The translations under genes were made by a program, and so were the position numbers. 64,000 bases of DNA from Chitinophagales bacterium (GTDB lineage: Bacteria > Bacteroidota > Bacteroidia > Chitinophagales > UBA10324): contig JACDDS010000018.1 of the NCBI GenBank assembly GCA_013816805.1, positions 1 through 64,000 on the forward strand, in the 5' to 3' direction. Under the pieces are notes generated by a model, which searched no databases, was not told the DNA's origin, and worked only from the letters and a program-made list of their open reading frames with translations. Positions within the stretch are counted from its first letter, which is position 1. Every line of letters begins with the position of its first letter. Positions 1-64,000 of this stretch are shown here, in pieces.

Positions 1-114
1 CCATCAAAAAAAGAGGCTGTATAAAACAATTACAACGCTGATGATAGAATAAAAAAGAAAAAATGATACTCGAAGACAATAAAATCTATTCCCATCCCTA
101 AGGCAAAATCATTT

Positions 115-641
115 TCAGGAACACCCTATGTTGTAGTTGAACTGAATAAAATCCAATTTCTCATTTTTCAAAAGTTGTATCAGCTGCGGATAAGCATTCA
201 CTGTATAATGCGTGGCACCAATGTAACGTATACGACCTTCTGATTTCCACTCACGAAGCGTTTTAATATGCGTGTCAAAGTCTACCAGGTTATGTACCTG
301 CATCAAGTCCATAACTTCTGTCTGCATATTTTTGAAAGAAGCATTCATTTGGTCAATGCCTTTTTGCCGGCCGGTAGTCCAGACCTTAGTAGCTAAAAAA
401 GCTTTTCCCTCAGCTGCAATTCTTGTGTAAGATCCCCTACTACCTCTTCTGCAGATCCGTACATAGGAGAAGAGTCTATTATACTACCAACTGCCAGCAG
501 AAAAGCCTGCATCACCTCTTTTAACGTAGTGCGTTGAATTTTATCCTTACCAACATCAAACGTTTGCCAGGTACCCAATCCAATAACAGGAAGCAGTTCA
601 CCTGTAGTTGGAATAGAACGGCGAAGTATCGTATGCTCCAT
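115..641 (-). pseudogene. aldo/keto reductase, frameshifted and 3'-truncated
   Basis: Two adjacent minus-strand frames together read as the first half of an NADPH-dependent aldo/keto reductase. The first (641 to 393) has the N-terminal strand with LPVIGLGTWQTF and the active-site region SSPMYGSAEEVVG. The second contains TKVWTTGRQKG, the DLMQVHN strand and RYIGATHY. They join if one base is added to the A6 run at 397-402 (T6 on the coding strand), so a single deletion broke the frame. The frame then stops at 115 after FIQFNYNIG, about 100 residues before a normal family C-terminus, and I see no continuation in 1-114. Frameshift plus truncation makes a real pseudogene more likely than a sequencing error alone. 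Confidence 0.8.
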
Positions 642-738
642 AAAATACTTTTAGAAGGTGTTTTTTAGTACGAAAATTTTAATAAATATCTAAGGCAAAT
701 TTATGACCCCCGCATTAATCTATATCAAGTAGTCATTC

Positions 739-1485
739 TTACCTCAATTCCATTTTTGAAAATGCTTCGATCATTTCCTGTTCCGTTGGCGGATGCAATA
801 TATTGTGTTCTGCAAAATCGCTGGCTTGGGGATAGGATGTTTTCCGGATTCGTTCAGCAGCTTCTTCCAGATCATAGGTTGTATGCCGTAACTGTACATC
901 AGATGTAAGCAATAACCAATAGGCACCCCGCTCCCCGAACGGCATTCCTGCACTGCCTGCATTAACAACCCGGATCTTCCCGATCATTCGGTCAAACTGC
1001 ATATGTGTATGGCCGCAGATGATCAACTGAACATTAAGCCCTTTAAAAAGCGGCAACAGGCGATCTTCAGGAGTCAGGCGTGTAAATATTTTTGTATCAC
1101 TTTCCGGTGTAGCATGGCAAAACATTACTTTACCTAAATCCGCAATGTCAATTATGAGAGTTTTAGGCCAGCTTGTCATTAGTTGCACATGTTCAGAACA
1201 AAGATGCTCCGCTGAATGGCGAAGGAGTTCCTTAACCTGTTCGGGCAATGTGCTTGATTCCGCTCCTGACATTAATTCGAGAACTTCACGGTCGCCATTA
1301 CCCTGAATAAACCGGACTGGGATATCAAGACTTAATAACGTTTCAATGGTTTCATCTGGCATTGGCCCCGGCCCTACATCCCCGCCAATTACTATCTGAT
1401 CAACCTGTGCCAGACGGATGTCACGGAGCACCGCCTCGAGTGCCGGAAGGTTCCCGTGAATATCATAGATTGCAGCTACACGCAT
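739..1485 (-). CDS. calcineurin-like metallophosphoesterase
   Basis: A 248-residue binuclear-metal phosphoesterase of the YfcE/MJ0936-like group (Metallophos_2). The metal-binding blocks are visible in order: YDIHGN near residue 10, GGDVGPGP near 35, QGNGDRE near 62, CHATPES near 122 and GHTHMQFD near 158. There is no signal peptide, so it is probably cytoplasmic and acts on a phosphodiester or small phosphorylated metabolite; the substrate cannot be read from sequence. It stands alone, about 95 bp from the broken reductase on one side and 158 bp from the T9SS gene on the other. The family call is sure; the substrate is unknown. Confidence 0.88.
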   Translation of the reverse strand: MRVAAIYDIHGNLPALEAVLRDIRLAQVDQIVIGGDVGPGPMPDETIETLLSLDIPVRFIQGNGDREVLELMSGAESSTLPEQVKELLRHSAEHLCSEHVQLMTSWPKTLIIDIADLGKVMFCHATPESDTKIFTRLTPEDRLLPLFKGLNVQLIICGHTHMQFDRMIGKIRVVNAGSAGMPFGERGAYWLLLTSDVQLRHTTYDLEEAAERIRKTSYPQASDFAEHNILHPPTEQEMIEAFSKMELR

Positions 1486-1643
1486 ACGAATATAGATGCC
1501 TAAATTAAATTACATATGACTCACCAATAATCCAACTACCGGTTAGTGAAGGAAAAAAATGACATCATAATAAATCCATGTAATTTTTTCAGGCTGAAGG
1601 AATTGATGATCTCTTAATAAAGGTTAAGTGAAAATTATTTCTT

Positions 1644-3764
1644 TCATTGGGCAACCAACATTTTCCTGGTTTCCGAGTGTTCCTTCATTTGAAGTGTGTA
1701 GTAATAAATTCGGCTTCCGGATGGTGGGGCATTAAATAAAACTGTTTTCAATCCTGGTGCTTCGATGGCATCCACAAGAGTAGAAACTTCTCTGCCAAGA
1801 GCATCAAACACTTTTAGCGTTACCTGTTCCTTGTTTGAAAGGCGATACCGGATAACCGTATTACCATTGAAAGGATTCGGGTCATTCTGTGCTAGAAAAA
1901 AATTGGACGAAATAATATGTCCGGTGGAAGTTGCGGTGCCTGTACGGAATACACCCCCACCTGCTGTTCCGGCAAAAATAACTCCGTTACTGTTTGTTGT
2001 CAAAGCACGAATATCAATCGCGGTCAGGCCATCATTGGTTTCAACCCAATTATCCCCGTTGTCCATTGATTTAAAAACGCCTCCTGAAGTTCCCGCGTAA
2101 ATATTATTAGCCGAGTCGATGGTTATGGCTGAAGGATTGGTGTTCGTCAGGCCGTTATTAATCTGTGTCCAGTTATCCCCGTCGTCAGTGGAGCGAAACA
2201 TGCCACCTCCATAGTAGGTTCCTGCAAAGAGATCATTATCTGAATTGATTGCAAGAGCTGTAATATCGGTAAAGGTCAATCCGCTGTCTGCAGCAATCCA
2301 CGTATCGCCGTTATCCGTTGATTTAAAAACGCCGACCCCGCAACCGGCACTTCCTGCAAAGAGCTCATCATCTGAGTTAATTGTGAATGACCAGATGTAA
2401 GGACAGGTTAAACCATTATTAATTTGGGTCCAGGTATCTCCATTATCTGTTGACCGGTAAACACCACCTCCCAGGTAGGTTCCAGCAAAAATTTCGCCGC
2501 TTGAATTGATAGCCAGTGCACGAACATCAGTGGTTATGATTCCATTATTCACTTCAACCCAGCTTTCACCATCGTCGGTAGATCGAAAGATGCCTCCTTC
2601 GCCATCAATAAAATCGGCTCCAGCAAAAATGTCTCCGCCTGAATTAATTGCAAGGCAGCTGATATATTTAGCGGTTAAACCATTGTTGATCTTCATCCAG
2701 CTTTCTCCGCCATCCTGAGAACGAAAAATACCAATGCCATAGGTTCCTGCAAAGATCTCATTGTTATTCACTGCAAGAGCGCGCACCTCTGTTGCAATCA
2801 ATCCGGTATTTATTTCCATCCACGTTTGGCCGCCATCTTCTGACCGGAAAGCTCCTCCTCCAAAATATGTCCCTGCGAAAAAGTTATTATCGGAATCTAC
2901 CAACATTGATAAAACAAAAGTGGAGGTCAGGCCAGCATTCACCTGGCTCCAGTTATCACCATTGTCGGAAGAATAAAAAATGCCATCGCCATAAGTTCCC
3001 GCGAATACATTGCCGCTGGAATCGAACACAATGGCATACACATTATTAGAGCTTGCAAGGGGCAATTTCGTCCAGGTATTTCCATTATCTATTGATCGGA
3101 AAATTCCTTCTCCAAAATCAGTCCCCGCAAAAATATCGCCATGGGAGTTAATTCCCAGTGCTGTTATGTACTGACCAGTGACCCCACTGTCAATTGCAGT
3201 CCAGGTATTTCCATTGTCAGCTGATTTAAAAATGCCGCTGCCCCAGCTTCCTGCAAAGATCTCGTCTGATGAATTCACCGCCAAAGCGGGGACATATGTA
3301 TTGGTGAGTCCATTAATGATCAACGACCAGCTTTCACCATTGTCGGTAGACCGATAGACGCCGCCACCTTCAAAGGTTCCGGCAAAAATTTCACCCACCG
3401 AATTAACAACCAGGGTTACTACGAAAGGGAAGGTGAGCCCATTGTTCACTGCTGTCCAGCTTGCCCCGCCATCTTCGGAACGAAAAACTCCGCCTCCTAA
3501 TGTTCCTGCAAAAAGATCATTGCCTTGTGTTACTGCTAATGCCCATACATCCGTTGCGGTAAGGCCATTGCTCATTGGTGCCCAGGTATTTCCATTGTCT
3601 TCAAATCGCAAGACCCCACCTCCGCGCGTTCCCGCAAATATGTTATGGTTGGAATCCATGACCAGGCATCGAACATCACCGCCGTAAGGACCATTGGTTT
3701 GTTCCCATGTTTGAGCGTACGTAATAGAAGTAAAAGCGAGCAGGAGAGCGAAAGTGAGTTTCAT
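1644..3764 (-). CDS. exported Asp-box (BNR) repeat protein with T9SS type A sorting domain
   Basis: A 706-residue secreted protein. Residues 1-18 are a signal peptide ending in TYAQ. The body is 13 complete repeats of about 44 residues plus a 14th partial one, each with an (I/L)FAG(T/S) strand followed by the Asp-box S-x-D-x-G-x-(S/T)-W, as in sortilin/VPS10 and photosystem-stability-factor-like beta-propellers. The last ~80 residues (NPFNGNTVIRYRLS, then VTLKVFDALGREV and RKMLVAQ) are a T9SS type A sorting domain, so the protein should cross the outer membrane and be anchored or released. It is probably a structural or binding propeller rather than an enzyme: no sialidase active-site residues are evident. 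No partner gene is adjacent. Confidence 0.85.
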   Translation of the reverse strand: MKLTFALLLAFTSITYAQTWEQTNGPYGGDVRCLVMDSNHNIFAGTRGGGVLRFEDNGNTWAPMSNGLTATDVWALAVTQGNDLFAGTLGGGVFRSEDGGASWTAVNNGLTFPFVVTLVVNSVGEIFAGTFEGGGVYRSTDNGESWSLIINGLTNTYVPALAVNSSDEIFAGSWGSGIFKSADNGNTWTAIDSGVTGQYITALGINSHGDIFAGTDFGEGIFRSIDNGNTWTKLPLASSNNVYAIVFDSSGNVFAGTYGDGIFYSSDNGDNWSQVNAGLTSTFVLSMLVDSDNNFFAGTYFGGGAFRSEDGGQTWMEINTGLIATEVRALAVNNNEIFAGTYGIGIFRSQDGGESWMKINNGLTAKYISCLAINSGGDIFAGADFIDGEGGIFRSTDDGESWVEVNNGIITTDVRALAINSSGEIFAGTYLGGGVYRSTDNGDTWTQINNGLTCPYIWSFTINSDDELFAGSAGCGVGVFKSTDNGDTWIAADSGLTFTDITALAINSDNDLFAGTYYGGGMFRSTDDGDNWTQINNGLTNTNPSAITIDSANNIYAGTSGGVFKSMDNGDNWVETNDGLTAIDIRALTTNSNGVIFAGTAGGGVFRTGTATSTGHIISSNFFLAQNDPNPFNGNTVIRYRLSNKEQVTLKVFDALGREVSTLVDAIEAPGLKTVLFNAPPSGSRIYYYTLQMKEHSETRKMLVAQ

Positions 3765-3836
3765 CTGGCTTTTGGGTTTAAGATTAAGAAGGTTGCTGCA
3801 ATTGAAGTTGCTGTAATTAAAGATATTAATTTTTAG

Positions 3837-4004
3837 ACTCTAATTGAATTTGAAAATCATTTTAAATACAGCGGAAACAAGGTTGATCCCAATATGGTGA
3901 TTGGACATCAATTGTTTGTAAGTGAATGGAGTTTAGGGATTCCGGCTACCGAAAAGGACAAAAAAGCTTCCGCGCCTTTGAACGAAAAGCACGGAAAGCC
4001 GTAA
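3837..4004 (+). other. unrecognised open fragment (about 55 codons, no start)
   Basis: A plus-strand frame reads TLIEFENHF to a stop at 4002-4004, ending in KASAPLNEKHGKP. It has no start codon, since a stop lies directly upstream at 3834-3836. Its composition looks like the C-terminal end of a soluble protein rather than random AT-rich sequence, but I do not recognise the family. It may be a gene remnant at the edge of the accessory island. Confidence 0.25.
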
Positions 4005-4064
4005 TCAATTTAACTTATCTATTTTATGAAATGACGTAATTGCTTATCAGTTGAGGCAACACAA

Positions 4065-4237
4065 TTACGTAGAAAGATTACCAAGTTTTGTGCTTACATC
4101 TAATATCTCTATGCCGGTAAGCACGTGATCTTTATCATAATCGAGTGCAATGCCTTCAGGTACGTCTCCGTAGTGACTGTAGTTTCTTTGAACGTGATGC
4201 TCAAAGAGTCAACTTCTTTATCATGGGTTATTTTCAT
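4065..4237 (-). pseudogene. DUF2283-family small protein, one-base frameshift
   Basis: The ATG at 4237 opens MKITHDKEVDSLSITFKETT, the characteristic start of DUF2283. The matching second half (GDVPEGIALDYDKD, then GIEILDVSTKLG) continues in another frame to the stop at 4065-4067. One missing base near 4180 restores a normal ~57-residue DUF2283 protein. Members are often encoded beside a DUF4258 partner in toxin-antitoxin-like pairs; no DUF4258 gene is seen here. It lies in the same orientation as the rest of the island, directly after repeat copy R1. A 9-bp inverted repeat (ACGTAATTG / CAATTACGT, about 4034-4070) overlaps its stop. Sequencing error is an alternative to decay. Confidence 0.65.
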
Positions 4238-4263
4238 ACTTCAAAAATAATAAGTGTCACTCT

Positions 4264-4323
4264 CATAGCTTGCGCATTCGGAGACAGTACAGAGGATTCG
4301 CAGGGAAGACTGGGCTGGAGTGA
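4264..4323. repeat. repeat R, copy R1 (partial)
   Basis: The block CATAGCTTGCGCATTCGGAG followed by ACAGT and a GAGGATT-type tail matches copies at 5587-5645 and 6701-6735. It starts 5 bp after the VOC gene's stop. It represents only the stop-proximal half of the full repeat seen at 6604-6735. Confidence 0.7.
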
Positions 4324-4327
4324 AAGG

Positions 4328-4723
4328 TTACATGCCGCCTGGTTGTAGAATGCTCACGCGGTTTCCTTCGGAGTCAATGAACACTACCCATTGACCGATT
4401 CCAGGAATCTCCATGGGTTCGCCTTCTACTTTTCCTCCGGCATCTGTAATTTTTTTGATGGCAGAGTGAAGATCATCTACAGAAATAACGACAGAAGTGC
4501 CCGCATTGGGAGCCTGATTTTTCGGAAAGAAACCCCCGTTGATGTTGCCCGGCGTTTTTACGATTCTGTTTTCATCGGTTTCGGTGGTTCCTGCCGTAAT
4601 ATAATCTCCCATTTCAGGGCCCGTGGTTTGCATGTTCCAGCCGAAAGCCTGTGAATAAAATTTCTGCAGGCGTTGGCTGTCTTCATAAGGCATTTCAAAG
4701 TGTACTACCGGATTTGATTTCAT
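4328..4723 (-). CDS. VOC-family (glyoxalase/bleomycin-resistance fold) protein
   Basis: A 131-residue single VOC domain. It has two beta-alpha-beta-beta-beta modules: VVHFEMPYEDSQRLQKFY with AFGW at the N-terminus, and GTSVVISVDDLHSAIKKI then DAGGKVEGEP, IGQWVVFIDSEGNRVSILQP at the C-terminus. Small proteins of this type are common accessory genes. Function ranges from metal-dependent dioxygenase or epimerase to binding protein, and the substrate is unknown. It sits between repeat R pieces, and its first ~23 codons with ~140 bp of upstream DNA are copied at 5645-5856. The ATG at 4723 is supported because similarity to family N-termini starts immediately after it. Confidence 0.85.
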   Translation of the reverse strand: MKSNPVVHFEMPYEDSQRLQKFYSQAFGWNMQTTGPEMGDYITAGTTETDENRIVKTPGNINGGFFPKNQAPNAGTSVVISVDDLHSAIKKITDAGGKVEGEPMEIPGIGQWVVFIDSEGNRVSILQPGGM

Positions 4724-4864
4724 GTTTTTGATTTTCGTTTAAATAAATTTTTACCAAAATTCAATTTTTTTTTAATTCCTAAAATAAATTTGTGTTATCA
4801 GTAGTAATGGAATTGAAACCACTGGAAAATGCATCATGAACCCCGCAATGAATAAACCCGATCC
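4657..4864. repeat. direct repeat A: 5' end of VOC gene plus upstream DNA
   Basis: About 208 bp covering the first ~23 codons of the VOC gene and its upstream region is repeated nearly identically at 5645-5856, with only scattered substitutions and small indels. The outer end (about 4836-4864) is itself the distal end of repeat R. Confidence 0.9.
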
Positions 4865-4895
4865 GCAGCATGTGGGGAAAAATTAAAACGCAGTA
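4836..4895. repeat. repeat R, distal-end fragment between DUF5615 gene and VOC gene
   Basis: The sequence around ATGAACCCCGCAATGAATAA and the following AAACGCAGTAG stretch matches the 6605-6660 half of the full repeat R3 and the copy at 5825-5890. The inner part is diverged. Confidence 0.6.
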
Positions 4896-4904
4896 GTGCG
4901 TCTT

Positions 4905-5225
4905 TTATTCAATGTGAAAAATTTTTGACTTCTCTGCTTTGGGAATGAGCTCAATTAATTTTGGTATCAGCGGCTTAATATCGTCATACCTTAGAGTAGG
5001 AATGATGAGAACAATTACAGTTATGGGAAGTGATCTCAGATTCTGCTGGTACTCGAGGTTTTGATCGGCAGTAATAAAAATTTCAAAGTTTTCCTGAACC
5101 ATCATCTTCAATAAGACACCGTTCTTAAATGCATCCCATTGCAACTCACGAACAGTGAATATCTCATATTCCTTTAATTGAAACTTCAATCGCCGAGGTA
5201 GATTTTCATCAAGCAATATCTTCAT
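4905..5225 (-). CDS. DUF5615 PIN-like protein (probable toxin)
   Basis: A 106-residue protein starting MKILLDENLPRRL, the hallmark of the DUF5615/Mut7-C-like PIN fold. The acidic pair in LLDEN (residues 4-8) and the later ITADQNLEY (near residue 51) match conserved acidic positions of PIN-like nucleases. DUF5615 genes are regularly found directly downstream of DUF433 genes, as here (17-bp overlap), and the pair is commonly predicted to be a toxin-antitoxin module. RNase activity is inferred, not shown. It is translationally coupled to the gene at 5209-5448 and lies inside the repeat-separated island. Confidence 0.85.
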   Translation of the reverse strand: MKILLDENLPRRLKFQLKEYEIFTVRELQWDAFKNGVLLKMMVQENFEIFITADQNLEYQQNLRSLPITVIVLIIPTLRYDDIKPLIPKLIELIPKAEKSKIFHIE

Positions 5226-5448
5226 GAAGTTTGTGTAGCAGTTGACTGTTGAATTCCTTTCCTGCTAACTCAAGTAACCTTAGTGCCTGTTCTTTTTTTA
5301 CACCGGGAAAATCTTCGAGGTAAGTGTCCAGTGAATCTCCTGCACTAATGTAATCGAACAAACTCTGAATGGGAACCCGTGTGCCGGTAAACACCGGAAT
5401 GCCGCTCACAATTTCCGGATCAATGGTGATGAGATCGTGCAGTACCAT
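5209..5448 (-). CDS. DUF433 protein (probable antitoxin partner)
   Basis: About 79 residues from the ATG at 5448; the longer frame would need a TTG at 5463. DUF433 is recognisable from ITIDPEIVSGIPVFTGTRVP, followed by LFDYISAGDSLDTYLEDFP and a C-terminal ALRLLELA helix. DUF433 is a small helix-turn-helix-like domain typical of the antitoxin half of DUF433/DUF5615 pairs. It overlaps the PIN-like gene by 17 bp in a different frame, so the two are coupled. A TAACTTTG hexamer-like element lies 13 bp upstream of this ATG. Confidence 0.85.
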   Translation of the reverse strand: MVLHDLITIDPEIVSGIPVFTGTRVPIQSLFDYISAGDSLDTYLEDFPGVKKEQALRLLELAGKEFNSQLLHKLHEDIA

Positions 5449-5460
5449 TCTTTTTTCTTT

Positions 5461-5468
5461 CAAAGTTA
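5461..5468 (-). promoter_or_regulatory. candidate -7 promoter element (TAACTTTG) for the DUF433/DUF5615 pair
   Basis: On the minus strand TAACTTTG matches the Bacteroidota -7 consensus TAnnTTTG. The ATG at 5448 is 13 bp downstream, giving a very short leader. I see no good TTTG at the -33 position, so the call is tentative. Confidence 0.4.
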
Positions 5469-5501
5469 CAGAATAGAATTTGAAGAAGATAAGGGGGAAG
5501 A

Positions 5502-5645
5502 TTACGATATATTAACCGATGCTTGCCAAATGAAATGCAATAACTCACTTCAGATTGTAAGCCGCCCTGTCCCGGGCTCACATACATAGCTTGCGCATTC
5601 TGAGACAGTGCGGAGGATTTGCGGCGAAGACTTGGCGGCGGAAGA
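5502..5645. repeat. repeat R, copy R2 (near full length)
   Basis: It shares with R3 (6604-6735) CCGATGCTTGC, the GTAAGCCGCCCTGTCCCGGG block, CATAGCTTGCGCATTC and GAGACAGTGC. It extends further through GGATTTGCGGCGAAGACTTGGCGG. Imperfect inverted repeats (CTGTC...GACAG, and GCCGC...GCGGC further out) would let it fold. It directly adjoins the truncated VOC copy, just as R1 adjoins the intact VOC gene. Confidence 0.8.
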
Positions 5646-5856
5646 AAAATTTCTGAAGGCGTTGGCTGTCTTCATAAGTCATTTCAAAGTGTACTACCGG
5701 ATTTGATTTCATGTTTTTGATTTTCGTTTAAATAAATTTTTACCAAAATTCAATTTTTTTTTAATTCCTAAAATAAATTTGTGTTATCAGTGGTAATGAA
5801 AATTGAAACCACTGGAAAATGCATCATGAACCCCGCAATGAATAAACCCGATCCCG
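5645..5856 (-). pseudogene. direct repeat A': truncated second copy of VOC gene 5' end
   Basis: Near-identical to 4657-4864. The ATG at about 5712 opens the same MKSNPVVHFEM, with proline changed to threonine in the next residue, and matches for about 23 codons. The frame then runs straight into repeat R2 and stops. Most of the VOC domain is missing. The simplest reading is duplication of the unit (upstream DNA + VOC + R) followed by an internal deletion in this copy. Confidence 0.8.
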
Positions 5857-5890
5857 ATCATGCTGCAAAAATGAAAAGCATTAGCTCTCC
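5825..5890. repeat. repeat R, distal-end fragment after the DUF4926 gene
   Basis: CATGAACCCCGCAATGAATA, then CCGATC and a diverged TGAAAAGCATTAGCTCTCCA stretch, aligns with 6604-6665 of R3. It lies 70 bp after the DUF4926 stop, so this spacer also carries part of R. Confidence 0.55.
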
Positions 5891-5959
5891 ACTTCAATTG
5901 CTGGTAGAGTATGCCACAACATCTCGAGCACTACTACCATTGATAAAGAAATCTTTTGA

Positions 5960-6190
5960 TTACGCGGCTACATCATTAATGTGAAGCACCTTCTTCACAT
6001 TTTTTGCGGAAATGATTTGATATGCTTCAACGGTCTCGACGCCGAGCGTGCTTCCGTCAGCAGCGAAGAATTCTACTTCATATCCTTTTCCGTTTTCGTG
6101 AATCATCACAATGGTGCCTACGTCGCCTTTGATGAAGGGAGTTCCCGGAAGATTTTCTGTAAGAACAATTCGTTCGAATTCTTGGATCAT
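5960..6190 (-). CDS. DUF4926 protein
   Basis: A 76-residue protein with the DUF4926 pattern: RIVLTENLPGTPFIKGDVGTIV, then GYEVEFFAADGSTLGVETV. The fold is a small SH3-like beta barrel, and no activity has been assigned to the family. Its ATG overlaps the stop of the DUF6883 gene by 4 bp, so the two are coupled. DUF4926 genes are often found next to DUF6883 genes, suggesting a functional pair, possibly of toxin-antitoxin or immunity type; that role is inference. Confidence 0.85.
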   Translation of the reverse strand: MIQEFERIVLTENLPGTPFIKGDVGTIVMIHENGKGYEVEFFAADGSTLGVETVEAYQIISAKNVKKVLHINDVAA

Positions 6191-6525
6191 AATTGAACAG
6201 GATAAGCAGTTACAAATTTAAGGATGTTTTCTTTTGCGGGCTTCATCCAAATTGCACGCAGCATGAATTCATAACCGTCGGGTGCTTTCATTTTACCTGT
6301 TACAATGTACTTGGTTCCGAATAATGTTTCTACTACATCAACCAGTGAGCATTGTTCAAGATGATCAACTAAAAATTGCTTCAGCACTTCCGGTTTCTCA
6401 GAATCAAATCCATGTTGAATAAAATAATCAGCTTTTACACTGCCTTCAGGATGATTGATGTTGAGAAGGTATTCCGTGATTTTGAAGTCCTCAATCACAA
6501 CGTCAGCGAAAGTTGAAACATCCAT
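6187..6525 (-). CDS. DUF6883-like protein
   Basis: About 112 residues from the ATG at 6525. I prefer this to the frame start at 6606 because the family pattern begins here and the extra 27 residues look like translated spacer. Conserved features are ITEYLLNINHPEGSVKADYF near residue 15, GFDSEKPE, a GTKYIVTGKMKAPDGYEF strand pair and a C-terminal IWMKP...VTAYP. DUF6883 also occurs as a toxin-type domain in polymorphic toxins. Here it is a stand-alone gene coupled to DUF4926, in the same orientation as the whole island. Family call from memory of the motif, not a search. Confidence 0.7.
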   Translation of the reverse strand: MDVSTFADVVIEDFKITEYLLNINHPEGSVKADYFIQHGFDSEKPEVLKQFLVDHLEQCSLVDVVETLFGTKYIVTGKMKAPDGYEFMLRAIWMKPAKENILKFVTAYPVQL

Positions 6526-6603
6526 TTGGAAAATTAAGGAAAGGAATTTGCCTTGTACCCAACACCAATGTTGAAAAACATATAAACGAGTTGATGCGAC
6601 AGT

Positions 6604-6735
6604 CATGAACCCCGCAATAAATAAAATCCGATGCTTGCAAAATTGAAACGCAGTAGCTCTACTTCAGTTTGTAAGCCGCCCTGTCCCGGGCTCGCTCACA
6701 TAGCTTGCGCATTCGGAGACAGTGCTGAGGATTAA
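6604..6735. repeat. repeat R, copy R3 (reference full-length copy)
   Basis: About 132 bp between the relE-like gene and the DUF6883 gene. Order on the plus strand: ATGAACCCCGCAATAAATAA, CCGATGCTTGCAAAATTGAA, CGCAGTAGCTCTACTTCAG, GTAAGCCGCCCTGTCCCGGG, CATAGCTTGCGCATTCGGAG, ACAGTGCTGAGGATT. Pieces recur at 4264-4323, 4836-4895, 5502-5645 and 5825-5890. Internal dyads are AGTAG/CTACT and CTGTC/GACAG. I do not find the GTTRRRY/RYYYAAC core sites of an integron attC. Confidence 0.8.
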
Positions 6736-6749
6736 ACGAGAGAGGTCGT

Positions 6750-7192
6750 TTACACCTTGTCATTAGATCTTCTATCCGCTTCTTCAACTCTACTTTGCTG
6801 GTTAGTTGAATTGGATAGTTCTTCAATGAATTTTGTATCAATAGATTCTAGATCACTTGTTATTATGACTCGTATTCCTACTGGTTTCAAGAAATTATTT
6901 CCTAACTTATTCTGAAGCAGTCGTCCGCCATGAAAAACGGTAAGAATTTCAACTTCATCTTTAGAATGGATTTCATAAATAATGCGATAACTGCCTTCTA
7001 AAAGGTGACGAATGTTATCATCATTCATTTCGGAAACTTTAGTTCCGGTAAAAGGTGAATGCTTGAGGATTTCAGTTCTGGCAAAAATTCTTTGAACCAT
7101 TCTTTCAGCGTAGCGTACTGAAACTTTTGAAATGTATTGTGCTATTGGTCAAGATCATCCAGCGCTATTTTGTTCCATCTGATCTTAGCCAT
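6750..7192 (-). pseudogene. RelE/ParE-family toxin, one-base frameshift
   Basis: The ATG at 7192 opens MAKIRWNKIALDDLDQ. The continuation AQYISKVSVRYAERMVQRIF, then HSPFTGTKVSEMNDDNIRHL, GSYRIIYEI and TVFHGGRLL, lies in the next frame. Adding one base near 7145 (CAATA to CAAATA) restores a canonical RelE/ParE toxin of about 95 residues. An unusual ~50-residue tail rich in charged residues follows the normal end (GGRLL) and runs to the stop at 6750. The start overlaps the antitoxin gene by 28 bp. Loss of the toxin frame is plausible because an inactive toxin is tolerated; a missed base is the alternative. Confidence 0.8.
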
Positions 7193-7362
7193 CTGTTCAT
7201 TTTTTCTTTGGCTTCTTCCTCAGAGAATGAATGACCCTGCTTTGAGTTCTTACGTGCTTCTTCTATCTTGTTAATGACCAGGAAACGCTCGAACAATTCA
7301 TCGACAGAAATCTCTTCCGGAAGATTTTGCAGCCCTTCTATAACTTGTGTTTTTGTAAGCAT
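7165..7362 (-). CDS. antitoxin of the RelE-type pair
   Basis: A 65-residue protein, MLTKTQVIEGLQNLP, then EISVDELFERFLVINKIEEARKNSKQGHSFSEEEAKEKMNRW in pieces. The pattern (helix, VDELxERL-like segment, then SxEEAxxxMxxWL) is that of short antitoxins encoded upstream of RelE/ParE toxins in Bacteroidota. It overlaps the toxin start by 28 bp, so the pair is coupled. It should bind the toxin and probably the promoter. The toxin frame is broken, so the antitoxin may now stand alone. Confidence 0.75.
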   Translation of the reverse strand: MLTKTQVIEGLQNLPEEISVDELFERFLVINKIEEARKNSKQGHSFSEEEAKEKMNRWLRSDGTK

Positions 7363-7462
7363 TAATACAAAAGGTTTTTACGAAGTAAAAATTTCTTAGC
7401 CGCACTGACGGCTTCGAACTCTTATAAAAAAATATGTTTCCTGGTGAATCAATTACCTCCTT

Positions 7463-7734
7463 CATTTCCTCCAAAGGAGGAAAGCCACACACAAAGCCTC
7501 CAAATACTTAATTTTCTTCCTTTCTCTTCAAAATTTCCAATCCGAAATCCGAATTACTTTCTATCCGCATTTACTGCTTCCGCAGCTCTTACAAACCAAA
7601 CACCCTTCCTGATAGATCAAGCCATTCGGGTCACCGCATTCGGAGCATTTGCGGTGGACGGCTGCGGTGCTGTCTTCAATGTATTTCTTGAGGGCACGCT
7701 CTACGCCTGCTTTCCGGGTGTTGAGGGAATCGAT
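7463..7734 (-). pseudogene. second copy of the nrdJ 3' end plus its downstream flank
   Basis: These 272 bp align without gaps to 8675-8946, offset exactly 1,212 bp. The part from 7561 reads the last ~57 codons of nrdJ (DSLNTRKAGVERALKKYIED, then the zinc-ribbon-like CSECG, CLVC, CGSSKCG) to the same stop. Most base differences in the codons are silent, with only about three changed residues. The copy therefore descends from a gene under selection rather than from the neighbour by very recent duplication. No nrdJ body precedes it. The ATG-opened frame 7561-7746 is unlikely to be a functional small protein. Confidence 0.85.
7465..7483. repeat. perfect 8-bp inverted repeat TTTCCTCC-AAA-GGAGGAAA
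   Basis: A hairpin-forming palindrome about 80 bp beyond the nrdJ-tail stop. It recurs with one change at 8677-8695 in the other copy of the tail. There is no T-run after it, so a terminator role is doubtful; it resembles intergenic palindromic elements common in Bacteroidota. Confidence 0.6.
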
Positions 7735-7792
7735 CGATATTGTCACTTCTTTAGTTTCTTCGTCTATTTTGCGAGTCGTTTGTTTTCACCTT

Positions 7793-8584
7793 TTACTTTC
7801 TTTCAATCTTCTTGATATCTTCTTCTGCTGCAAGTTTTTCCGGCTTAATTCCACTCTGTATTAAACTGTTCCTGACGGTCTGATTGTTCTTCACGTGCTG
7901 ATGAGTAATTTTTTCTTCCCCACGAAGATCATCCTTCTTTATGTTGAAGTTGGTTATTTCATTCGCAAAGTCTTTTGCCTTGATGGTAATTGTCGGAAGA
8001 AAATCTGCCAATGGCTTTCCTTCTGGAACATCAAGACGTATTTTCATGTCGCCAGTGGTAAATCCTCCAAACAGTGCTTGATCACCCTGGCTGATAATTC
8101 TCCCGAATCCTTGCTGATCAACACCTCGCTGATACATGACACCAGATAATTCCTTCTGTGAAAATGAAAGTTTCTCTCTTGCATAAATGCGTTCAATTTC
8201 TCCGACTCGTTGCTCAATGATCTCTTGCTTACGAGTTTGGATAGCGAAGTAGCTCATCGCAAAAGCAATTTCATCCTTGCGGGGATCTCCATTTTGCGCA
8301 ATTAGATAACAGGCATATCGCGTGAGAATAATATCATCTACTTCGCGCTCGGCGGTCTTACCAATCCTGATCATTTTCGTGACGCCACGAAAATGATCAG
8401 CCATCTGCTGCCCGGAGTTAATGCAAGCTGTTTTCGCTTTATCAATTACTTTCTGAAAATTTTCCCATCTGCCATAACCAAGGAGTGGTTGCAATTCTCT
8501 TGCAAACCAAAACTCAATACCATCTTGTTCATGAGCAGCTTCTTCAAAACTTTTAAAAAGTGCCTTTACTAATTCTTGTTTCAT
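7793..8584 (-). CDS. dinD: DNA-damage-inducible protein D
   Basis: About 263 residues from the ATG at 8584. The frame extends to 8704, but that part translates repeat DNA. Colinear similarity to E. coli DinD is visible: an N-terminal Bro-N-like segment (FWFARELQPLLGYGRWENF, then KVIDKAKTACINSG), DDIILTRYACYLIAQNGDP, FAIQTRKQE, and a C-terminal VRNSLIQSGIKPEKL. E. coli DinD is SOS-induced and inhibits RecA filament activity; the role here is by homology. It sits exactly between the two copies of the nrdJ tail, the clearest sign that it arrived as an insert. No LexA box could be identified. Confidence 0.88.
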   Translation of the reverse strand: MKQELVKALFKSFEEAAHEQDGIEFWFARELQPLLGYGRWENFQKVIDKAKTACINSGQQMADHFRGVTKMIRIGKTAEREVDDIILTRYACYLIAQNGDPRKDEIAFAMSYFAIQTRKQEIIEQRVGEIERIYAREKLSFSQKELSGVMYQRGVDQQGFGRIISQGDQALFGGFTTGDMKIRLDVPEGKPLADFLPTITIKAKDFANEITNFNIKKDDLRGEEKITHQHVKNNQTVRNSLIQSGIKPEKLAAEEDIKKIERK

Positions 8585-8610
8585 CGGTAAATTTTTTTTG
8601 AAGGATTTTT

Positions 8611-8655
8611 CACCCACACTTACTGCTCCTGCAACTCTTACAAACCAAACAACCT
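8611..8655. repeat. third, short copy of the nrdJ-tail sequence
   Basis: CACCCACACTTACTGCTCCT and the following AACTCTTACAAACCAAACAA match 8776-8822 and 7566-7612 with several changes. This fragment lies directly upstream of dinD, so the insert carries tail sequence at both edges. Confidence 0.6.
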
Positions 8656-8674
8656 TCCTGGTGATTATTACTTC

Positions 8675-8946
8675 CATTTCCTCCAAAGGAGGGAAGCCAC
8701 ACACAAAGCCTCCAAATACTTAATTTTCTTCCTTTCTCTTCAAAATTTCCAATCCAAAATCCGGATTACTTTCTACCCACATTTACTGCTTCCGCAGCTT
8801 TTACAAACCAGACACCCTTCCTGGTAGATCAGCCCGTTCGGGTCGCCGCATTCGGAGCATTTACGGTCAACGGCTGCTGTTCCGTCTTCTATGTATTTCT
8901 TGAGGGCGCGCTCTACACCCGCCTTCCAGGTGTTGAGTGAATCGGA
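8675..8946. repeat. nrdJ 3' end and flank, upstream copy of the 272-bp direct repeat
   Basis: This is the part of intact nrdJ (last ~57 codons) and 98 bp of 3' flank that recurs at 7463-7734. The non-coding flank is more similar between the copies than the coding part, which is unusual. Confidence 0.85.
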
Positions 8947-11364
8947 TTTTAAATCCATGTTTTCGATGAGGTCTACTACATGGGGCAGCGGCATGCCGTG
9001 GCGCAATACGCCGCTGATGAGCTTGGCGTAGTTCCAGAACTCCTGGGTAAAGGACCGTGACAGGGCTTCAATAGTTACCTTGTATCCTGCGCGGTCTACA
9101 TATTGAAAATCGTACCGGGTGGTCCGGTCTTCGAGCCGGGTCTTTATGACCCAGCCGTGGTTCACATAGCTCGGCAGGTGAATGGAGTCTTCATCCACCA
9201 CACCCGTGAAGATTTCATAAGGTCTTCCTTTCAGCAATCCGATCACCGCCATCCATTTTTCGCTGCCATTCATGAAGCGCAGTACATTTGCTTCCAGCAC
9301 CTTGGGACGCTTGGGGGCGTGCGAGACAGGCACTTCATTTATCGTATCCTTTTTCTTTTCTTCCTTAGAAACAAGCACTCCCGTACGCGATCCGTCGCGG
9401 TACACAGTAATGCCTTTCAGCCCATGCTTCCACGCTTCCAAATAAATCTCACCTACCTTTTCTACAGGAACATCATTGGGCAGGTTGATGGTGGATGAGA
9501 TGGAATGCGTAACATATTTCTGCACCATGCTCTGAATCTTTACCCGCTTTATCCAGTCAATTTCAGGAGCCGTGCTGCCATAATAAGGCGATTTGGTAAG
9601 GTCACGCTCTCCGGTAACCTCCATCCACTGCTTGAGCTTTGAGTGATACACATCAAACTCCATCCAGGCATCTCCACTGGCATCAGTAAAGTCGATGCGT
9701 GCATTATTATCATGCGGGTTCACCTTGCGGCGGCGCTTGTATGCAAGCATGTATACCGGCTCAATCCCGGATGATGTCTGGGCGAGAATGGAAAGCGTAC
9801 CCGTAGGTGCCACGGTAGATATGGAGATATTCCTTCTTCCGAATTTCATCATGCGGTCGTATACTTCCGGTATTTCTTCTTTCATCATCTGCACAAACCC
9901 GGAAGTGTTTTCAATCTCCGGATTAAAGCCTTCAAACTGTCCGCGCTCAATGCTCATGTCTATGCTGCTGTCGAATTCAGCAGTGCATTTTATTTTTTGA
10001 ATCTGCTCTATCACCTTTAATGCCTCCTCAGAATCGAAGGGAAGGTTTAGTGCTGCCAGGGTATCGCCGAGTGCGGTAAAGCCAAGTCCGGTTCTGCGTC
10101 CTTTCCTGCCCTGCTCCTGCAAAAGCTTCCAGGTGCGTACTTCATTATCTTTTATGAAACCGGGCTCGCTATCATTGTTTATTTTTTCCAGTATGCGGTC
10201 AATATGCTCCAGCTCCAGCTCTACGAGGTCATCACCAAGGCGCTGGGCTTCATAAGTTACTTCATAAAATTTATTAAAATTGAATGTTGCTTCAGGTGAA
10301 AAAGGATTTTCAACCAGTGAAAAAAGGTTAAGTGCAATTAATCGGCAGCTGTCTCCGCCCTGCATGGCAATTTCGCTGCAGGGGTTAGTGGATACATTTT
10401 TAAAACCGGGATATATTGAAGAAGTGGAATATTTATGCTGACGGTCCCAGAAGATAAGACCAGGTTCTGCAGATTTATGCGCGCACATAATGATGGTGTT
10501 CCACAGCTCTCTCGCCTGTACTGTCTTGGTGAATTGCGCCTCTTCAACAGGAACATTAATTGGAAAGCGATGGGTGTATTCTTCATTATCCGTGACCGCC
10601 TGCATAAATTCATCGCTCAGGCGTATAGAAACATTAGCACCCGTTATTTTCAGAAGATCCTGTTTTGCAGTGATAAAGCGATCTACATCGGGATGGGCTA
10701 TATCCATGGTGATCATCAAAGCTCCGCGGCGGCCATGCTGGGCTACCTCACGGGTGGTATTTGAAAAACGTTCCATAAAAGATACTGCACCGGTAGTAGT
10801 ACCTGCAGCATTAGCTACTTCAGCACCGGCGGGGCGAATGGTGCTAATATCAATACCTACCCCGCATCTTCTTTTAAACAATTGAGCAAGCTGCTGATCG
10901 GTAAAAAAGATTCCGCCGTAGGAATCATAAATCTCGGGCAGTACCACGCAGTTGGAAAGGGATGCAATCATGGTGTGATTTCCAAGTACCCCCATTACAC
11001 TTCCCTGTGGTATTATGTACTGAAACTTTCTAAAGTATTCGAAAATTTTTGCTTCACCCAGTGAAGCTCTGGCTTGTCCGTATGCTGAAAGATGCTTGAA
11101 AGAACCATTAAGTGTGGACCGTTCAGAAAACTTAAGCTCCGCTTTTGCAAACTCCCTTGCCATGCGATGGTGCATATCGTCGGGCGATAATTCGTAATAA
11201 TTACCCTGTGAATCTTTAACTGCATATTTATTCATCCACGTAGTAGCAGCAAGCTCATCCCCATTAAAATATTCTACAGATGAAGCAAGCACCTGTTCAT
11301 AGGTATATGTTTGATTGGGGGCGATAAGTTGTTTTGCCATTTTCATGGAGGGCGTGTTTAACAT
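8773..11364 (-). CDS. nrdJ: adenosylcobalamin-dependent (class II) ribonucleotide reductase
   Basis: An 863-residue class II ribonucleotide reductase that makes deoxyribonucleotides using a cobalamin-derived radical and needs no oxygen. Key residues: redox cysteines at about C139 (in SLSNCVVLP) and C340 (in GGDSCRL), and the thiyl-radical cysteine C329 with E331 in NPCSEIAM. The C-terminus has the cysteine-rich CSECG...CLVCKSCGSSKC tail that relays reducing power. MAK nine residues in is an alternative start (11340). No cobalamin riboswitch is evident in the 11365-11650 spacer. The 3' end is duplicated beyond dinD. The monocistronic arrangement and intact frame suggest a functional, probably essential gene. 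Confidence 0.95.
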   Translation of the reverse strand: MLNTPSMKMAKQLIAPNQTYTYEQVLASSVEYFNGDELAATTWMNKYAVKDSQGNYYELSPDDMHHRMAREFAKAELKFSERSTLNGSFKHLSAYGQARASLGEAKIFEYFRKFQYIIPQGSVMGVLGNHTMIASLSNCVVLPEIYDSYGGIFFTDQQLAQLFKRRCGVGIDISTIRPAGAEVANAAGTTTGAVSFMERFSNTTREVAQHGRRGALMITMDIAHPDVDRFITAKQDLLKITGANVSIRLSDEFMQAVTDNEEYTHRFPINVPVEEAQFTKTVQARELWNTIIMCAHKSAEPGLIFWDRQHKYSTSSIYPGFKNVSTNPCSEIAMQGGDSCRLIALNLFSLVENPFSPEATFNFNKFYEVTYEAQRLGDDLVELELEHIDRILEKINNDSEPGFIKDNEVRTWKLLQEQGRKGRRTGLGFTALGDTLAALNLPFDSEEALKVIEQIQKIKCTAEFDSSIDMSIERGQFEGFNPEIENTSGFVQMMKEEIPEVYDRMMKFGRRNISISTVAPTGTLSILAQTSSGIEPVYMLAYKRRRKVNPHDNNARIDFTDASGDAWMEFDVYHSKLKQWMEVTGERDLTKSPYYGSTAPEIDWIKRVKIQSMVQKYVTHSISSTINLPNDVPVEKVGEIYLEAWKHGLKGITVYRDGSRTGVLVSKEEKKKDTINEVPVSHAPKRPKVLEANVLRFMNGSEKWMAVIGLLKGRPYEIFTGVVDEDSIHLPSYVNHGWVIKTRLEDRTTRYDFQYVDRAGYKVTIEALSRSFTQEFWNYAKLISGVLRHGMPLPHVVDLIENMDLKSDSLNTWKAGVERALKKYIEDGTAAVDRKCSECGDPNGLIYQEGCLVCKSCGSSKCG

Positions 11365-11535
11365 GCTTTATAACAATTAAAGTGGAAAAAAATTTAGGAG
11401 AAACGAAAGTAATTGAATGATCAATCTAACGCAGAAAAATTTATAAACAAGGCTGTGGAAAAGGCCAACAATTAAATGTATAATCATGTTTATGTAACTG
11501 TTATAAAATACATAACAGCCATTTTTATAAAAATA

Positions 11536-11621
11536 ATAGTACTTTTTTAAACATAGTACTAAATTTTATTTAGATGATTATCAGATAATTATCATTATAA
11601 TTTAAAATAAAATGGTACTAT
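11536..11621. promoter_or_regulatory. candidate PadR operator region (three ATAGTAC sites)
   Basis: ATAGTACT occurs at 11536-11543 and 11553-11560, and the inverse GTACTAT at 11615-11621. All lie in the divergent spacer between nrdJ and the padR gene. PadR-type regulators often autoregulate through dyads upstream of their own gene. Assignment to this regulator is inference from position and repetition. The remainder of the 11365-11680 spacer is very AT-rich, with no RNA element I can name. Confidence 0.35.
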
Positions 11622-11648
11622 GTGATACAAGGTAACAAGTTGCGCATA

Positions 11649-11656
11649 TATCTTTG
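11649..11656 (+). promoter_or_regulatory. candidate -7 element TATCTTTG for padR-pspC
   Basis: TATCTTTG matches the Bacteroidota TAnnTTTG consensus and lies 25 bp before the ATG at 11681. No matching TTTG at -33 is seen, as expected for a promoter that depends on regulation. Confidence 0.45.
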
Positions 11657-11680
11657 TTATGTCAAAAACATTTTAATGCC

Positions 11681-12043
11681 ATGAACATCGAGAACACACA
11701 AGCTCAAATGCGCAAAGGCATCCTCGAGTTTTGCATTTTATCCATCATTGGCAGTGATGACGAATGCTATGCTTCAGAGATTCTCGATCGCATGAAAAAA
11801 GCAAAACTGATAGTTGTGGAAGGTACCCTGTATCCTTTGCTTACCCGGCTTAAAAATGACGGCTACCTCAGCTATCAATGGGTTGAATCAAAATCAGGGC
11901 CTCCCAGAAAATATTATAAGCTCACCGGACTTGGAGAAAGGTTTCTGGAAGAGCTTAGAAAAACCTGGAACGAATTAGTTGCAGCAGTTGAATTAACCAC
12001 TCAAAAAATTCACACCACACAAAATCCTTTAAACAATGAATAA
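11681..12043 (+). CDS. PadR-family transcriptional regulator
   Basis: About 120 residues from the ATG at 11681; the longer frame starts at a TTG inside the candidate promoter. Winged-helix PadR features: MRKGILEFCILSIIGSDDEC, YASEILDRM, then VVEGTLYPLLTRLKNDGYL and GPPRKYYKLTGLGERFLEEL. PadR proteins are usually repressors responding to stress or small molecules. Its stop overlaps the start of the PspC-domain gene by 8 bp, a common pairing in Bacteroidota in which PadR controls a PspC envelope-stress protein. Three ATAGTAC sites upstream may be its operator. Confidence 0.92.
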   Translation: MNIENTQAQMRKGILEFCILSIIGSDDECYASEILDRMKKAKLIVVEGTLYPLLTRLKNDGYLSYQWVESKSGPPRKYYKLTGLGERFLEELRKTWNELVAAVELTTQKIHTTQNPLNNE

Positions 12044-13727
12044 AACGGTAACCATCAATCTTAGTGGAATAGTTTTTCACATTGATGAAAATGCGTACGA
12101 GCAGCTCAGGCAGTACCTCGACAGGCTTAAAGGCCATTTTGCTGGTACCCAGGGGAAAGAGGAAATTATAACCGACATCGAAGGCCGTCTTGCTGAAATG
12201 TTCACTGAAAGAGCAGGTGACAGCAAAAATGTAATTATGATGGAAGATGTAAAGGCAGTTATCGATGCCATGGGTAAGCCGGAGGATTTTGTAAGCGATG
12301 AGGAAGTAATAAACAAAAATGCATCCGGCACTGGTGATGCCAATACGTATTACGAGAATGTCAAAAAGCGCTTCTTCCGCAATCCCGACGAAAAAATGAT
12401 CGGCGGGGTTTGTTCCGGCATTGCTTCTTACTTTAACGTTGACCCATTATGGATCCGCCTGGTATTTGTTCTTCTGGTAATTATGCCGGTTTTATCGGGA
12501 GTCTTAATCTATATAATTCTGTGGATCATTATTCCGGAGGCTGTAACTGCTTCCGACAAGCTGCAAATGCGCGGAGAGCCGGTTACTATCCGGAATATCG
12601 AGAAAAATGTGAAGGAAGAAATGGAAAACCTTAGAAAAAAAGGCGAGGCATGGGCACAGAACATCTCTTCAGACCAGGTAAAAACCAAGGCACGTTCCGC
12701 GACACAAAACATCTTTAATTTTTTTGGAGAAATAATCCGTGGAATAATAAAATTTATCATTGTAATCTTTGGAATCTTTATAACCATCATGAGTATTGCG
12801 GTGCTCATCGGACTAACGATAGCCATTTTTACAGGCATAGGTGCTTTCCGGTTTGCAGTCCCTCACACGATTACCAACATGGTGCTTTCTACCTCGCAAA
12901 TCTGGTGGCTTGCCATTGGCGGATTGCTTGCAATAGGAATCCCCTTTATACTCCTTCTTCTGAATGGCTTAAAGATATTATTCAGGCTAAACCTTAACCT
13001 GAGAATGATCGGTGCAGTGATGGCTGGATTATGGCTGGTAGGAATAGGAATTTGTGCTTACCATGGAATCCGCATCGCCACTGAATTTTCAGATTCTGCA
13101 ACAGTGAAGCAAAAATATATGCTTACGGCGTTGTCCGGAAATATAATATCTCTGAAGGCAACCAGATCCTTTGAGGGCAGTAATGATGATTATAGCTTTC
13201 ATCACCACAATATTCACTTCGGAACCGGTGATTTATTTACCCTTAGCGAAAACTCGGACTCTGTTCTTAGCCATGAGGTTCGTATAGATATAGAACAAAG
13301 CGACAACGATTCCAGCTACATCATTCAAAAAATTAATTCGTGCGGTAAAACATATGATGAAGCCCGCCACCTGGCAAACAATGTCAGCTACCATTATTTC
13401 ATTAATGATAGCGTCATAAATTTTTCAGATTATTTTAAGATGAATACAAGGGATAAATACCGTGGCCAGGAGATAAAAGTTATTCTGATGCTTGCTGTAG
13501 GGAAATCTGTAATGCTCGATAAAAGCATGGGCGATCTATTGGATAATGTTCACAACATATCCGATACCTACGACTATGATATGCTTGGACATACCTGGAC
13601 GATGACAAAAGATGGACTTAAGTGTAACAATTGCCCGGAATACAGCGACAAAGAAGAAAATGATGACCACGACAGCGGAACCCGGATACGCATTGATTCT
13701 ACCGGTGTAGAAATAAAAACTCTGTAA
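12036..13727 (+). CDS. PspC-domain membrane protein
   Basis: A 563-residue protein. Residues 1-90 are a soluble N-terminal domain (TVTINLSGIVFHIDENAYEQ, IITDIEGRLAEMF, VIDAMGKPEDF). Residues ~105-165 are the PspC domain (KRFFRNPDEKMIGGVCSGIA, SYFNVDPLWIRLVF, then a membrane helix). Three or four further helices follow at about 230-350. Residues ~370-563 are an extracytoplasmic beta-rich domain. PspC proteins sense or buffer membrane stress. The gene is coupled to the PadR regulator by an 8-bp overlap, so it is probably its main target. The C-terminal half has no function I can name. Confidence 0.9.
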   Translation: MNKTVTINLSGIVFHIDENAYEQLRQYLDRLKGHFAGTQGKEEIITDIEGRLAEMFTERAGDSKNVIMMEDVKAVIDAMGKPEDFVSDEEVINKNASGTGDANTYYENVKKRFFRNPDEKMIGGVCSGIASYFNVDPLWIRLVFVLLVIMPVLSGVLIYIILWIIIPEAVTASDKLQMRGEPVTIRNIEKNVKEEMENLRKKGEAWAQNISSDQVKTKARSATQNIFNFFGEIIRGIIKFIIVIFGIFITIMSIAVLIGLTIAIFTGIGAFRFAVPHTITNMVLSTSQIWWLAIGGLLAIGIPFILLLLNGLKILFRLNLNLRMIGAVMAGLWLVGIGICAYHGIRIATEFSDSATVKQKYMLTALSGNIISLKATRSFEGSNDDYSFHHHNIHFGTGDLFTLSENSDSVLSHEVRIDIEQSDNDSSYIIQKINSCGKTYDEARHLANNVSYHYFINDSVINFSDYFKMNTRDKYRGQEIKVILMLAVGKSVMLDKSMGDLLDNVHNISDTYDYDMLGHTWTMTKDGLKCNNCPEYSDKEENDDHDSGTRIRIDSTGVEIKTL

Positions 13728-13763
13728 CTAAAAATATTCAAAAAACTATTTAAAACTAAGATC

Positions 13764-14249
13764 ATGAAAACAATTGCAATCATTCTCATCAGCCTTTTCG
13801 GTTTCAATTCTCCTTCATCTGCAAAGCAACCTTATAATTCAGGTGAATGCTGCCCTAATGCAAATGCTGTGGCAAAAACCGATGGTGAACAGCGAATCCT
13901 GGATCAGTTGCAGCATGAAAGTGAATTAATGCTCGCTGATAACAGTACCATTGAACACGCTTCACATTTAAAAAAAGCGGTATCCTATAAGCTGGAAGAA
14001 AAAACTATGGCCGACAGGATACAGATGGAGACCGAAGAATTTTCTGCTAACCTTCCACTGGCTATTACGCACCCGGTTTTTGTCACCTCACAAAACCAGT
14101 ATAATGAGGAGGGAATTATGGAAAAACTACAAAGAGAAACGGAATCAATTTCTGTAACGAAACCGCTGTTTTACGTTGCCTCCATGATTGCTGTTAAAAA
14201 TCATGGAAAAGCAGCACACACCTCTTTTAATACAGCACGTAAACATTAA
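13764..14249 (+). CDS. small exported protein, unknown function
   Basis: 161 residues with an N-terminal signal-peptide-like stretch (MKTIAIILISLFGFNSPSSA). Three spaced copies of a short helical motif are visible: RILDQLQHESELM, TMADRIQMETEEF and GIMEKLQRETESI (consensus (I/M)xx(K/R/Q)(L/I)QxE(S/T)E), about 45-75 residues apart. It begins 37 bp after the PspC gene in the same direction and ends before a strong terminator, so it is probably the last gene of the padR-pspC operon. I know of no family. Confidence 0.65.
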   Translation: MKTIAIILISLFGFNSPSSAKQPYNSGECCPNANAVAKTDGEQRILDQLQHESELMLADNSTIEHASHLKKAVSYKLEEKTMADRIQMETEEFSANLPLAITHPVFVTSQNQYNEEGIMEKLQRETESISVTKPLFYVASMIAVKNHGKAAHTSFNTARKH

Positions 14250-14311
14250 TCCATAAAGAATAGATCAATTGTTTAATAATGGATGCATTGTGTTGGTATA
14301 GTGGGTTACAA

Positions 14312-14340
14312 GGCGGGGGTGGTTCCCCGCTTTTTTATTT
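14312..14340 (+). terminator. rho-independent terminator
   Basis: Stem GCGGGG (14313-14318) / CCCCGC (14325-14330) with loop GTGGTT, followed by TTTTTTATTT. It ends the padR-pspC-small protein unit. Confidence 0.9.
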
Positions 14341-14419
14341 GTTTAATTAGCTGATCATTATATTTAGAAATAAATTGTAACTTTTCGTCATTCAAAACGT
14401 CATCAAGAAAATATACCCC

Positions 14420-14680
14420 ATGAAATTCTTCTCCTTCCTTTCTATTTTAATGCTGACACTTACTGCCACTTTTGCCAAAAGCAATAACAGTTTTTTCCCG
14501 GGAGAGAATAGGGAAATAATGGAGGCACGCATAAGAGTAGTCCCGTTGAATGTAACAGATGAAAAAAAGAAAGTGGAAAACCCAGCCCCAACTCCTTGTC
14601 AGCAAAGCAATCCGGATAAAATTGTGAACGAACACCCTATGATTAAGGACTATATATCGCATTTCCAGTTAAGTGTTTAA
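14420..14680 (+). CDS. small exported protein, unknown function
   Basis: 86 residues with a clear signal peptide (MKFFSFLSILMLTLTATFAK) and a mature part of about 65 polar residues containing NPAPTPCQQSNPDK. There is one cysteine in the mature part and no known domain. The gene stands alone between the terminator at 14312-14340 and a convergent gene. Expression is unproven; the good signal peptide is the main support. Confidence 0.5.
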   Translation: MKFFSFLSILMLTLTATFAKSNNSFFPGENREIMEARIRVVPLNVTDEKKKVENPAPTPCQQSNPDKIVNEHPMIKDYISHFQLSV

Positions 14681-14773
14681 CTGATTGTAATTTATTCCTA
14701 CAAGTATTTTTATTCTGTATAGAAGACTTCCCTGCTGTCCATCAAACATATTTGACAACACTAAATAAGAGGA

Positions 14774-15436
14774 TCAATACTGTTGATTATTTTCTTTGAT
14801 AAAAGAATAAGAAGCATTTTGATACCTGGGCAGTTGCTTCATCATTTCCACGGTGCTTTTATATGGAGCAGTAACGAGGTTTGCATTCAGCAGCCATGCA
14901 GGTAAGGAGCCTCCGGGATCCAAATGAAGCTCCAGCTCCACCAGCACACTATCGGCGGTGAGTGGCTTAAGTGTATAGTCGGAACGGAATTGAGGTAAAC
15001 GAACTTTCCCATCTACAGGAGGCAGGTAATCTGGTATTCCTGTCCGGTTAAACCTTACCGTTTTATTATCTGAATCCTGACTGATGTTAAAATAAGAAAT
15101 CACATCCCTATCATTAAAAGGCCACGGCAGATGTGTTACCTGGTAGCTATACAGCTCGTGATCATTTATCACCTTTAAGGTTCTTGCTTCGCTGCAGGCA
15201 TATATCCAATTCGGATAATTTTTAGTATCCAGCAGAAGAGCAACGATTCCGGAAAGAGACGATTTAACTTTATTGGTAACCTTAACTTCTTTAAGGTTTG
15301 AGCCGGCAGACAACCTGGTGTATACCAAAATCCCGGACTCTTGCTTTTGTAAAACCCATTCCGGGTTTTTATCGATAGTAAAAGAAACGGAAATGAAAAT
15401 TATACAGCCAATTGCAAAAATCCTTACTGCTTTCAT
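14774..15436 (-). CDS. START-domain (SRPBCC fold) lipid-binding protein, exported
   Basis: 220 residues with a signal peptide (MKAVRIFAIGCIIFISVSFT). A START-like helix-grip fold follows: WVLQKQESGILVYTR, LLDTKNYPNWIYACSEARTL, THLPWPFNDRDVISYF, and a C-terminal long helix with LVTAPYKSTVEMMKQLPRYQ. The PWPFxxRD motif is typical of bacterial START proteins. It is likely periplasmic and binds a hydrophobic ligand; the ligand is unknown. It is separated from the glutathione peroxidase by about 150 bp of non-coding DNA. Confidence 0.85.
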   Translation of the reverse strand: MKAVRIFAIGCIIFISVSFTIDKNPEWVLQKQESGILVYTRLSAGSNLKEVKVTNKVKSSLSGIVALLLDTKNYPNWIYACSEARTLKVINDHELYSYQVTHLPWPFNDRDVISYFNISQDSDNKTVRFNRTGIPDYLPPVDGKVRLPQFRSDYTLKPLTADSVLVELELHLDPGGSLPAWLLNANLVTAPYKSTVEMMKQLPRYQNASYSFIKENNQQY

Positions 15437-15585
15437 ATTTTAAGATAAGCTCAAAGGTACAATATGCCATGTTAGCTATGTCTTAAAGTCTATATAGAAG
15501 ACTTCAGAGAATTGAGTTCTGCAAGCATGCAAACGGTATCCTTGGCTATAAGGAAAAAAATGCGGCGAGCCATTTAAATGGGCTC

Positions 15586-16131
15586 TCAATTTTCAATTAA
15601 ATTAGTAATTTCTTTACTAAGAGGTTCTGTTTTGGAGCCGAAATGCGCTATGTATTCTCCCCTCTCATTAATAAGATATTTATTAAAATTCCAGCTTACT
15701 TTTGAATTTTCTGTACCATTCAATTTTTTGCTTGTTAACCATTGATATACCGGGGACATAGAAGATCCCTTAACTGAAACTTTTGCAGCCATCGGAAATG
15801 TGACATGGTATTTCGAAGAACAGAACTGTTTGATCTCTGTACTATTTCCTGGTTCCTGTTTAAAAAAATCATTTGACGGAAAGCCAATGATCACTAATTT
15901 CTCTTTATATTTTTCATAAAGATTTTGAAGACCCTCATATTGCGGAGTAAACATGCATTGTGACGCCACATTTACGATTAAAATCTTTTTACCTTTAAAT
16001 TCGGAAAAATTAATGGTGTCCCCTTCCAGAGATTCCACTTTAAATGAATAGATATCAGTATTAGAGACCTGCGCGAAACTATAGAGTGGAAAAAATCTCA
16101 TAGTAATAAATAATATAATTTTAACATTCAT
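15586..16131 (-). CDS. glutathione/thioredoxin peroxidase (cysteine type)
   Basis: 181 residues. After a possible signal peptide (residues 1-20) comes a complete GPx domain: FKGKKILIVNVASQC with the peroxidatic Cys at about C59 (a cysteine where animal enzymes have selenocysteine), FTPQYEGLQNLYEKY, GFPSNDFFKQEPG and KVSWNFNKYL carrying the Trp/Asn of the catalytic tetrad. Bacterial Cys-GPx enzymes usually use thioredoxin. It reduces peroxides, probably in the envelope if the signal is real. It is divergent from the QueD-like gene, with an 80-bp shared spacer. Confidence 0.92.
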   Translation of the reverse strand: MNVKIILFITMRFFPLYSFAQVSNTDIYSFKVESLEGDTINFSEFKGKKILIVNVASQCMFTPQYEGLQNLYEKYKEKLVIIGFPSNDFFKQEPGNSTEIKQFCSSKYHVTFPMAAKVSVKGSSMSPVYQWLTSKKLNGTENSKVSWNFNKYLINERGEYIAHFGSKTEPLSKEITNLIEN

Positions 16132-16211
16132 GTCTCATTAAACGATTTAAATTGCATTAATGTTTACAAATTATAAATCATTTAATTAATCGGACTATCA
16201 AGTTTGAAGTA

Positions 16212-16619
16212 ATGAAAGTAGCAGTTTTCAGAGAGGAGCATTTTAACGCCGCACACCGGCTTTACAGAAAAGATTGGGACGATAAAAAAAATGCTGCTGT
16301 ATTCGGCCTTTGCAGTAATCCATTGTATCATGGTCACAACTATTCCTTAGAGGTAAAAGTAACGGGAGAAGTGGATGAGGAGACCGGTTATGTAATGGAC
16401 TTAAAAATTCTGAAAGATATTATTAGAGAAGAAGTGCTGGATTGCTTTGACCATAAGAATCTGAATGAGGATACCCGGGAATTTCAGGAATTAAATCCCA
16501 CAGCGGAAAATATTGCTATAGTGATCTATGACAAAATCCGTAAGCGGCTGCGAAATGATCTGGATTTAAAGGTGCGCCTTTATGAAACGGAGCGGAATTT
16601 TGTGGAATATCCGGCATGA
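16212..16619 (+). CDS. queD: 6-carboxytetrahydropterin synthase / PTPS-family enzyme
   Basis: 135 residues of the 6-pyruvoyl-tetrahydropterin synthase fold. Zinc ligands are H15 (FNAAHRL), H40 and H42 (YHGHNY). The catalytic Cys is C34 (FGLCSNP), with the Asp-His pair in CFDHKNLN and the pterin-anchoring Glu in YETERNF. In bacteria this enzyme converts dihydroneopterin triphosphate to 6-carboxytetrahydropterin for queuosine/deazapurine synthesis. No queC, queE or queF is adjacent, so the pathway role rests on family. It is followed after 36 bp by the gene at 16656. Confidence 0.88.
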   Translation: MKVAVFREEHFNAAHRLYRKDWDDKKNAAVFGLCSNPLYHGHNYSLEVKVTGEVDEETGYVMDLKILKDIIREEVLDCFDHKNLNEDTREFQELNPTAENIAIVIYDKIRKRLRNDLDLKVRLYETERNFVEYPA

Positions 16620-16655
16620 ACTTGTACTATTTGGTTTATTTAATAAAAAAACTCC

Positions 16656-17360
16656 ATGAAGAAGATTTTAATCTGCGCATTTTTAATTTCTCCGATCATT
16701 GGTTTTACACAACAAATTGATTCGCGCTCTTCAGCTGTCGCTGATTCAGTAATGATCGCTTTGGGAGGTAAACAAAACTGGGAAAAGGTACATTATCTGA
16801 AGTGGAATTTTTTCGGAAGAAGAACTATTTACTGGGATAAGTGGACAGGGGATGTTCGTATTGAAATTTCCGGAAAGAAGTTGGTTATACTAACCAACAT
16901 TAATTCAAAAAAAGGACATGTATTTAGAAACACGTCAGAACTGATGCAGCCTGATTCAAATGCTTATTTTATGGATCGTGGATATAAGATCTGGGCGAAT
17001 GACAGTTATTGGCTGCTCATGCCCTTTAAGCTCAAAGATCCGGGTGTTAACATTTCCTATGTCGGCACTTCAAGAGATACGCTGAACAATGATTGTTACG
17101 TGATGGAAGTTACCTTTAATAAGGTTGGGGTTACTCCGGAAAATATGTACCACATTTATGTAGACCGGAAAAATTACCTGGTAACGCAATGGGAATATTT
17201 TGAAAAGAGCTCAGAACAAAAGCCTGACATAAAAACACCGTGGTGGAACTATGAGCGTCATGGAAATATATTATTGTCAGGCGATCGCGGACCTGATGGA
17301 AAGATTACTGATATAGAAGTAATGGACCGGGTACGTACTGACTTGTTTTCCAGGTTTTAA
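16656..17360 (+). CDS. exported protein, unknown (LolA-like beta-fold possible)
   Basis: 234 residues with a signal peptide (MKKILICAFLISPIIGFTQQ). The mature part starts with a helix (AVADSVMIALGGKQNWEKVH), followed by many strands: GRRTIYWDKWTGDVRIE, DRGYKIWANDSYWLLMPFKL, then YVDRKNYLVTQWEYF. The layout resembles Bacteroidota secreted proteins related to the outer-membrane lipoprotein-sorting fold, but I cannot place it firmly. It lies 36 bp behind queD in the same direction and probably shares its transcript; any functional link is unclear. Confidence 0.7.
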   Translation: MKKILICAFLISPIIGFTQQIDSRSSAVADSVMIALGGKQNWEKVHYLKWNFFGRRTIYWDKWTGDVRIEISGKKLVILTNINSKKGHVFRNTSELMQPDSNAYFMDRGYKIWANDSYWLLMPFKLKDPGVNISYVGTSRDTLNNDCYVMEVTFNKVGVTPENMYHIYVDRKNYLVTQWEYFEKSSEQKPDIKTPWWNYERHGNILLSGDRGPDGKITDIEVMDRVRTDLFSRF

Positions 17361-17382
17361 CTATAAGCTAATTTGGAAAAAA

Positions 17383-19212
17383 TTAGTTGGGCTGATCTCC
17401 TCTCAAATCCCGGAATCGCTTTCTGGCTTCTATCACATAAATGCTTCCTTTATATTTTAATAAAATCTGCTTATAGAGGTCCATTGCTTTCTCTTTATTG
17501 TTCAGATTATTTTCATACAACTGTGCCAGTTCGAAAAGAGCATCATCTGCAAGCAAATCAAATGAATAGTTGCTGTCAATTTCATTAAACATTGCAGCAG
17601 CCTCCGTATATTTTTTTTGTTTTAACAGAATTCTGGCCTTTTCAAACAATACATCATCTGCAAGTGCATGTTGCGGAAACTTCTCGCTTAGCGAATCGAG
17701 CGTTACGAGCGCCTCTATTAATTTATTTTGAAAAATAAGCATGTCCGCCCGGGCATACATTTTCATTGGTTCCGGAGTGGTATCCAGTCCCATATTGTCC
17801 TGGATAAAAACAGAAAGGGCAAGAGCATCATTAGCAATTAACTCTGAGGTAGATCCTTTTAAAACATCCAATTGAGCCTTGCTCCAATCAAAATCTCCTA
17901 TGTGGTAACTGAGCAGTGCATTTCTGTAACGGGCCTCTTCGCCAAGGGGATCTTCCTTAAAAGATTTATCAACCTGCCCGTAGAGCAGCATGGCATCCCA
18001 TACTTTATTTGCAATCACATAATCATCACCAAGATCAAGTTTTAAATAGCCTGTCAATTTTTTATCATTTGTATTTATTAAAATAGCATCACTAAGCAGC
18101 TGAATGGACTTTTCGAGGTTGTGAATGTATTTAGCCTCAAACGTTGCAAAATCACGTACCATAGCAAGTGTCTGAGGATTTTTACCGAATTCTGCAAAAT
18201 AGGCCTCATAGTTAAACTCAAGCTTTTTCAAATCATCTGATGTATAATTATTTTGAATAGTAAGTTTGATTTGCGTGGTTTTTAATTCGCTTGCTTTAGA
18301 AGGCTGGTACATAAAATTATTTTTCCCTTTTTCAGAGATGATATACCGGTACGCCATTAAAGAGGCATCATAATCACCCTCATCAAATGCCGATTGGGCA
18401 AACTGGAATACACGCTGACCATCTTCCTTATTTCTTTTATCGAGCGCTTTTACCTGTAAAAATCCGGAAGCGAAATCTTTCTTTTGTACAAAATACCAGA
18501 TCAGCATTTCTGAAAAATCTCCCCTTTCAGGCTGCTTCTGAATCCGATGATATAACTGCGTCAGCAGCTCTTTTGCATAAAGATCATTCTCAATAAGAGG
18601 CTGCAGCTGCCCTTCCACAAAATCATTTTGTGATGGATTAAATTCCATTATATCCAGGTATGTCGTTATTGTGTTAGGAACATCATTTTTCTTAGCATAC
18701 AATGTTGCCAGATCAATATTAAACAGGTCGGAATTCTCTGCATTTAACACCTTCTTTCCTTTCAGGTATGCATTAATAGCGTAATCAGTTAAACCGCTGC
18801 TTTGGAATTTATTTGCCAGCCTGCTGATCTGCTGCATGTCCGCCGTTATATCGCGGAGCGCCTCTTCATACTGTAAGGCAGCAGCTTTTTCATCATTCTT
18901 CTCCGCATATACATTTCCCAGATCAACGTAATAGGTAAGGTCGCCTGGAAATCTTTTAATTTGTTTCCGGATTACTTTAGAAGCCTCATCGTATTGCTTT
19001 AAAGCTGTAAGACACTGCAGATAATTTTGATAGTACTGCGAATTTGTCGGCGCTTTGTTTAATAATTTCTCATACAGTAAGGCAGCTTTGTCATACTCAG
19101 AATTTTTTAAATATTCCTGAGCCAATTGAACATCCTGCTGAGATTGAGCATAACTATTCGTAAAAATGATCAGCAAAAAAAACAAGTGCAGCTTAATAAA
19201 TTTATTCTTCAT
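17383..19212 (-). CDS. exported TPR-repeat protein
   Basis: About 609 residues from the ATG at 19212, where a good signal peptide begins (MKNKFIKLHLFFLLIIFTNS...YAQ); the longer frame to 19317 is spacer. The chain is almost entirely helical tetratricopeptide repeats: AQEYLKNSEYDKAALLYEKL, YVDLGNVYAEKNDEKAALQY, ADDVLFEKARILLKQKKYTE, and DDALFELAQLYENNLNNKEK-type units at the C-terminus. It is likely a periplasmic or surface scaffold; such proteins are universal in Bacteroidota and their partners are unknown. It is 68 bp downstream of the VanZ-like gene, so the two are probably cotranscribed. Confidence 0.85.
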   Translation of the reverse strand: MKNKFIKLHLFFLLIIFTNSYAQSQQDVQLAQEYLKNSEYDKAALLYEKLLNKAPTNSQYYQNYLQCLTALKQYDEASKVIRKQIKRFPGDLTYYVDLGNVYAEKNDEKAAALQYEEALRDITADMQQISRLANKFQSSGLTDYAINAYLKGKKVLNAENSDLFNIDLATLYAKKNDVPNTITTYLDIMEFNPSQNDFVEGQLQPLIENDLYAKELLTQLYHRIQKQPERGDFSEMLIWYFVQKKDFASGFLQVKALDKRNKEDGQRVFQFAQSAFDEGDYDASLMAYRYIISEKGKNNFMYQPSKASELKTTQIKLTIQNNYTSDDLKKLEFNYEAYFAEFGKNPQTLAMVRDFATFEAKYIHNLEKSIQLLSDAILINTNDKKLTGYLKLDLGDDYVIANKVWDAMLLYGQVDKSFKEDPLGEEARYRNALLSYHIGDFDWSKAQLDVLKGSTSELIANDALALSVFIQDNMGLDTTPEPMKMYARADMLIFQNKLIEALVTLDSLSEKFPQHALADDVLFEKARILLKQKKYTEAAAMFNEIDSNYSFDLLADDALFELAQLYENNLNNKEKAMDLYKQILLKYKGSIYVIEARKRFRDLRGDQPN

Positions 19213-19280
19213 AATTCTGTAGGATACCTTTAAAATTACATTAAATGAAGGACCATTACTGTATAGCAGACAGGATACTA

Positions 19281-19694
19281 TTAATGATCTGCTGGTTTCA
19301 CCCCAAGGCCGATCCATTTTTTATTTAATACACTTTTAAATAAATACAATCCCGCTATAGAACCGAGAGCATTGGCAACCATATCCATAAATTCAAACTT
19401 ACGGTACATCGTTAATACAGGCTGAAGGAATTCAATAGAGACACCAACTATTATGCAGAATATGATGCAGCCTGCAACTTTTCTATAACGCAGTGGCTGA
19501 TTTTTTTGTTGCCTGAAAAATCCAATGAGGAGAAAAAAACTTAGCAAGGAATACATGGTAATGTGCACCAATTTATCTATGTATAGTTTTTGAAAGATGT
19601 CTTCCTGAGGCCAATTCCGAAGCGGGGCAAAAGAAAGATAAAATATAATAAGCAGCCAGGTTAAGAAAATGCTAAAATTTTTAATCAGGCGCAT
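19281..19694 (-). CDS. VanZ-like membrane protein
   Basis: 137 residues with four predicted membrane helices and the VanZ-family pattern DKLVHITMYSLLSFFLL, IVGVSIEFLQPVL and EFMDMVANALGSIAG. VanZ-like proteins occur widely outside glycopeptide resistance, and no resistance role is implied. It lies between gcvH and the TPR gene on the same strand; the VanZ-gcvH arrangement is common in Bacteroidota. Confidence 0.85.
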   Translation of the reverse strand: MRLIKNFSIFLTWLLIIFYLSFAPLRNWPQEDIFQKLYIDKLVHITMYSLLSFFLLIGFFRQQKNQPLRYRKVAGCIIFCIIVGVSIEFLQPVLTMYRKFEFMDMVANALGSIAGLYLFKSVLNKKWIGLGVKPADH

Positions 19695-19761
19695 TAACGG
19701 CTATATGATTTAACCAGGAGAATATAATAAAGTGAAATATCCAGGAAATAATAAAATTATT

Positions 19762-20142
19762 TTAATGGCCTGTGAGCTGTTTGTAAGTAACTGCATCCAT
19801 CAGATCATTTAATTCGGCAGGATCATTAATAGATATCTTTACCATCCATCCATCACCGTAGGGATCCTTGTTTACCAGTTCAGGCTGATCATTCAGCTTT
19901 GGATTCACCTCCAGAATTTTTCCGGACAAAGGAAGGAAAAGATCAGAAACTGTCTTTACTGCTTCCACGGTACCGAACGTCGCTTCCCTTTTCATAGTTT
20001 CACCGGCAGTGTTAATTTCAACATATACGATATCACCTAATTCACTTTGAGCAAAATCAGTAATCCCTACATAACCGTTACTATCTTCCACCCTGACCCA
20101 TTCGTGATCACTGGTATATTTTAAATTATCAGGAAAATTCAT
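19762..20142 (-). CDS. gcvH: glycine cleavage system H protein
   Basis: 126 residues, full length. The lipoyl-carrying lysine is K63 in [13 protein letters not shown], and [20 protein letters not shown] starts the hammerhead fold. It shuttles the methylamine group between the P, T and L proteins; an L protein (lpdA) is encoded at 41609-43012, but no gcvP or gcvT is in the window. A near-perfect Bacteroidota promoter lies directly upstream (20158-20188). Confidence 0.95.
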
Positions 20143-20157
20143 GATCTATATTTTTTT

Positions 20158-20188
20158 CAAACGTACATGAAAACATGCATTCATCAAA
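20158..20188 (-). promoter_or_regulatory. Bacteroidota-type promoter TTTG-N19-TACGTTTG for gcvH
   Basis: On the minus strand, TTTG (20185-20188), a 19-bp spacer and TACGTTTG (20158-20165) fit the -33/-7 consensus TTTG-N19-TAnnTTTG exactly. The gcvH ATG lies 16 bp downstream. This is the best promoter match seen in the window. Confidence 0.75.
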
Positions 20189-20248
20189 GATTTAATGCCC
20201 GATTTCAAAATATTAAAAGATTATAAATCAGTGAAGTGTTTTGTACGA

Positions 20249-20431
20249 TTATTTGTTGGTCCAAATAAAAAATTTCAAAACAGGCATTGTAATCAATCCC
20301 ATACCTCCACCAATCAATGTTCCGGAAATAATGTCGTGGCAGATACCTCCTGCTATTAAACCAATTAATAAACAACCTGCAAAGCTAAGAGCCGGAATTC
20401 TGGATTTTTGTTTATTTTCTGACGTGATCAA
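20249..20431 (-). CDS. small membrane protein
   Basis: 60 residues, hydrophobic with glycine-rich helices (ALSFAGCLLIGLIAGGICHD and GTLIGGGMGLITMPVLKFF). The glycine spacing suggests two tightly packed membrane helices. It starts with an ATG and sits alone between gcvH and ispG. I have no family name; the coherent membrane pattern argues that it is real. Confidence 0.5.
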   Translation of the reverse strand: MITSENKQKSRIPALSFAGCLLIGLIAGGICHDIISGTLIGGGMGLITMPVLKFFIWTNK

Positions 20432-20552
20432 AGCAATTATACAATAGGAGACCTTAACAGCAGTTACAATACCACAAAATTATATAGTTATAATTCTAAA
20501 AAGGCAAATGGTTAAGTTTTCTTCTCTCTATATCAAAGCTTAATTTTGCGAT

Positions 20553-22508
20553 ATGATTGATACCTTACCGCCAGCTAATTCAATAACTGCTTATGGCTCC
20601 TTTGTAACACGGGAAGTAAGAGCCGGCAGCGTAATTATAGGTGGCAATAATCCGCTTCGCATTCAGTCCATGACTACTACGGATACCATGGATACCCTGG
20701 CCACAGTGGAGCAATCGATTCGTCTGATTACTGCAGGCTGCGAACTGGTGCGTATTACTGCACCAAGCATTCGCGAAGCGCAGAACCTCAAAGAAATAAA
20801 AAAGGAATTGCAGAAAAGAGGTTACTCTGTTCCGCTTGTTGCGGATATTCACTTTACTCCTAATGCCGCTGAAACCGCTGCAAGAATTGTCGAAAAGGTT
20901 CGTATTAACCCAGGGAATTATGCCGATAAAAAAAGATTTCAGACAATAGAATATACGGAATCGGAATACCAATCGGAACTGGACCGAATCCGTGATAAAT
21001 TTTTACCATTAATCCGGATTTGTAAAGATCACGGTACAGCCATGAGAATAGGAACAAACCATGGTTCACTGAGCGATCGGATATTGAGCAGATTTGGTGA
21101 TACCCCCCTTGGCATGGTGGAAAGTGCATTCGAATTTTTAAAGATTGCTGAAGATGAAAAGTATTTTGATATCGTGCTTTCCATGAAGTCAAGCAATCCA
21201 CAGGTGATGGTGAGGGCGTACCGGTTGCTCGTGAACAAAATGGTAGAAGCCGGCAGAAACTACCCGTTGCATCTCGGAGTTACCGAAGCAGGTGATGGTG
21301 AGGATGGAAGAATTAAATCAGCGCTCGGTATCGGGACTTTGCTGGAAGACGGCCTGGGTGATACTATCCGTGTATCGCTAACCGAAGAACCTGAATACGA
21401 AATACCTGTTGCTAAAATTCTTGCAAAGCGATATCCGCGGAAAAGAGAAAGTCAAAAACCGGCATCATCAATTAGTTCAATTATCAATCCTGTTGACTTT
21501 AAAAGACGATCTGCTAACCTGGTAGTAAACATTGGTAATGATCACGTACCTGTGGTTATCGGAGACAGCTGTCTACAAAAAGAAATTACACCTGAAGATT
21601 TTATTCCATTCGGATACCGGTATAATAGAGTAACGGATAAGTGGAACATCAGTGACATGGCCGCGGATTATATTTTCGCTGGAGACCATAAAATTAGTTT
21701 TGAGCTGCCCGGTACATTGGGATTAATAGAGAATTTTGCATCCTGGAAAAATCATCCGGAACTTGAACGCAGTTATCCCTTATTCAGTGTCGAAGAATTC
21801 TTACGTGAAAAAAGCAAATCTGCCCAGCCTAAGTTTATACTGATTAAAATTGAAGACGGCGGTAAAGACTTGTACAATCAGCTTAAGGCTGATGCCAATG
21901 CAGTAGTCATTCTTAGTGCAGAAGATAATAATAGCATAAATGATTACCGGCGGGTGTTTTTTGATTTGAATAAGGAAGAAGTAAAAAATCCTGTTATTAT
22001 CCGTCGGAATTTTTCAAATATTAGCCAGGATGAATTAATGCTGTATGCATCTGCAGATTTTGGTGCGTTGCTTCTGGATGGATTCGGCGATGGCATCTGG
22101 CTGGCATTTTCAGGACTTCCTCCTAAAACAATCAACAGCATCAGTTTTGGAATTTTGCAGGGAACACGACAGCGTATTTCGAAAACAGAATATATTTCGT
22201 GCCCTTCCTGTGGGAGAACCTTATTTGATCTGCAGGAGACCACTGCTAAAATACGGGCACGAACCAACCATTTAAAGGGGGTTAAGATTGCTATAATGGG
22301 TTGTATTGTAAACGGACCAGGGGAAATGGCAGATGCAGACTACGGGTATGTAGGCAGCGGTATCGGAAAAATCACTTTATACAAAGGAAAAGAAATTGTA
22401 AAGCGCGCAGTCAATACAGAGGTTGCGGTTGATGAGCTGATCGACCTGATTAAGTTGAATGGAGACTGGGTAGAAGAACCATCAATGATAGCCTTGAATG
22501 TTGAATAG
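20553..22508 (+). CDS. ispG: (E)-4-hydroxy-3-methylbut-2-enyl-diphosphate synthase, long form
   Basis: 651 residues, about 250 longer than E. coli IspG. The N-terminal TIM barrel is recognisable from RIQSMTTTDTMDT, LVADIHFTPNAA and VRINPGNY. An inserted domain occupies roughly residues 295-540. The C-terminal [4Fe-4S] domain has CPSC (near 550) and GCIVNGPGEMADADYGYVG. It converts methylerythritol cyclodiphosphate to HMBPP in the non-mevalonate isoprenoid pathway. The three-domain form with an insert is known from Bacteroidota, Chlamydiae and plants. TAATTTTG at 20541-20548 resembles a -7 element, which would give a nearly leaderless message. No other MEP-pathway gene is in the window. Confidence 0.95.
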   Translation: MIDTLPPANSITAYGSFVTREVRAGSVIIGGNNPLRIQSMTTTDTMDTLATVEQSIRLITAGCELVRITAPSIREAQNLKEIKKELQKRGYSVPLVADIHFTPNAAETAARIVEKVRINPGNYADKKRFQTIEYTESEYQSELDRIRDKFLPLIRICKDHGTAMRIGTNHGSLSDRILSRFGDTPLGMVESAFEFLKIAEDEKYFDIVLSMKSSNPQVMVRAYRLLVNKMVEAGRNYPLHLGVTEAGDGEDGRIKSALGIGTLLEDGLGDTIRVSLTEEPEYEIPVAKILAKRYPRKRESQKPASSISSIINPVDFKRRSANLVVNIGNDHVPVVIGDSCLQKEITPEDFIPFGYRYNRVTDKWNISDMAADYIFAGDHKISFELPGTLGLIENFASWKNHPELERSYPLFSVEEFLREKSKSAQPKFILIKIEDGGKDLYNQLKADANAVVILSAEDNNSINDYRRVFFDLNKEEVKNPVIIRRNFSNISQDELMLYASADFGALLLDGFGDGIWLAFSGLPPKTINSISFGILQGTRQRISKTEYISCPSCGRTLFDLQETTAKIRARTNHLKGVKIAIMGCIVNGPGEMADADYGYVGSGIGKITLYKGKEIVKRAVNTEVAVDELIDLIKLNGDWVEEPSMIALNVE

Positions 22509-22518
22509 AAATATTCAA

Positions 22519-22776
22519 TCAAATACTGTTTCCTGATTTATCTTTCTTGCTATTTGCATACCAATAATATCCAATACCTCCAACAAGCATATAAGGAATT
22601 ACAAGAAGATACATAATGCCAAGATTTAATCCCTTTGCCTGCGTATTACCCTCTTTAAGGGAGCTTTCCGCAGCCTCTTTACATGCAGCGCATTGTGCAT
22701 AAGAATCAGTATGGGTAGATATGAAAAATATAAAGCTTAATGTAAGAAAAACAACGATACGTTTCAGGTGCTTCAT
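22519..22776 (-). CDS. small CxxC membrane protein
   Basis: 85 residues: signal-anchor helix, then AQCAACKEAAESSLKEGNTQ with a CxxC pair just outside the membrane, then a second helix (LGIMYLLVIPYMLVGGIGYY). This looks like a conserved small Bacteroidota envelope protein; the CxxC could be redox-active or bind metal, which is inference. It starts 42 bp after the amidotransferase gene on the same strand and may belong to that transcript. Confidence 0.65.
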   Translation of the reverse strand: MKHLKRIVVFLTLSFIFFISTHTDSYAQCAACKEAAESSLKEGNTQAKGLNLGIMYLLVIPYMLVGGIGYYWYANSKKDKSGNSI

Positions 22777-22818
22777 AAGGCTAAGTTATTGGTTTGGTAA
22801 TAAATTTTGTATTTGTTG

Positions 22819-23661
22819 TTACACACATTCGGCGGTCTCTAAAATCTTGTTAAACGCATTTCTAAGAAATTCGGGGATGATGTGTTGCTGAGTTAAAACA
22901 ATTTTGTCCGGATCATCCAGGTAATCAATCATCTGGTAAAACTTTGCTTCACCGTAATTTTTAATGATGCTTTCCTTCTTTTCAGGGCGACAAAAATAAC
23001 GGATCATTCCCTGAGGATCGGCTTCGGGATGAAATTGTGTACCTATCCATTCATCTGAAAATCGAACCGCCATTACGGCACGTTCCAATTCAACATGAGG
23101 TCTGATCTTTTCAAATGAAAGAACTTTGAATCCTTCTTTTTGAATAAGAGATATATCGGGTGTTATTACCTGATAATCCCTGGAATCGACTGCATAAAAA
23201 GGGTCAGGAAGATTCAGGAATAAAGGTTCTTCTATCCCTTCATCTGTTTTATGTATTGAAAAAATGCCAAAAGCCGGGGAATGGCGCTTATTCACTTCAC
23301 CGATATTCCAGTGTCTGCATATTAGCTGGAAGGAATGACAAATAAAAAAAACATGCTTTTTCTGATCCGGATTGGAAAGGTTATGTGCCCAAAGCTGGTC
23401 AATAAGATCAAAGTATTTCTTTTCCCAGGGCTCCCCGCTTTCCAGGGGACTACCTGGTCCGCCTGAAGAAATGTAGACATCGTAATCCAGACTGGGCAGC
23501 TGGTTGGCATTTCTTACTTCATAAATATCCCATCTGAGCCGGGCATCTGTTTTTTTTGACTCTACATATAGCAGAGATCGTATACCCCGCATACCTTCAT
23601 TTGCTACCCGATTGTACAAATCAAGAATTGCAATGCGTATGGTGGGTTTCTCCGTTAACAC
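22819..23661 (-). CDS. class I glutamine amidotransferase-like protein
   Basis: 280 residues. GATase-1 fold: IAILDLYNR at the start, SSGGPGSPL forming the oxyanion loop, nucleophile Cys at about C108 in FFICHSFQL, and the His/Glu of the triad in GTQFHPEAD near residue 210. A C-terminal helical extension follows. Stand-alone proteins of this type release ammonia from glutamine or hydrolyse gamma-glutamyl bonds. Its neighbours on the same strand are a GCS2-type carboxylate-amine ligase and, beyond an inserted gene, an ATP-grasp enzyme and an esterase. This suggests it supplies nitrogen to, or trims, an amide- or peptide-like product. The exact reaction is unknown. Confidence 0.88.
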   Translation of the reverse strand: MLTEKPTIRIAILDLYNRVANEGMRGIRSLLYVESKKTDARLRWDIYEVRNANQLPSLDYDVYISSGGPGSPLESGEPWEKKYFDLIDQLWAHNLSNPDQKKHVFFICHSFQLICRHWNIGEVNKRHSPAFGIFSIHKTDEGIEEPLFLNLPDPFYAVDSRDYQVITPDISLIQKEGFKVLSFEKIRPHVELERAVMAVRFSDEWIGTQFHPEADPQGMIRYFCRPEKKESIIKNYGEAKFYQMIDYLDDPDKIVLTQQHIIPEFLRNAFNKILETAECV

Positions 23662-23873
23662 AGTTGGGTTAAGTTATTTCCTAAAAAAATTTTCAATTCG
23701 GCAAGTGAAATAAATGGAATCCTGGTTTTATAATTATTATGATTTAATGGAGAATTCATTTTCAAGAACAATATCCGACACAAATTTCTCTCTTTTTGCC
23801 AAATTAAAAATTACGTTTAAATAAAACGTACGAAGATTAAACATTAACATAACTAATAAGTTCAAAACTGCTA

Positions 23874-24977
23874 TTATAAGCCCACATTGGTTTCTTCTAC
23901 TATATAATCCACTACCTTTTTAAGATCGCCGTATTCCTGAAAGACTTTTAACTGTCGGTCTGCACCGCTTCCCATTATAAGAATCTGCCGAAGATATTCC
24001 ACTTCTTCCCGGCAATTCAGATCATCTACCACATCATCCACAAAGGAAATCATTTCTTCCACTAACATCCAGAAAGGCACTTCTTCTTCTTTTCCAAAAT
24101 CAATCATCTTCCCATTTATACCATACCTGGCAGCACGCCATTTATTCTCATTTATCAGCGCCCGCTTGTAGTGCCGAAAGCTTAAATTTTGCTGCATAAG
24201 CTTATACTGCTTAGCTACCACAGCCTGCATAATTGCTGCAAGTGCTATTGTTTCATCCAACCTCATAGGAACATCGCATATTCTGAACTCCAGTGTATTG
24301 AAAAAAGGATGAAGTCTAAGATCCCACCATATTTTCTTCCCATTATCGATGCAGTTTGTCTTTATCAAAAGGGTTATGTATTCATCATATTCAGCTGCGG
24401 ACACAAAATTTTCAGGGATGCCGGTACGAGGAAATTTGTCGAACACTTTAGTCCGGTAAGATTTAAACCCGGTATTCCTTCCTAACCAGAATGGAGAATT
24501 AGTAGAAAGAGCGAAGATATGTGGCAATACATACCGGATGGCATTCATTATCTGAATTCCGGTTTGCCGGTTATCTATTCCTACATGTACGTGTAACCCA
24601 AAAATCAAGTTGGAGCGTGCAGCATCCTGCATTTCACCTACAATATCCACATAGCGCGGATGATCGGTGATAAGTGCATCCTGCCAGCGTGAAAAAGGAT
24701 GTGTACCGGCGGCGCCTATGCGGGCGCCTTGCTGATTTGCAATTTCTGAAATTACTTTCCGAAGCTTCCTTACTTCCTCACGGGCCTCTTTCACATCGTG
24801 ACAAATATTAGTGCCAACCTCCACTACCGCCTGGTGCATCTCCGCCTTTACCTGCTCATTTAAAATGGTTTTCCCTCCTTCCACCACCTCATGCATGTGC
24901 GATACCAATTCCCGGCTTTCCGGGTCAATGATCATAAATTCTTCTTCGATACCAATGGTAAATAGCTCCTTATTCAT
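23874..24977 (-). CDS. GCS2-type carboxylate-amine ligase (YbdK-like)
   Basis: 367 residues. Family motifs: FTIGIEEEFMIIDPESREL at the N-terminus (ATP/metal-binding glutamates), GLHVHVGI near residue 127, and LEFRICDVPMRLDETIALA near 230. GCS2/YbdK enzymes join an amino acid carboxylate to an amine with ATP, as in gamma-glutamylcysteine ligase. Many have no known product. It is 212 bp upstream of the amidotransferase gene. Two TATCTTTCAA repeats just upstream of the ATG (within 24977-25013 on the minus strand) resemble weak -7 elements. Confidence 0.88.
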   Translation of the reverse strand: MNKELFTIGIEEEFMIIDPESRELVSHMHEVVEGGKTILNEQVKAEMHQAVVEVGTNICHDVKEAREEVRKLRKVISEIANQQGARIGAAGTHPFSRWQDALITDHPRYVDIVGEMQDAARSNLIFGLHVHVGIDNRQTGIQIMNAIRYVLPHIFALSTNSPFWLGRNTGFKSYRTKVFDKFPRTGIPENFVSAAEYDEYITLLIKTNCIDNGKKIWWDLRLHPFFNTLEFRICDVPMRLDETIALAAIMQAVVAKQYKLMQQNLSFRHYKRALINENKWRAARYGINGKMIDFGKEEEVPFWMLVEEMISFVDDVVDDLNCREEVEYLRQILIMGSGADRQLKVFQEYGDLKKVVDYIVEETNVGL

Positions 24978-25350
24978 TTGAAAGATAATATGGTGTTGAA
25001 AGATAGTGTAACCTCTATTTCAGATTTTGATCTGATCAGCACTATTAATTGTTGATCATGCAATATAGCAGTAAAAAAAAATCTAGTGATTGTAATTTAG
25101 AAGCAATAGATGCCATTTATCTAAGATGCAAGCAATACTTTTTATTCTTGCGAAGTCAAAGCTTTCTTTGTAAATTTTAAAATGTTTCCTGATTTTTCCA
25201 AATAGATTATTGGCAGCATCCGAAAAGAATTAACAGTTAAACAGATCTTTTCATTCTCTTAATTCAATTAAATCTGGTAATATATTCCAATTTTAAATTC
25301 AATTAAACTTCTGAATAAATTTTAAGTCTATTTACCATTAAAAAATATAC
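24978..25350. other. intergenic spacer between divergent GCS2 ligase and T9SS genes
   Basis: An AT-rich spacer of 373 bp. Apart from the two TATCTTTCAA repeats next to the ligase start, I see no gene, RNA element or strong dyad. Confidence 0.5.
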
Positions 25351-26994
25351 ATGAAATACACCGGTCTTATCATTTTTTTTCTTTTAATCAGATTAGGTTT
25401 AGTTGCATCCGTATTACAATCTACGGATCAGCCTACAGGCGATACGTGCCATGTTATTAATGGAAAAATTTCCGACTATATAAGTTACCCCAATGCAGGA
25501 CTGGTTACAAGTTCAGATGGTAATATTTATACAGCTACCTGCAATCGTGATAAAAATATTGATAAGAATACGAGCATTGTATTACGTTGTTTCAACCCTG
25601 ACGGAAGCCCGAATCAATACATTCCACCTGTATCGTATAAAATCGGTCTAGAATGCAGTCTTGTAAAAATGGTAATTGATAGTGACGATAATATTTATAT
25701 GGTTTTAGGATATAAACCAGATCAAACGGATAGCTCCGATGTGCAGCTTGTAAAATACAATTTGCAACTCCAGCTGATATGGGAAATTTTAATAGCTTCT
25801 TATGGCCAGCCGGTTGCAAAAGATATGACAATTGATAATGCAGGAAATATTTGGATTACCGGTGGTTATTTTATAGGTTCCTGGGGTCTTTTGCTGATTA
25901 CCAAAATTCAACCGGATGGTCAAAAGCTGTTCGGAGAAGGTTTCTCTTTCGGTAACCAGGGAAGTGCAATCACTACGGATATGGCAGGTCATGCCTACGT
26001 ATGCGGTTATAGGAGCTTCGAGGGAGTACATAATTTCATTGCTATGGCCTTTGATCAGGATGGAAATTTATTTTGGTCTAAGAGCTTCGATGGTGAAAGT
26101 CGTAAAAATGACAGTTTAGATATTGCCTATGACTGTATCTCTGTAAATGGTTTTTTGTACGTGGCCGGATCGTTGAATTTAAAATCTAAAACGACAAACG
26201 CATCTCAGCAAGTGGTTTATAAAATAAGAGAAAGGGATGGAAGGATCGATTGGTTCAGAACCTCATCATCGGGTCAAACTCATGCAGATGCTGCAAAAAA
26301 AATTCTAACAGATTTTAAAGGTAATATATATATCGCGGGAGAAGCGTATGATAATCAACAAATCACCTTAACTAAATATGATACAAGCGGAAATCTGAAA
26401 TTTACTGAAGCATATACCGCAGATCCTGATGCAGCCACTACAGGCAAAGAATTTTTTGTTTTAAATGATTTTTATAAGCTCGCATCTGATTCTTTCTATC
26501 TATACGGGCATATTAAAGATTATGCAGAAGATGGATCTTTTAATACGATTCATGGCTTTATAATTCAATACAGTAATGATGGATCGTTGCTTTCAGAAAA
26601 TGAAAGTAATGTGGGTGATTTCCTTGTAATTACCGGAAACAGCAATAATAACATGATCTATTCAGTTAGTAGTGTTCCATTTTTGCAGTCAGTTAATGAC
26701 GTAGATGCATCTTATTATCTTCATATTTTTACAAATATTCCAACGACAGCACCTGTATCTCTTCACAAATTAAATTATTTATTGTATCCCACAGCGGCAC
26801 ACGAGTGGTTGAACATTAGTAATGCAAGTGGTGGAGAAATCTATTTTTATAATGTTTATGACCAATTAACATGGAAAACTCAATTATCATTTGGAGACAA
26901 CATTTTAAACGTTTCTAACTTACCGCGTGGAATTTATATGATCAAAATTGTTTTTAAAAATAAGGTTGAAGACCAAAAAATAATTCTGCTTTAA
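25351..26994 (+). CDS. exported beta-propeller-like protein with T9SS type A sorting domain
   Basis: 547 residues with a signal peptide (residues 1-20). The body repeats strands of the SBBP/YD type: VTSSDGNIYTATCN, DSDDNIYMVLGY, DNAGNIWITGGYF, DMAGHAYVCGYRSF, DFKGNIYIAGEAYD. These are blades of a propeller. The C-terminal ~75 residues (LLYPTAAHEWLNISN, GEIYFYNVYDQL, LPRGIYMIKIVF, QKIILL) are a type A sorting domain, so it is a T9SS cargo. It lies on the opposite strand inside the ligase/ATP-grasp cluster and looks like a later insertion. Function unknown. Confidence 0.82.
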   Translation: MKYTGLIIFFLLIRLGLVASVLQSTDQPTGDTCHVINGKISDYISYPNAGLVTSSDGNIYTATCNRDKNIDKNTSIVLRCFNPDGSPNQYIPPVSYKIGLECSLVKMVIDSDDNIYMVLGYKPDQTDSSDVQLVKYNLQLQLIWEILIASYGQPVAKDMTIDNAGNIWITGGYFIGSWGLLLITKIQPDGQKLFGEGFSFGNQGSAITTDMAGHAYVCGYRSFEGVHNFIAMAFDQDGNLFWSKSFDGESRKNDSLDIAYDCISVNGFLYVAGSLNLKSKTTNASQQVVYKIRERDGRIDWFRTSSSGQTHADAAKKILTDFKGNIYIAGEAYDNQQITLTKYDTSGNLKFTEAYTADPDAATTGKEFFVLNDFYKLASDSFYLYGHIKDYAEDGSFNTIHGFIIQYSNDGSLLSENESNVGDFLVITGNSNNNMIYSVSSVPFLQSVNDVDASYYLHIFTNIPTTAPVSLHKLNYLLYPTAAHEWLNISNASGGEIYFYNVYDQLTWKTQLSFGDNILNVSNLPRGIYMIKIVFKNKVEDQKIILL

Positions 26995-27074
26995 GCAATA
27001 TAACATTGAGGATCAAAATCATATGAAATAAGAAAAGCGTTTTCATTAGATATTCTTATTCATAGTTAACATCA

Positions 27075-28034
27075 TTATTCTTTCATCATCCCCATTCCCT
27101 GGGAACCCCGCTTTACAAACGCCCCCCAGGTAAGATTATCTTCTCCTTCCTGATTAGCTAATGCTCTTTCAATGGCCATATTTGCAGCATTTTCCACTAC
27201 CCATTCAAAATTTTCATCACCTACTGAATGCCTTTCGGCATCGGGAGCCGGGTTGCAGAAATCTATGGCATAAGGCACTCCTTCCCGGATGGCAAATTCT
27301 ACAGTATTAAAATCATAACCCAAAGCCTGATTCAATTTTATTACATAATTATGAACAGTCTGCAACAACTCTTCCGATACATGATGGGTGGCAGCGTAAC
27401 GCAAATGATGGGGGTTACGGGGTTCATAATTCATAATGCGCACCGATTTTCCACCAAGGCAATAGCACCGGAAATAGGAGTCAAACTTGATTTCCTCCTG
27501 AAGCATCATAACCAGCTTACCTGTTTCGGCATGCCTGGCAAAAAGATCCTGTTGATCACTGATTTTATATACGCTTTTCCAACCGCCACCTGAATGGGGT
27601 TTCATGTAGGCGGGAAAACCGATGTAGCCAATTATATTTTCCCAATCCAGCGGAGATACCAGGTTGCTGAACGATTCCGAAGAAGTATCATCGGGATGAT
27701 CGTAAGAAGGAAGCAATACCGTTTTTGGAACGGGTACGCCAATTTTAACAGCGAGCGCATTATTAAAAAACTTTTCATCAGCACTCCACCAAAAAGGATT
27801 GTTTAGAACAGCTGTTCCTGAAATAGCAGCATTTTTCAAATATGCGCGATAAAAAGGAACATCCTGGGAAATGCGATCGATTATCACGGAATATTCAGAA
27901 GGATAACCCTGTGCCACCTTATCGATCCGGACCGGTTCAGCAATAATATTCTCTACATTTTTTGAATTGACTCTTTCGATAAAAGCCTGAGGAAACGAAC
28001 GTTCCATGCCGAAAAGAATCCCGATTTTTTTCAT
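27075..28034 (-). CDS. ATP-grasp ligase-like protein
   Basis: 319 residues. ATP-grasp features: NNPFWWSADEKFFNNALAVK near residue 78, VPVPKTVLLPSY, IGYIGFPAYMKPHSGGGWKS carrying the nucleotide-binding lysine, LMMLQEEI-type hinge, and the metal-binding VEFAIREGVPYAIDFCNPAP near 250. ATP-grasp enzymes form amide or thioester bonds through acyl phosphates. It is 82 bp downstream of the esterase gene on the same strand and, apart from the inserted T9SS gene, in line with the GCS2 ligase and amidotransferase. This combination resembles amidoligase clusters predicted to make small peptide-like metabolites. Substrates are unknown. Confidence 0.85.
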   Translation of the reverse strand: MKKIGILFGMERSFPQAFIERVNSKNVENIIAEPVRIDKVAQGYPSEYSVIIDRISQDVPFYRAYLKNAAISGTAVLNNPFWWSADEKFFNNALAVKIGVPVPKTVLLPSYDHPDDTSSESFSNLVSPLDWENIIGYIGFPAYMKPHSGGGWKSVYKISDQQDLFARHAETGKLVMMLQEEIKFDSYFRCYCLGGKSVRIMNYEPRNPHHLRYAATHHVSEELLQTVHNYVIKLNQALGYDFNTVEFAIREGVPYAIDFCNPAPDAERHSVGDENFEWVVENAANMAIERALANQEGEDNLTWGAFVKRGSQGMGMMKE

Positions 28035-28116
28035 CGTTGTAATATTTTATATTCAGAAATAATTTAATGCCCGGAATATATTTTGTTTTAGATTTTGAGC
28101 AATTTTAATTTAGTTA

Positions 28117-28866
28117 TTACTTAATCTCACCAAGGTATCGGGGAAACATTTCCCTCCACAAAGGCCAGTCATGAGAAGCTCCTGCCACGATATCCAGCCA
28201 ATGTGGTACGTTTTTATTATGAAGTATCTCCGATAACTTCTTATTGGAGGGGAGGCAGATATCATGCTCTCCGGAGCCAAGCACAATGCCCATTTGATAA
28301 AGTGCAGGGTTATTAAGTTCAGGCAAGAAATCAAAAGGGTTATTATAAAAGACATTATCATCGTAGTAGCCATTTACCTGCGGCTTTATATCAAAGGCAC
28401 CACTCATGCTGAACAGGTAGCCCGTTATTTCAGGATAGCGAAAAGCAAAATTTGCAGCGTGATAGCCACCGAAGCTGCAACCTGCAACGGCCAGTTTAGA
28501 ATGCCAGGAATCCTGCAGTACCTGTGGTGCCATTTCATAGCGAAGAAATTGATCATAAACAACGTGGTTAGCTGCACGGACGGAGGGATCCACCTTTTTA
28601 TTATACCAGCTATCATTATCCACGCTATCGACACAATAGATTTTGACTTTACCTTCATTTACATACCATTGTACGGCATCTAAAAGCTTAAAATCTTTAT
28701 TCTGATAATAATGCCCCATTGAAGTAGGGAAAACTATTATAGGGTATCCACGGTCACCAAAAACAAGCATTTCCGTTTCACGGCCCAGAGTTGGTGAATG
28801 CCATTTAAAATATTGCTCGATCAAAGGAAAAAATGGTTTAATGAAAGACCGGGCTAATGTAGACAA
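28117..28866 (-). CDS. alpha/beta-hydrolase esterase (esterase D/putative-esterase family)
   Basis: 249 residues without a signal peptide. Nucleophile Ser at about S131 in AVAGCSFGGYHAANFAFRYP, acid in GSGEHDICLPS and base in GASHDWPLWREM complete a catalytic triad. The first part (PIIVFPTSMGHYYQNKDFKL) forms the oxyanion region. It is the first gene of the ATP-grasp / GCS2 / amidotransferase group on this strand. Within such a cluster a hydrolase could release, proofread or activate the product, which is inference. A fragment of a T9SS sorting domain lies just upstream at 29010-29130. Confidence 0.88.
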   Translation of the reverse strand: MSTLARSFIKPFFPLIEQYFKWHSPTLGRETEMLVFGDRGYPIIVFPTSMGHYYQNKDFKLLDAVQWYVNEGKVKIYCVDSVDNDSWYNKKVDPSVRAANHVVYDQFLRYEMAPQVLQDSWHSKLAVAGCSFGGYHAANFAFRYPEITGYLFSMSGAFDIKPQVNGYYDDNVFYNNPFDFLPELNNPALYQMGIVLGSGEHDICLPSNKKLSEILHNKNVPHWLDIVAGASHDWPLWREMFPRYLGEIK

Positions 28867-29009
28867 AAAGGAAAATGGTAGGGAATATTAAAATAAATTA
28901 ATTAGCAGGAATATGGCAGCTCCCCAAATCACCTCATGAAATATTGGAATGTTCCATAAGGAGTTGCCCTTAAAACACCTTTTCCGACAGTGGTATAATA
29001 ACGCCAATA

Positions 29010-29130
29010 CTATCGTTGCATTTCGAAAAATTTTTGCATGGACCGGTCGCCGGTTTGCACTTTAAGGATATATGTCCCGCTGGAAATTTTAGGATTTAAG
29101 CTAAATGTAAAAAACCTTAGATTATCAGAA
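29010..29130 (-). pseudogene. T9SS type A sorting-domain remnant
   Basis: A minus-strand frame reads SDNLRFFTFSLNPKISSGTY, then ILKVQTGDRSMQKFFEMQR and a stop at 29010-29012. (I/L)SSGxYILKV...KxFE is the conserved end of a type A sorting domain. The frame has no start of its own and overlaps the end of the FtsB-like gene, so it is the tail of a lost cargo gene. The rest of the 28867-29143 spacer shows nothing else. Confidence 0.6.
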
Positions 29131-29143
29131 GAATATACCAGCT

Positions 29144-29497
29144 TCAATTTATTTTTTTTTCTTCTTTTTTGGCGGGGACAATTACATACAAATCTTCATT
29201 GTCTTTTTTCATCATGTAACGCTCCCTTGCAAATTTTTCAAGTGAAGCCTGGTTAGTCTGCAATTCTCTTTTGGTGTTATTAACCTCTTTTATCTGCTGC
29301 TGATAATATTCTTTTTTTTGCTGGTACCCTCTGAGCTTTTGGTGTAGTTGGATTTGTGTGATGATATCATTTTTATCAAAGAAGAGCATCCAGACAAGAA
29401 AGGCCGTTACGGTAATTACATATTTATTTTTAAAGAAAGGAGCAATTCTGCCCCTGCGAACATTATACAGAAGTGTTTTGAAATTAATTTTCATCAA
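29144..29497 (-). CDS. septum formation initiator (FtsB/DivIC-like) protein
   Basis: 117 residues: short basic N-terminus, one membrane helix (YVITVTAFLVWMLFFDKND), then a coiled coil (IQLHQKLRGYQQKKEYYQQQ, IKEVNNTKRELQTNQASLEK) and the conserved ARERYMMKKDNEDLYVIV end. This is the FtsB/DivIC layout, a bitopic divisome protein linking FtsQ/FtsL. It follows enolase by about 120 bp on the same strand; eno-ftsB adjacency is widespread in bacteria. Confidence 0.9.
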   Translation of the reverse strand: MMKINFKTLLYNVRRGRIAPFFKNKYVITVTAFLVWMLFFDKNDIITQIQLHQKLRGYQQKKEYYQQQIKEVNNTKRELQTNQASLEKFARERYMMKKDNEDLYVIVPAKKEEKKIN

Positions 29498-29619
29498 ACA
29501 ATAATTATTTCAAAGTTGATAAAATTAATATAAGAAATATTAAAAACTTTAAATCTTTCAGAGATTTTATTGACAGGGGCGTTTGTAACGCATATTATTA
29601 ACTGCTTATTATTAATTGT

Positions 29620-30945
<1,326 letters not shown>

Positions 30946-31014
30946 CTATACTCGCATTCTGAGAGCTCAAAATTATTTAAATCTGCATAGCTTTTAGAAA
31001 TGAGTACCGGGATT

Positions 31015-31146
31015 TTATTCCATTCCAGTTTCCAGGTCCCCGTGGATAAAATTATTGATCTGTTCTTTTATTTCAGGCATAACATTATTATGTTGCACGG
31101 TAAAATGCCATAGTAGGTTATAAAGAACATAACCCGTGAAGGACAT
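31015..31146 (-). CDS. possible 43-residue small protein
   Basis: An ATG-opened minus-strand frame, MSFTGYVLYNLLWHFTVQHN, then MPEIKEQINNFIHGDLETGM, in the enolase/PKD spacer. Composition is protein-like (a hydrophobic N-terminal helix and an amphipathic second half) but I recognise no family. Nothing else is apparent in the 30919-31229 spacer. Confidence 0.2.
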   Translation of the reverse strand: MSFTGYVLYNLLWHFTVQHNNVMPEIKEQINNFIHGDLETGME

Positions 31147-31229
31147 TGCATTGTTAGAAGATATATTCAGTAAGTTTAATTTTAAATGATCTGCTCACAA
31201 ATAAGTGATCTTATAATAAATAATCACGG

Positions 31230-34200
31230 ATGAAAAAACTTATTTACACGCTGGTATTTTTGTTGGTTACATTAGGTTCTGTAAAAAATTCTACCGCTGC
31301 AGTTGGTTTGGATATGAGTTATGTATGCACGAGCAAATCGCTACAGAAATACAATTTTACGGTTGCTTTGTACCGTGATTGCAGTGAAGGTCCTGCTCCT
31401 GTAACGCTTACCTTAAAAGTCACTTCCGCCTCGCTTGGATACGCTGCCTCGTACATTGCGAAGCGCACTTCGAGCACTTACGGAACAGACAGTATTTCAC
31501 ATTTGGTTAACTTATGTGCATCGCTAAGCAGCACATGCACCGGTGGTACTTATCCAGGCTATGATCAGACTCTTTATGATGTGTCTTTTAATCTGCCTAA
31601 TCCTGCAGCAGACTGGGTAGTAAGTGTAATGGATTCTAACCGAAGTGCCGCTATAACCAACCTGGCAAATCCGGAAAGCCACACATTGTATTCTGAATGC
31701 CGGATCAATAACAGCATTCCACACCTCGATCATTCTCCGGTGTTTTCATCCTTACCTATTGCTCAGGCCTGCGTCAGTGAGCAATTTCAGTATAGCCTTG
31801 GTACCCGGGATGCCGACGGTGATTCGCTGGTATATTTTTTAGTGCAGCCATTAGAAGGTCCCGGTCAACCCATTCCTTATTCTGATCCCGGCTTTACGCC
31901 AACTCATCCCCTTTCAACAAAAGGAGGCATTTTCATCTTTGGATTACACTCGGGGGAAATGCTATTCAGTGCTGATAAAACTCAGGTGGCAATTATATCA
32001 GTAAGAACAGATGAGTACCGGAACGGAGTAAAGATTGGAAGTATCCAACGTGACATAATGGTTAATGCCACACAGTGTAGTAATCAGTTACCGCAAATAC
32101 AAAATGGATTAGAGAATATTGTAAACGGCTTTCAAAATAGTCCGAAAGATAATATAATAAGAACCTGTCCGAACACTGCATTATCATTTGATATTACAGG
32201 CTTTGACAGGAACGCAGAGGATGCTGTAACAATCCAAACCAATCTTGCGACTTCTATACCCGGAGCCCATTTTAATACTTCGGGAACCAATCCCGTTATC
32301 GGTCACTTTAGCTGGACTCCTACAGATAAGGATGCCGGATTCTATGAATTTACTGTGATCGTAAAAGATAATCAATGTCCCATTTTCGGCCAGCAAATGT
32401 ATACGTTTGGCATCCATGTTAAAAAGTCATATGCAAACGCCGGGAGTGATACTACTGTTTGTTCTCAAAATGCTGTAGTGCAGTTACATGCTTCGGGAGA
32501 AAAACCAATTAACTGGAGCAATGGGAAGTATTTAAACAATGATACCATACGGGATCCAATAGCATCCCTGCCTGGCCCGGGAACGTATTCTTTCGTACTC
32601 ACTACAGATCAAAACAGCTCCTGTGAAGCAAAGGACAAGGTTACTATTAAGGTGACCTCCGATGTAAATGTAGAGGCTTCAGCAGCACCTGATAGCATTT
32701 GTAAAGGTACGGAGGTAAACCTGACAGCAAAAGCCTCAGGAGGCAATGGTGTATTCACTTATAAATGGACATCAAATCCGGCTGGCTTTCAAAGCACGCG
32801 GCAAAATAATAAGGTATCCCCCAATGTAACAACCACCTATTATGTGGAAGTGGAAAGCGGAGGATGCGTTGTGAACGATACGGTTACAGTCACTGTAAAT
32901 CCATCTCCAAGTGCCGCCTTTACTGCTTTACCAAATTCAGGGTGTGATTCGCTAACCGTCTTTTTTCAATCGAATGCATCAGGATCGGATTCTGTTTCCT
33001 GGGATTTTGGAGATGGTACTACCAGCACTGAGCACAACCCATCTCATACCTATCATGCCGGCACTTACACCGTTACTTTAACGGTAACCAATATCTATGG
33101 CTGTTCGGGTACACTCACGATACCCGATTATATTAAGGTAAGTAATGGCTCTTCTAACGCTTCTATTATTGCTTCGGATACTTCCGGTTGTGCTCCTCTT
33201 ACAGTCAATTTTCAGGGAAAGCCCGACAGTGCAAGTTATGCCTGGGACTTCGGTGATGGCTCTGGAAGCATTGAACAAAATCCTTCTCACACTTTTTCAA
33301 CAAACGGGATATTTGTTGTGACCCTCACCGTAAATGGAAGTGAGTGCCCTGCCCACGTAATTATCCGGGTTTCTTCTCCTTCCGCATCTTTCAGCGCTTC
33401 ACCCGCAAGCGGATGTGATCCTTTAACAGTAGCCTTTTCAAATACGTCAACCGGAGCGGATAGTTTTATGTGGTTATTTGGAGATGGTACCACGAGCAAC
33501 CTTAAAAATCCTACTCATATCTACCATGAAGGGACATATAGTGTAACGTTAATCGCTCAAAGTTCCGACGGATGTTCGGATACCCTTACGCTGTCTGATT
33601 TTATTCATGTTGGTACCATTCCTACTATAAATATCTCGGCTTCAGATACAGCAGGGTGCGAGCCGCTGACCGTTTTCTTTACTTCGGGGTCTGGAGGTGA
33701 TACATACTTATGGAGTTTTGGTGACAGCACATCAAGCACGGATTCAGATGCTACCCATACTTATAGCGCGGGTGATTTTACAGTTACTCTTACCGTTACA
33801 AACAATGGCTGTTCCGCCACACAATCAATTGCTGATTACATTCATGTAAAGTCTTCGCCTGTTGTCTCTTTTTCAGGATCACCACAAAGTGGTTGCGACT
33901 CAGCCCTTGTAGTTTATAAAAATAATTCTACTAATGCGGACAGTTACACGTGGCTATTTGGAGATGGAACTTCAAGCAGTGAAAAAAACCCGATGCATAA
34001 ATATTTAATTGGAAACTATACGGTTACACTTATTGCATACAATTCCAATGGATGTTCCGATACTTTAATATTACCGGATTATATTGTCGTTTCACCACGG
34101 CCTTCCGTAACTATTGCTGCTTCAGACACTGCAGGATGTGAACCGTTAACAGTGCAATTTTCAAATTCCAGCGGAAGCGGAGGAACCTATTTATGGGATT

Positions 34201-35840
34201 TTGGAGACGGCAGTACGAGTACGCTTCCAAACCCAATCCATACGTATTCCGCAGGAATCTACACGGTAGCACTTACTGTTTCTAACGGACTGGAATGCTC
34301 CGCAAAGGAAACTATTGTTGATTATATTAAGGTATTGCCATCTCCGGTGGCTTCATTCTTCGGAACACCTGTAAGCGGATGTGATCCTTTGACGGTGCAG
34401 TTCACTAATAATTCTACTGGTGCGAGCTCATACGTTTGGATTTTCGGTGATGGAAATACAAGCACTGAAATAAGCCCTTCTCATTTATATCATAGCGGCA
34501 CTTATGATGTAATCCTGATAGCAACTAATCTGCAGGGCTGTTCTGATACGCTGATATTATCTCAATATATTAAAGTAAGCAGTATGCCGGTAGTTTCATT
34601 CACTGCAGATCCTCTTTTTGGTTGTAATCCATTGACAGTGAATTTCACAAACAACTCTACAGGTGGCAGTAATTATTTCTGGGATTTTGGCGACAGCACT
34701 ACCAGTACAGGAATAAATCCTTCTCATACCTATACCGCCGGGAGTTACAACGTTACCCTTACCGTAACCGCAGATTCCGGCTGTTCTGCGTCTCAAACGT
34801 CTACCCAATTAATCGTAGTGTCTCCCAGCCCCACAGTAGCTTTTGGTGCTGCTCCAACTGCAGGTTGCGAACCGCTTAATGTTCAGTTTACCAATAACTC
34901 GACAGGGGGAACGGCTTACCTGTGGGATTTTGGTGATGGCACTACGAGCACGGAAATTAGTCCTGCTCACACCTATAACGGAGGAACATATGATGTAACA
35001 CTAACGGTATTAAACGATAGCGGCTGTTCGGCTACGCTTACCCTGCCCCAGTTAATACAAGTGGATTCCAACGCTATTGCGTTTATTGCTTCTGATACAT
35101 CCGGTTGTGATCCTTTGACGGTACAGTTCCAAAACCTTACACCCAACGGAACTTCCTTTTCATGGGACTTTGGGGATGGCACTACCAGCACTGAACAAAA
35201 TCCGCAACATGTGTATCACCAGGGAGTATATAACGTAACCCTTTCAGTCACGACTTCCTCAGGATGTTCGGGTAGTGTTACCTATCTTCAATACATTAAG
35301 GTTTATTCAAAGCCTATATCTTCCTTTACTACTACAGAGAACACAAGTGATCCAATAGATATTTCACAGGCAACCATACACTTTAATAATACATCTCAGG
35401 GTGCAGATAGCTATGCATGGGATTTCGGAGATGGAACTGTAAGCAATGATGTGAGCCCCACGCATACGTACACGGCTCCAGATACTGTCTTTGTGACCCT
35501 CATTGCTTACAATGGCTCCTGTTCAGATACAGCAATACTGGGCCCAATTGTTATCGTAAAGCAGGACGATATCTTTTTTCCATCTGCCTTTACACCGAAT
35601 AACGACGGAAAGAATGATTATTTCCATGAAATGATCCAGGTAGGTATCTCGACCCTTGATTTCGCCATTTTCGACCGTTGGGGAAATATGGTATTTCAGA
35701 CGAATGATCCGAAAGGAAAATGGGATGGAGAATATAAAAGTGAGATAGCCGATGTTGGTGTATATGTCTGGTATGCGAAGGCTACGCTATTGAATGGAAA
35801 GGAAATTACGAAGCATGGAAATGTCTCGCTGCTTCGGTGA
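31230..35840 (+). CDS. giant PKD-repeat surface protein with T9SS type B sorting domain
   Basis: 1536 residues. A signal peptide (residues 1-23) precedes a ~380-residue N-terminal region typical of Bacteroidota surface proteins (LDMSYVCTSKSLQKYNFTVA...). An Ig-like section follows (~400-560), then 11 consecutive PKD domains of about 80-85 residues, each with a WDFGDG(T/S)TS...NPSHTY-type core. Cores with W(L/S/I)FGD are at domains 3, 4, 5 and 7. The C-terminal ~85 residues (FFPSAFTPNNDGKNDYF, FDRWGNMVFQT, DVGVYVWYAKATL) are the gliding-motility-associated type B (CHU_C) sorting domain. It is likely a surface-exposed adhesin or matrix protein; type B cargo is often linked to SprF-like partners, none of which is adjacent. 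A terminator follows. Confidence 0.92.
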   Translation: MKKLIYTLVFLLVTLGSVKNSTAAVGLDMSYVCTSKSLQKYNFTVALYRDCSEGPAPVTLTLKVTSASLGYAASYIAKRTSSTYGTDSISHLVNLCASLSSTCTGGTYPGYDQTLYDVSFNLPNPAADWVVSVMDSNRSAAITNLANPESHTLYSECRINNSIPHLDHSPVFSSLPIAQACVSEQFQYSLGTRDADGDSLVYFLVQPLEGPGQPIPYSDPGFTPTHPLSTKGGIFIFGLHSGEMLFSADKTQVAIISVRTDEYRNGVKIGSIQRDIMVNATQCSNQLPQIQNGLENIVNGFQNSPKDNIIRTCPNTALSFDITGFDRNAEDAVTIQTNLATSIPGAHFNTSGTNPVIGHFSWTPTDKDAGFYEFTVIVKDNQCPIFGQQMYTFGIHVKKSYANAGSDTTVCSQNAVVQLHASGEKPINWSNGKYLNNDTIRDPIASLPGPGTYSFVLTTDQNSSCEAKDKVTIKVTSDVNVEASAAPDSICKGTEVNLTAKASGGNGVFTYKWTSNPAGFQSTRQNNKVSPNVTTTYYVEVESGGCVVNDTVTVTVNPSPSAAFTALPNSGCDSLTVFFQSNASGSDSVSWDFGDGTTSTEHNPSHTYHAGTYTVTLTVTNIYGCSGTLTIPDYIKVSNGSSNASIIASDTSGCAPLTVNFQGKPDSASYAWDFGDGSGSIEQNPSHTFSTNGIFVVTLTVNGSECPAHVIIRVSSPSASFSASPASGCDPLTVAFSNTSTGADSFMWLFGDGTTSNLKNPTHIYHEGTYSVTLIAQSSDGCSDTLTLSDFIHVGTIPTINISASDTAGCEPLTVFFTSGSGGDTYLWSFGDSTSSTDSDATHTYSAGDFTVTLTVTNNGCSATQSIADYIHVKSSPVVSFSGSPQSGCDSALVVYKNNSTNADSYTWLFGDGTSSSEKNPMHKYLIGNYTVTLIAYNSNGCSDTLILPDYIVVSPRPSVTIAASDTAGCEPLTVQFSNSSGSGGTYLWDFGDGSTSTLPNPIHTYSAGIYTVALTVSNGLECSAKETIVDYIKVLPSPVASFFGTPVSGCDPLTVQFTNNSTGASSYVWIFGDGNTSTEISPSHLYHSGTYDVILIATNLQGCSDTLILSQYIKVSSMPVVSFTADPLFGCNPLTVNFTNNSTGGSNYFWDFGDSTTSTGINPSHTYTAGSYNVTLTVTADSGCSASQTSTQLIVVSPSPTVAFGAAPTAGCEPLNVQFTNNSTGGTAYLWDFGDGTTSTEISPAHTYNGGTYDVTLTVLNDSGCSATLTLPQLIQVDSNAIAFIASDTSGCDPLTVQFQNLTPNGTSFSWDFGDGTTSTEQNPQHVYHQGVYNVTLSVTTSSGCSGSVTYLQYIKVYSKPISSFTTTENTSDPIDISQATIHFNNTSQGADSYAWDFGDGTVSNDVSPTHTYTAPDTVFVTLIAYNGSCSDTAILGPIVIVKQDDIFFPSAFTPNNDGKNDYFHEMIQVGISTLDFAIFDRWGNMVFQTNDPKGKWDGEYKSEIADVGVYVWYAKATLLNGKEITKHGNVSLLR

Positions 35841-35870
35841 GTTAAAGTAAATGATGCAGCTTTCTATGGG

Positions 35871-35905
35871 AAATCCTGCCGTAAGTTACAGCAGGATTTT
35901 TTTTG
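35871..35905 (+). terminator. rho-independent terminator after the PKD gene
   Basis: AAATCCTGC (35871-35879), loop CGTAAGTTACA, GCAGGATTT (35891-35899), then a T run. The 9-bp perfect stem and U-tract make this a confident call. Confidence 0.9.
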
Positions 35906-35940
35906 TTTGAATGCCTCGCAAGGTAAAATGCAGACAGGAG

Positions 35941-36576
35941 CTATAGATTATCGTACTCATATAATGGATCTATTCGGGTGCCGGGGCTCATATCCGTTAA
36001 GGGCTTTATCAAGCCATCTTTCAACCCATAAACCCACCCGTGCAAATGTGGTTTATTGTTGTATTTCCATGCGCGCTGAATAATGGATGTTTTTGCAAGA
36101 TGAATAAGCTGTTCCTGCACGTTTAATTCCACCAGGCGATCGCAAAGCTTTTCCTCTTCATCAATAGTGTTTAATTCTTCTGCATGCAGCCGATAAACAT
36201 CTTTAATATTCCGCAGCCACATGTTCAGCACTTGCTGGTAATCGTGGTTAGTTATTGCCGCTTTTATGCCTCCGCAACCATAATGACCACATACAATAAC
36301 GTGCTGTACCTTTAATTCATTTACCGCATAATCAAGAACGCTCAGAAGGTTGACATCTGTATGGACCACCATGTTGGCAATATTGCGATGAACAAATATT
36401 TCTCCGGGCTGTGTTCCGGTGATCTCATTTGCGGCAACGCGACTGTCACTGCAGCCGATCCAAAGAAATTCAGGTGTATGCAGATTTGCAAGCCGATTAA
36501 AATATTCAGGGTCACCTGTTATTTTACCTTTTGCCCATACCTTATTTTCAAGTAGCAATTTTTCGTAAGATTTCAT
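35941..36576 (-). CDS. beta-class carbonic anhydrase
   Basis: 211 residues. Zinc ligands and catalytic dyad are visible: C42-x-D44-x-R46 in WIGCSDSRVAAN, and H98 and C101 in VIVCGHYGCGGIKAA. Also typical are GEIFVHRNIANMV and a C-terminal LHGWVYGLKDGLI. It interconverts CO2 and bicarbonate in the cytoplasm, supplying carboxylases. No SulP-type transporter is adjacent. It is divergent from the small gene at 36720. Confidence 0.95.
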   Translation of the reverse strand: MKSYEKLLLENKVWAKGKITGDPEYFNRLANLHTPEFLWIGCSDSRVAANEITGTQPGEIFVHRNIANMVVHTDVNLLSVLDYAVNELKVQHVIVCGHYGCGGIKAAITNHDYQQVLNMWLRNIKDVYRLHAEELNTIDEEEKLCDRLVELNVQEQLIHLAKTSIIQRAWKYNNKPHLHGWVYGLKDGLIKPLTDMSPGTRIDPLYEYDNL

Positions 36577-36719
36577 GAGTAATCTTAAAATTTAATTTAC
36601 TAATTAAAGTAATCCTGATTGAAAAAAAATATTATTTATTCAGGCACTTGCTAATTGGTACAAGCATCAATAGTAACAAAGTAAAATTTCTTTGGCACTG
36701 TGATTGTTTAAATTTACTT

Positions 36720-36956
36720 ATGCAAAATAATTTTCAAATAGATTATAACGGACAACTTATAGATATTGATTTGGAACAATCAACGGAAAAGAACGGAAAA
36801 ATTTTTAAAATACATTTGCCGGAAGGAGAAATCCAGATCCAACAAAAAGAAGACAATGAGGGTGCTGACCATTGGTTTGATTTAAAAACCAATCAGTCCA
36901 CTGATCAGATTAAAAAGATTGGTGCAAGCATAACTGCTTATCTTTTAGAAAAATAA
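36720..36956 (+). CDS. small conserved-looking protein, unknown function
   Basis: About 78 residues from the ATG at 36720 (the frame extends further upstream, but that part is spacer-like). MQNNFQIDYNGQLIDIDLEQ, GKIFKIHLPEGEIQIQQKED and DHWFDLKTNQSTDQIKKIG form a compact beta-rich domain with a C-terminal helix. The charge pattern suggests a soluble cytoplasmic protein. I do not recognise the family. It ends 5 bp before the convergent glycosyltransferase gene. Confidence 0.55.
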   Translation: MQNNFQIDYNGQLIDIDLEQSTEKNGKIFKIHLPEGEIQIQQKEDNEGADHWFDLKTNQSTDQIKKIGASITAYLLEK

Positions 36957-36961
36957 TATAG

Positions 36962-37990
36962 CTAAGTATTGGTTGAAGGAATATTTATCGTCCGGAGCAG
37001 GTCTTTTATCTGAATTTCAAAGGCACATTTAAAGTGCCCTTCAGGACAGGCCTTATATCCATGAATGCCGCACGGCCTGCAATACAGTCCATGGTTGATC
37101 TCCACTACAAAAGACTTTTCTGAAAGAGGTCCGAATCCAAACTCTGGAACTGTGGAGCAGAAAACAGCAGTAACCGGTGCATTAACTGCCGATGCAATAT
37201 GCAACGGAGCCGAATCATTTACATAGTTCATTGCAGCTTGTTTCATAAGGGCAGCTGTTTGCGTAAGTGAAAGTTTCCCTGAAAGGTTGATCAATTGCAC
37301 CTGATGATGTTTTATCAGTGATATTATTTTCTCACAAAGTGCTGAATCCGTTTCAGAACCGAGGAAATAAACCTGATATAGACCAGTAATGGATTCTATA
37401 AAATGCACCCATTTTTCCACCGGAAATTGCTTGGTAAACCACACAGATGCGGGCGCAATGCAAAGGTACGGGCTTTGGGTATAAACCGAAATGGCATGTT
37501 CATCGGCTACAGAAGGATACATAACAGGATTTACCGTTTCCTGCGATGTAATATTTTCTATAAGATTTAAATTTCGCTGTACTTCATGGCCTTTAAATGA
37601 ATGCCTTACTTTCCTTGTAAAAAGAAATGAGAGCGGGTTTTTATCGAAGCCTATAATGTGCTTAGCTCCTGAAAGTCCTGCAAGGATTCCGGATGCAGCA
37701 AAGCGCTGCACATTAACTACAAGATCATATTTGCTTTGGCGTATGGTATGTAACAACTGAAAAAGGCTGGAGTACTTCCTTTTTTTATCCCAAATCATTA
37801 CCTGGTTAATTTTTGGATTATTCGCAAGCGCTCCTTCATTTCCTTTTCGCAATAGAAAGTCAATTCTGCTTTCCGGGAAAAAGAAATGGAGCTTTTCAAC
37901 AAGTGAAGTTGCTAATATTACATCCCCAAGGAAAGCAGTTTGAATAATAAGGATTGATTGAGGGGTGAAGGCCCTGGCATCTTCTTGCAT
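36962..37990 (-). CDS. glycosyltransferase family 9 (heptosyltransferase-like)
   Basis: 342 residues with the GT9/ADP-heptosyltransferase pattern: ILIIQTAFLGDVILATSLVE at the N-terminus, FPESRIDFLLRKGNEG, GFDKNPLSFLFTRKV, PASVWFTKQFPVEKWVHFIE opening the donor-binding half, and NDSAPLHIASAVNAPVTAVF. A Cys-rich HGLYCRPCGIHGYKACPEGH segment near the end is usual in Bacteroidota members. It likely adds a heptose or other sugar to lipopolysaccharide core. No other LPS gene is adjacent. Confidence 0.9.
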   Translation of the reverse strand: MQEDARAFTPQSILIIQTAFLGDVILATSLVEKLHFFFPESRIDFLLRKGNEGALANNPKINQVMIWDKKRKYSSLFQLLHTIRQSKYDLVVNVQRFAASGILAGLSGAKHIIGFDKNPLSFLFTRKVRHSFKGHEVQRNLNLIENITSQETVNPVMYPSVADEHAISVYTQSPYLCIAPASVWFTKQFPVEKWVHFIESITGLYQVYFLGSETDSALCEKIISLIKHHQVQLINLSGKLSLTQTAALMKQAAMNYVNDSAPLHIASAVNAPVTAVFCSTVPEFGFGPLSEKSFVVEINHGLYCRPCGIHGYKACPEGHFKCAFEIQIKDLLRTINIPSTNT

Positions 37991-38181
37991 GAACTGTTAG
38001 ATCAATTTTCCCCTTCCAAATCATTTTTGCAGCCATATAATTTAAGTGCTGCTTGTATAGTTTATTCTTCTGAATCAATAATGAATATTATTTTTAGTAT
38101 ACAATATTTATTTTAAGCCGTATCCATCTGCAATATTCAAAAAAATATTTTTACATTAATTTGCAATAGTAACCCTTCATA

Positions 38182-38748
38182 TTGAAGCCATTTTTAACTT
38201 TTTTTCTGGTTCCTTTATTTCTGTTATGCTCTAATGGTTACCGGATTGCATTACCCGGCGCAAAAATAGTATCAGATTTTCCTTCCATTCGGATCGGGAA
38301 ACAAACGTGGATGACCGCAAATTGGGATTTTCGCACTCCAAAAAGCTGGTATTTTAATAATGACTCTGACAGCAATAAAGAATATGGCCGTCTTTATTTT
38401 TACAGCAACGCCTTATACGGTGCGCCGAAAGGGTGGCATCTTCCAACCCTTGATGAATGGAATGAGTTGATCAATACTTTAGGTGGTGACTCAATTGCCG
38501 TTACAAAATTATTTTTAGATGGCAGTTCTGGCCTGAATCTTAAATACGGAGGAAACAAGAGCGCGAATATCAGTCCTACTGATATTTTTAATTTTAAAGA
38601 TTCCTGGGGGTTTTATTGGACGGCCACTCCGGATGAAGATCAAACCGCTTACGCACTGCATTTCATAAAAGGTAAGCTTATAATTGAACGGTTATCCTAC
38701 AGAAGGGCAAATGGATTTTCGGTACGTTATGTAAAAGATAAAACATAA
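38182..38748 (+). CDS. exported FISUMP-domain protein
   Basis: 188 residues with a TTG start (the signal peptide MKPFLTFFLVPLFLLCSNGY begins exactly there and no ATG is close). The domain is recognisable as the Fibrobacter succinogenes major paralogous (FISUMP) type: IRIGKQTWMTANWDF, YGRLYFYSNALYGAPKGWHL, PTLDEWNELINTLGG, SWGFYWTATPDED and ANGFSVRYVKD. It is a small beta-rich surface or periplasmic domain of unknown function. A Cys at the signal end (LLCS) could make it a lipoprotein. Confidence 0.85.
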   Translation: MKPFLTFFLVPLFLLCSNGYRIALPGAKIVSDFPSIRIGKQTWMTANWDFRTPKSWYFNNDSDSNKEYGRLYFYSNALYGAPKGWHLPTLDEWNELINTLGGDSIAVTKLFLDGSSGLNLKYGGNKSANISPTDIFNFKDSWGFYWTATPDEDQTAYALHFIKGKLIIERLSYRRANGFSVRYVKDKT

Positions 38749-38756
38749 AGTATGCA

Positions 38757-40073
38757 TCACGCTTTTTCTCCATTGGTGTCCTTTACAATAAAGTAACAGA
38801 TAATCGCTGCGAGCAGCATCAAAACTCCGCCAATCTGAACGGCAAGCATTCGGTTATTATCGAGTAAGTGTGACATGATCCAGCCAAAGAACAGGGATGC
38901 GATAATCTCCGGTAGTACAATAAAAAAATTAAAGATACCCATATAGATTCCGACCTTATCTTCAGGCAGGCTGCCTGCTAACATAGCATATGGCATTGAT
39001 AAAATACTGGTCCAGGCGATCCCTATTCCCGTCATGCTTAAAAAAAGCAAATTTTTATCATGAACAAATCCAACGGATATTAATCCGATAGCACCACATA
39101 TAAGACAAAAAGCATGAGTAGGTTTTCTTCCAATGGAACGTGCTAATAAGGGTATCACAAGTGCAAATACAAATGCCACTACATTGTAAAATGATAAAGT
39201 AAGGCCGGCAAATTCCACGCCCTGGGTGTAGGCGGGGCTTTTTTCATCTGCTGCGCCAAAAATGGTTCTTGCTACAGCTGTTGAATAATAGAACCACATA
39301 AGAAATAATCCGGGCCAGGTAAAAAATTGAACGACTGCAAGTTGCTTCATCCTGACAGGCATATTAATAATGGAATGCATAATTTCTCTTGCGCCATTGC
39401 CAAACCCTTTATGTGTATCCTTAATTTTATTTCTGTTTCCGGGATCAGAAGGAGGGTATTCCTTTGAAGTAAATACAGTATAAAGGATGGCCAGTAAAAA
39501 CATGGTGCCCCCTATGTAAAATGCGTATTCAACAGACGGAGGAATTCCCGCTGCTGCAGAGTTTGAAACATTTAACCAATGGCTTAGCATCCAGGGTAAA
39601 GCCGATGCACAGCTTCCCCCAAGGCCAATCATTAAGCTTTGCATCGCGAATCCCCGTGTCCGCTGCTCTTCCGGAAGCTTATCGGCAACAAAAGCCCTGA
39701 AGGGTTCCATACTGATGTTGCCTGATGTATCAAGAATCCATAATAGCCCGGCGGCCATCCACAAAGAACTGCTGTTAGGCATAAGAAACAGACAAATGGA
39801 GCTGAGTATTGCACCTATCAGGAAATAAGGTCTTCTTCTTCCAAACACGGGATGCCACGTACGGTCACTTAAATACCCGATAATGGGCTGTACAATGAGT
39901 CCCGTTAAGGGAGCCGCTAAAAAGAGTAAGGGAATCTGGTTAGGGCTTGCATGAAGGTATTCATATATAGGGCCCATATTAGCGCGCTGCAAATCCCATC
40001 CGAATTGTATCCCCAGAAATCCAAAACTCATGTTCCAGATCTGCCAAAATGTAAGTCTCGGTTTCCCTTTCAT
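38757..40073 (-). CDS. MFS sugar transporter (SLC45/GPH-like)
   Basis: 438 residues, about 12 membrane helices. Characteristic start MSFGFLGIQFGWDLQRANMG, loop IGYLSDRTWHPVFGRRRPYF, and AFVADKLPEEQRTRGFAMQS match the SLC45-like Bacteroidota sugar permeases usually annotated as maltose transporters. It lies directly downstream of the GH13 amylase gene on the same strand, so uptake of maltose or short maltodextrins is the natural reading. The coupling ion is probably H+; the sugar is inferred from the neighbour. Confidence 0.85.
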   Translation of the reverse strand: MKGKPRLTFWQIWNMSFGFLGIQFGWDLQRANMGPIYEYLHASPNQIPLLFLAAPLTGLIVQPIIGYLSDRTWHPVFGRRRPYFLIGAILSSICLFLMPNSSSLWMAAGLLWILDTSGNISMEPFRAFVADKLPEEQRTRGFAMQSLMIGLGGSCASALPWMLSHWLNVSNSAAAGIPPSVEYAFYIGGTMFLLAILYTVFTSKEYPPSDPGNRNKIKDTHKGFGNGAREIMHSIINMPVRMKQLAVVQFFTWPGLFLMWFYYSTAVARTIFGAADEKSPAYTQGVEFAGLTLSFYNVVAFVFALVIPLLARSIGRKPTHAFCLICGAIGLISVGFVHDKNLLFLSMTGIGIAWTSILSMPYAMLAGSLPEDKVGIYMGIFNFFIVLPEIIASLFFGWIMSHLLDNNRMLAVQIGGVLMLLAAIICYFIVKDTNGEKA

Positions 40074-40143
40074 AAAGCAGCTTTATAAATGAATGCTTGA
40101 CTATTAAAACAAAGTATGCTATAAGCCATGCAGCAGATATTAT

Positions 40144-41498
40144 TTATTGAAATTGTAAAATTTCATACTCGTATGGGCCAAGCTGGAAGCTCTTTGAATG
40201 TTTCACAGCCTTATTTTTTAATACACTGCAATAACTTTTTCCGGCTAATACCCCTGGCAACACAATATTTACAGGATGGTTGCGCACATTCACCATTACT
40301 GTCATTGAATCATGTTCAAGTATCCGGTTAAACATTAGAACATCTTCACTACCGGAGTTGATTTTTTCCAGTCTGCCATTTTGTAAAATTTCAGATGAAT
40401 CATATAAAGTAAGCATAGTGGTATAAAAACTACGCACCTCCGGATTTTCGTTCCAATCGATATTATATTTTTCAAACAGGTTGATTTTCTGAGGATATCC
40501 AACTTCCTGGCCCTGGTAAATAAATGGAACACCTGGCAGCGTCACCATGGTAACAAATGCAGCTTTCGCACCATCTTCATTCAAAAATTTAACTTGCGGC
40601 ACATCGTCCCAGCTATTCTCATCGTGATCGGTAATAAACCTTATTGCATGATACTCAGCAGGATAATTTACCTCATCGGATGCAAGAATTCTGAATAGGG
40701 AAGAAGTTAAGGAGTCGCCTTTCCATATGTGAATTAAATCGTGATACATATTCCATCCGTAAGTAATATCAAAACCATCCTTATACATTTTCGGATCGTC
40801 ACTTTCTGCCAGCATTAAAAGAGGCCGCATTTTTCGAAGGGTATCAATACAGGACTTCCAGAAATCATCAGGTACCATAGAAGCTGCATCGCAACGGTAG
40901 CCGTCGATGTTAAAGCTATCAATCCAGTATTTCATACTCTTAATCATCTCAGCACGCAATTGGCTGTTGTCATAATTCAAATCTGCAACATCAGTCCAAT
41001 CAGGATTCGGAGGAATAATTTTACCGGCAGAATCATGGGTATACCAGTCAGGATTGGTGTAAATCCAACCGTTATCCCAGGCGGTGTGATTCGCCACTTC
41101 ATCTATAATAAGGTACATCCCTTTTGCATGGACCGAATCGACAAGTCTTTTAAAATCTGCCACCGTTCCAAAATCGGGATTTACTTTATAGTAATCGCTG
41201 ATAGAGTAGGGCGATCCATAAGCACCTTTTTTATTTACTTTTCCGATAGGCTGAACAGGCATTAGCCAAATGGTATTTATTCCCATCGCTTTAATGGCAT
41301 CGAGCCTGGGAATTACGCATTGAATGTCCCTTCTTTTGAAAAATTTCGTACAAATAATTCATACATGGTTACTTTGCTTACAGGAGGCACCGTTAATGGA
41401 ACTCTTGAAGAAGCGTGTTTCTTTTCTGTATGAAGACAGGAATAGAATGAAAAAAGGCACAAGAAACAAACTAAAAACGGAAAAAGGTTTTTTTTCAT
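40144..41498 (-). pseudogene. GH13 alpha-amylase lipoprotein, one-base frameshift
   Basis: Two frames form one enzyme. The first (41498 to ~41316) has a lipoprotein-like signal (FLCLFSFYSC) and KVTMYELFVRNFSKEGTFNA. The second begins VIPRLDAIKAMGINTIWLMP and runs to 40144. Adding one G at about 41316 restores the frame. GH13 motifs are intact: DEVANHT (region I), GYRCDAASMV (II, nucleophile Asp), LAESDDP (III, acid/base Glu), FITDHDENS (IV). It would be a periplasmic or surface amylase feeding the MFS permease downstream. All catalytic motifs are well kept, so a sequencing error or very recent mutation is likely. Confidence 0.85.
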
Positions 41499-41608
41499 AA
41501 GGCGGTATGAGCAGAAATCAGCAGCTGAATATACAATATGCTAAAATCTTATTAATGTAGCTGAAAGCACTCCAAAATAAAAGATAATTTTAGCCACTAA
41601 ATTATTTC

Positions 41609-43012
41609 ATGAGCAACTACGATGTAACGGTAATTGGATCCGGTCCGGGAGGATATGTTGCAGCCATTCGTTGTGCGCAACTCGGAATGAAGACTGCTAT
41701 TATTGAAAAATATTTAACGCTGGGTGGAACCTGCACGAATGTGGGCTGCATTCCGTCAAAGGCATTGCTCGATTCTACAGAGTATTTTTTTAATGCTACC
41801 CACCACTTTAAAGCGCATGGCATCCATATAGAAAATCCTTCCGTCGATTTTTTACAGATGATAAACAGGAAAAACGAGGTAGTAAAGACAAATACTGCCG
41901 GACTTAATTTCCTGATGAAAAAAAATAAAATTGATGTCTATTCCGGTTTAGGAAGTTTTGTTTCAAACAATAAAATTGCCATAAGGAAAACCGATGGGAG
42001 CAGAGAAGAGATCGATTCTAAAAATATCATCATAGCAACCGGGAGCAAACCGGCAACTCTTCCCGGAATCACAATAGATAAAAAACGCATCATCAGCTCC
42101 ACTGAGGCATTATCACTCACAGCTATTCCAAAAGAGATGGTAGTTATTGGCGGTGGCATTATCGGCTGCGAGCTTGCGAGTGTGTATGCACGTATTGGTA
42201 CCAAAGTAAAAATTGTTGAATACCTGGATTCGCTTATTGCAAATATGGACGGTGATCTTGGGAAGGAATTGCTGCGTTGCATGAACAATATAGGAATTGA
42301 AAGTTTCCTTTCTCATAAAGTGATCAGTGCTATTGCCGAAGAAAATGTTGTGAACGTTACAGCTGAAAATGGAAAAGGAGAAAAGGTGGAACTAAAAGCT
42401 GATTATTGCCTGGTGGCTGTCGGTAGAAGACCGTACACTGAAAACTTAGCCCTGGAAAATGCAGGATTGCATACCGATGATAAGGGAAAGGTTCCGGTAA
42501 ATGATCAGTTGCAAACTTCCGTGCCTTCGATCTATGCTATCGGAGATGTGATACGTGGTGTTATGCTTGCACACAAAGCAGAAGATGAAGGTGTATTTGT
42601 AGCTGAAACAATCGCAGGTCAAAAACCGCATATCAATTATTCGCTTATTCCCGGAGTAGTTTATACATGGCCTGAGGTGGCTTCTGTAGGATTTACCGAG
42701 CAGGAATTAAAGCAAAAAAATTTATCATATAAAAAAGGTTCGTTTCCTTTCAAGGCAAGTGGCCGCGCCAGGGCTGCAATGGACACCGATGGCTTTGTTA
42801 AGGTGCTGGCCGATAAGGAGACCGATGAGATATTAGGCGTGCATATGATTGGCCCACGCATTGCAGATCTTATTGCAGAAGCGGTGGTAGCTATGGAATA
42901 CAGAGCAAGTGCCGAAGATATTGCCCGCATTAGCCACGCTCACCCTACCTATACGGAAGCTTTCCGTGAAGCATGTCTGATGGCTACTGAAAACAGGGCA
43001 ATACACCTTTAA
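41609..43012 (+). CDS. lpdA: dihydrolipoyl dehydrogenase (E3)
   Basis: 467 residues, full length. FAD-binding GSGPGGYVAAIRCAQLG, redox-active C42 and C47 in GGTCTNVGCIPSKALL, NAD-binding IGGGIIGCELASVYARIGTK, YAIGDVIRGVMLAHKAEDEG, and the C-terminal HAHPTYTEAFREA that supplies the His/Glu base. It re-oxidises lipoyl groups of 2-oxoacid dehydrogenases and of the glycine cleavage H protein (encoded at 19762-20142). No E1/E2 gene is adjacent. Confidence 0.96.
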   Translation: MSNYDVTVIGSGPGGYVAAIRCAQLGMKTAIIEKYLTLGGTCTNVGCIPSKALLDSTEYFFNATHHFKAHGIHIENPSVDFLQMINRKNEVVKTNTAGLNFLMKKNKIDVYSGLGSFVSNNKIAIRKTDGSREEIDSKNIIIATGSKPATLPGITIDKKRIISSTEALSLTAIPKEMVVIGGGIIGCELASVYARIGTKVKIVEYLDSLIANMDGDLGKELLRCMNNIGIESFLSHKVISAIAEENVVNVTAENGKGEKVELKADYCLVAVGRRPYTENLALENAGLHTDDKGKVPVNDQLQTSVPSIYAIGDVIRGVMLAHKAEDEGVFVAETIAGQKPHINYSLIPGVVYTWPEVASVGFTEQELKQKNLSYKKGSFPFKASGRARAAMDTDGFVKVLADKETDEILGVHMIGPRIADLIAEAVVAMEYRASAEDIARISHAHPTYTEAFREACLMATENRAIHL

Positions 43013-43018
43013 TAAATT

Positions 43019-43324
43019 TTATATATCAACTGGTTCTGATATACCTATCAGCTCATAATAATCACGGTAATCGTCATTATAAGGCTTCTTGAACACCTGA
43101 TTAATGTAGACACCCAAACCCTTTTTCTTCTCAGCAAGCCCCATCATTTTATTCCATTCATTCCTTTTAACATTCAAATAATGGAAAATTCTCGCCTCTT
43201 CCTTAAACTTAATCTCTATTATCTTTTCTTTTACAGAATAATCAATGCTGGATACAGCCTGAGAGCTTACTTTTCTATGATTCTCAGTGTTTAACCGAAT
43301 GCCATATTTATCGGGAAGTTTCAT
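43019..43324 (-). CDS. KTSC-domain protein
   Basis: 101 residues. The KTSC-like pattern is visible: VSSQAVSSIDYSVKEKIIEI, EARIFHYLNVKRNEWNKMMG and AEKKKGLGVYINQVFKKPY. KTSC domains are small beta barrels of unknown function, sometimes fused to nucleic-acid-related enzymes. The gene is single and convergent with lpdA, ending 6 bp from it. Confidence 0.75.
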   Translation of the reverse strand: MKLPDKYGIRLNTENHRKVSSQAVSSIDYSVKEKIIEIKFKEEARIFHYLNVKRNEWNKMMGLAEKKKGLGVYINQVFKKPYNDDYRDYYELIGISEPVDI

Positions 43325-43445
43325 ATCAGACCGAAAATAATCTTCAAACCAAACTATTGATATTTATAAAGCAAGAAGCTTAATCTATTAATAACCTGTT
43401 GAAATTAAAACTGCTTTTTCCGGCAAATTAAAATCAATGTTTTAT

Positions 43446-44033
43446 CTATATCGATTCGGCAACCACCTCCTGAACTTCCGGAACCATACGTTTTAGTAAT
43501 CCTTCGATGCCTGCCTTAAGCGTAATCATAGAAGACGGGCAACCGCTGCAGGAGCCCTGTAACATAAGCGTTACAGTGCCTTCGTGGTAGGATTTAAATT
43601 TAATAGCGCCTCCATCCATTTCCACAGCAGGCTTTACATAGTTCTCAAGCATTTCCTTAATCTTAGTTATCACAGTGCTTTCATCCTGTGAAGCTTCTGT
43701 TTTATTAGAGGGTTTATAATTTTTTGAAATAGTTTCCTTTCCTTCCTCCAGGTATTCTTTTACAAAAGAACGGAGTGCAGGGATCAGTTCGGTCCAATCC
43801 GCTTCTGGCGTTTTAGTTACGGTGACAAAATTATTCATGATAAAAACTCCCTTTACAAAAGGAAACCCAAAAAGCTCCGTAGCCAGTGGTGACTCTTTGG
43901 CAGCTGATTCATCCGCAAAATCCGCCGAATTGTTTGCATACAGCATTACATCCGCTACAAACTTCATTGTTTCAGGGTTTGGAGTCATTTCAGTATATAC
44001 ATCTACTAACTTTTTATTAAGAGTGGTTTCCAT
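43446..44033 (-). CDS. Nfu-type iron-sulfur cluster scaffold
   Basis: 195 residues in two domains: an N-terminal Nfu_N domain (TEMTPNPETMKFVADVML, ELFGFPFVKGVFIMNNFVTV) and a C-terminal NifU-like domain (VKPAVEMDGGAIKFKSY, LQGSCSGCPSS with C162 and C165, LKAGIEGLLKRMVPEV). The CxxC binds a [4Fe-4S] cluster between two subunits for delivery to client proteins such as IspG or lipoyl synthase. Upstream DNA is shared divergently with corA. Confidence 0.93.
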   Translation of the reverse strand: METTLNKKLVDVYTEMTPNPETMKFVADVMLYANNSADFADESAAKESPLATELFGFPFVKGVFIMNNFVTVTKTPEADWTELIPALRSFVKEYLEEGKETISKNYKPSNKTEASQDESTVITKIKEMLENYVKPAVEMDGGAIKFKSYHEGTVTLMLQGSCSGCPSSMITLKAGIEGLLKRMVPEVQEVVAESI

Positions 44034-44159
44034 TCAATTAAATTTTTTTATAGCAAAATTAACAAAAACAGAGTCATGATAGTTCATAGGATATTAAATT
44101 ATAGAAGAGGATATAAATGATGAATGTAACTTTCAGAAGATTTACTTAAGCTTTTAATA

Positions 44160-45242
44160 ATGAGAATAAGGAAAAGAAAGGCGTATCGCAGGCGACAGGC
44201 TGAAAAAAAGATCGGAATGCCGCCAGGGAATCTGGTTTACGTGGGGGATGAGCGGGAAGCCCCGGTCCGTATAACTGTGATAGATTTTGATGAAAAGCAT
44301 TTTAATGAAAAAGTTTATTTCAGTGCTGAAGAATGTTTTCAGTATAAAAATTCCTTGACAAACACCTGGATTAATGTAGCGGGTATTTATAAAACCGAAA
44401 TAGTAGAAAAAATAGGCAAGTATTATGGAGTTAGTTCTTTGGTACTTGAAGACGTTGTAAACACAGATTCACGGCCAAAAGTAGACGATGATAAAGAGTA
44501 TGTTTTTATTATTTTAAAGATGCTTACCTATGATAAGGTGCAGCACTGCTTAAAAATTGAGCAGATAAGCATGATCCTCGGTAAAAACTTTGTAATCTCT
44601 TTTCAGGAAGATGAAAAAGATTTGTTTGATAAGCTGCGTGAAAGATTACATGATCCTGAGTCACGCATCCGAAAAATGGGATCCGATTACTTATGCTATA
44701 CCTTAATGGATAAAATAGTGGATGAGTACTTTTTGATAATTGAATCTGTAGGAGAGGAGCTTGAAAAAATGGAAGAAGAAGTTGCGATGGAGCCATCGCA
44801 GCAGTTTCTGAAAAGGTATAACGACCTGAAGCAGGACAGCATTTTTCTTCGCAAATCAGTATGGCCTTTGCGCGAGGTGGTAAATTATTTATTGCGCAGT
44901 GAGGTGGCACAGGTTAAACCCGAAACATTACCTTATTTCCGTGACTTATACGACCATATCGTTCAGGTTATAGATGCTACTGAAACTTACCGTGATCTCT
45001 TCAGTGATATTATGGACGTATACCTCTCCACACTCAGTTTGAGAATGAATGAGGTGGTGAAGGTGCTTACCATTATCTCCACCATTTTTATTCCGCTCAC
45101 CTTTATTGCTGGAGTATATGGTATGAATTTTCGTTTTATGCCGGAACTTAACTGGAAATACGGCTACGCTTTCGCCTGGGGCCTTATGCTATCTGTAGCA
45201 GCCATAATGGTATTATATTTTAAAAAAAAGAAATGGTTCTAA
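44160..45242 (+). CDS. corA: CorA-family magnesium/cobalt transporter
   Basis: 360 residues. Cytoplasmic alpha/beta domain (ITVIDFDEKHFNEKVYFSAE, SSLVLEDVVNTDSRPKVDDD), long stalk helices (SIFLRKSVWPLREVVNYLLR), and two C-terminal membrane helices with the selectivity signature YGMNF near residue 325. It forms a pentameric Mg2+ channel. It is followed in the same direction by a membrane protein and an amidohydrolase; no Mg2+ riboswitch could be recognised in the upstream spacer. Confidence 0.95.
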   Translation: MRIRKRKAYRRRQAEKKIGMPPGNLVYVGDEREAPVRITVIDFDEKHFNEKVYFSAEECFQYKNSLTNTWINVAGIYKTEIVEKIGKYYGVSSLVLEDVVNTDSRPKVDDDKEYVFIILKMLTYDKVQHCLKIEQISMILGKNFVISFQEDEKDLFDKLRERLHDPESRIRKMGSDYLCYTLMDKIVDEYFLIIESVGEELEKMEEEVAMEPSQQFLKRYNDLKQDSIFLRKSVWPLREVVNYLLRSEVAQVKPETLPYFRDLYDHIVQVIDATETYRDLFSDIMDVYLSTLSLRMNEVVKVLTIISTIFIPLTFIAGVYGMNFRFMPELNWKYGYAFAWGLMLSVAAIMVLYFKKKKWF

Positions 45243-45308
45243 TTGGGTGAATCATTCTGCCTGAAATTAAAAAAAGACTTGTTTATCTTTCAGATCTTTT
45301 AAGATACC

Positions 45309-46445
45309 ATGCTCGATCTGCCCATACTCAATGTCGCTATTGCCATGGTGTTTATTTTTTTTCTGCTCAGTATACTTACATCAGGAATAGTTGAGATAGT
45401 AACTTCCATTTTTCAGAAAAGAGGAAAAGACCTCCGTTGGGCCATTGATGAAGTTTTTAATGACCCAAGAAATAAGAACTGGACCGAGCTGATGTACGAA
45501 CACCCGCTTATCGATGGGTTAAAGCGAACAGATGACCATCTTCCCAGTTATATTTCTTCTGATGTATTTACCAAGGCGTTAATAGATGTAATGATTTTTG
45601 AAGGGAAGCAGATAAAAATAACTTCGAATCCGGATGGCAATATTGTGTATACTGAAATTTATCCGTCAGATAACGTTGCCGGGGAAATAACTTTTAAAGA
45701 TAATCACGAAAGAACGTTTTATAACTTTAAGAAAGGTGTGCAGACATTGGGATCCAGCGATGTAAAAGCCTTTTTAAACAACTTTATTTATAAGTCGAAA
45801 GATTTTTTAGAACTGAAAGATCACCTGGAAGACTGGTATAATGAATATATGGACCGCGCCACCGGGTGGTATAAAAGAGATCTCAGAAAATGGCTGTTCT
45901 TTTTCGGATTGTTGATTGCAATAGTGCTGAATGTAGATACCATTTATATTACGGGTGTTATATACAGGAACAAAGATCTGCGAACGGCTTTAAATTACCA
46001 GGCCCAACAGGTAATCAACAGCGGCGGGTTAAAAATTAACCAGGACACATTAGCCGGTGATTCTACAGGTACTTTGCGGGATAGCGCGATCTATTTTTCT
46101 GATATGAAAAGAAAAATGGACTCCATTGCATTTGTTTATAATGAAATTAAAGAATTAAACCTTCCAATCGGCTGGAAAATAGATTCGGCATATTTTCCCC
46201 ATGATACTCTTTCTGTAAAAGATACCACAGTTGCATTAAAAATTAAAACCTATTGGCAACAGTTCCGGGGCTGCTATAGTGGTATTAAAAAAAATATAAA
46301 AATGAATGCGGACAAGCTTGGGCTGCTCACTTTTCTTGGATGGATTTTTACTGCAATTGCTGTCTCCTTGGGAGCACCGTTTTGGTTTGATACTATGAAG
46401 AAATTTGTTAATATGAGGTCGACGGGAAATAAAACTGAAACCTGA
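45309..46445 (+). CDS. membrane protein of unknown function
   Basis: 378 residues with membrane helices near the N-terminus (VAIAMVFIFFLLSILTSGIV), the centre (WLFFFGLLIAIVLNVDTIYI) and the C-terminus (LGLLTFLGWIFTAIAVSLGA). Soluble parts carry VEIVTSIFQKRGKDLRWAID and a large loop around residues 220-330 with YFPHDTLSVKDT. The C-terminal GAPFWFDTMKKFVNMR is a motif I associate with uncharacterised bacterial membrane proteins. It lies 66 bp after corA and 81 bp before an amidohydrolase, so a shared transcript is likely. No function is assigned. Confidence 0.75.
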   Translation: MLDLPILNVAIAMVFIFFLLSILTSGIVEIVTSIFQKRGKDLRWAIDEVFNDPRNKNWTELMYEHPLIDGLKRTDDHLPSYISSDVFTKALIDVMIFEGKQIKITSNPDGNIVYTEIYPSDNVAGEITFKDNHERTFYNFKKGVQTLGSSDVKAFLNNFIYKSKDFLELKDHLEDWYNEYMDRATGWYKRDLRKWLFFFGLLIAIVLNVDTIYITGVIYRNKDLRTALNYQAQQVINSGGLKINQDTLAGDSTGTLRDSAIYFSDMKRKMDSIAFVYNEIKELNLPIGWKIDSAYFPHDTLSVKDTTVALKIKTYWQQFRGCYSGIKKNIKMNADKLGLLTFLGWIFTAIAVSLGAPFWFDTMKKFVNMRSTGNKTET

Positions 46446-46526
46446 TTCTAAATCCTTTTCTAAGTAATCTTTAACTATATTATTCTACCATGAAAAAATA
46501 AGATCTCAGTGTTAAATAACTTATAG

Positions 46527-47780
46527 ATGTTTTACAATTGCCATACCCATATATTTAATGCCAAGAGTGTTCCGGAAGATTTTCTCGGACACGGATTGAT
46601 CCGATTATTAAGTAAAAGCAAGTTCTCCTTTTATCTTGTTTTTTACTGGAAGAGGGCATCACACTGGGTGGTAGTCAATCTTCAAAAGATTCCGGTAGTA
46701 AGTACTGTAATGCATTCAGATTCTTATGTTTTGGAAAAGGTAAGTGGCTGGCTTCGAAGGTCAGTTTTTACCCGTTGGCTTGCCCGTATTTTTGAATGGT
46801 TTGCGGATACACCTAAAGATTTCGTTGCAAAATATGCTTATCTTATAGAGGCAGGACGTGAAAAAAGCCAGGAACTCATCTTTGAAAAACTGAGGAAAAT
46901 TCCGTGTTATTCTGAAGATACCCGCTTCGTGGTGCTTACTCTCAATATGGACCATATGGCTGCGGGAATGCCGCGTATAAATTATCTGACCCAGCTGTCT
47001 TTTATTACCCGGCTCAAAAAAAAATATCCTCAGCATCTCTTACCATTTCTTTGCATCGATCCCCGAAGCGGAGATGAAAAGCAACTGCTAAGTTTTGCAC
47101 GCCACTACATCGAAGATCTAGGCTATATCGGAATAAAGTTTTATCCTGCATTAGGTTTTTACCCCTTTGACCCAAGGCTTAAATTATTATATGAGTATGC
47201 CCAGGAAAAGGAAATTCCTATAATGACCCATTGTACAAAAGGGGGCGTTTTTTATAAAGGAGAGCTAACCGCCGACCACCTGCATCCAAGGGATCTGGAT
47301 AATAAATTTATTGATACCGTATTTATTGATACTTCACAATTAAGAAACCGTGTTTTCAAGAATAATTTTTCCAATCCGGATAATTACCGTCTGGTATTAG
47401 AGCGGTTCCCGGAACTGAAGATATGCATGGCTCATTATGGAGGAAGTGATCAGATAATGGATTACTTAAGGACTAAAAATGAAAAATCGTGGTATTATAA
47501 AATTAAAAGGATGCTGGTAGAATATAGAAATGTGTACACCGATGTCTCTTATACTCTGTTCGAAACACACGTCTTCAAACTATTGAAAGAGGACATCTTA
47601 AGCGATGAGGTTGGTGATAAAATTTTATTTGGCACAGATTACTATATGACCGAACAGGAGAAAAATGAAAAAGATCTGGTTTCTGATTTTCGGAAAGTGC
47701 TTAATGAATCGCTCTTTATGAAAATTGCGCTCAGGAACCCGGAAAAATATTTAAAATCAGCGTTCTATTATCCTCCATAG
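46527..47780 (+). CDS. amidohydrolase-superfamily metal-dependent hydrolase
   Basis: 417 residues without a signal peptide. TIM-barrel amidohydrolase-2 motifs: FYNCHTHIFNAKSVPEDF at the N-terminus (HxH metal pair), IGIKFYPALGFYPFDPRLKL (barrel strand 4), IMTHCTKGG (His), ICMAHYGGSDQ (His) and ILFGTDYYMTEQ (catalytic Asp). Members hydrolyse or decarboxylate small cyclic or amide substrates; the substrate here is unknown. Same direction as corA and the membrane protein upstream. Confidence 0.85.
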   Translation: MFYNCHTHIFNAKSVPEDFLGHGLIRLLSKSKFSFYLVFYWKRASHWVVVNLQKIPVVSTVMHSDSYVLEKVSGWLRRSVFTRWLARIFEWFADTPKDFVAKYAYLIEAGREKSQELIFEKLRKIPCYSEDTRFVVLTLNMDHMAAGMPRINYLTQLSFITRLKKKYPQHLLPFLCIDPRSGDEKQLLSFARHYIEDLGYIGIKFYPALGFYPFDPRLKLLYEYAQEKEIPIMTHCTKGGVFYKGELTADHLHPRDLDNKFIDTVFIDTSQLRNRVFKNNFSNPDNYRLVLERFPELKICMAHYGGSDQIMDYLRTKNEKSWYYKIKRMLVEYRNVYTDVSYTLFETHVFKLLKEDILSDEVGDKILFGTDYYMTEQEKNEKDLVSDFRKVLNESLFMKIALRNPEKYLKSAFYYPP

Positions 47781-47845
47781 CAGATTGAATCTTAATATGG
47801 ATTCTAACTTAACATATTTGTATTATAGTAAGAATATTAAAAAAC

Positions 47846-48325
47846 TTATTTCTTATAAATTGAATTTGCTGCCTTCCATGCCTGTTCCGGTTCATAGCCT
47901 TTTCGAATCAGAAAATCGGAAAGCTTTTTTTTGCAAGTAAAAATGTTCAGATCTTTAAATGACGCTGCCTTTTTCTCGGCTAATTTCCGGAGCGTAGCTT
48001 CATACTCATCTTTATTAAGCTCCGTCATTGCCTTGTTAATGCAGTAACCGGAAATAGCCCGCCGTTTAAGTTCATTAACTATTTTATTTCGGCCCCAGTT
48101 TTTCATTCTGAATTTTCCACGCGCAAATGCCCTGGCAAAACGTTCTTCATCAAGAAATCCTTCTTCTATCAGGATTGTAATGCTGTTTTCCAATTCATTG
48201 CCTCTTTCACCGAGTTCTAATAATTTGTGTCGAACCTCCTGGTGACTGCGCTCCTGGTAGGCGCAATATTTTCTCATCCGCTCCACCACCTGCGCATGAG
48301 TTAAGGTTTTATTTTTTGAAACCAT
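47846..48325 (-). CDS. recX: regulatory protein RecX
   Basis: 159 residues, mostly helical three-helix repeats typical of RecX: YCAYQERSHQEVRHKLLELG, GFLDEERFARAFARGKFRMK, WGRNKIVNELKRRAIS, and C-terminal LIRKGYEPEQAWKAAN. It binds RecA filaments and modulates recombination. recA is not adjacent. The gene is separated by about 60 bp from porZ on the same strand. Confidence 0.9.
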   Translation of the reverse strand: MVSKNKTLTHAQVVERMRKYCAYQERSHQEVRHKLLELGERGNELENSITILIEEGFLDEERFARAFARGKFRMKNWGRNKIVNELKRRAISGYCINKAMTELNKDEYEATLRKLAEKKAASFKDLNIFTCKKKLSDFLIRKGYEPEQAWKAANSIYKK

Positions 48326-48385
48326 ATTAATTTAGAGCCGGGAAATATGGGAGAGCAATAACTAACAGTATGGAGATATGTAACC

Positions 48386-50695
48386 TTATCTCATCATCAG
48401 CAATTTTCCTATACAGGAAATGCTTCCATCTTCATTTGAAATCAGCACAAGGTAAACGCCGCTTTCCGCCCGTTGACCACGATAGTTATTTCCGTTCCAT
48501 ATTATCTGGCCGCCATTAGCTTTGGTTCGAAAAATCAGATTGCCGGCTATATCCGTAATCCTCACTTCAGCATTATTGGAAACGCCGCTAATAGCAATAG
48601 GCCCGGAATAATTTTCGCGCACGGGATTAGGGAAAATAGTTGGTGAACAGCTGCCCGAAGGATTAAGGGTAGCATCACCACGATAGACCATTAATCCCTT
48701 TTCTGTTCCAATATAAATGTCCCCGGTTGAATTGTCGATGCTCAGCGCATCTATAAAATTTATAAAAAGAGGACTGTTATCAGCCGTGAAATGCTGAAGC
48801 TGCTGCGTACCATCAGCCGAAAATAGCCAGAGTCCATTATCGGTGGCAAACCATTTCCGGTTCGCACCATCCACAACAATTTTTTTGACATTTTCTGTAC
48901 CCAGCAGATAACCATTGTATCCATCTTCCGCAGTAATTACAATCTGTTGCCCTTCACACCCTGATTCTGAAAAAACATCACCAGGGCAGTAAAAAATGGA
49001 TACTCCTTCATTTGTTCCTACCCAAATATTTCCATCCTGATCAGTAGCAATGCAGTTGACATTTGAAGTTTGTAAGTTCCCGGATCCGGCTCCCACGGTT
49101 ATAAGTCTGTACTGATCATCGTTTGGATCGTCGAGGCTGTTTCCCGGATCATATACCATAACTCCAAGGCGAGGCAAAATAAACCATACATGTCCGAACT
49201 GGTCAAAGGAAATCTGGGTAATCCACTGCTGAATCAGAGGAAAAGGTGGTTTAAACCGCAACCAGGTTCCATCTTTTTTGCGAACCGAAATGGGATCTAA
49301 AGCACCAAGATTCGAGCACCACATATTTCCCTGGACATCAAAAGCAATACCTGCAACTTTAACACGTGCAAGATCACCGTTCGTTCCCTCAAGAGTGCTG
49401 TTGCTCATATCAAACTGATTCGTAATCCCTTTTTGATCGTCAAATTCGGCAATACCTCTCCACCAACTTCCAAAGTATACAAGGTTATTCTGAGGATTTA
49501 TAGCAGTACAAACAATATCGAAAGTGTCTATAAATCCAGGCGTATTAAAAGCATCATAGTGATTCCATGTGCCATCTACCCTGGTGAAAAATCCGGTTGC
49601 ATTAAAAGTAAAACCGAATGAAGGATTATACCCACCAGAAGCAATGTAAACATTGTGGTTAGAGCTGTTTACTGCCATATCGAACACATTCGAAGTCCAC
49701 GGTCCGTCAGGATAAATTGTTTCTAAAAAATTGCTGGGGAACTTCTCCAGTCCGGCATACAGATCTGCAATCCAGACAATGCCTCTGTCTGAAATTGCCT
49801 GGTAGGGTTGGGGTGAAGCTATGGAATCTATTAAACCGGTGGTGTGCAAAATTGAAACCTGGGCTTTTCCACCTCCCGTTTGACAGATTAACAAAGAATT
49901 TGTATTCGATTCAAGCTTTTTTATGCTGCTGCCAGGGCGTACAAAAAATGGAATCCAGCCTAAGTCATTCAATTCAAAAACGGAATCTCCTTTGGCAGCG
50001 TAAACGTTACCATTAAAAAAGGAGGCATCAATATAATTTCCTGTATGAATTCCCTCAGCCGGAGTATAGCTATGCCAATCACTGTAGTTGGCAAGATTAG
50101 GGTCATTAAGTGCACCCCGCAATATTCCGGAAATGGTAGCAGCGTACAAATAATTTCCATCTGAGGTAACACTGTTTACCTGCAATGAATTACCTGTGGA
50201 GCCAATATAGTAGGTATCTTTTATCTCATGTTTAAGAAGGTCAACCACCACAATACCAAAGCCGCAGCTGAGATAGGCAAAATCGCCATAGATAAAAATG
50301 CTGTATATCGTTTTATCACCGGTTATACTCTTGCGCTGTATATCGGAAATATTGATCACGGCTCCATTTTGCATAATATCAATGTTGCTGTTTTGATAGC
50401 AAATAAGCAGCAGATTATGAATTGAATCGAAGGCGATAACCCGGGTTTCAATATCAGAAAGGCCATTGATTTTAGTATAGCGCTCCAGTGAATTGTCATT
50501 CTTATCAATAGAGTACATCGATAGCAAGGTGGCGCAATAAATCTTATTTGGAGACGCTGTAACGCTTAATGCATTTCTATATGGAAGCATTTCATCCCAT
50601 TGTCCCAGCCCTAGTGTCTGTGCCTTAGCATGATGTATATAAGAAAACTGAATAAAGAATACAGATACTATATACAGAATGGAAAAATTTCTCAT
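48386..50695 (-). CDS. porZ: PorZ-like type IX secretion system component
   Basis: About 769 residues from the ATG at 50695, where a signal peptide begins (MRNFSILYIVSVFFIQFSYI...AKAQ); the longer frame to 50791 is spacer. The N-terminal propeller start WDEMLPYRNALSVTASPNKI, then YSIDKNDNSLERYTKINGLS, is characteristic of PorZ. Two beta-propellers with regulator-propeller strands follow (INCIATDQDGNIWVGTNEGV), then a T9SS-type C-terminal domain (IFPNPVRENYSG...GKLLMM). In Porphyromonas PorZ works with PorU, PorV and PorQ in the attachment complex that processes cargo. Several T9SS cargo genes are in this window. Confidence 0.87.
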   Translation of the reverse strand: MRNFSILYIVSVFFIQFSYIHHAKAQTLGLGQWDEMLPYRNALSVTASPNKIYCATLLSMYSIDKNDNSLERYTKINGLSDIETRVIAFDSIHNLLLICYQNSNIDIMQNGAVINISDIQRKSITGDKTIYSIFIYGDFAYLSCGFGIVVVDLLKHEIKDTYYIGSTGNSLQVNSVTSDGNYLYAATISGILRGALNDPNLANYSDWHSYTPAEGIHTGNYIDASFFNGNVYAAKGDSVFELNDLGWIPFFVRPGSSIKKLESNTNSLLICQTGGGKAQVSILHTTGLIDSIASPQPYQAISDRGIVWIADLYAGLEKFPSNFLETIYPDGPWTSNVFDMAVNSSNHNVYIASGGYNPSFGFTFNATGFFTRVDGTWNHYDAFNTPGFIDTFDIVCTAINPQNNLVYFGSWWRGIAEFDDQKGITNQFDMSNSTLEGTNGDLARVKVAGIAFDVQGNMWCSNLGALDPISVRKKDGTWLRFKPPFPLIQQWITQISFDQFGHVWFILPRLGVMVYDPGNSLDDPNDDQYRLITVGAGSGNLQTSNVNCIATDQDGNIWVGTNEGVSIFYCPGDVFSESGCEGQQIVITAEDGYNGYLLGTENVKKIVVDGANRKWFATDNGLWLFSADGTQQLQHFTADNSPLFINFIDALSIDNSTGDIYIGTEKGLMVYRGDATLNPSGSCSPTIFPNPVRENYSGPIAISGVSNNAEVRITDIAGNLIFRTKANGGQIIWNGNNYRGQRAESGVYLVLISNEDGSISCIGKLLMMR

Positions 50696-50811
50696 AATTA
50701 AAGCGAAAATAAACTTTTGAAGTCCTCTCGAAACGAGCCCCGTCCTGAAATATTTCACCAGAACGGGCATAAAGGATCGTAATTGCAGCATGCAATATCT
50801 TCTGACTATCG

Positions 50812-51414
50812 TTATATATCCTTCGTTTTTTTTGTTTTTTTATACCAGCCTGAAATGTGCTCTTCTAATAGCGGAAAATATAAATGGAAATCTTCATTAA
50901 AAATCTTGTAATACATTCTGAGTTCAGTGGTTGCATGTTGTATTCCAGGATTATATTTAATCCTGTGCGACATCCCTGTAAGTGATCTTTGAGTACCCTC
51001 AATATTCCCATAGTCAATGAGCCAGTTTTCCTGTTTCATGTGAGGCAGCATTCGCTGGTAGCGGGAAGGAAGCTGGTCAAAATAAGAATACAATAATTCA
51101 TAACACTGAGAGGAGAAATTTGCTAAAGAAACAGGTGAATAGTAAGAAAAATTTTTGGCAAGAAAATGATCGTAAAATATGTCCACAATCACCGAGGAAT
51201 ACAGACCATATCTTTTATACAGTAACCTTTTGCTGTGTTTTACAATAAAATGCGAATCCGTAAACGTATCGATCTCACGATGCATTAAAATACCCCGGGC
51301 TATTTCAGAATCAAATACTGAATATTTTTTGCCCTTCACCGCATCTGCTATAAAATTCCCTACCATCATTCTTTCGGAATAACGGGATAAGTATAAATGA
51401 GCGAGGTGATTCAA
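50812..51414 (-). CDS. acpH: ACP phosphodiesterase-like protein
   Basis: 200 residues. AcpH-family pattern: MNHLAHLYLSRYSERMMVGN, FIADAVKGKKY, ILMHREIDTFTDSHFIVKHS, IVDIFYDHFLAKNFSYYS and MLPHMKQENWLIDYG. The HREID/TDSH and YDHFLA histidine-aspartate sets resemble the metal site of this HD-like family. E. coli AcpH removes the phosphopantetheine arm from acyl carrier protein; many homologues are untested. It is about 120 bp from porZ on the same strand. Confidence 0.85.
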   Translation of the reverse strand: MNHLAHLYLSRYSERMMVGNFIADAVKGKKYSVFDSEIARGILMHREIDTFTDSHFIVKHSKRLLYKRYGLYSSVIVDIFYDHFLAKNFSYYSPVSLANFSSQCYELLYSYFDQLPSRYQRMLPHMKQENWLIDYGNIEGTQRSLTGMSHRIKYNPGIQHATTELRMYYKIFNEDFHLYFPLLEEHISGWYKKTKKTKDI

Positions 51415-51446
51415 ATGGGCATTTAGTTAAGATTGATTGGACTATT

Positions 51447-52817
51447 TCAGGCAGGAAAGATTATCTGACAGCCTGTATTTTTAAACAGGTAGGATTGAAG
51501 AATCATCTGAACTTCACGATTATCTTTTTGATGTTCAATATTCTCTTTCAAAACCTGAAATTCCTGTGCAGTTGTATTGCTTGTGAAACCATAGCCTAGG
51601 TATTTTCCATCTTCCACAAGCACTACAGAACGCTCGGTCTCCATTCTTCCTTTTTCTACAATAATGAAAGTTTTGCTCTCAGTTTTCAGAGAATCCTTCG
51701 CCTGTACGGCACGCTGATTATACACTTCCGCACTTTCTTTTCCCGAACAGGCACCGCCGCATAAATTTAAAGCCACATCAAAGCAGGCACCGGCAGCTTG
51801 CTGCAGCCCGCAGAACTTTGGGCATAAATGAAACTGTTTCCTTTTTTCTTCAAGAAAATGGCGGGCTTCCTGCAGCAATGCAAATGATGCCAGCGGCCGA
51901 TCAGTTGCTTTTAGCTTTTTAATACCAAACCGCACATAACCTTTTCCATCTTCATAGGCATAAGCACCGTAATTGTTCTCTGAAATTTTCTGGGCAGTAT
52001 TAAAAGGCGGAAAATGTTTTTTTATCAGAGCAGATTCTCTCAGCATTGCTATCAGCTCCGTTCCGCATACTTCATATTGGATATGATGAATCTGGTTCAT
52101 AAGCAAAGTTTTAGCTTTCGTGGAAGAAGTCCCTGAAAAATGACCCCGAATACGGCTACGCAAATTTTTTGCTTTGCCTATGTACAAAACCCTTCCTGAT
52201 TTATCAAGAAAAAAATACACCCCTGCCGATTCTGGTAATGCAGTTGCCTGGGTTAAGGCAAGATGTGGGGGATAATGTATCTCCGGCTGTTTCTTTTTAA
52301 GGAAAGAAGCTATAATGCCTTCACGGTCACAGCGTATCAGGTGTGTAAAAAGATGCAATGCAGATCTTGCATCGCTTTCCGCACGATGGCACGGTAATGA
52401 TTCAATCACCAGGCTTCTGCAAAGATGATCAAGCGAATACTTTCGGTGACCCGGCAAGATCTTGCGGCTGAGGCGGAGGGTGCAAAGTGTTTTTCGCTGA
52501 AAATTTTTTCCGGTTCTTTGAAATGCCTGCTTTAAGAAGCTATAATCGAAGTGCGCATTGTGCGCCACTAAAACCCGATTTTGAGTAAAACTATCAATAG
52601 CTTCTGCTATTTCCTCAAAGGCAGGTGCTTCATTCACCATATCGTTGGTGATACCGGTGAGGTAGGAAATAAAAAAAGGAATGTGGGAATCGGGACGGAC
52701 AAAACTTATAAACTGGTCTGTAATTTTTTCTCCATCAAAATTTAAAATAGCTATCTCTGTAATGCGATTATGTATCGCATGAGCTCCTGTAGTTTCAATA
52801 TCAATAATGGAATACAT
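51447..52817 (-). CDS. DnaQ-type exonuclease fused to GIY-YIG (UvrC/Cho-like) nuclease
   Basis: 456 residues. Residues 1-165: DEDDh exonuclease with YSIIDIETTGAHAIHNRITE, LVAHNAHFDYSFLKQAF and CHRAESDARSALHLF. Residues ~200-280: GIY-YIG endonuclease with ESAGVYFFLDKSGRVLYIGK, AKNLRSRIRGHF. A Cys-rich C-terminal part follows (LCPKFCGLQQAAGACFD...LCGGACSGKE). This proofreading-exonuclease/Cho fusion is known in Bacteroidota and Actinobacteria and probably acts in nucleotide-excision or related DNA repair. It ends about 30 bp upstream of the acpH-like start on the same strand, so cotranscription is likely. Confidence 0.9.
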   Translation of the reverse strand: MYSIIDIETTGAHAIHNRITEIAILNFDGEKITDQFISFVRPDSHIPFFISYLTGITNDMVNEAPAFEEIAEAIDSFTQNRVLVAHNAHFDYSFLKQAFQRTGKNFQRKTLCTLRLSRKILPGHRKYSLDHLCRSLVIESLPCHRAESDARSALHLFTHLIRCDREGIIASFLKKKQPEIHYPPHLALTQATALPESAGVYFFLDKSGRVLYIGKAKNLRSRIRGHFSGTSSTKAKTLLMNQIHHIQYEVCGTELIAMLRESALIKKHFPPFNTAQKISENNYGAYAYEDGKGYVRFGIKKLKATDRPLASFALLQEARHFLEEKRKQFHLCPKFCGLQQAAGACFDVALNLCGGACSGKESAEVYNQRAVQAKDSLKTESKTFIIVEKGRMETERSVVLVEDGKYLGYGFTSNTTAQEFQVLKENIEHQKDNREVQMILQSYLFKNTGCQIIFPA

Positions 52818-52933
52818 TCCGGCAGCGAAAGTTAATTCTTACTAAAGGTTAAACATTCTTGTCAATTATTAAAATAGTATTAAGATCTGAACTCAGGTAA
52901 GCATTTTAACGGCTATATTTATGAAAAAAAATT

Positions 52934-53842
52934 ATGGCTTTAATAATTTTTGCCATTCTCGCTCTGGTGGTTTCGGTGGCGCTCCGGCAATCAGAAAAAA
53001 CGAGGGCTATTGCTCGCATAGTACAGGTAGTTGCAGCAGTGATGATAATCGTAGGAATTGCTTCTTCCAGTGTAGTACAGATAGGAGCAGGAGAAGTAGG
53101 AGTGCAAACCTTATTCGGCAAGGTAAATGAAAATATTCTTAACAGCGGACTGCATGTAGTAAATCCTTTTGTAATTGTAAAACGATTTGATGTGCGCACT
53201 GAGAATTACACCATGTCTGGTATGTCCGATGAAGGTAATAAGCAAGGTGATGATGCCATCCGGGTACTGACGTCCGACGGATTGGAACTGACCCTTGATG
53301 TGAGCGTACTTTATCGTGTTGTTGCAGCACGTACCCCAAATATTCTCCGGACGATCGGTGAGGATTATCAAAATGTTATTGTTCGCCCAGTAACCAGGAC
53401 GAAAATCCGCGACAATGCTACATATTACACCGCTGTGGATTTATATTCAAACAAGCGCGAGGAATTTCAGCAAAAAATTTTCACGGGTATCGATAATGAT
53501 TTTAAAGCCCGAGGACTCGAGCTTCAGCAATTGCTGGTAAGAAATATTACATTACCTACTTCGGTAAAGGAATCTATAGAATCTAAGATCCAGGCCGAGC
53601 AGGAGGCGCAGAAGATGCAATTTGTATTGCAGAAGGAACGGCAGGAAGCGGAACGCAAGCGCATTGAGGCACAGGGTATTTCTGATTACCAGAAGATCAT
53701 CAGCCAGTCACTTACTGCACAGCAACTTCAATATGAGATGATCAAGGCCTATAAAGAGCTCGCCTTATCAAGTAATGGGAAGGTGCTTATAATGGGAGAT
53801 ACAAAAGGCGGGGTGCCGATCATATTAAATGAAAACAAATAA
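52934..53842 (+). CDS. prohibitin-like SPFH-domain protein
   Basis: 302 residues: N-terminal membrane helix pair (MALIIFAILALVVSVAL and IVQVVAAVMIIVGIAS), then the SPFH domain (VQIGAGEVGVQTLFGKVNEN, GLHVVNPFVIVKRFDVRTEN, DGLELTLDVSVLYRV) and a charged coiled coil (ESIESKIQAEQEAQKMQFVL). Prohibitin-type proteins form large membrane-bound cages that organise membranes and proteases. The ATG at 52934 opens directly into the membrane helix. No NfeD or FtsH gene is adjacent. Confidence 0.92.
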   Translation: MALIIFAILALVVSVALRQSEKTRAIARIVQVVAAVMIIVGIASSSVVQIGAGEVGVQTLFGKVNENILNSGLHVVNPFVIVKRFDVRTENYTMSGMSDEGNKQGDDAIRVLTSDGLELTLDVSVLYRVVAARTPNILRTIGEDYQNVIVRPVTRTKIRDNATYYTAVDLYSNKREEFQQKIFTGIDNDFKARGLELQQLLVRNITLPTSVKESIESKIQAEQEAQKMQFVLQKERQEAERKRIEAQGISDYQKIISQSLTAQQLQYEMIKAYKELALSSNGKVLIMGDTKGGVPIILNENK

Positions 53843-54536
53843 GCTCAAAGCGTATTGTAATAAGCAATTCTAATTAAAATTGGCTTTTACGCGAGCCGTT
53901 TCCTTATTTACATTAATTTTAACACCATTAAACCTATGGTTGCTTCCTGTTGAAATAATACAGAGTGAAGACCCGGAGTCTCCATTTCTTCATGTAATAG
54001 TTCCCTTCTTTTGCCCAATTATCTATCAGGTTGATTACCACTATGGATGCTGCCAGCCGGGCTTGCATCTCTAACTGTCCGGATAGCTCCGCCACCTAAA
54101 AAGGAGCAGTCATCCGAATTATAGCAAATGATAATATTACGGAGAATACTACCGGAATAATTCAGAACTACTCTTGGGCCGTATTTCTGGGTACGCAATT
54201 CAGTTGTTGTAAAGGTGCGGATTGGAATCACTTATCCGCAACCTCCGCCACCTGCACCATTCATGTGATGTGAAATGTGACAACTAAGAAACTGAATGAA
54301 GTATTCTTCTGTGGTTGCTGTGAATCTGTCGGTAAGAATCTTTAATTTTCCTGCGAGCTGAACTTTAACAAAAATGCTTCTTGGAGTCCGTAATTCTCAG
54401 TGGACTAACTGGTGCCCTATTTTTCTGTAGTCTATTTGATAAACTTATTCATAAACTTCTATCTGCAAAGGAGATGTATCACGCTTTATTAAGCTGAATT
54501 TATAATTTCACCAGGATTGAGTATATCACATCATCT
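53843..54536. other. 694-bp gene-poor gap with possible gene debris
   Basis: No convincing gene. Minus-strand frames contain protein-like fragments: MQARLAASIVVINLIDNWAK in a 44-residue frame (53934-54068), and TPRSIFVKVQLAGKLKILTD to GGGGCG ending at 54232. They are in different frames, lack consistent starts and I recognise neither. This may be a decayed gene between the SPFH protein and the Bat operon, and it includes the Bat promoter region. Confidence 0.35.
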
Positions 54537-55535
54537 ATGAAAACTGCAACTGCTGACGTTACAAATATTAATGAGAAAATTATAAGTGAAAGCACTTTTA
54601 TTGACCGGTTAACACATGAAACCAGTAAGGTGATTATCGGCCAGAAAGAAATGATAGAACGGTTAGTGCTGGGAATGCTTTGCAATGGACACATTTTGCT
54701 TGAAGGAGTACCAGGTTTAGCAAAAACACTGGCAATAAAAACGCTTGCCTTAGCGGTAGATGTAAAGTTCAGCCGGATTCAATTTACGCCTGACTTACTG
54801 CCAGCTGATTTAATTGGTACAATGATTTATAATCAGCCTAAGAATGAATTTACAGTGAAGCAGGGACCGATCTTCTCCAATTTTATTCTTGCAGATGAAA
54901 TTAATCGTGCATCGGCAAAAGTGCAAAGCGCATTACTGCAGGCCATGCAGGAGCACCAGGTAACCATTGGTGAAAAGACATTCCAGCTTCCGGAACCGTT
55001 TTTAGTTTTAGCCACACAAAATCCTATTGAGCACGAAGGAACCTATCCGTTGCCCGAAGCACAGGTCGATCGTTTTATGCTGAAAGTGGTTATTACCTAT
55101 CCAACACAGGAAGAAGAGCGTATGATTATGCGGCAGAATATTGCCAATGAGGAACTGAAGGTTGAACCGGTGATCTCCAGGCAGGACATGTTAAATGCAA
55201 GGAAAACGGTGCGGGAAGTATATATGGATGAGAAGATAGAACAGTATATCCTTAATATCATTTTTGCAACCCGTTCGCCGGAAAACTTCAAGCTCGACAA
55301 GATGAAGAACCTGCTGCAATATGGCAGCTCACCAAGAGGAAGCATTCATCTTGCTCTTGCTTCAAAAGCATTTGCTTTCATAAACCACCGCGGCTATGTA
55401 ATACCAGACGATGTAAAAAATGTGTGCCTCGATGTTCTCAGGCACCGCATCGGGCTCACTTACGAAGCAGAGGCGGAGAACGTGACCACAGATGAAATCA
55501 TTAAGCAAATTATAAATAAGGTGGAGGTACCCTGA
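54537..55535 (+). CDS. moxR: MoxR-family AAA+ ATPase
   Basis: 332 residues. Walker A in HILLEGVPGLAKTLAIKTLA, Walker B in FILADEINRASAKVQSALLQ, sensor 1 in VLATQNPIEHEGTYPLPEAQ, and the arginine-finger region ending VDRFMLKV. The C-terminal lid has SSPRGSIHLALASKAFAF. MoxR ATPases act as chaperones with VWA proteins. It is the first gene of the six-gene Bat operon. Confidence 0.96.
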   Translation: MKTATADVTNINEKIISESTFIDRLTHETSKVIIGQKEMIERLVLGMLCNGHILLEGVPGLAKTLAIKTLALAVDVKFSRIQFTPDLLPADLIGTMIYNQPKNEFTVKQGPIFSNFILADEINRASAKVQSALLQAMQEHQVTIGEKTFQLPEPFLVLATQNPIEHEGTYPLPEAQVDRFMLKVVITYPTQEEERMIMRQNIANEELKVEPVISRQDMLNARKTVREVYMDEKIEQYILNIIFATRSPENFKLDKMKNLLQYGSSPRGSIHLALASKAFAFINHRGYVIPDDVKNVCLDVLRHRIGLTYEAEAENVTTDEIIKQIINKVEVP

Positions 55536-55536
55536 T

Positions 55537-56412
55537 ATGGAAACTGCTGAGTTATTGAAGAAGGTGAGAACGATTGAGATTAAAACACGCGGCTTGTGCA
55601 GCGATGCCTTTTCAGGAGAATATCACAGTGCATTTAAGGGAAGGGGCATGTCATTTTCCGATGTGCGTGAATACCAGCCTGGTGATGAAATCCGTTCCAT
55701 TGACTGGAATGTTACAGCAAGACTGAATCATCCGTACGTAAAGGTTTTCGAAGAGGAACGCGAACTATCTATAATGCTTCTTATTGATGCCAGTAGGTCC
55801 ATGCAATTTGGTACTGTAAGGGCAATGAAACATGAGCTTATATCGGAGATCAGTGCGGTGCTTGCGTATTCTGCTATTAAGAATAATGATAAGGTAGGAA
55901 TAATTTTTTTTACTGAAACCATTGAAAAGTTTATCCCCCCAAAAAAAGGCCGGTCCCATGTTCTGCGTATTATCAGAGACCTTATTGATTTTAAACCCTC
56001 CTCAGCGGGAACTAATATTTTCGCTGCCCTGCATTTTTTGAATAACATAATGAAAAAACAAAGTGTTGTTTTTCTGCTGTCGGACTTCCTGAATTATGGC
56101 TATGACCCTATGCTTCGCATTGCATCGAGGAAACATGATCTGGTAGGGATTCACGTGTACGATAAGAGGGAGCGTGAACTTCCTGATGCAGGACTTTCGT
56201 TTTTTACAGATGCTGAAACAGGAAAGAAGGTTTGCATAGACACATCGGATAAAAGCGTCAGAAAAGAGTATGGAATATCTTTTATTGAGAATCTTTCCCG
56301 CTTAAAAACCACCTTTCTTCAAAGCGGCGCAGAAATGGTTAGCATCAGCACTGCTGAAAATTATATAAGGGCGTTAATGAATTTTTTTGTGAAGCGAATT
56401 CACAGTAATTAA
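55537..56412 (+). CDS. DUF58 protein of the Bat operon
   Basis: 291 residues. DUF58 signature: YHSAFKGRGMSFSDVREYQP followed by GDEIRSIDWNVTARLNHPYV and FEEERELSIMLLIDASRSMQ (a degenerate VWA-type MIDAS start). It starts 1 bp after the moxR stop. DUF58/MoxR/VWA sets are thought to assist assembly or metal insertion of envelope proteins and give stress tolerance; the biochemistry is open. Confidence 0.92.
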   Translation: METAELLKKVRTIEIKTRGLCSDAFSGEYHSAFKGRGMSFSDVREYQPGDEIRSIDWNVTARLNHPYVKVFEEERELSIMLLIDASRSMQFGTVRAMKHELISEISAVLAYSAIKNNDKVGIIFFTETIEKFIPPKKGRSHVLRIIRDLIDFKPSSAGTNIFAALHFLNNIMKKQSVVFLLSDFLNYGYDPMLRIASRKHDLVGIHVYDKRERELPDAGLSFFTDAETGKKVCIDTSDKSVRKEYGISFIENLSRLKTTFLQSGAEMVSISTAENYIRALMNFFVKRIHSN

Positions 56413-57390
56413 ATGGGAATAAGAATTAAACAATGCATCGGCCTCCATAATTGGCTGTATTACCATTGGATCTTTTTAGCTTTCCTGGTCTTTAAGCTCC
56501 AAACTGCCAAAGCACAATTTGTAAAAGCTTCAGCAATTCCGGATTCTACAGAATTCCTGATTGGAGAACCTATTGCTATTCATCTTACCATAGATCATCC
56601 CGAAGATTGGATTATACGATGGATTCCACAACAGGACACTATTGCGAACGTATTTCAGAAACTCTCAGAAAGTAAAATAGATACTATCCGCTATAAAAAT
56701 TATATCACTGAAAAAAGAACCATTACTCTTACCACCTTTGATACAGGCCTGTTACGAATTCCGTCTTTCATATTTTATTATCAGAAAAAAAATGGGATAT
56801 GGGATAGCACCTTTTCTTCTGAATTATTCATGCAGGTATCCACAGTAGCGGTGGACACCTCGAAAGCTTTTCGCGACATTAAAAAACCATTTGCCCTTGT
56901 ATCAGATTCACGACGAAGGACCTTATATATAATACCTATCCTATTGGCCGGAACAGCAGCAGCAGGCATTTCATACTATGTCTTCAAGAAAAAAAAGTTT
57001 AAAAAACAAATACCACTTCCGGTTGCTGAACCTCCAGCCGAGACCGCATTAAGCAGGCTGCAACATCTGGAACGGGAAGAGCTGTGGCAAAAAGGGAATA
57101 TAGAAGCATACTATATCCGCATCACACAAATTCTGCGGGAATATATTGAGTCTTTCTTTCAGATTCCTGCATTGGAACATACATCCCATCAAATTATTAC
57201 TTCACTTAAAAATAAGATACAAGTCAATGGTTTGCTTGATCAGCTGAGCCAAGATTTTCTTTTAGCAGACAAGGTAAAATTTGCACAAGCACGGCCATCG
57301 CAAAAAGACCACCAGCGCATTTTTATAAACGCTGTTGATTTCATAAATAAAACAAAATCATTTGCAATTGAAAAAGATAACTCTGTATGA
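56413..57390 (+). CDS. Bat-operon membrane protein (DUF4381/BatD-like)
   Basis: 325 residues: signal peptide, extracytoplasmic beta-sandwich of about 120 residues (IPDSTEFLIGEPIAIHLTID, RTITLTTFDTGLLRIPSFIF), one membrane helix (LYIIPILLAGTAAAGISYYV), and a cytoplasmic helical tail (LSRLQHLEREELWQKGNIEA, YYIRITQILREYIESFFQI, TSHQIITSL). This arrangement between DUF58 and the first VWA gene matches the DUF4381 position in other Bat loci. It abuts the DUF58 stop directly and overlaps batA by 4 bp. Confidence 0.8.
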   Translation: MGIRIKQCIGLHNWLYYHWIFLAFLVFKLQTAKAQFVKASAIPDSTEFLIGEPIAIHLTIDHPEDWIIRWIPQQDTIANVFQKLSESKIDTIRYKNYITEKRTITLTTFDTGLLRIPSFIFYYQKKNGIWDSTFSSELFMQVSTVAVDTSKAFRDIKKPFALVSDSRRRTLYIIPILLAGTAAAGISYYVFKKKKFKKQIPLPVAEPPAETALSRLQHLEREELWQKGNIEAYYIRITQILREYIESFFQIPALEHTSHQIITSLKNKIQVNGLLDQLSQDFLLADKVKFAQARPSQKDHQRIFINAVDFINKTKSFAIEKDNSV

Positions 57391-58370
57391 TGCAGCTTTC
57401 TTTTGCAAATCCTCAATTCCTTTGGCTTTTAAACTCAATACCATTGCTGGCAGCATTTTATGTGTGGCAAAATAACAGGCAACAGGTGAGTCTGCAGTTA
57501 TCTTCTGTATATGGATTTAAAAAAGCGAAGACATCATATAAAGTCTATCTGCGCCACAGCACATTTATGCTCCGTATGATTGCCGTTATTATGGTCATAG
57601 TGGCAGCAGCGCGCCCACAGCTGGTTTCGGGGAAAAAGATTATTTCCAGTGAAGGGATCGACATCATTATTGCACTGGATATTTCCGGAAGCATGCTGGC
57701 AAAAGATTTTACACCCAACCGGCTGGAAGCTGCAAAAGCAATTGCTGCTTCATTTATTGACGGACGCCCTAATGACCGAATCGGACTGGTGCTTTTTGCA
57801 GGTCAGGCCTATACTGCATGCCCGGTTACAATAGATCACGCCAGTTTAAAGAATATCCTTGCCAAGGTAAAGGCTGGCTACATTACGGATGGCACTGCAA
57901 TAGGAACAGGTTTGGGAACTGCTGCAAACCGGTTAAAAAATAATAGTGACAAAAGTCACGTGATCATTTTAATGACTGATGGCGAAAATAATGCAGGGGA
58001 GATACTTCCTTTGCAAGCTGCTCAACTTGCCCGATCTTCCGTTATCCGTGTATATACCATCGGTATTCAATTGCATAATTCTCATATAGACCCACCTGCT
58101 GAAAATGGTTTAAACGGTTTGCAAAGTCCTGCTGCAGGAATTCTGCTTGCTAAGGTTGCTGAGATCACGAATGGAAAATATTTCAGGGCGACCAGCACCA
58201 AAAACCTTGAAGATATTTATCGTGAAATTGACAGGCTTGAAAAAACCAAAGTCAGCATGATAACTACTACACGATATGAGGAACGTTTTGGCTGGTTTGC
58301 AGGTCTTGCAGCCTTTGCTGTATTTCTGGAATTACTTCTGCGGTACACCGTGTTTAAGACACTGACATGA
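57387..58370 (+). CDS. batA: VWA-domain membrane protein BatA
   Basis: 327 residues. Two N-terminal membrane helices, then a von Willebrand A domain with a complete MIDAS: DIIIALDISGSMLAKDFTPN (DxSxS), TDGTAIGTGLGTAANRL (Thr) and VIILMTDGENNAG (Asp). A C-terminal membrane helix (FAGLAAFAVFLELLLRYTVF) closes it. Its ATG overlaps the previous stop (ATGA), and its end overlaps batB the same way, so translation is coupled. Confidence 0.93.
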   Translation: MMQLSFANPQFLWLLNSIPLLAAFYVWQNNRQQVSLQLSSVYGFKKAKTSYKVYLRHSTFMLRMIAVIMVIVAAARPQLVSGKKIISSEGIDIIIALDISGSMLAKDFTPNRLEAAKAIAASFIDGRPNDRIGLVLFAGQAYTACPVTIDHASLKNILAKVKAGYITDGTAIGTGLGTAANRLKNNSDKSHVIILMTDGENNAGEILPLQAAQLARSSVIRVYTIGIQLHNSHIDPPAENGLNGLQSPAAGILLAKVAEITNGKYFRATSTKNLEDIYREIDRLEKTKVSMITTTRYEERFGWFAGLAAFAVFLELLLRYTVFKTLT

Positions 58371-59374
58371 TGCACTTTGAACATTCCCTTTTTCTCTTTT
58401 TTTTATTAACGGTCCCGCTGCTGGTATGGATATTTGTACTATTCCTTAAGTGGAAGACTTATTTCCTGAAAAAATTTGGTGACCCTGCCCTTGTGCTGCA
58501 ACTGCTTCCCGGATACTCTGCAAAAAAAAACTTTATAAAATTTGGTGTACCGCTATGTGCTTTAATACTTATTCTTATAGCGATTGCAAATCCGCAAAGT
58601 TCCGGTATGAAGCAAAAGATAAAGCATGAGGGAATTGACCTGGCTATTGTGTTAGATGTTTCCAATAGTATGCTGGCAGAGGACGTTTCACCAAACCGTC
58701 TCGAAGTTGCCCGGCAATTCGCCGCTCGTCTTATTGAACACCGCACAGATGACCGGATCGCACTGATCACCTTCGCAGGGGTTCCGCAATTGCAATTACC
58801 GCTCACGGAGGATCATAGCGAAGTCCAGCTGATGCTAAAAACTGCTTCCACTGAAAATACAATGGAACAGGGATCAGACTTAGGGGCAGCTATTCTTGAA
58901 GCAGTAAAAGCGTTACCGGAAAATCAAAATCATTATAAGGCTATTGTATTGATCAGTGATGGTGAAGACCATGAGGAACAGGTAAAACAAGCTCTTAAAG
59001 AAGCGCAAAAAGAACACATCATGATCTGTACAGCAGGAACAGGAACTTTAAATGGCAAAGCCATACCGGTAAACACCGGAACACAGCAAATTTTTAAAAG
59101 AGATGATCATGGACAGGTAGTATTATCCAAACTGATCCCCTCCACCTTACAACAACTCGCGCGGGAAACTAATGGAATATATACAGAGATTGCTTCTGAA
59201 GAAAAATCACTGCAGCAAATTATAAAGCGGCTTAATGAAGTAAATAATAATATGTATGATGAACAGATTTTCGCAGCATACGATACCAAATTTCAATGGC
59301 TGGTAATTCCTGCACTGCTCTGCCTGATATTCGACCTGTTTATAAGCAATAAGAAAAGCAAATGGTTTAGTTGA
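58367..59374 (+). CDS. batB: VWA-domain membrane protein BatB
   Basis: 335 residues with the same layout as BatA: two N-terminal helices, VWA domain with MIDAS (LAIVLDVSNSMLAEDVSPNR; EQGSDLGAAILEAVKAL; AIVLISDGEDHEEQ) and a C-terminal helix (FQWLVIPALLCLIFDLFISN). BatA and BatB are paralogues that probably form a heteromeric membrane complex. It overlaps both neighbours by 4 bp. Confidence 0.93.
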   Translation: MMHFEHSLFLFFLLTVPLLVWIFVLFLKWKTYFLKKFGDPALVLQLLPGYSAKKNFIKFGVPLCALILILIAIANPQSSGMKQKIKHEGIDLAIVLDVSNSMLAEDVSPNRLEVARQFAARLIEHRTDDRIALITFAGVPQLQLPLTEDHSEVQLMLKTASTENTMEQGSDLGAAILEAVKALPENQNHYKAIVLISDGEDHEEQVKQALKEAQKEHIMICTAGTGTLNGKAIPVNTGTQQIFKRDDHGQVVLSKLIPSTLQQLARETNGIYTEIASEEKSLQQIIKRLNEVNNNMYDEQIFAAYDTKFQWLVIPALLCLIFDLFISNKKSKWFS

Positions 59375-60042
59375 TGACTATCATCCGCGAAATAAAAAAA
59401 AGGATAAATCAAATAGCGATGATTGCCGCATTGTTACTAATAATTGCGGGAATCAATTCTCTTTATGCGCAATCAACACTAAAGCTTATTGAAAAGGGAA
59501 ATTCAGCATATGCCAAAAAAGATTTCTTACAGGCAAAACAGTATTACAATGATGCAGTTAAATACGACAATATCCATCGATTTCCGGAAGCTGTTTTTAA
59601 CCTGGGTAATGCTTTTTATAAATTGAAAGATTACGCTAATGCCACTATGCAATACAAGACCTTTATTACCATCCAGAAAGACAACGCTAAAAAAGCGCCG
59701 GGGTATTTTAATGTTGGAAATTGCCTGCTTGCACAAAAGAAATATGATGAAAGCATATTAGCCTATCAGGAAGCTGTTCGGCTGAATCCCCATGATGAGG
59801 AGGCGCGGTATAACCTTGCTTACGCTAATGCAATGATTCAGCAAGGAAGGCAATCTGCTATCCAGTTAAATAAAAGAAATCAAACGGAACTACAAATTCC
59901 TGAAATGGTTATACCTCCTCTCTCACCTGACGAATTAAAAAAATTAGAGGAAGCCATCAATAAGGATGAATTGCTAACGCAAAAACAATTGGTTCAGCAT
60001 AACTTACTTGGCGGGCGAAAAAAAATTGTGAAAGATTGGTAG
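59371..60042 (+). CDS. batC: TPR protein BatC
   Basis: 223 residues: signal-anchor helix (IAMIAALLLIIAGINSLYAQ) and three to four tetratricopeptide repeats (KLIEKGNSAYAKKDFLQAKQ, AVFNLGNAFYKLKDYANATM, FNVGNCLLAQKKYDESILAY, ARYNLAYANAMIQQG), then a polar tail. It is the last gene of the tight operon. In many Bacteroidota, batD and batE follow here; in this window a convergent lipoprotein gene follows instead. Confidence 0.88.
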   Translation: MMTIIREIKKRINQIAMIAALLLIIAGINSLYAQSTLKLIEKGNSAYAKKDFLQAKQYYNDAVKYDNIHRFPEAVFNLGNAFYKLKDYANATMQYKTFITIQKDNAKKAPGYFNVGNCLLAQKKYDESILAYQEAVRLNPHDEEARYNLAYANAMIQQGRQSAIQLNKRNQTELQIPEMVIPPLSPDELKKLEEAINKDELLTQKQLVQHNLLGGRKKIVKDW

Positions 60043-60107
60043 ACACATTTTTTGTAAAGGCTAGTCAAATCTGATATCAGAAATATGGTTTAGTACTTAC
60101 AAATTAA

Positions 60108-60153
60108 TAAAATAAAAAAACATAGCTGCTTTGTGTTTACCAAAACAGCTATG
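60108..60153 (-). terminator. terminator for the minus-strand lipoprotein gene at 60183
   Basis: CATAGCTG (60121-60128) pairs with CAGCTATG (60146-60153). On the minus strand the stem is followed by TTTTTTTATTTTATT. The stem may also slow transcription arriving from batC on the plus strand. Confidence 0.8.
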
Positions 60154-60182
60154 CCTTAAGAAACTGTACCCTTAAAAATTAA

Positions 60183-60806
60183 TCATCTTGCTGCATAGAA
60201 AAAATACTGCGCCGTATAGGGAACATTTACCTGCTCACCTTCGTGAGCAGCATCTGCACCTGTAGTGGGTGCTAAACCGCCTGTAGTATACAACCGCTGA
60301 ATGTAAGTTATCTGCGTATAACTGTCCGGTTCTGAACTGGGCACTGCGCTGAGAAGCAACCACGGTACAGCGGTAATATCTTCTGTTATAGATTGCAATT
60401 TTAAGCCTACTACTTTTTTACCTTCCTTAGGGCCGGTGGTGGCTTCCCAGGTTGGACCAACATAGTGAATACCTACCTGTTCAGTATATGCCTGATCGGA
60501 ATATAAAGTCGCATCCGGAGCTATAAACACCCACAGGAATACCGTAGAATCGGTTGTACTGCGTTCGCACTGGTAAATCTGAGAGCCTGTGGCATAAGCA
60601 CTCCAAACTAATTTATTTCCTTCCGGAACCTGGATTATTTCAGGCACTATTGGGGCCTTTCTCAGATCTGTTGTTGAAGCAGCAACATTCGTATCATTTC
60701 CCATGGGGGAAAGATTTTCTTTTGAGCAGCTTGTGATCACAAGAGCAAAAAAAGCCATAAGCATCGCAACCCCGATATTTTTGGCTTTAAATATTTGACT
60801 TTTCAT
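60183..60806 (-). CDS. small lipoprotein, unknown function
   Basis: 207 residues. Signal with lipobox: NIGVAMLMAFFALVITSCSK. The mature part is beta-rich with a Thr/Ser/Pro-rich start; no domain is recognised. Its N-terminus (MKSQIFKAKNIGVAMLMAFF) and ~35 bp of leader DNA are clearly related to the lipoprotein at 60953-61961, though the mature parts differ. A terminator follows at 60108-60153. Confidence 0.65.
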   Translation of the reverse strand: MKSQIFKAKNIGVAMLMAFFALVITSCSKENLSPMGNDTNVAASTTDLRKAPIVPEIIQVPEGNKLVWSAYATGSQIYQCERSTTDSTVFLWVFIAPDATLYSDQAYTEQVGIHYVGPTWEATTGPKEGKKVVGLKLQSITEDITAVPWLLLSAVPSSEPDSYTQITYIQRLYTTGGLAPTTGADAAHEGEQVNVPYTAQYFFYAAR

Positions 60807-60866
60807 AAATTATTTGTTTTACTTTTTTGCCTACTCTGAATAGGATTTTCGGCTTCGTCCTTAAAG
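60807..60866 (-). promoter_or_regulatory. conserved leader, copy 1
   Basis: Minus strand: GAAGCCGAAAATCCTATTCA then GAGTAGGCAAAAAA upstream of the ATG at 60806. The same block, with two changes, lies at the same distance before the lipoprotein gene ending at 61961. Conservation outside the coding sequence suggests a shared promoter or 5'-UTR element, or a recent common origin. Confidence 0.5.
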
Positions 60867-60952
60867 AAAATGGTTAGTTAATGTTTATTGATACTTTTAA
60901 ATTTTCTGCAAGCATTTCATTCCTTGCTACTACCAAGGTTAGCACCTGATCA

Positions 60953-61961
60953 CTATTTCTTAACGGTTGTAGAAGGAAGCATTCCCATTAATATGCCAGG
61001 CTTTTGGCGAAGAGAAGAAACCCTGTTTGAAGGCATATATTTAACCGGCTCTTGTAAATTGTCACAGGTTGAAGAAGACGTTTCAGTAAAAGCTAACACC
61101 TCAGTGATACCATCCGTATCCAATAAACTAAGGTTCACTGTATTTGCGAAACCTTCACTATCATATATGTAGGATGCTGAGATGGGACTAAATGTACCAT
61201 CGGAATAATTCCATGTCCAGTTCAAAGGATTATTCCTGCAAAACATTCTGAAATAATCTGCTGGATCCACCTCAGAGTGAAACAAAATATATTTTATCCA
61301 TTTACTGCCTGCCATAAAATTTCTATTGTTATCATAACCAGCTGCCTCATTAATAGTATAGCCGGGATTAAAAACAGTTCCGCCATTTTCCGCTCTTACC
61401 ATAGCCCTTTTTACGTTTCCCAGCTTATTGTATGTATATATATATGCACCATTATATTCGGGAGATAACAAATTAGTAAATCCATCCTTGATAATTTGTC
61501 CCTGAATATTATATTGAAAACTATCAATAAATATCAATTCATCGTTAGGGGGGTCAGTTATACCTGGATAATAATAGTTTAGAACAGCAGGTAAAGGGCT
61601 GTTACCTTTATAAATAAAATCAAAGTGCACGCCGTCTGTACCATAATTAGATTTTATAAGACGATTCCTTACTATCGTACTCCATGGTTGCAGGAAAACC
61701 TCCATCAAAGCTCATGGAATCAGGATTACCTGCTGCGTTATAAAAAATATCGAGGGTATAACCAAACAAGTCATCCTCGGTATGGGTAACAAGGCAACGT
61801 GCGCTTGTACTACCATCATCTTGCTTATCTTCTGTCAATGTGCTTTCATCTGAGGTGTTTGGAGATAAAACTGATTTTTTACAGCTTGTAATAGAAAAGA
61901 GTAAAATGGCGATCAGCATTATTACAGCGGCCATTCTTGATTTAAGAATTTGATTTTTCAT
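60953..61961 (-). pseudogene. lipoprotein with YD-like strands, one-base frameshift
   Basis: Two overlapping frames form one gene. The first (61961 to 61647) has signal and lipobox (MLIAILLFSITSCKK) and ends ...GGFPATMEYDSK. The second continues NRLIKSNYGTDGVHFDFIYK to the stop at 60953. Removing one base at about 61669 joins them into a ~330-residue protein. Repeated strand pairs (DIFYNAAGNPDSMSFDGGFP; MEYDSKNRLIKSNYG; FQYNIQGQIIKDGF; YTYNKLGNVKRAMV) resemble YD/DUF4595-type lipoproteins of Bacteroidota. No enzymatic motif is seen. It is either a real frameshift or an extra base call. Confidence 0.75.
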
Positions 61962-61968
61962 AAATTAG

Positions 61969-62024
61969 ATATTTATTTTTTGCCTACTCTGGAAAGGATT
62001 TTCGGCTTCCTCCTAATATAATCT
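61969..62024 (-). promoter_or_regulatory. conserved leader, copy 2
   Basis: Minus strand: GAAGCCGAAAATCCTTTCCA then GAGTAGGCAAAAAA upstream of the ATG at 61961. It matches 60807-60866. The rest of the 61962-62276 spacer contains the dyad at 62063-62084 and otherwise nothing I can name. Confidence 0.5.
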
Positions 62025-62062
62025 GTCAATATATATTGATAACAAAAGTAGCTTCCCGAACC

Positions 62063-62084
62063 GCTCACATCAAGTGCATGATGT
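62063..62084. promoter_or_regulatory. dyad CACATCA-AGTGCA-TGATGTG
   Basis: A perfect 7-bp inverted repeat about 100 bp upstream of the lipoprotein start at 61961. A related dyad occurs at 62955-62977 upstream of the next gene, with matching changes on both arms. It is followed in both places by GTAGTG. Confidence 0.45.
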
Positions 62085-62276
62085 GGTAGTGGTGCATTAT
62101 TAGATATTATTTATTTATAATATTTGTAAAGAATATATTGAACGCTGAGAATAATAGGATATCAAAACGAAATGATAGTGAATGATAGATAAGAAAAGTC
62201 GAAGTCTTGCCAAAGGCTCCGACTGCTGGCAGTACAAGGATTAAATCTTAAACTGCCTGATAAAACGCATCAGTAT

Positions 62277-62894
62277 TTATTTACCCGTCACAGTCATTTC
62301 AGTCACTGGCAACTGAAACTGCATTACAGAAAGGCAATGGCGTATTGAATAGGCATTGTTGCAGAAAATTCCAAGCATAGGCTTATCTGTAAAGGCAAAA
62401 TCATAAATTGTAACAGAGGTTGCATTGTTTGCTGCTTCAATCCTGATCCAGCCATAAAAGAATTGACCATTTAAATTTAATTGTACTCCGATATAATTAT
62501 CGGCAGTACGGATCCATGGGCCGTGTTTGCAGATTTTAACATGTTTGCTGCGTAACATAATGTGAGATGTCCACAACAGGTCAGCAGGCACTGTACACCA
62601 CTTTTGATCTTTATTGATCATCGATCCGAAGTCGAGTGGCAATTGTGTGAAAGCATTGAAATTCAAAGGCACCAAAGAGATATAATCATCGGTAAAATTC
62701 ACTGCTTCTGCACCTGCGGCTAATTCTTTTTTTTGCGTATGCTTAAGTATAAAATCAGGAATGCCATCACTGTTAATATCAATTACAAATGAATCAATAA
62801 TGTTTTTAGGAGGAGTCAATAACGTGTATTTTACCTGTGCAGAAATATCGTATTGAAGTAACAGAGCAGTAAGAAAAATAAAAATGGTTTTCAT
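62277..62894 (-). CDS. exported protein of unknown function
   Basis: 205 residues with a signal peptide (MKTIFIFLTALLLQYDISAQ). The mature part has FVIDINSDGIPDFILKHTQ, a calcium-binding-like DxNxDGxxD motif of FG-GAP/VCBS type, then NGQFFYGWIRIEAANNATSV and TIYDFAFTDKPMLGIFCNNA. It resembles the short Bacteroidota proteins with one D-x-N-x-D-G repeat and a GWIR...Y-A-Y strand pair, whose role is unknown. A dyad related to 62063-62084 lies about 60 bp upstream of its start. Confidence 0.7.
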   Translation of the reverse strand: MKTIFIFLTALLLQYDISAQVKYTLLTPPKNIIDSFVIDINSDGIPDFILKHTQKKELAAGAEAVNFTDDYISLVPLNFNAFTQLPLDFGSMINKDQKWCTVPADLLWTSHIMLRSKHVKICKHGPWIRTADNYIGVQLNLNGQFFYGWIRIEAANNATSVTIYDFAFTDKPMLGIFCNNAYSIRHCLSVMQFQLPVTEMTVTGK

Positions 62895-62954
62895 AAAATT
62901 GTTTTAGATAGTTATATATTATATACGCCGTAAAGGTAAGGTGCTTAACAGGCC

Positions 62955-62977
62955 GGCTTCAAGTACATGAAGTGGTA
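62955..62977. promoter_or_regulatory. dyad CTTCA-AGTACA-TGAAG
   Basis: Second copy of the dyad, about 60 bp upstream of the gene at 62894. Compared with 62063-62084 the arm bases differ but pairing is kept, and the trailing GTGGTAGTG is shared. This is compatible with an operator or an RNA hairpin. No gene was found in the rest of 62978-63197. Confidence 0.45.
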
Positions 62978-63087
62978 GTGCCCAAAAGTATCAGATGCCG
63001 GAGTTAATCTATTTATGCCTTTGCTAAAATTTGCAGAGCGATTAACTCGCCGGAAAGCTTACTGGTAGTTTTCGGAAAGAAGTTATT

Positions 63088-63118
63088 AAAATATCAAAAA
63101 TCTTCCTTACAGAAGATT
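63088..63118 (-). terminator. terminator after the receiver/TonB-C chimera
   Basis: AATCTTC (63099-63105) / GAAGATT (63112-63118). On the minus strand it is followed by TTTTTGATATTTT. It lies 80 bp after the stop at 63198. Confidence 0.6.
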
Positions 63119-63197
63119 CTTGAATTGCGATTATCAATTTCTATTCGCCATAAATGCGAAGAGAAAAAAACCATTATAAACTTATAGGAAATTCTCT

Positions 63198-63596
63198 TCA
63201 CAGTTTGAAAACGATAGGCAGCAGGCAGTACGATTTTACACTTATGCCATTAACTTTTTTAGAAATCCAATCCGGCATGCTATTCACAACACGGAGCGCT
63301 TCGTTATCAAAACCGTAACTTGATTTGTTTCCAACTATACTTGCATTAGATATTCCATCGATACCTGGCATATGAATATCCATAAGCACTACATCAGGAG
63401 GAGCAAGGTTGAGATCTTTAACCAGATTATTGCAATCAGGATAAGCACCATATAATTCAAAGCCGGGCGTACACTCTATTACCTGCGACAGTCCATTAAG
63501 CAGGGATTTGTTGTCTTCAAAGATTGATATTTTAACAGGGGTTTGTTCTATTACATGCGGTTTATTCTTTATGAAGACAAATCCCTGATAAAAATT
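63198..63596 (-). pseudogene. chimeric remnant: response-regulator receiver half joined to TonB C-terminal domain
   Basis: The open frame has no ATG, GTG or TTG before the receiver; an ATG at 63604 is in another frame. It reads VKISIFEDNKSLLNGLSQVI, then ELYGAYPDCNNL and PDVVLMDIHMPGIDGIS: the first ~65 residues of a receiver with the acidic pair (ED) and phospho-acceptor Asp in LMDIHMP. It then switches to SSYGFDNEALRVVNSMPDWI and a ...LPIVFKL end, which is the C-terminal TonB domain pattern (D/E-EALRVV-xSMPxW...LPIxFKL). The rest of both proteins is missing. A deletion joining two genes is the likely origin. The sensor kinase gene follows upstream. Confidence 0.65.
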
Positions 63597-63743
63597 TTAC
63601 TCATTGTTAAAAAATTCTTTCGATAGGACAAACAAAAACAAGATGCAGGTTGCTAAATAATATTCTCAAAAAAAAAATGCTTAATTATTGTTAGTCTATT
63701 AACTACAGCTAAAAGTGTTTAGCAAAAACGAGGTTGATTCATA

Positions 63744-64000
63744 CTAGGGGGCCGGGAAGGAAAGCTGAATGACAGTACCTTTTCCTATTGCTGTTTGAAC
63801 CATAAATTTGCCACGCATCTCATCAATGCGTTTTTTCATGTTTATCAATCCGTTTCCGGGTCCATAATTATTAAGATCAAAACCAATTCCCACATCTGCA
63901 ATTTCCATATTCAGCACTTTTCCTTCAAGTCCTATTTTGATCGAGCAATTCTTTCCCCCAGAATATTTTGCTACGTTATTTACAGCTTCTTTAAAAATAA
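63744..64000 (-). CDS. sensor histidine kinase, C-terminal ATPase part (runs off the window)
   Basis: Partial: 85 codons visible, with the gene continuing past 64000. HATPase_c motifs: IFKEAVNNVAKYSGGKNCSI (N box), IADVGIGFDLNNYG (G1), and GNGLINMKKRIDEMRGKFMV (G2), ending GTVIQLSFPAP. The NarX/DegS-like ATPase (HisKA_3 type) normally pairs with a NarL/LuxR-type response regulator. The response regulator that would follow is the broken chimera at 63198-63596, so this kinase may be an orphan. Confidence 0.88.
   Translation of the reverse strand, partial: IFKEAVNNVAKYSGGKNCSIKIGLEGKVLNMEIADVGIGFDLNNYGPGNGLINMKKRIDEMRGKFMVQTAIGKGTVIQLSFPAP

Follow-up and report, generated by a model that had tools for sequence, protein, structure and literature searches.

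Neighbourhoods that pair a ligase with a hydrolase are already known as a kind: in the consulted part of one survey, a carboxylate-amine ligase lies beside a GATase-like thiol peptidase, and glutathione-like peptide metabolites are predicted as the products (Iyer et al. 2008, PMC2588565). A second point of reference is provided by YgiC and YjfC of Escherichia coli, which have been described as peptidylpolyamine synthetases (PMC12568646) and are annotated in the E. coli K-12 record as peptide-spermidine ligases. Here, we analyse a locus in a 64-kb stretch of a Chitinophagales genome (the window) that encodes an esterase (EST, also EST1), a predicted RimK/LysX-like ATP-grasp ligase (GRASP), a YbdK-type carboxylate-amine ligase (GCS2) and a class-I GATase-fold protein (GAT). 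We find that these genes are co-inherited across Bacteroidota with a further ligase gene, C3, often as one operon and far beyond what chance would produce. With a probability that we put at roughly 0.5, the locus represents the larger piece of a Bacteroidota pathway, encoded by five genes, that makes and turns over a small amide-linked peptidyl-amine.

Gene content of the locus

EST (28117–28866), GRASP (27075–28034), GCS2 (23874–24977) and GAT (22819–23661) lie on the minus strand, and the run is split between GRASP and GCS2 by a T9SS-tailed β-propeller gene on the plus strand (25351–26994), whose tail scores 31.5 bits against Por_Secre_tail (TIGR04183; cut-off 23). All of these open reading frames were confirmed, bearing out the arrangement described in an earlier sequence-only reading of the window. 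A gene for a small CxxC membrane protein (22519–22776, minus strand) begins 42 bp past GAT and had been counted with the cluster. Neither this protein nor the T9SS gene found a tblastn match in 69 related loci, and we therefore read both as local and place them outside the set. Scans of positions 22400–29200 for promoters, terminators and repeats returned none above chance.

The sequence of EST places it among the Ser esterases of the PF00756 kind (31.1 bits against the Pfam gathering cut-off of 22). Its catalytic Ser lies in GCSFGGYH, the Asp and His (HDW) are conserved, and GCSFGGY-like and HDW motifs are present in nearly all of its relatives. The open reading frame begins at a TTG; a second TTG (28824), 14 codons downstream, better fits the N terminus of the relatives and is probably the true start. 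A second PF00756 esterase, EST2, adjoins GRASP or EST in divergent orientation in many loci, and a homologue is present elsewhere in the Chitinophagales genome studied.

GRASP reaches 32.6 bits against the NCBIfam RimK model (cut-off 143.4; E = 5e-8), which suggests a relative of the RimK family rather than a member as NCBIfam defines it. Membership of the R2K clade was rejected, the score against R2K_2 (19.3 bits) being under the Pfam gathering cut-off of 26.2; in the consulted part of the survey of that clade (PMC4431377), a gene set of this kind is not described. The best fold match of an AlphaFold2 model of GRASP (pLDDT 82.7) is RimK (Z 19.9 over 257 residues, 2.8 Å), and LysX and ArgX match at Z 18.6–19.0. 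The Gly loop (MKPHSGGGW) is intact, the DxN metal site lies in YAIDFCN, and both motifs are conserved. The RimK/LysX-type ATP-grasp fold of GRASP, weak by sequence, is thus confirmed by predicted structure.

GCS2 scores above the cut-off of every family model listed here: 211.6 bits for PF04107 (cut-off 21), 548 bits for NF010039 (PRK13515; cut-off 371) and 294.7 bits for the YbdK family TIGR02050 (cut-off 176.4). Its profile matches the YbdK structure 1r8g (E = 1.7e-65), its EEE metal motif (GIEEEF) is intact, and GxEEE[FY] is found in 101 of 101 relatives. These matches identify GCS2 as a YbdK-type carboxylate-amine ligase, with a predicted γ-glutamyl ligase activity.

Conservation across Bacteroidota

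We surveyed 296 genomes of the phylum Bacteroidota and compared gene order in 80 named loci. The order EST, GRASP, GCS2 and GAT, followed by C3, recurs in Pedobacter, Mucilaginibacter, Dyadobacter, Cyclobacteriaceae and Cryomorpha, and all five genes stand in order in 24 of the 80 named loci. Intergenic gaps are often 2–40 bp, and 2–30 bp in some of the five-gene loci. GRASP is followed by GCS2 in 65 of the 74 loci with enough flank, an order kept in Chitinophagaceae, where GAT followed by C3 is often found at another site; many families have GRASP, GCS2 and C3 at separate sites.

Joint presence extends beyond adjacency. GRASP occurs in 109 of the 296 genomes, C3 in 92 (89 with GRASP, 3 without), GCS2 in 93 (90 with GRASP, 3 without) and GAT in 70 (69 with GRASP). 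GRASP is present without C3 in 20 genomes and without GCS2 in 19, and GAT is missing from 37 genomes that have C3. Fisher tests of co-occurrence over the 296 genomes gave p values of 1e-21 to 1e-61, which ignore shared ancestry. One genome (G154) has GCS2, GAT and C3 adjacent with no GRASP found, perhaps owing to an assembly gap. On the plasmids searched, GRASP, GAT and C3 had no match and YbdK relatives had unrelated neighbour genes, so plasmid carriage of the set was rejected.

The possibility, raised in the sequence-only reading, that the genes stand together in only this genome is contradicted by the recurrence of their order across the phylum and by their co-occurrence. The four-gene, ligase-dominated set proposed there is real and widely conserved, but it is incomplete: the set comprises at least five genes, and the fifth, C3, lies in the studied genome on a separate contig (G000:C2:234569-235753, locus L131; 53% identity to the C3 query).

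A second ligase of the glutathione-synthetase class

C3 is a protein of ~395 amino acids with no Pfam family. We modelled its structure from a Pedobacter xixiisoli relative (pLDDT 90.8). The model matches YgiC at Z 26.1, human glutathione synthetase at 25.2, GspSA at 24.5 and trypanothione synthetase at 22.9; the glutathione-synthetase-class group, including YgiC/YjfC, spans Z 20–26, after which the matches drop to 13 and 7.9. On this model, C3 has the glutathione/glutathionylspermidine-synthetase fold over its whole chain, with YgiC/YjfC as nearest neighbours. Profile comparison of C3 with YgiC/YjfC/Gss is roughly collinear but weak (hhalign probability 25%). Aligned by hand, C3 retains the Lys of the ATP site (YVLKP) and the conserved Asp and has ExQ in place of the ExN metal motif (Gln for Asn), but the Arg that E. 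coli Gss, YgiC and YjfC carry two residues before the conserved Asp was not found. These differences suggest that the substrate of C3 may differ from that of Gss/YgiC/YjfC.

Genomes that have GRASP without C3 mostly carry another candidate for the same role. C6, a CP_ATPgrasp_2 protein with a permuted ATP-grasp, is present in 15 of these 20 genomes and by coordinates adjoins GRASP in 15 of 15 and GAT in 14 of 15; it was found in 0 of 40 genomes with both GRASP and C3 and in 0 of 20 without GRASP. The remaining five genomes have only distant GRASP relatives (26–46% identity). The profiles of C3 and C6 are roughly collinear, again weakly, and that of C6 matches 3n6x, the structure that Foldseek ranks first for C3; the shared match suggests that the two probably belong to one ligase class. 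Because C3 or C6, and never both where tested, accompanies GRASP, the function of GRASP seems to depend on a second ligase. The distribution is most simply explained if GRASP has exactly one partner from the C3/C6 ligase class.

GCS2 seems less essential. Four genomes (G037, G064, G158 and G178) lack it and keep GRASP, GAT and C3, which suggests the GRASP–C3 pair, rather than GCS2, as the core. The γ-glutamyl bond that the sequence-only reading had offered, as an alternative to another amide link, for its undescribed product is therefore not the invariant core.

GAT as a predicted hydrolase

GAT scores 30 bits against PF00117 (cut-off 22.8), and its triad of C108, H211 and E213 is invariant in a 17-sequence alignment (ICHSFQ ... 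QFHPEAD). The nucleophile motif is FICHSFQ or a close variant, without the elbow glycines of the canonical GxCxGxQ. Among solved structures, profile comparison places 3l7n and a homoserine O-succinyltransferase nearest to GAT, each with a weak match. GAT lies directly upstream of C3 for 41 of the 76 C3 genes examined. At or near this position, ten genomes without GAT have an unrelated hydrolase beside or near C3: an M29 peptidase in four (G055, G093, G255 and G271) and an amidohydrolase in six (G027, G043, G059, G086, G101 and G105). Because these enzymes replace it in some genomes, GAT is likelier to be a hydrolase than an ammonia donor. The amidotransferase role first assigned to it is also at odds with the missing GxCxG elbow and with its neighbours, which are C3 and C6 rather than an ammonia-using synthetase. 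We consider it more likely that GAT acts as a thiol hydrolase (or acyltransferase) on the amide.

Proposed pathway and alternatives

In the proposed pathway, GCS2, where present, would link the γ-carboxyl of glutamate to an amine, and GRASP would turn a carboxylate into an acyl phosphate and append another amino acid. C3, or its substitute C6, would then activate the end carboxylate of the intermediate and couple an amine or amino acid, a step proposed by analogy with fold neighbours that use spermidine or glycine. GAT may hydrolyse an amide, either in the product itself or in one wrongly made, and an ester may be removed by EST; the esterases and GAT would trim or recycle. Our leading guess for the amine partner, also by analogy, is a polyamine; no polyamine gene was observed adjoining the set. 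A bolder form of this proposal, which we advance tentatively and rate well below even odds, is that GRASP and the GSS-type ligase (C3/C6) are an obligatory pair making a new peptidyl-amine class, perhaps peptidyl-polyamine, that is widespread in Bacteroidota and has the GATase-fold protein as its dedicated amidase.

One point stands against a small-molecule pathway: the enzyme whose fold GRASP matches best, RimK, has a protein as its target of modification, and LysX/ArgX, also among the top matches, act on proteins. GRASP may thus attach amino acids to a protein, with C3 extending or capping the tag and GAT or the esterase removing it; hydrolase partners would suit such reversible tagging, and the set has no constant link to a transporter or to another small-molecule enzyme. 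Enzymes of the C3 fold class, however, are known to use small peptides and polyamines, and the operon, with its often short gaps, shows no recurring small protein that could serve as a conserved substrate. We consider protein modification unlikely. The fold matches of GRASP also include the graspetide ligases PsnB and MdnB/C, as would be expected if it cyclised a ribosomal precursor peptide to form a RiPP, but RimK and LysX match better, no small open reading frame recurs among predicted genes of at least 60 amino acids, several of the gaps in the operon leave no room for one, and the presence of one GRASP per genome across a great number of species does not resemble a RiPP cluster. A graspetide is accordingly very improbable.

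The set could alternatively make a glutathione-like low-molecular-weight thiol, with GCS2 serving as GshA and GRASP or C3 as the synthetase. EST, which belongs in broad terms to the family of S-formylglutathione hydrolase, would fit this reading. C3 shares the eukaryotic glutathione synthetase fold, and the YbdK type is credited with γ-glutamyl-cysteine ligase activity (Lehmann 2004, as cited in the consulted part of PMC2588565). Yet 291 of the 296 genomes, including the Chitinophagales genome studied, carry the bacillithiol gene bshC. These bacteria very likely have bacillithiol already and do not need the set as the source of their main thiol, a role that we rejected. A third ligase would also be surplus and some carriers lack GCS2. 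We consider a thiol product improbable, though less so than a graspetide. The lowest probability of all falls to separate housekeeping genes that happen to lie side by side and share no function. The T9SS gene does break the run in the window, and several families have the genes at scattered sites, but three results already contradict such a reading: the gene order is kept over many families, the genes co-occur even if unlinked, and C3 and C6 are mutually exclusive.

Comparison with known systems

About one third of the sampled genomes in a large, well-studied phylum carry this set, in which two or three amide-bond ligases are inherited together. A metabolite or tag retained across so wide a range is probably important to basic physiology, and the exchange of C3 for C6, together with that of GAT for an M29 peptidase or amidohydrolase, lets the roles be tested singly. 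In the literature searched, we did not find the gene combination, the C3 family or the C3/C6 exchange, part of which may be mentioned in the amidoligase survey of Iyer et al. 2009.

The peptidyl-amine pathway that we favour shares features with several described systems. GRASP has its best fold matches in RimK, LysX and ArgX (Z 18.6–19.9), from which it differs in sequence (12–18% identity) and in lying outside a lysine-biosynthesis or ribosomal context. Glutathione biosynthesis (GshA with GshB/GSS) likewise combines a GCS2-type ligase with ATP-grasp ligases, one of them of the eukaryotic glutathione synthetase fold; in contrast, the present set has three ligases, its GCS2 is dispensable and bshC is near-universal in its genomes. 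As in the neighbourhoods of Iyer et al. 2008, a ligase and a GATase-fold thiol peptidase are adjacent, but the ligase there is of a non-YbdK type, and the consulted part of that survey describes no RimK-like ligase, C3 or esterase (PMC2588565). Cp1B, a ligase of the fungal E-64 pathway, matches the C3 fold (Z 22.6) and belongs to a stepwise ligase route to an acyl-amino acid-amine; it is fungal, however, has an amide bond synthetase as partner and is accompanied by neither GAT nor GCS2. E. coli YgiC/YjfC and Gss have the same fold as C3 (Z 24–26 over ~340 residues), and the Gss synthetase/amidase similarly ties a ligase to a Cys hydrolase, which for C3 is encoded by a neighbouring gene. C3 differs from these enzymes in its low identity (~11–14%) and, by hand alignment, in its ExQ motif and in the R-x-D Arg, which was not found, and the set to which it belongs differs in having a hydrolase of the GATase fold together with RimK-like and YbdK-like ligases.

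The reading frame of the esterase EST (window 28117–28866) opens with a TTG codon, and a second TTG at 28824, 14 codons further in, better fits the start of its relatives. On the same strand as the run from EST to the class-I GATase-fold protein GAT, and ahead of it, lie an enolase gene and a gene for a small DivIC/FtsB-like septum protein (29144–30918, assigned by eye), so in this genome the run may be read from housekeeping promoters. Further upstream, also by eye, is a gene for a secreted protein of 1536 residues with many PKD-like repeats (31230–35840).

The same genome also encodes, at G000:C1:253597–255186, a relative (55% identity) of the amidohydrolase that adjoins GAT or the ligase C3 in other genomes; here the gene is unlinked. 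In family f25, the amidohydrolase adjoining C3 is weakly HutI-like, and a histidine ammonia-lyase gene closely follows that of the RimK-like ligase GRASP (L060, L061, L062 and L076). These neighbours of GRASP and C3 possibly indicate a tie to histidine metabolism.

Outside Bacteroidota, plasmids of Peptoclostridium and Pararhizobium carry an EST relative whose partner is another kind of ATP-grasp protein, of PF13535 (L232:4779–6744 and L234:4816–6744), suggesting that the partnership between esterase and ATP-grasp protein extends beyond the EST, GRASP, GCS2, GAT and C3 set.
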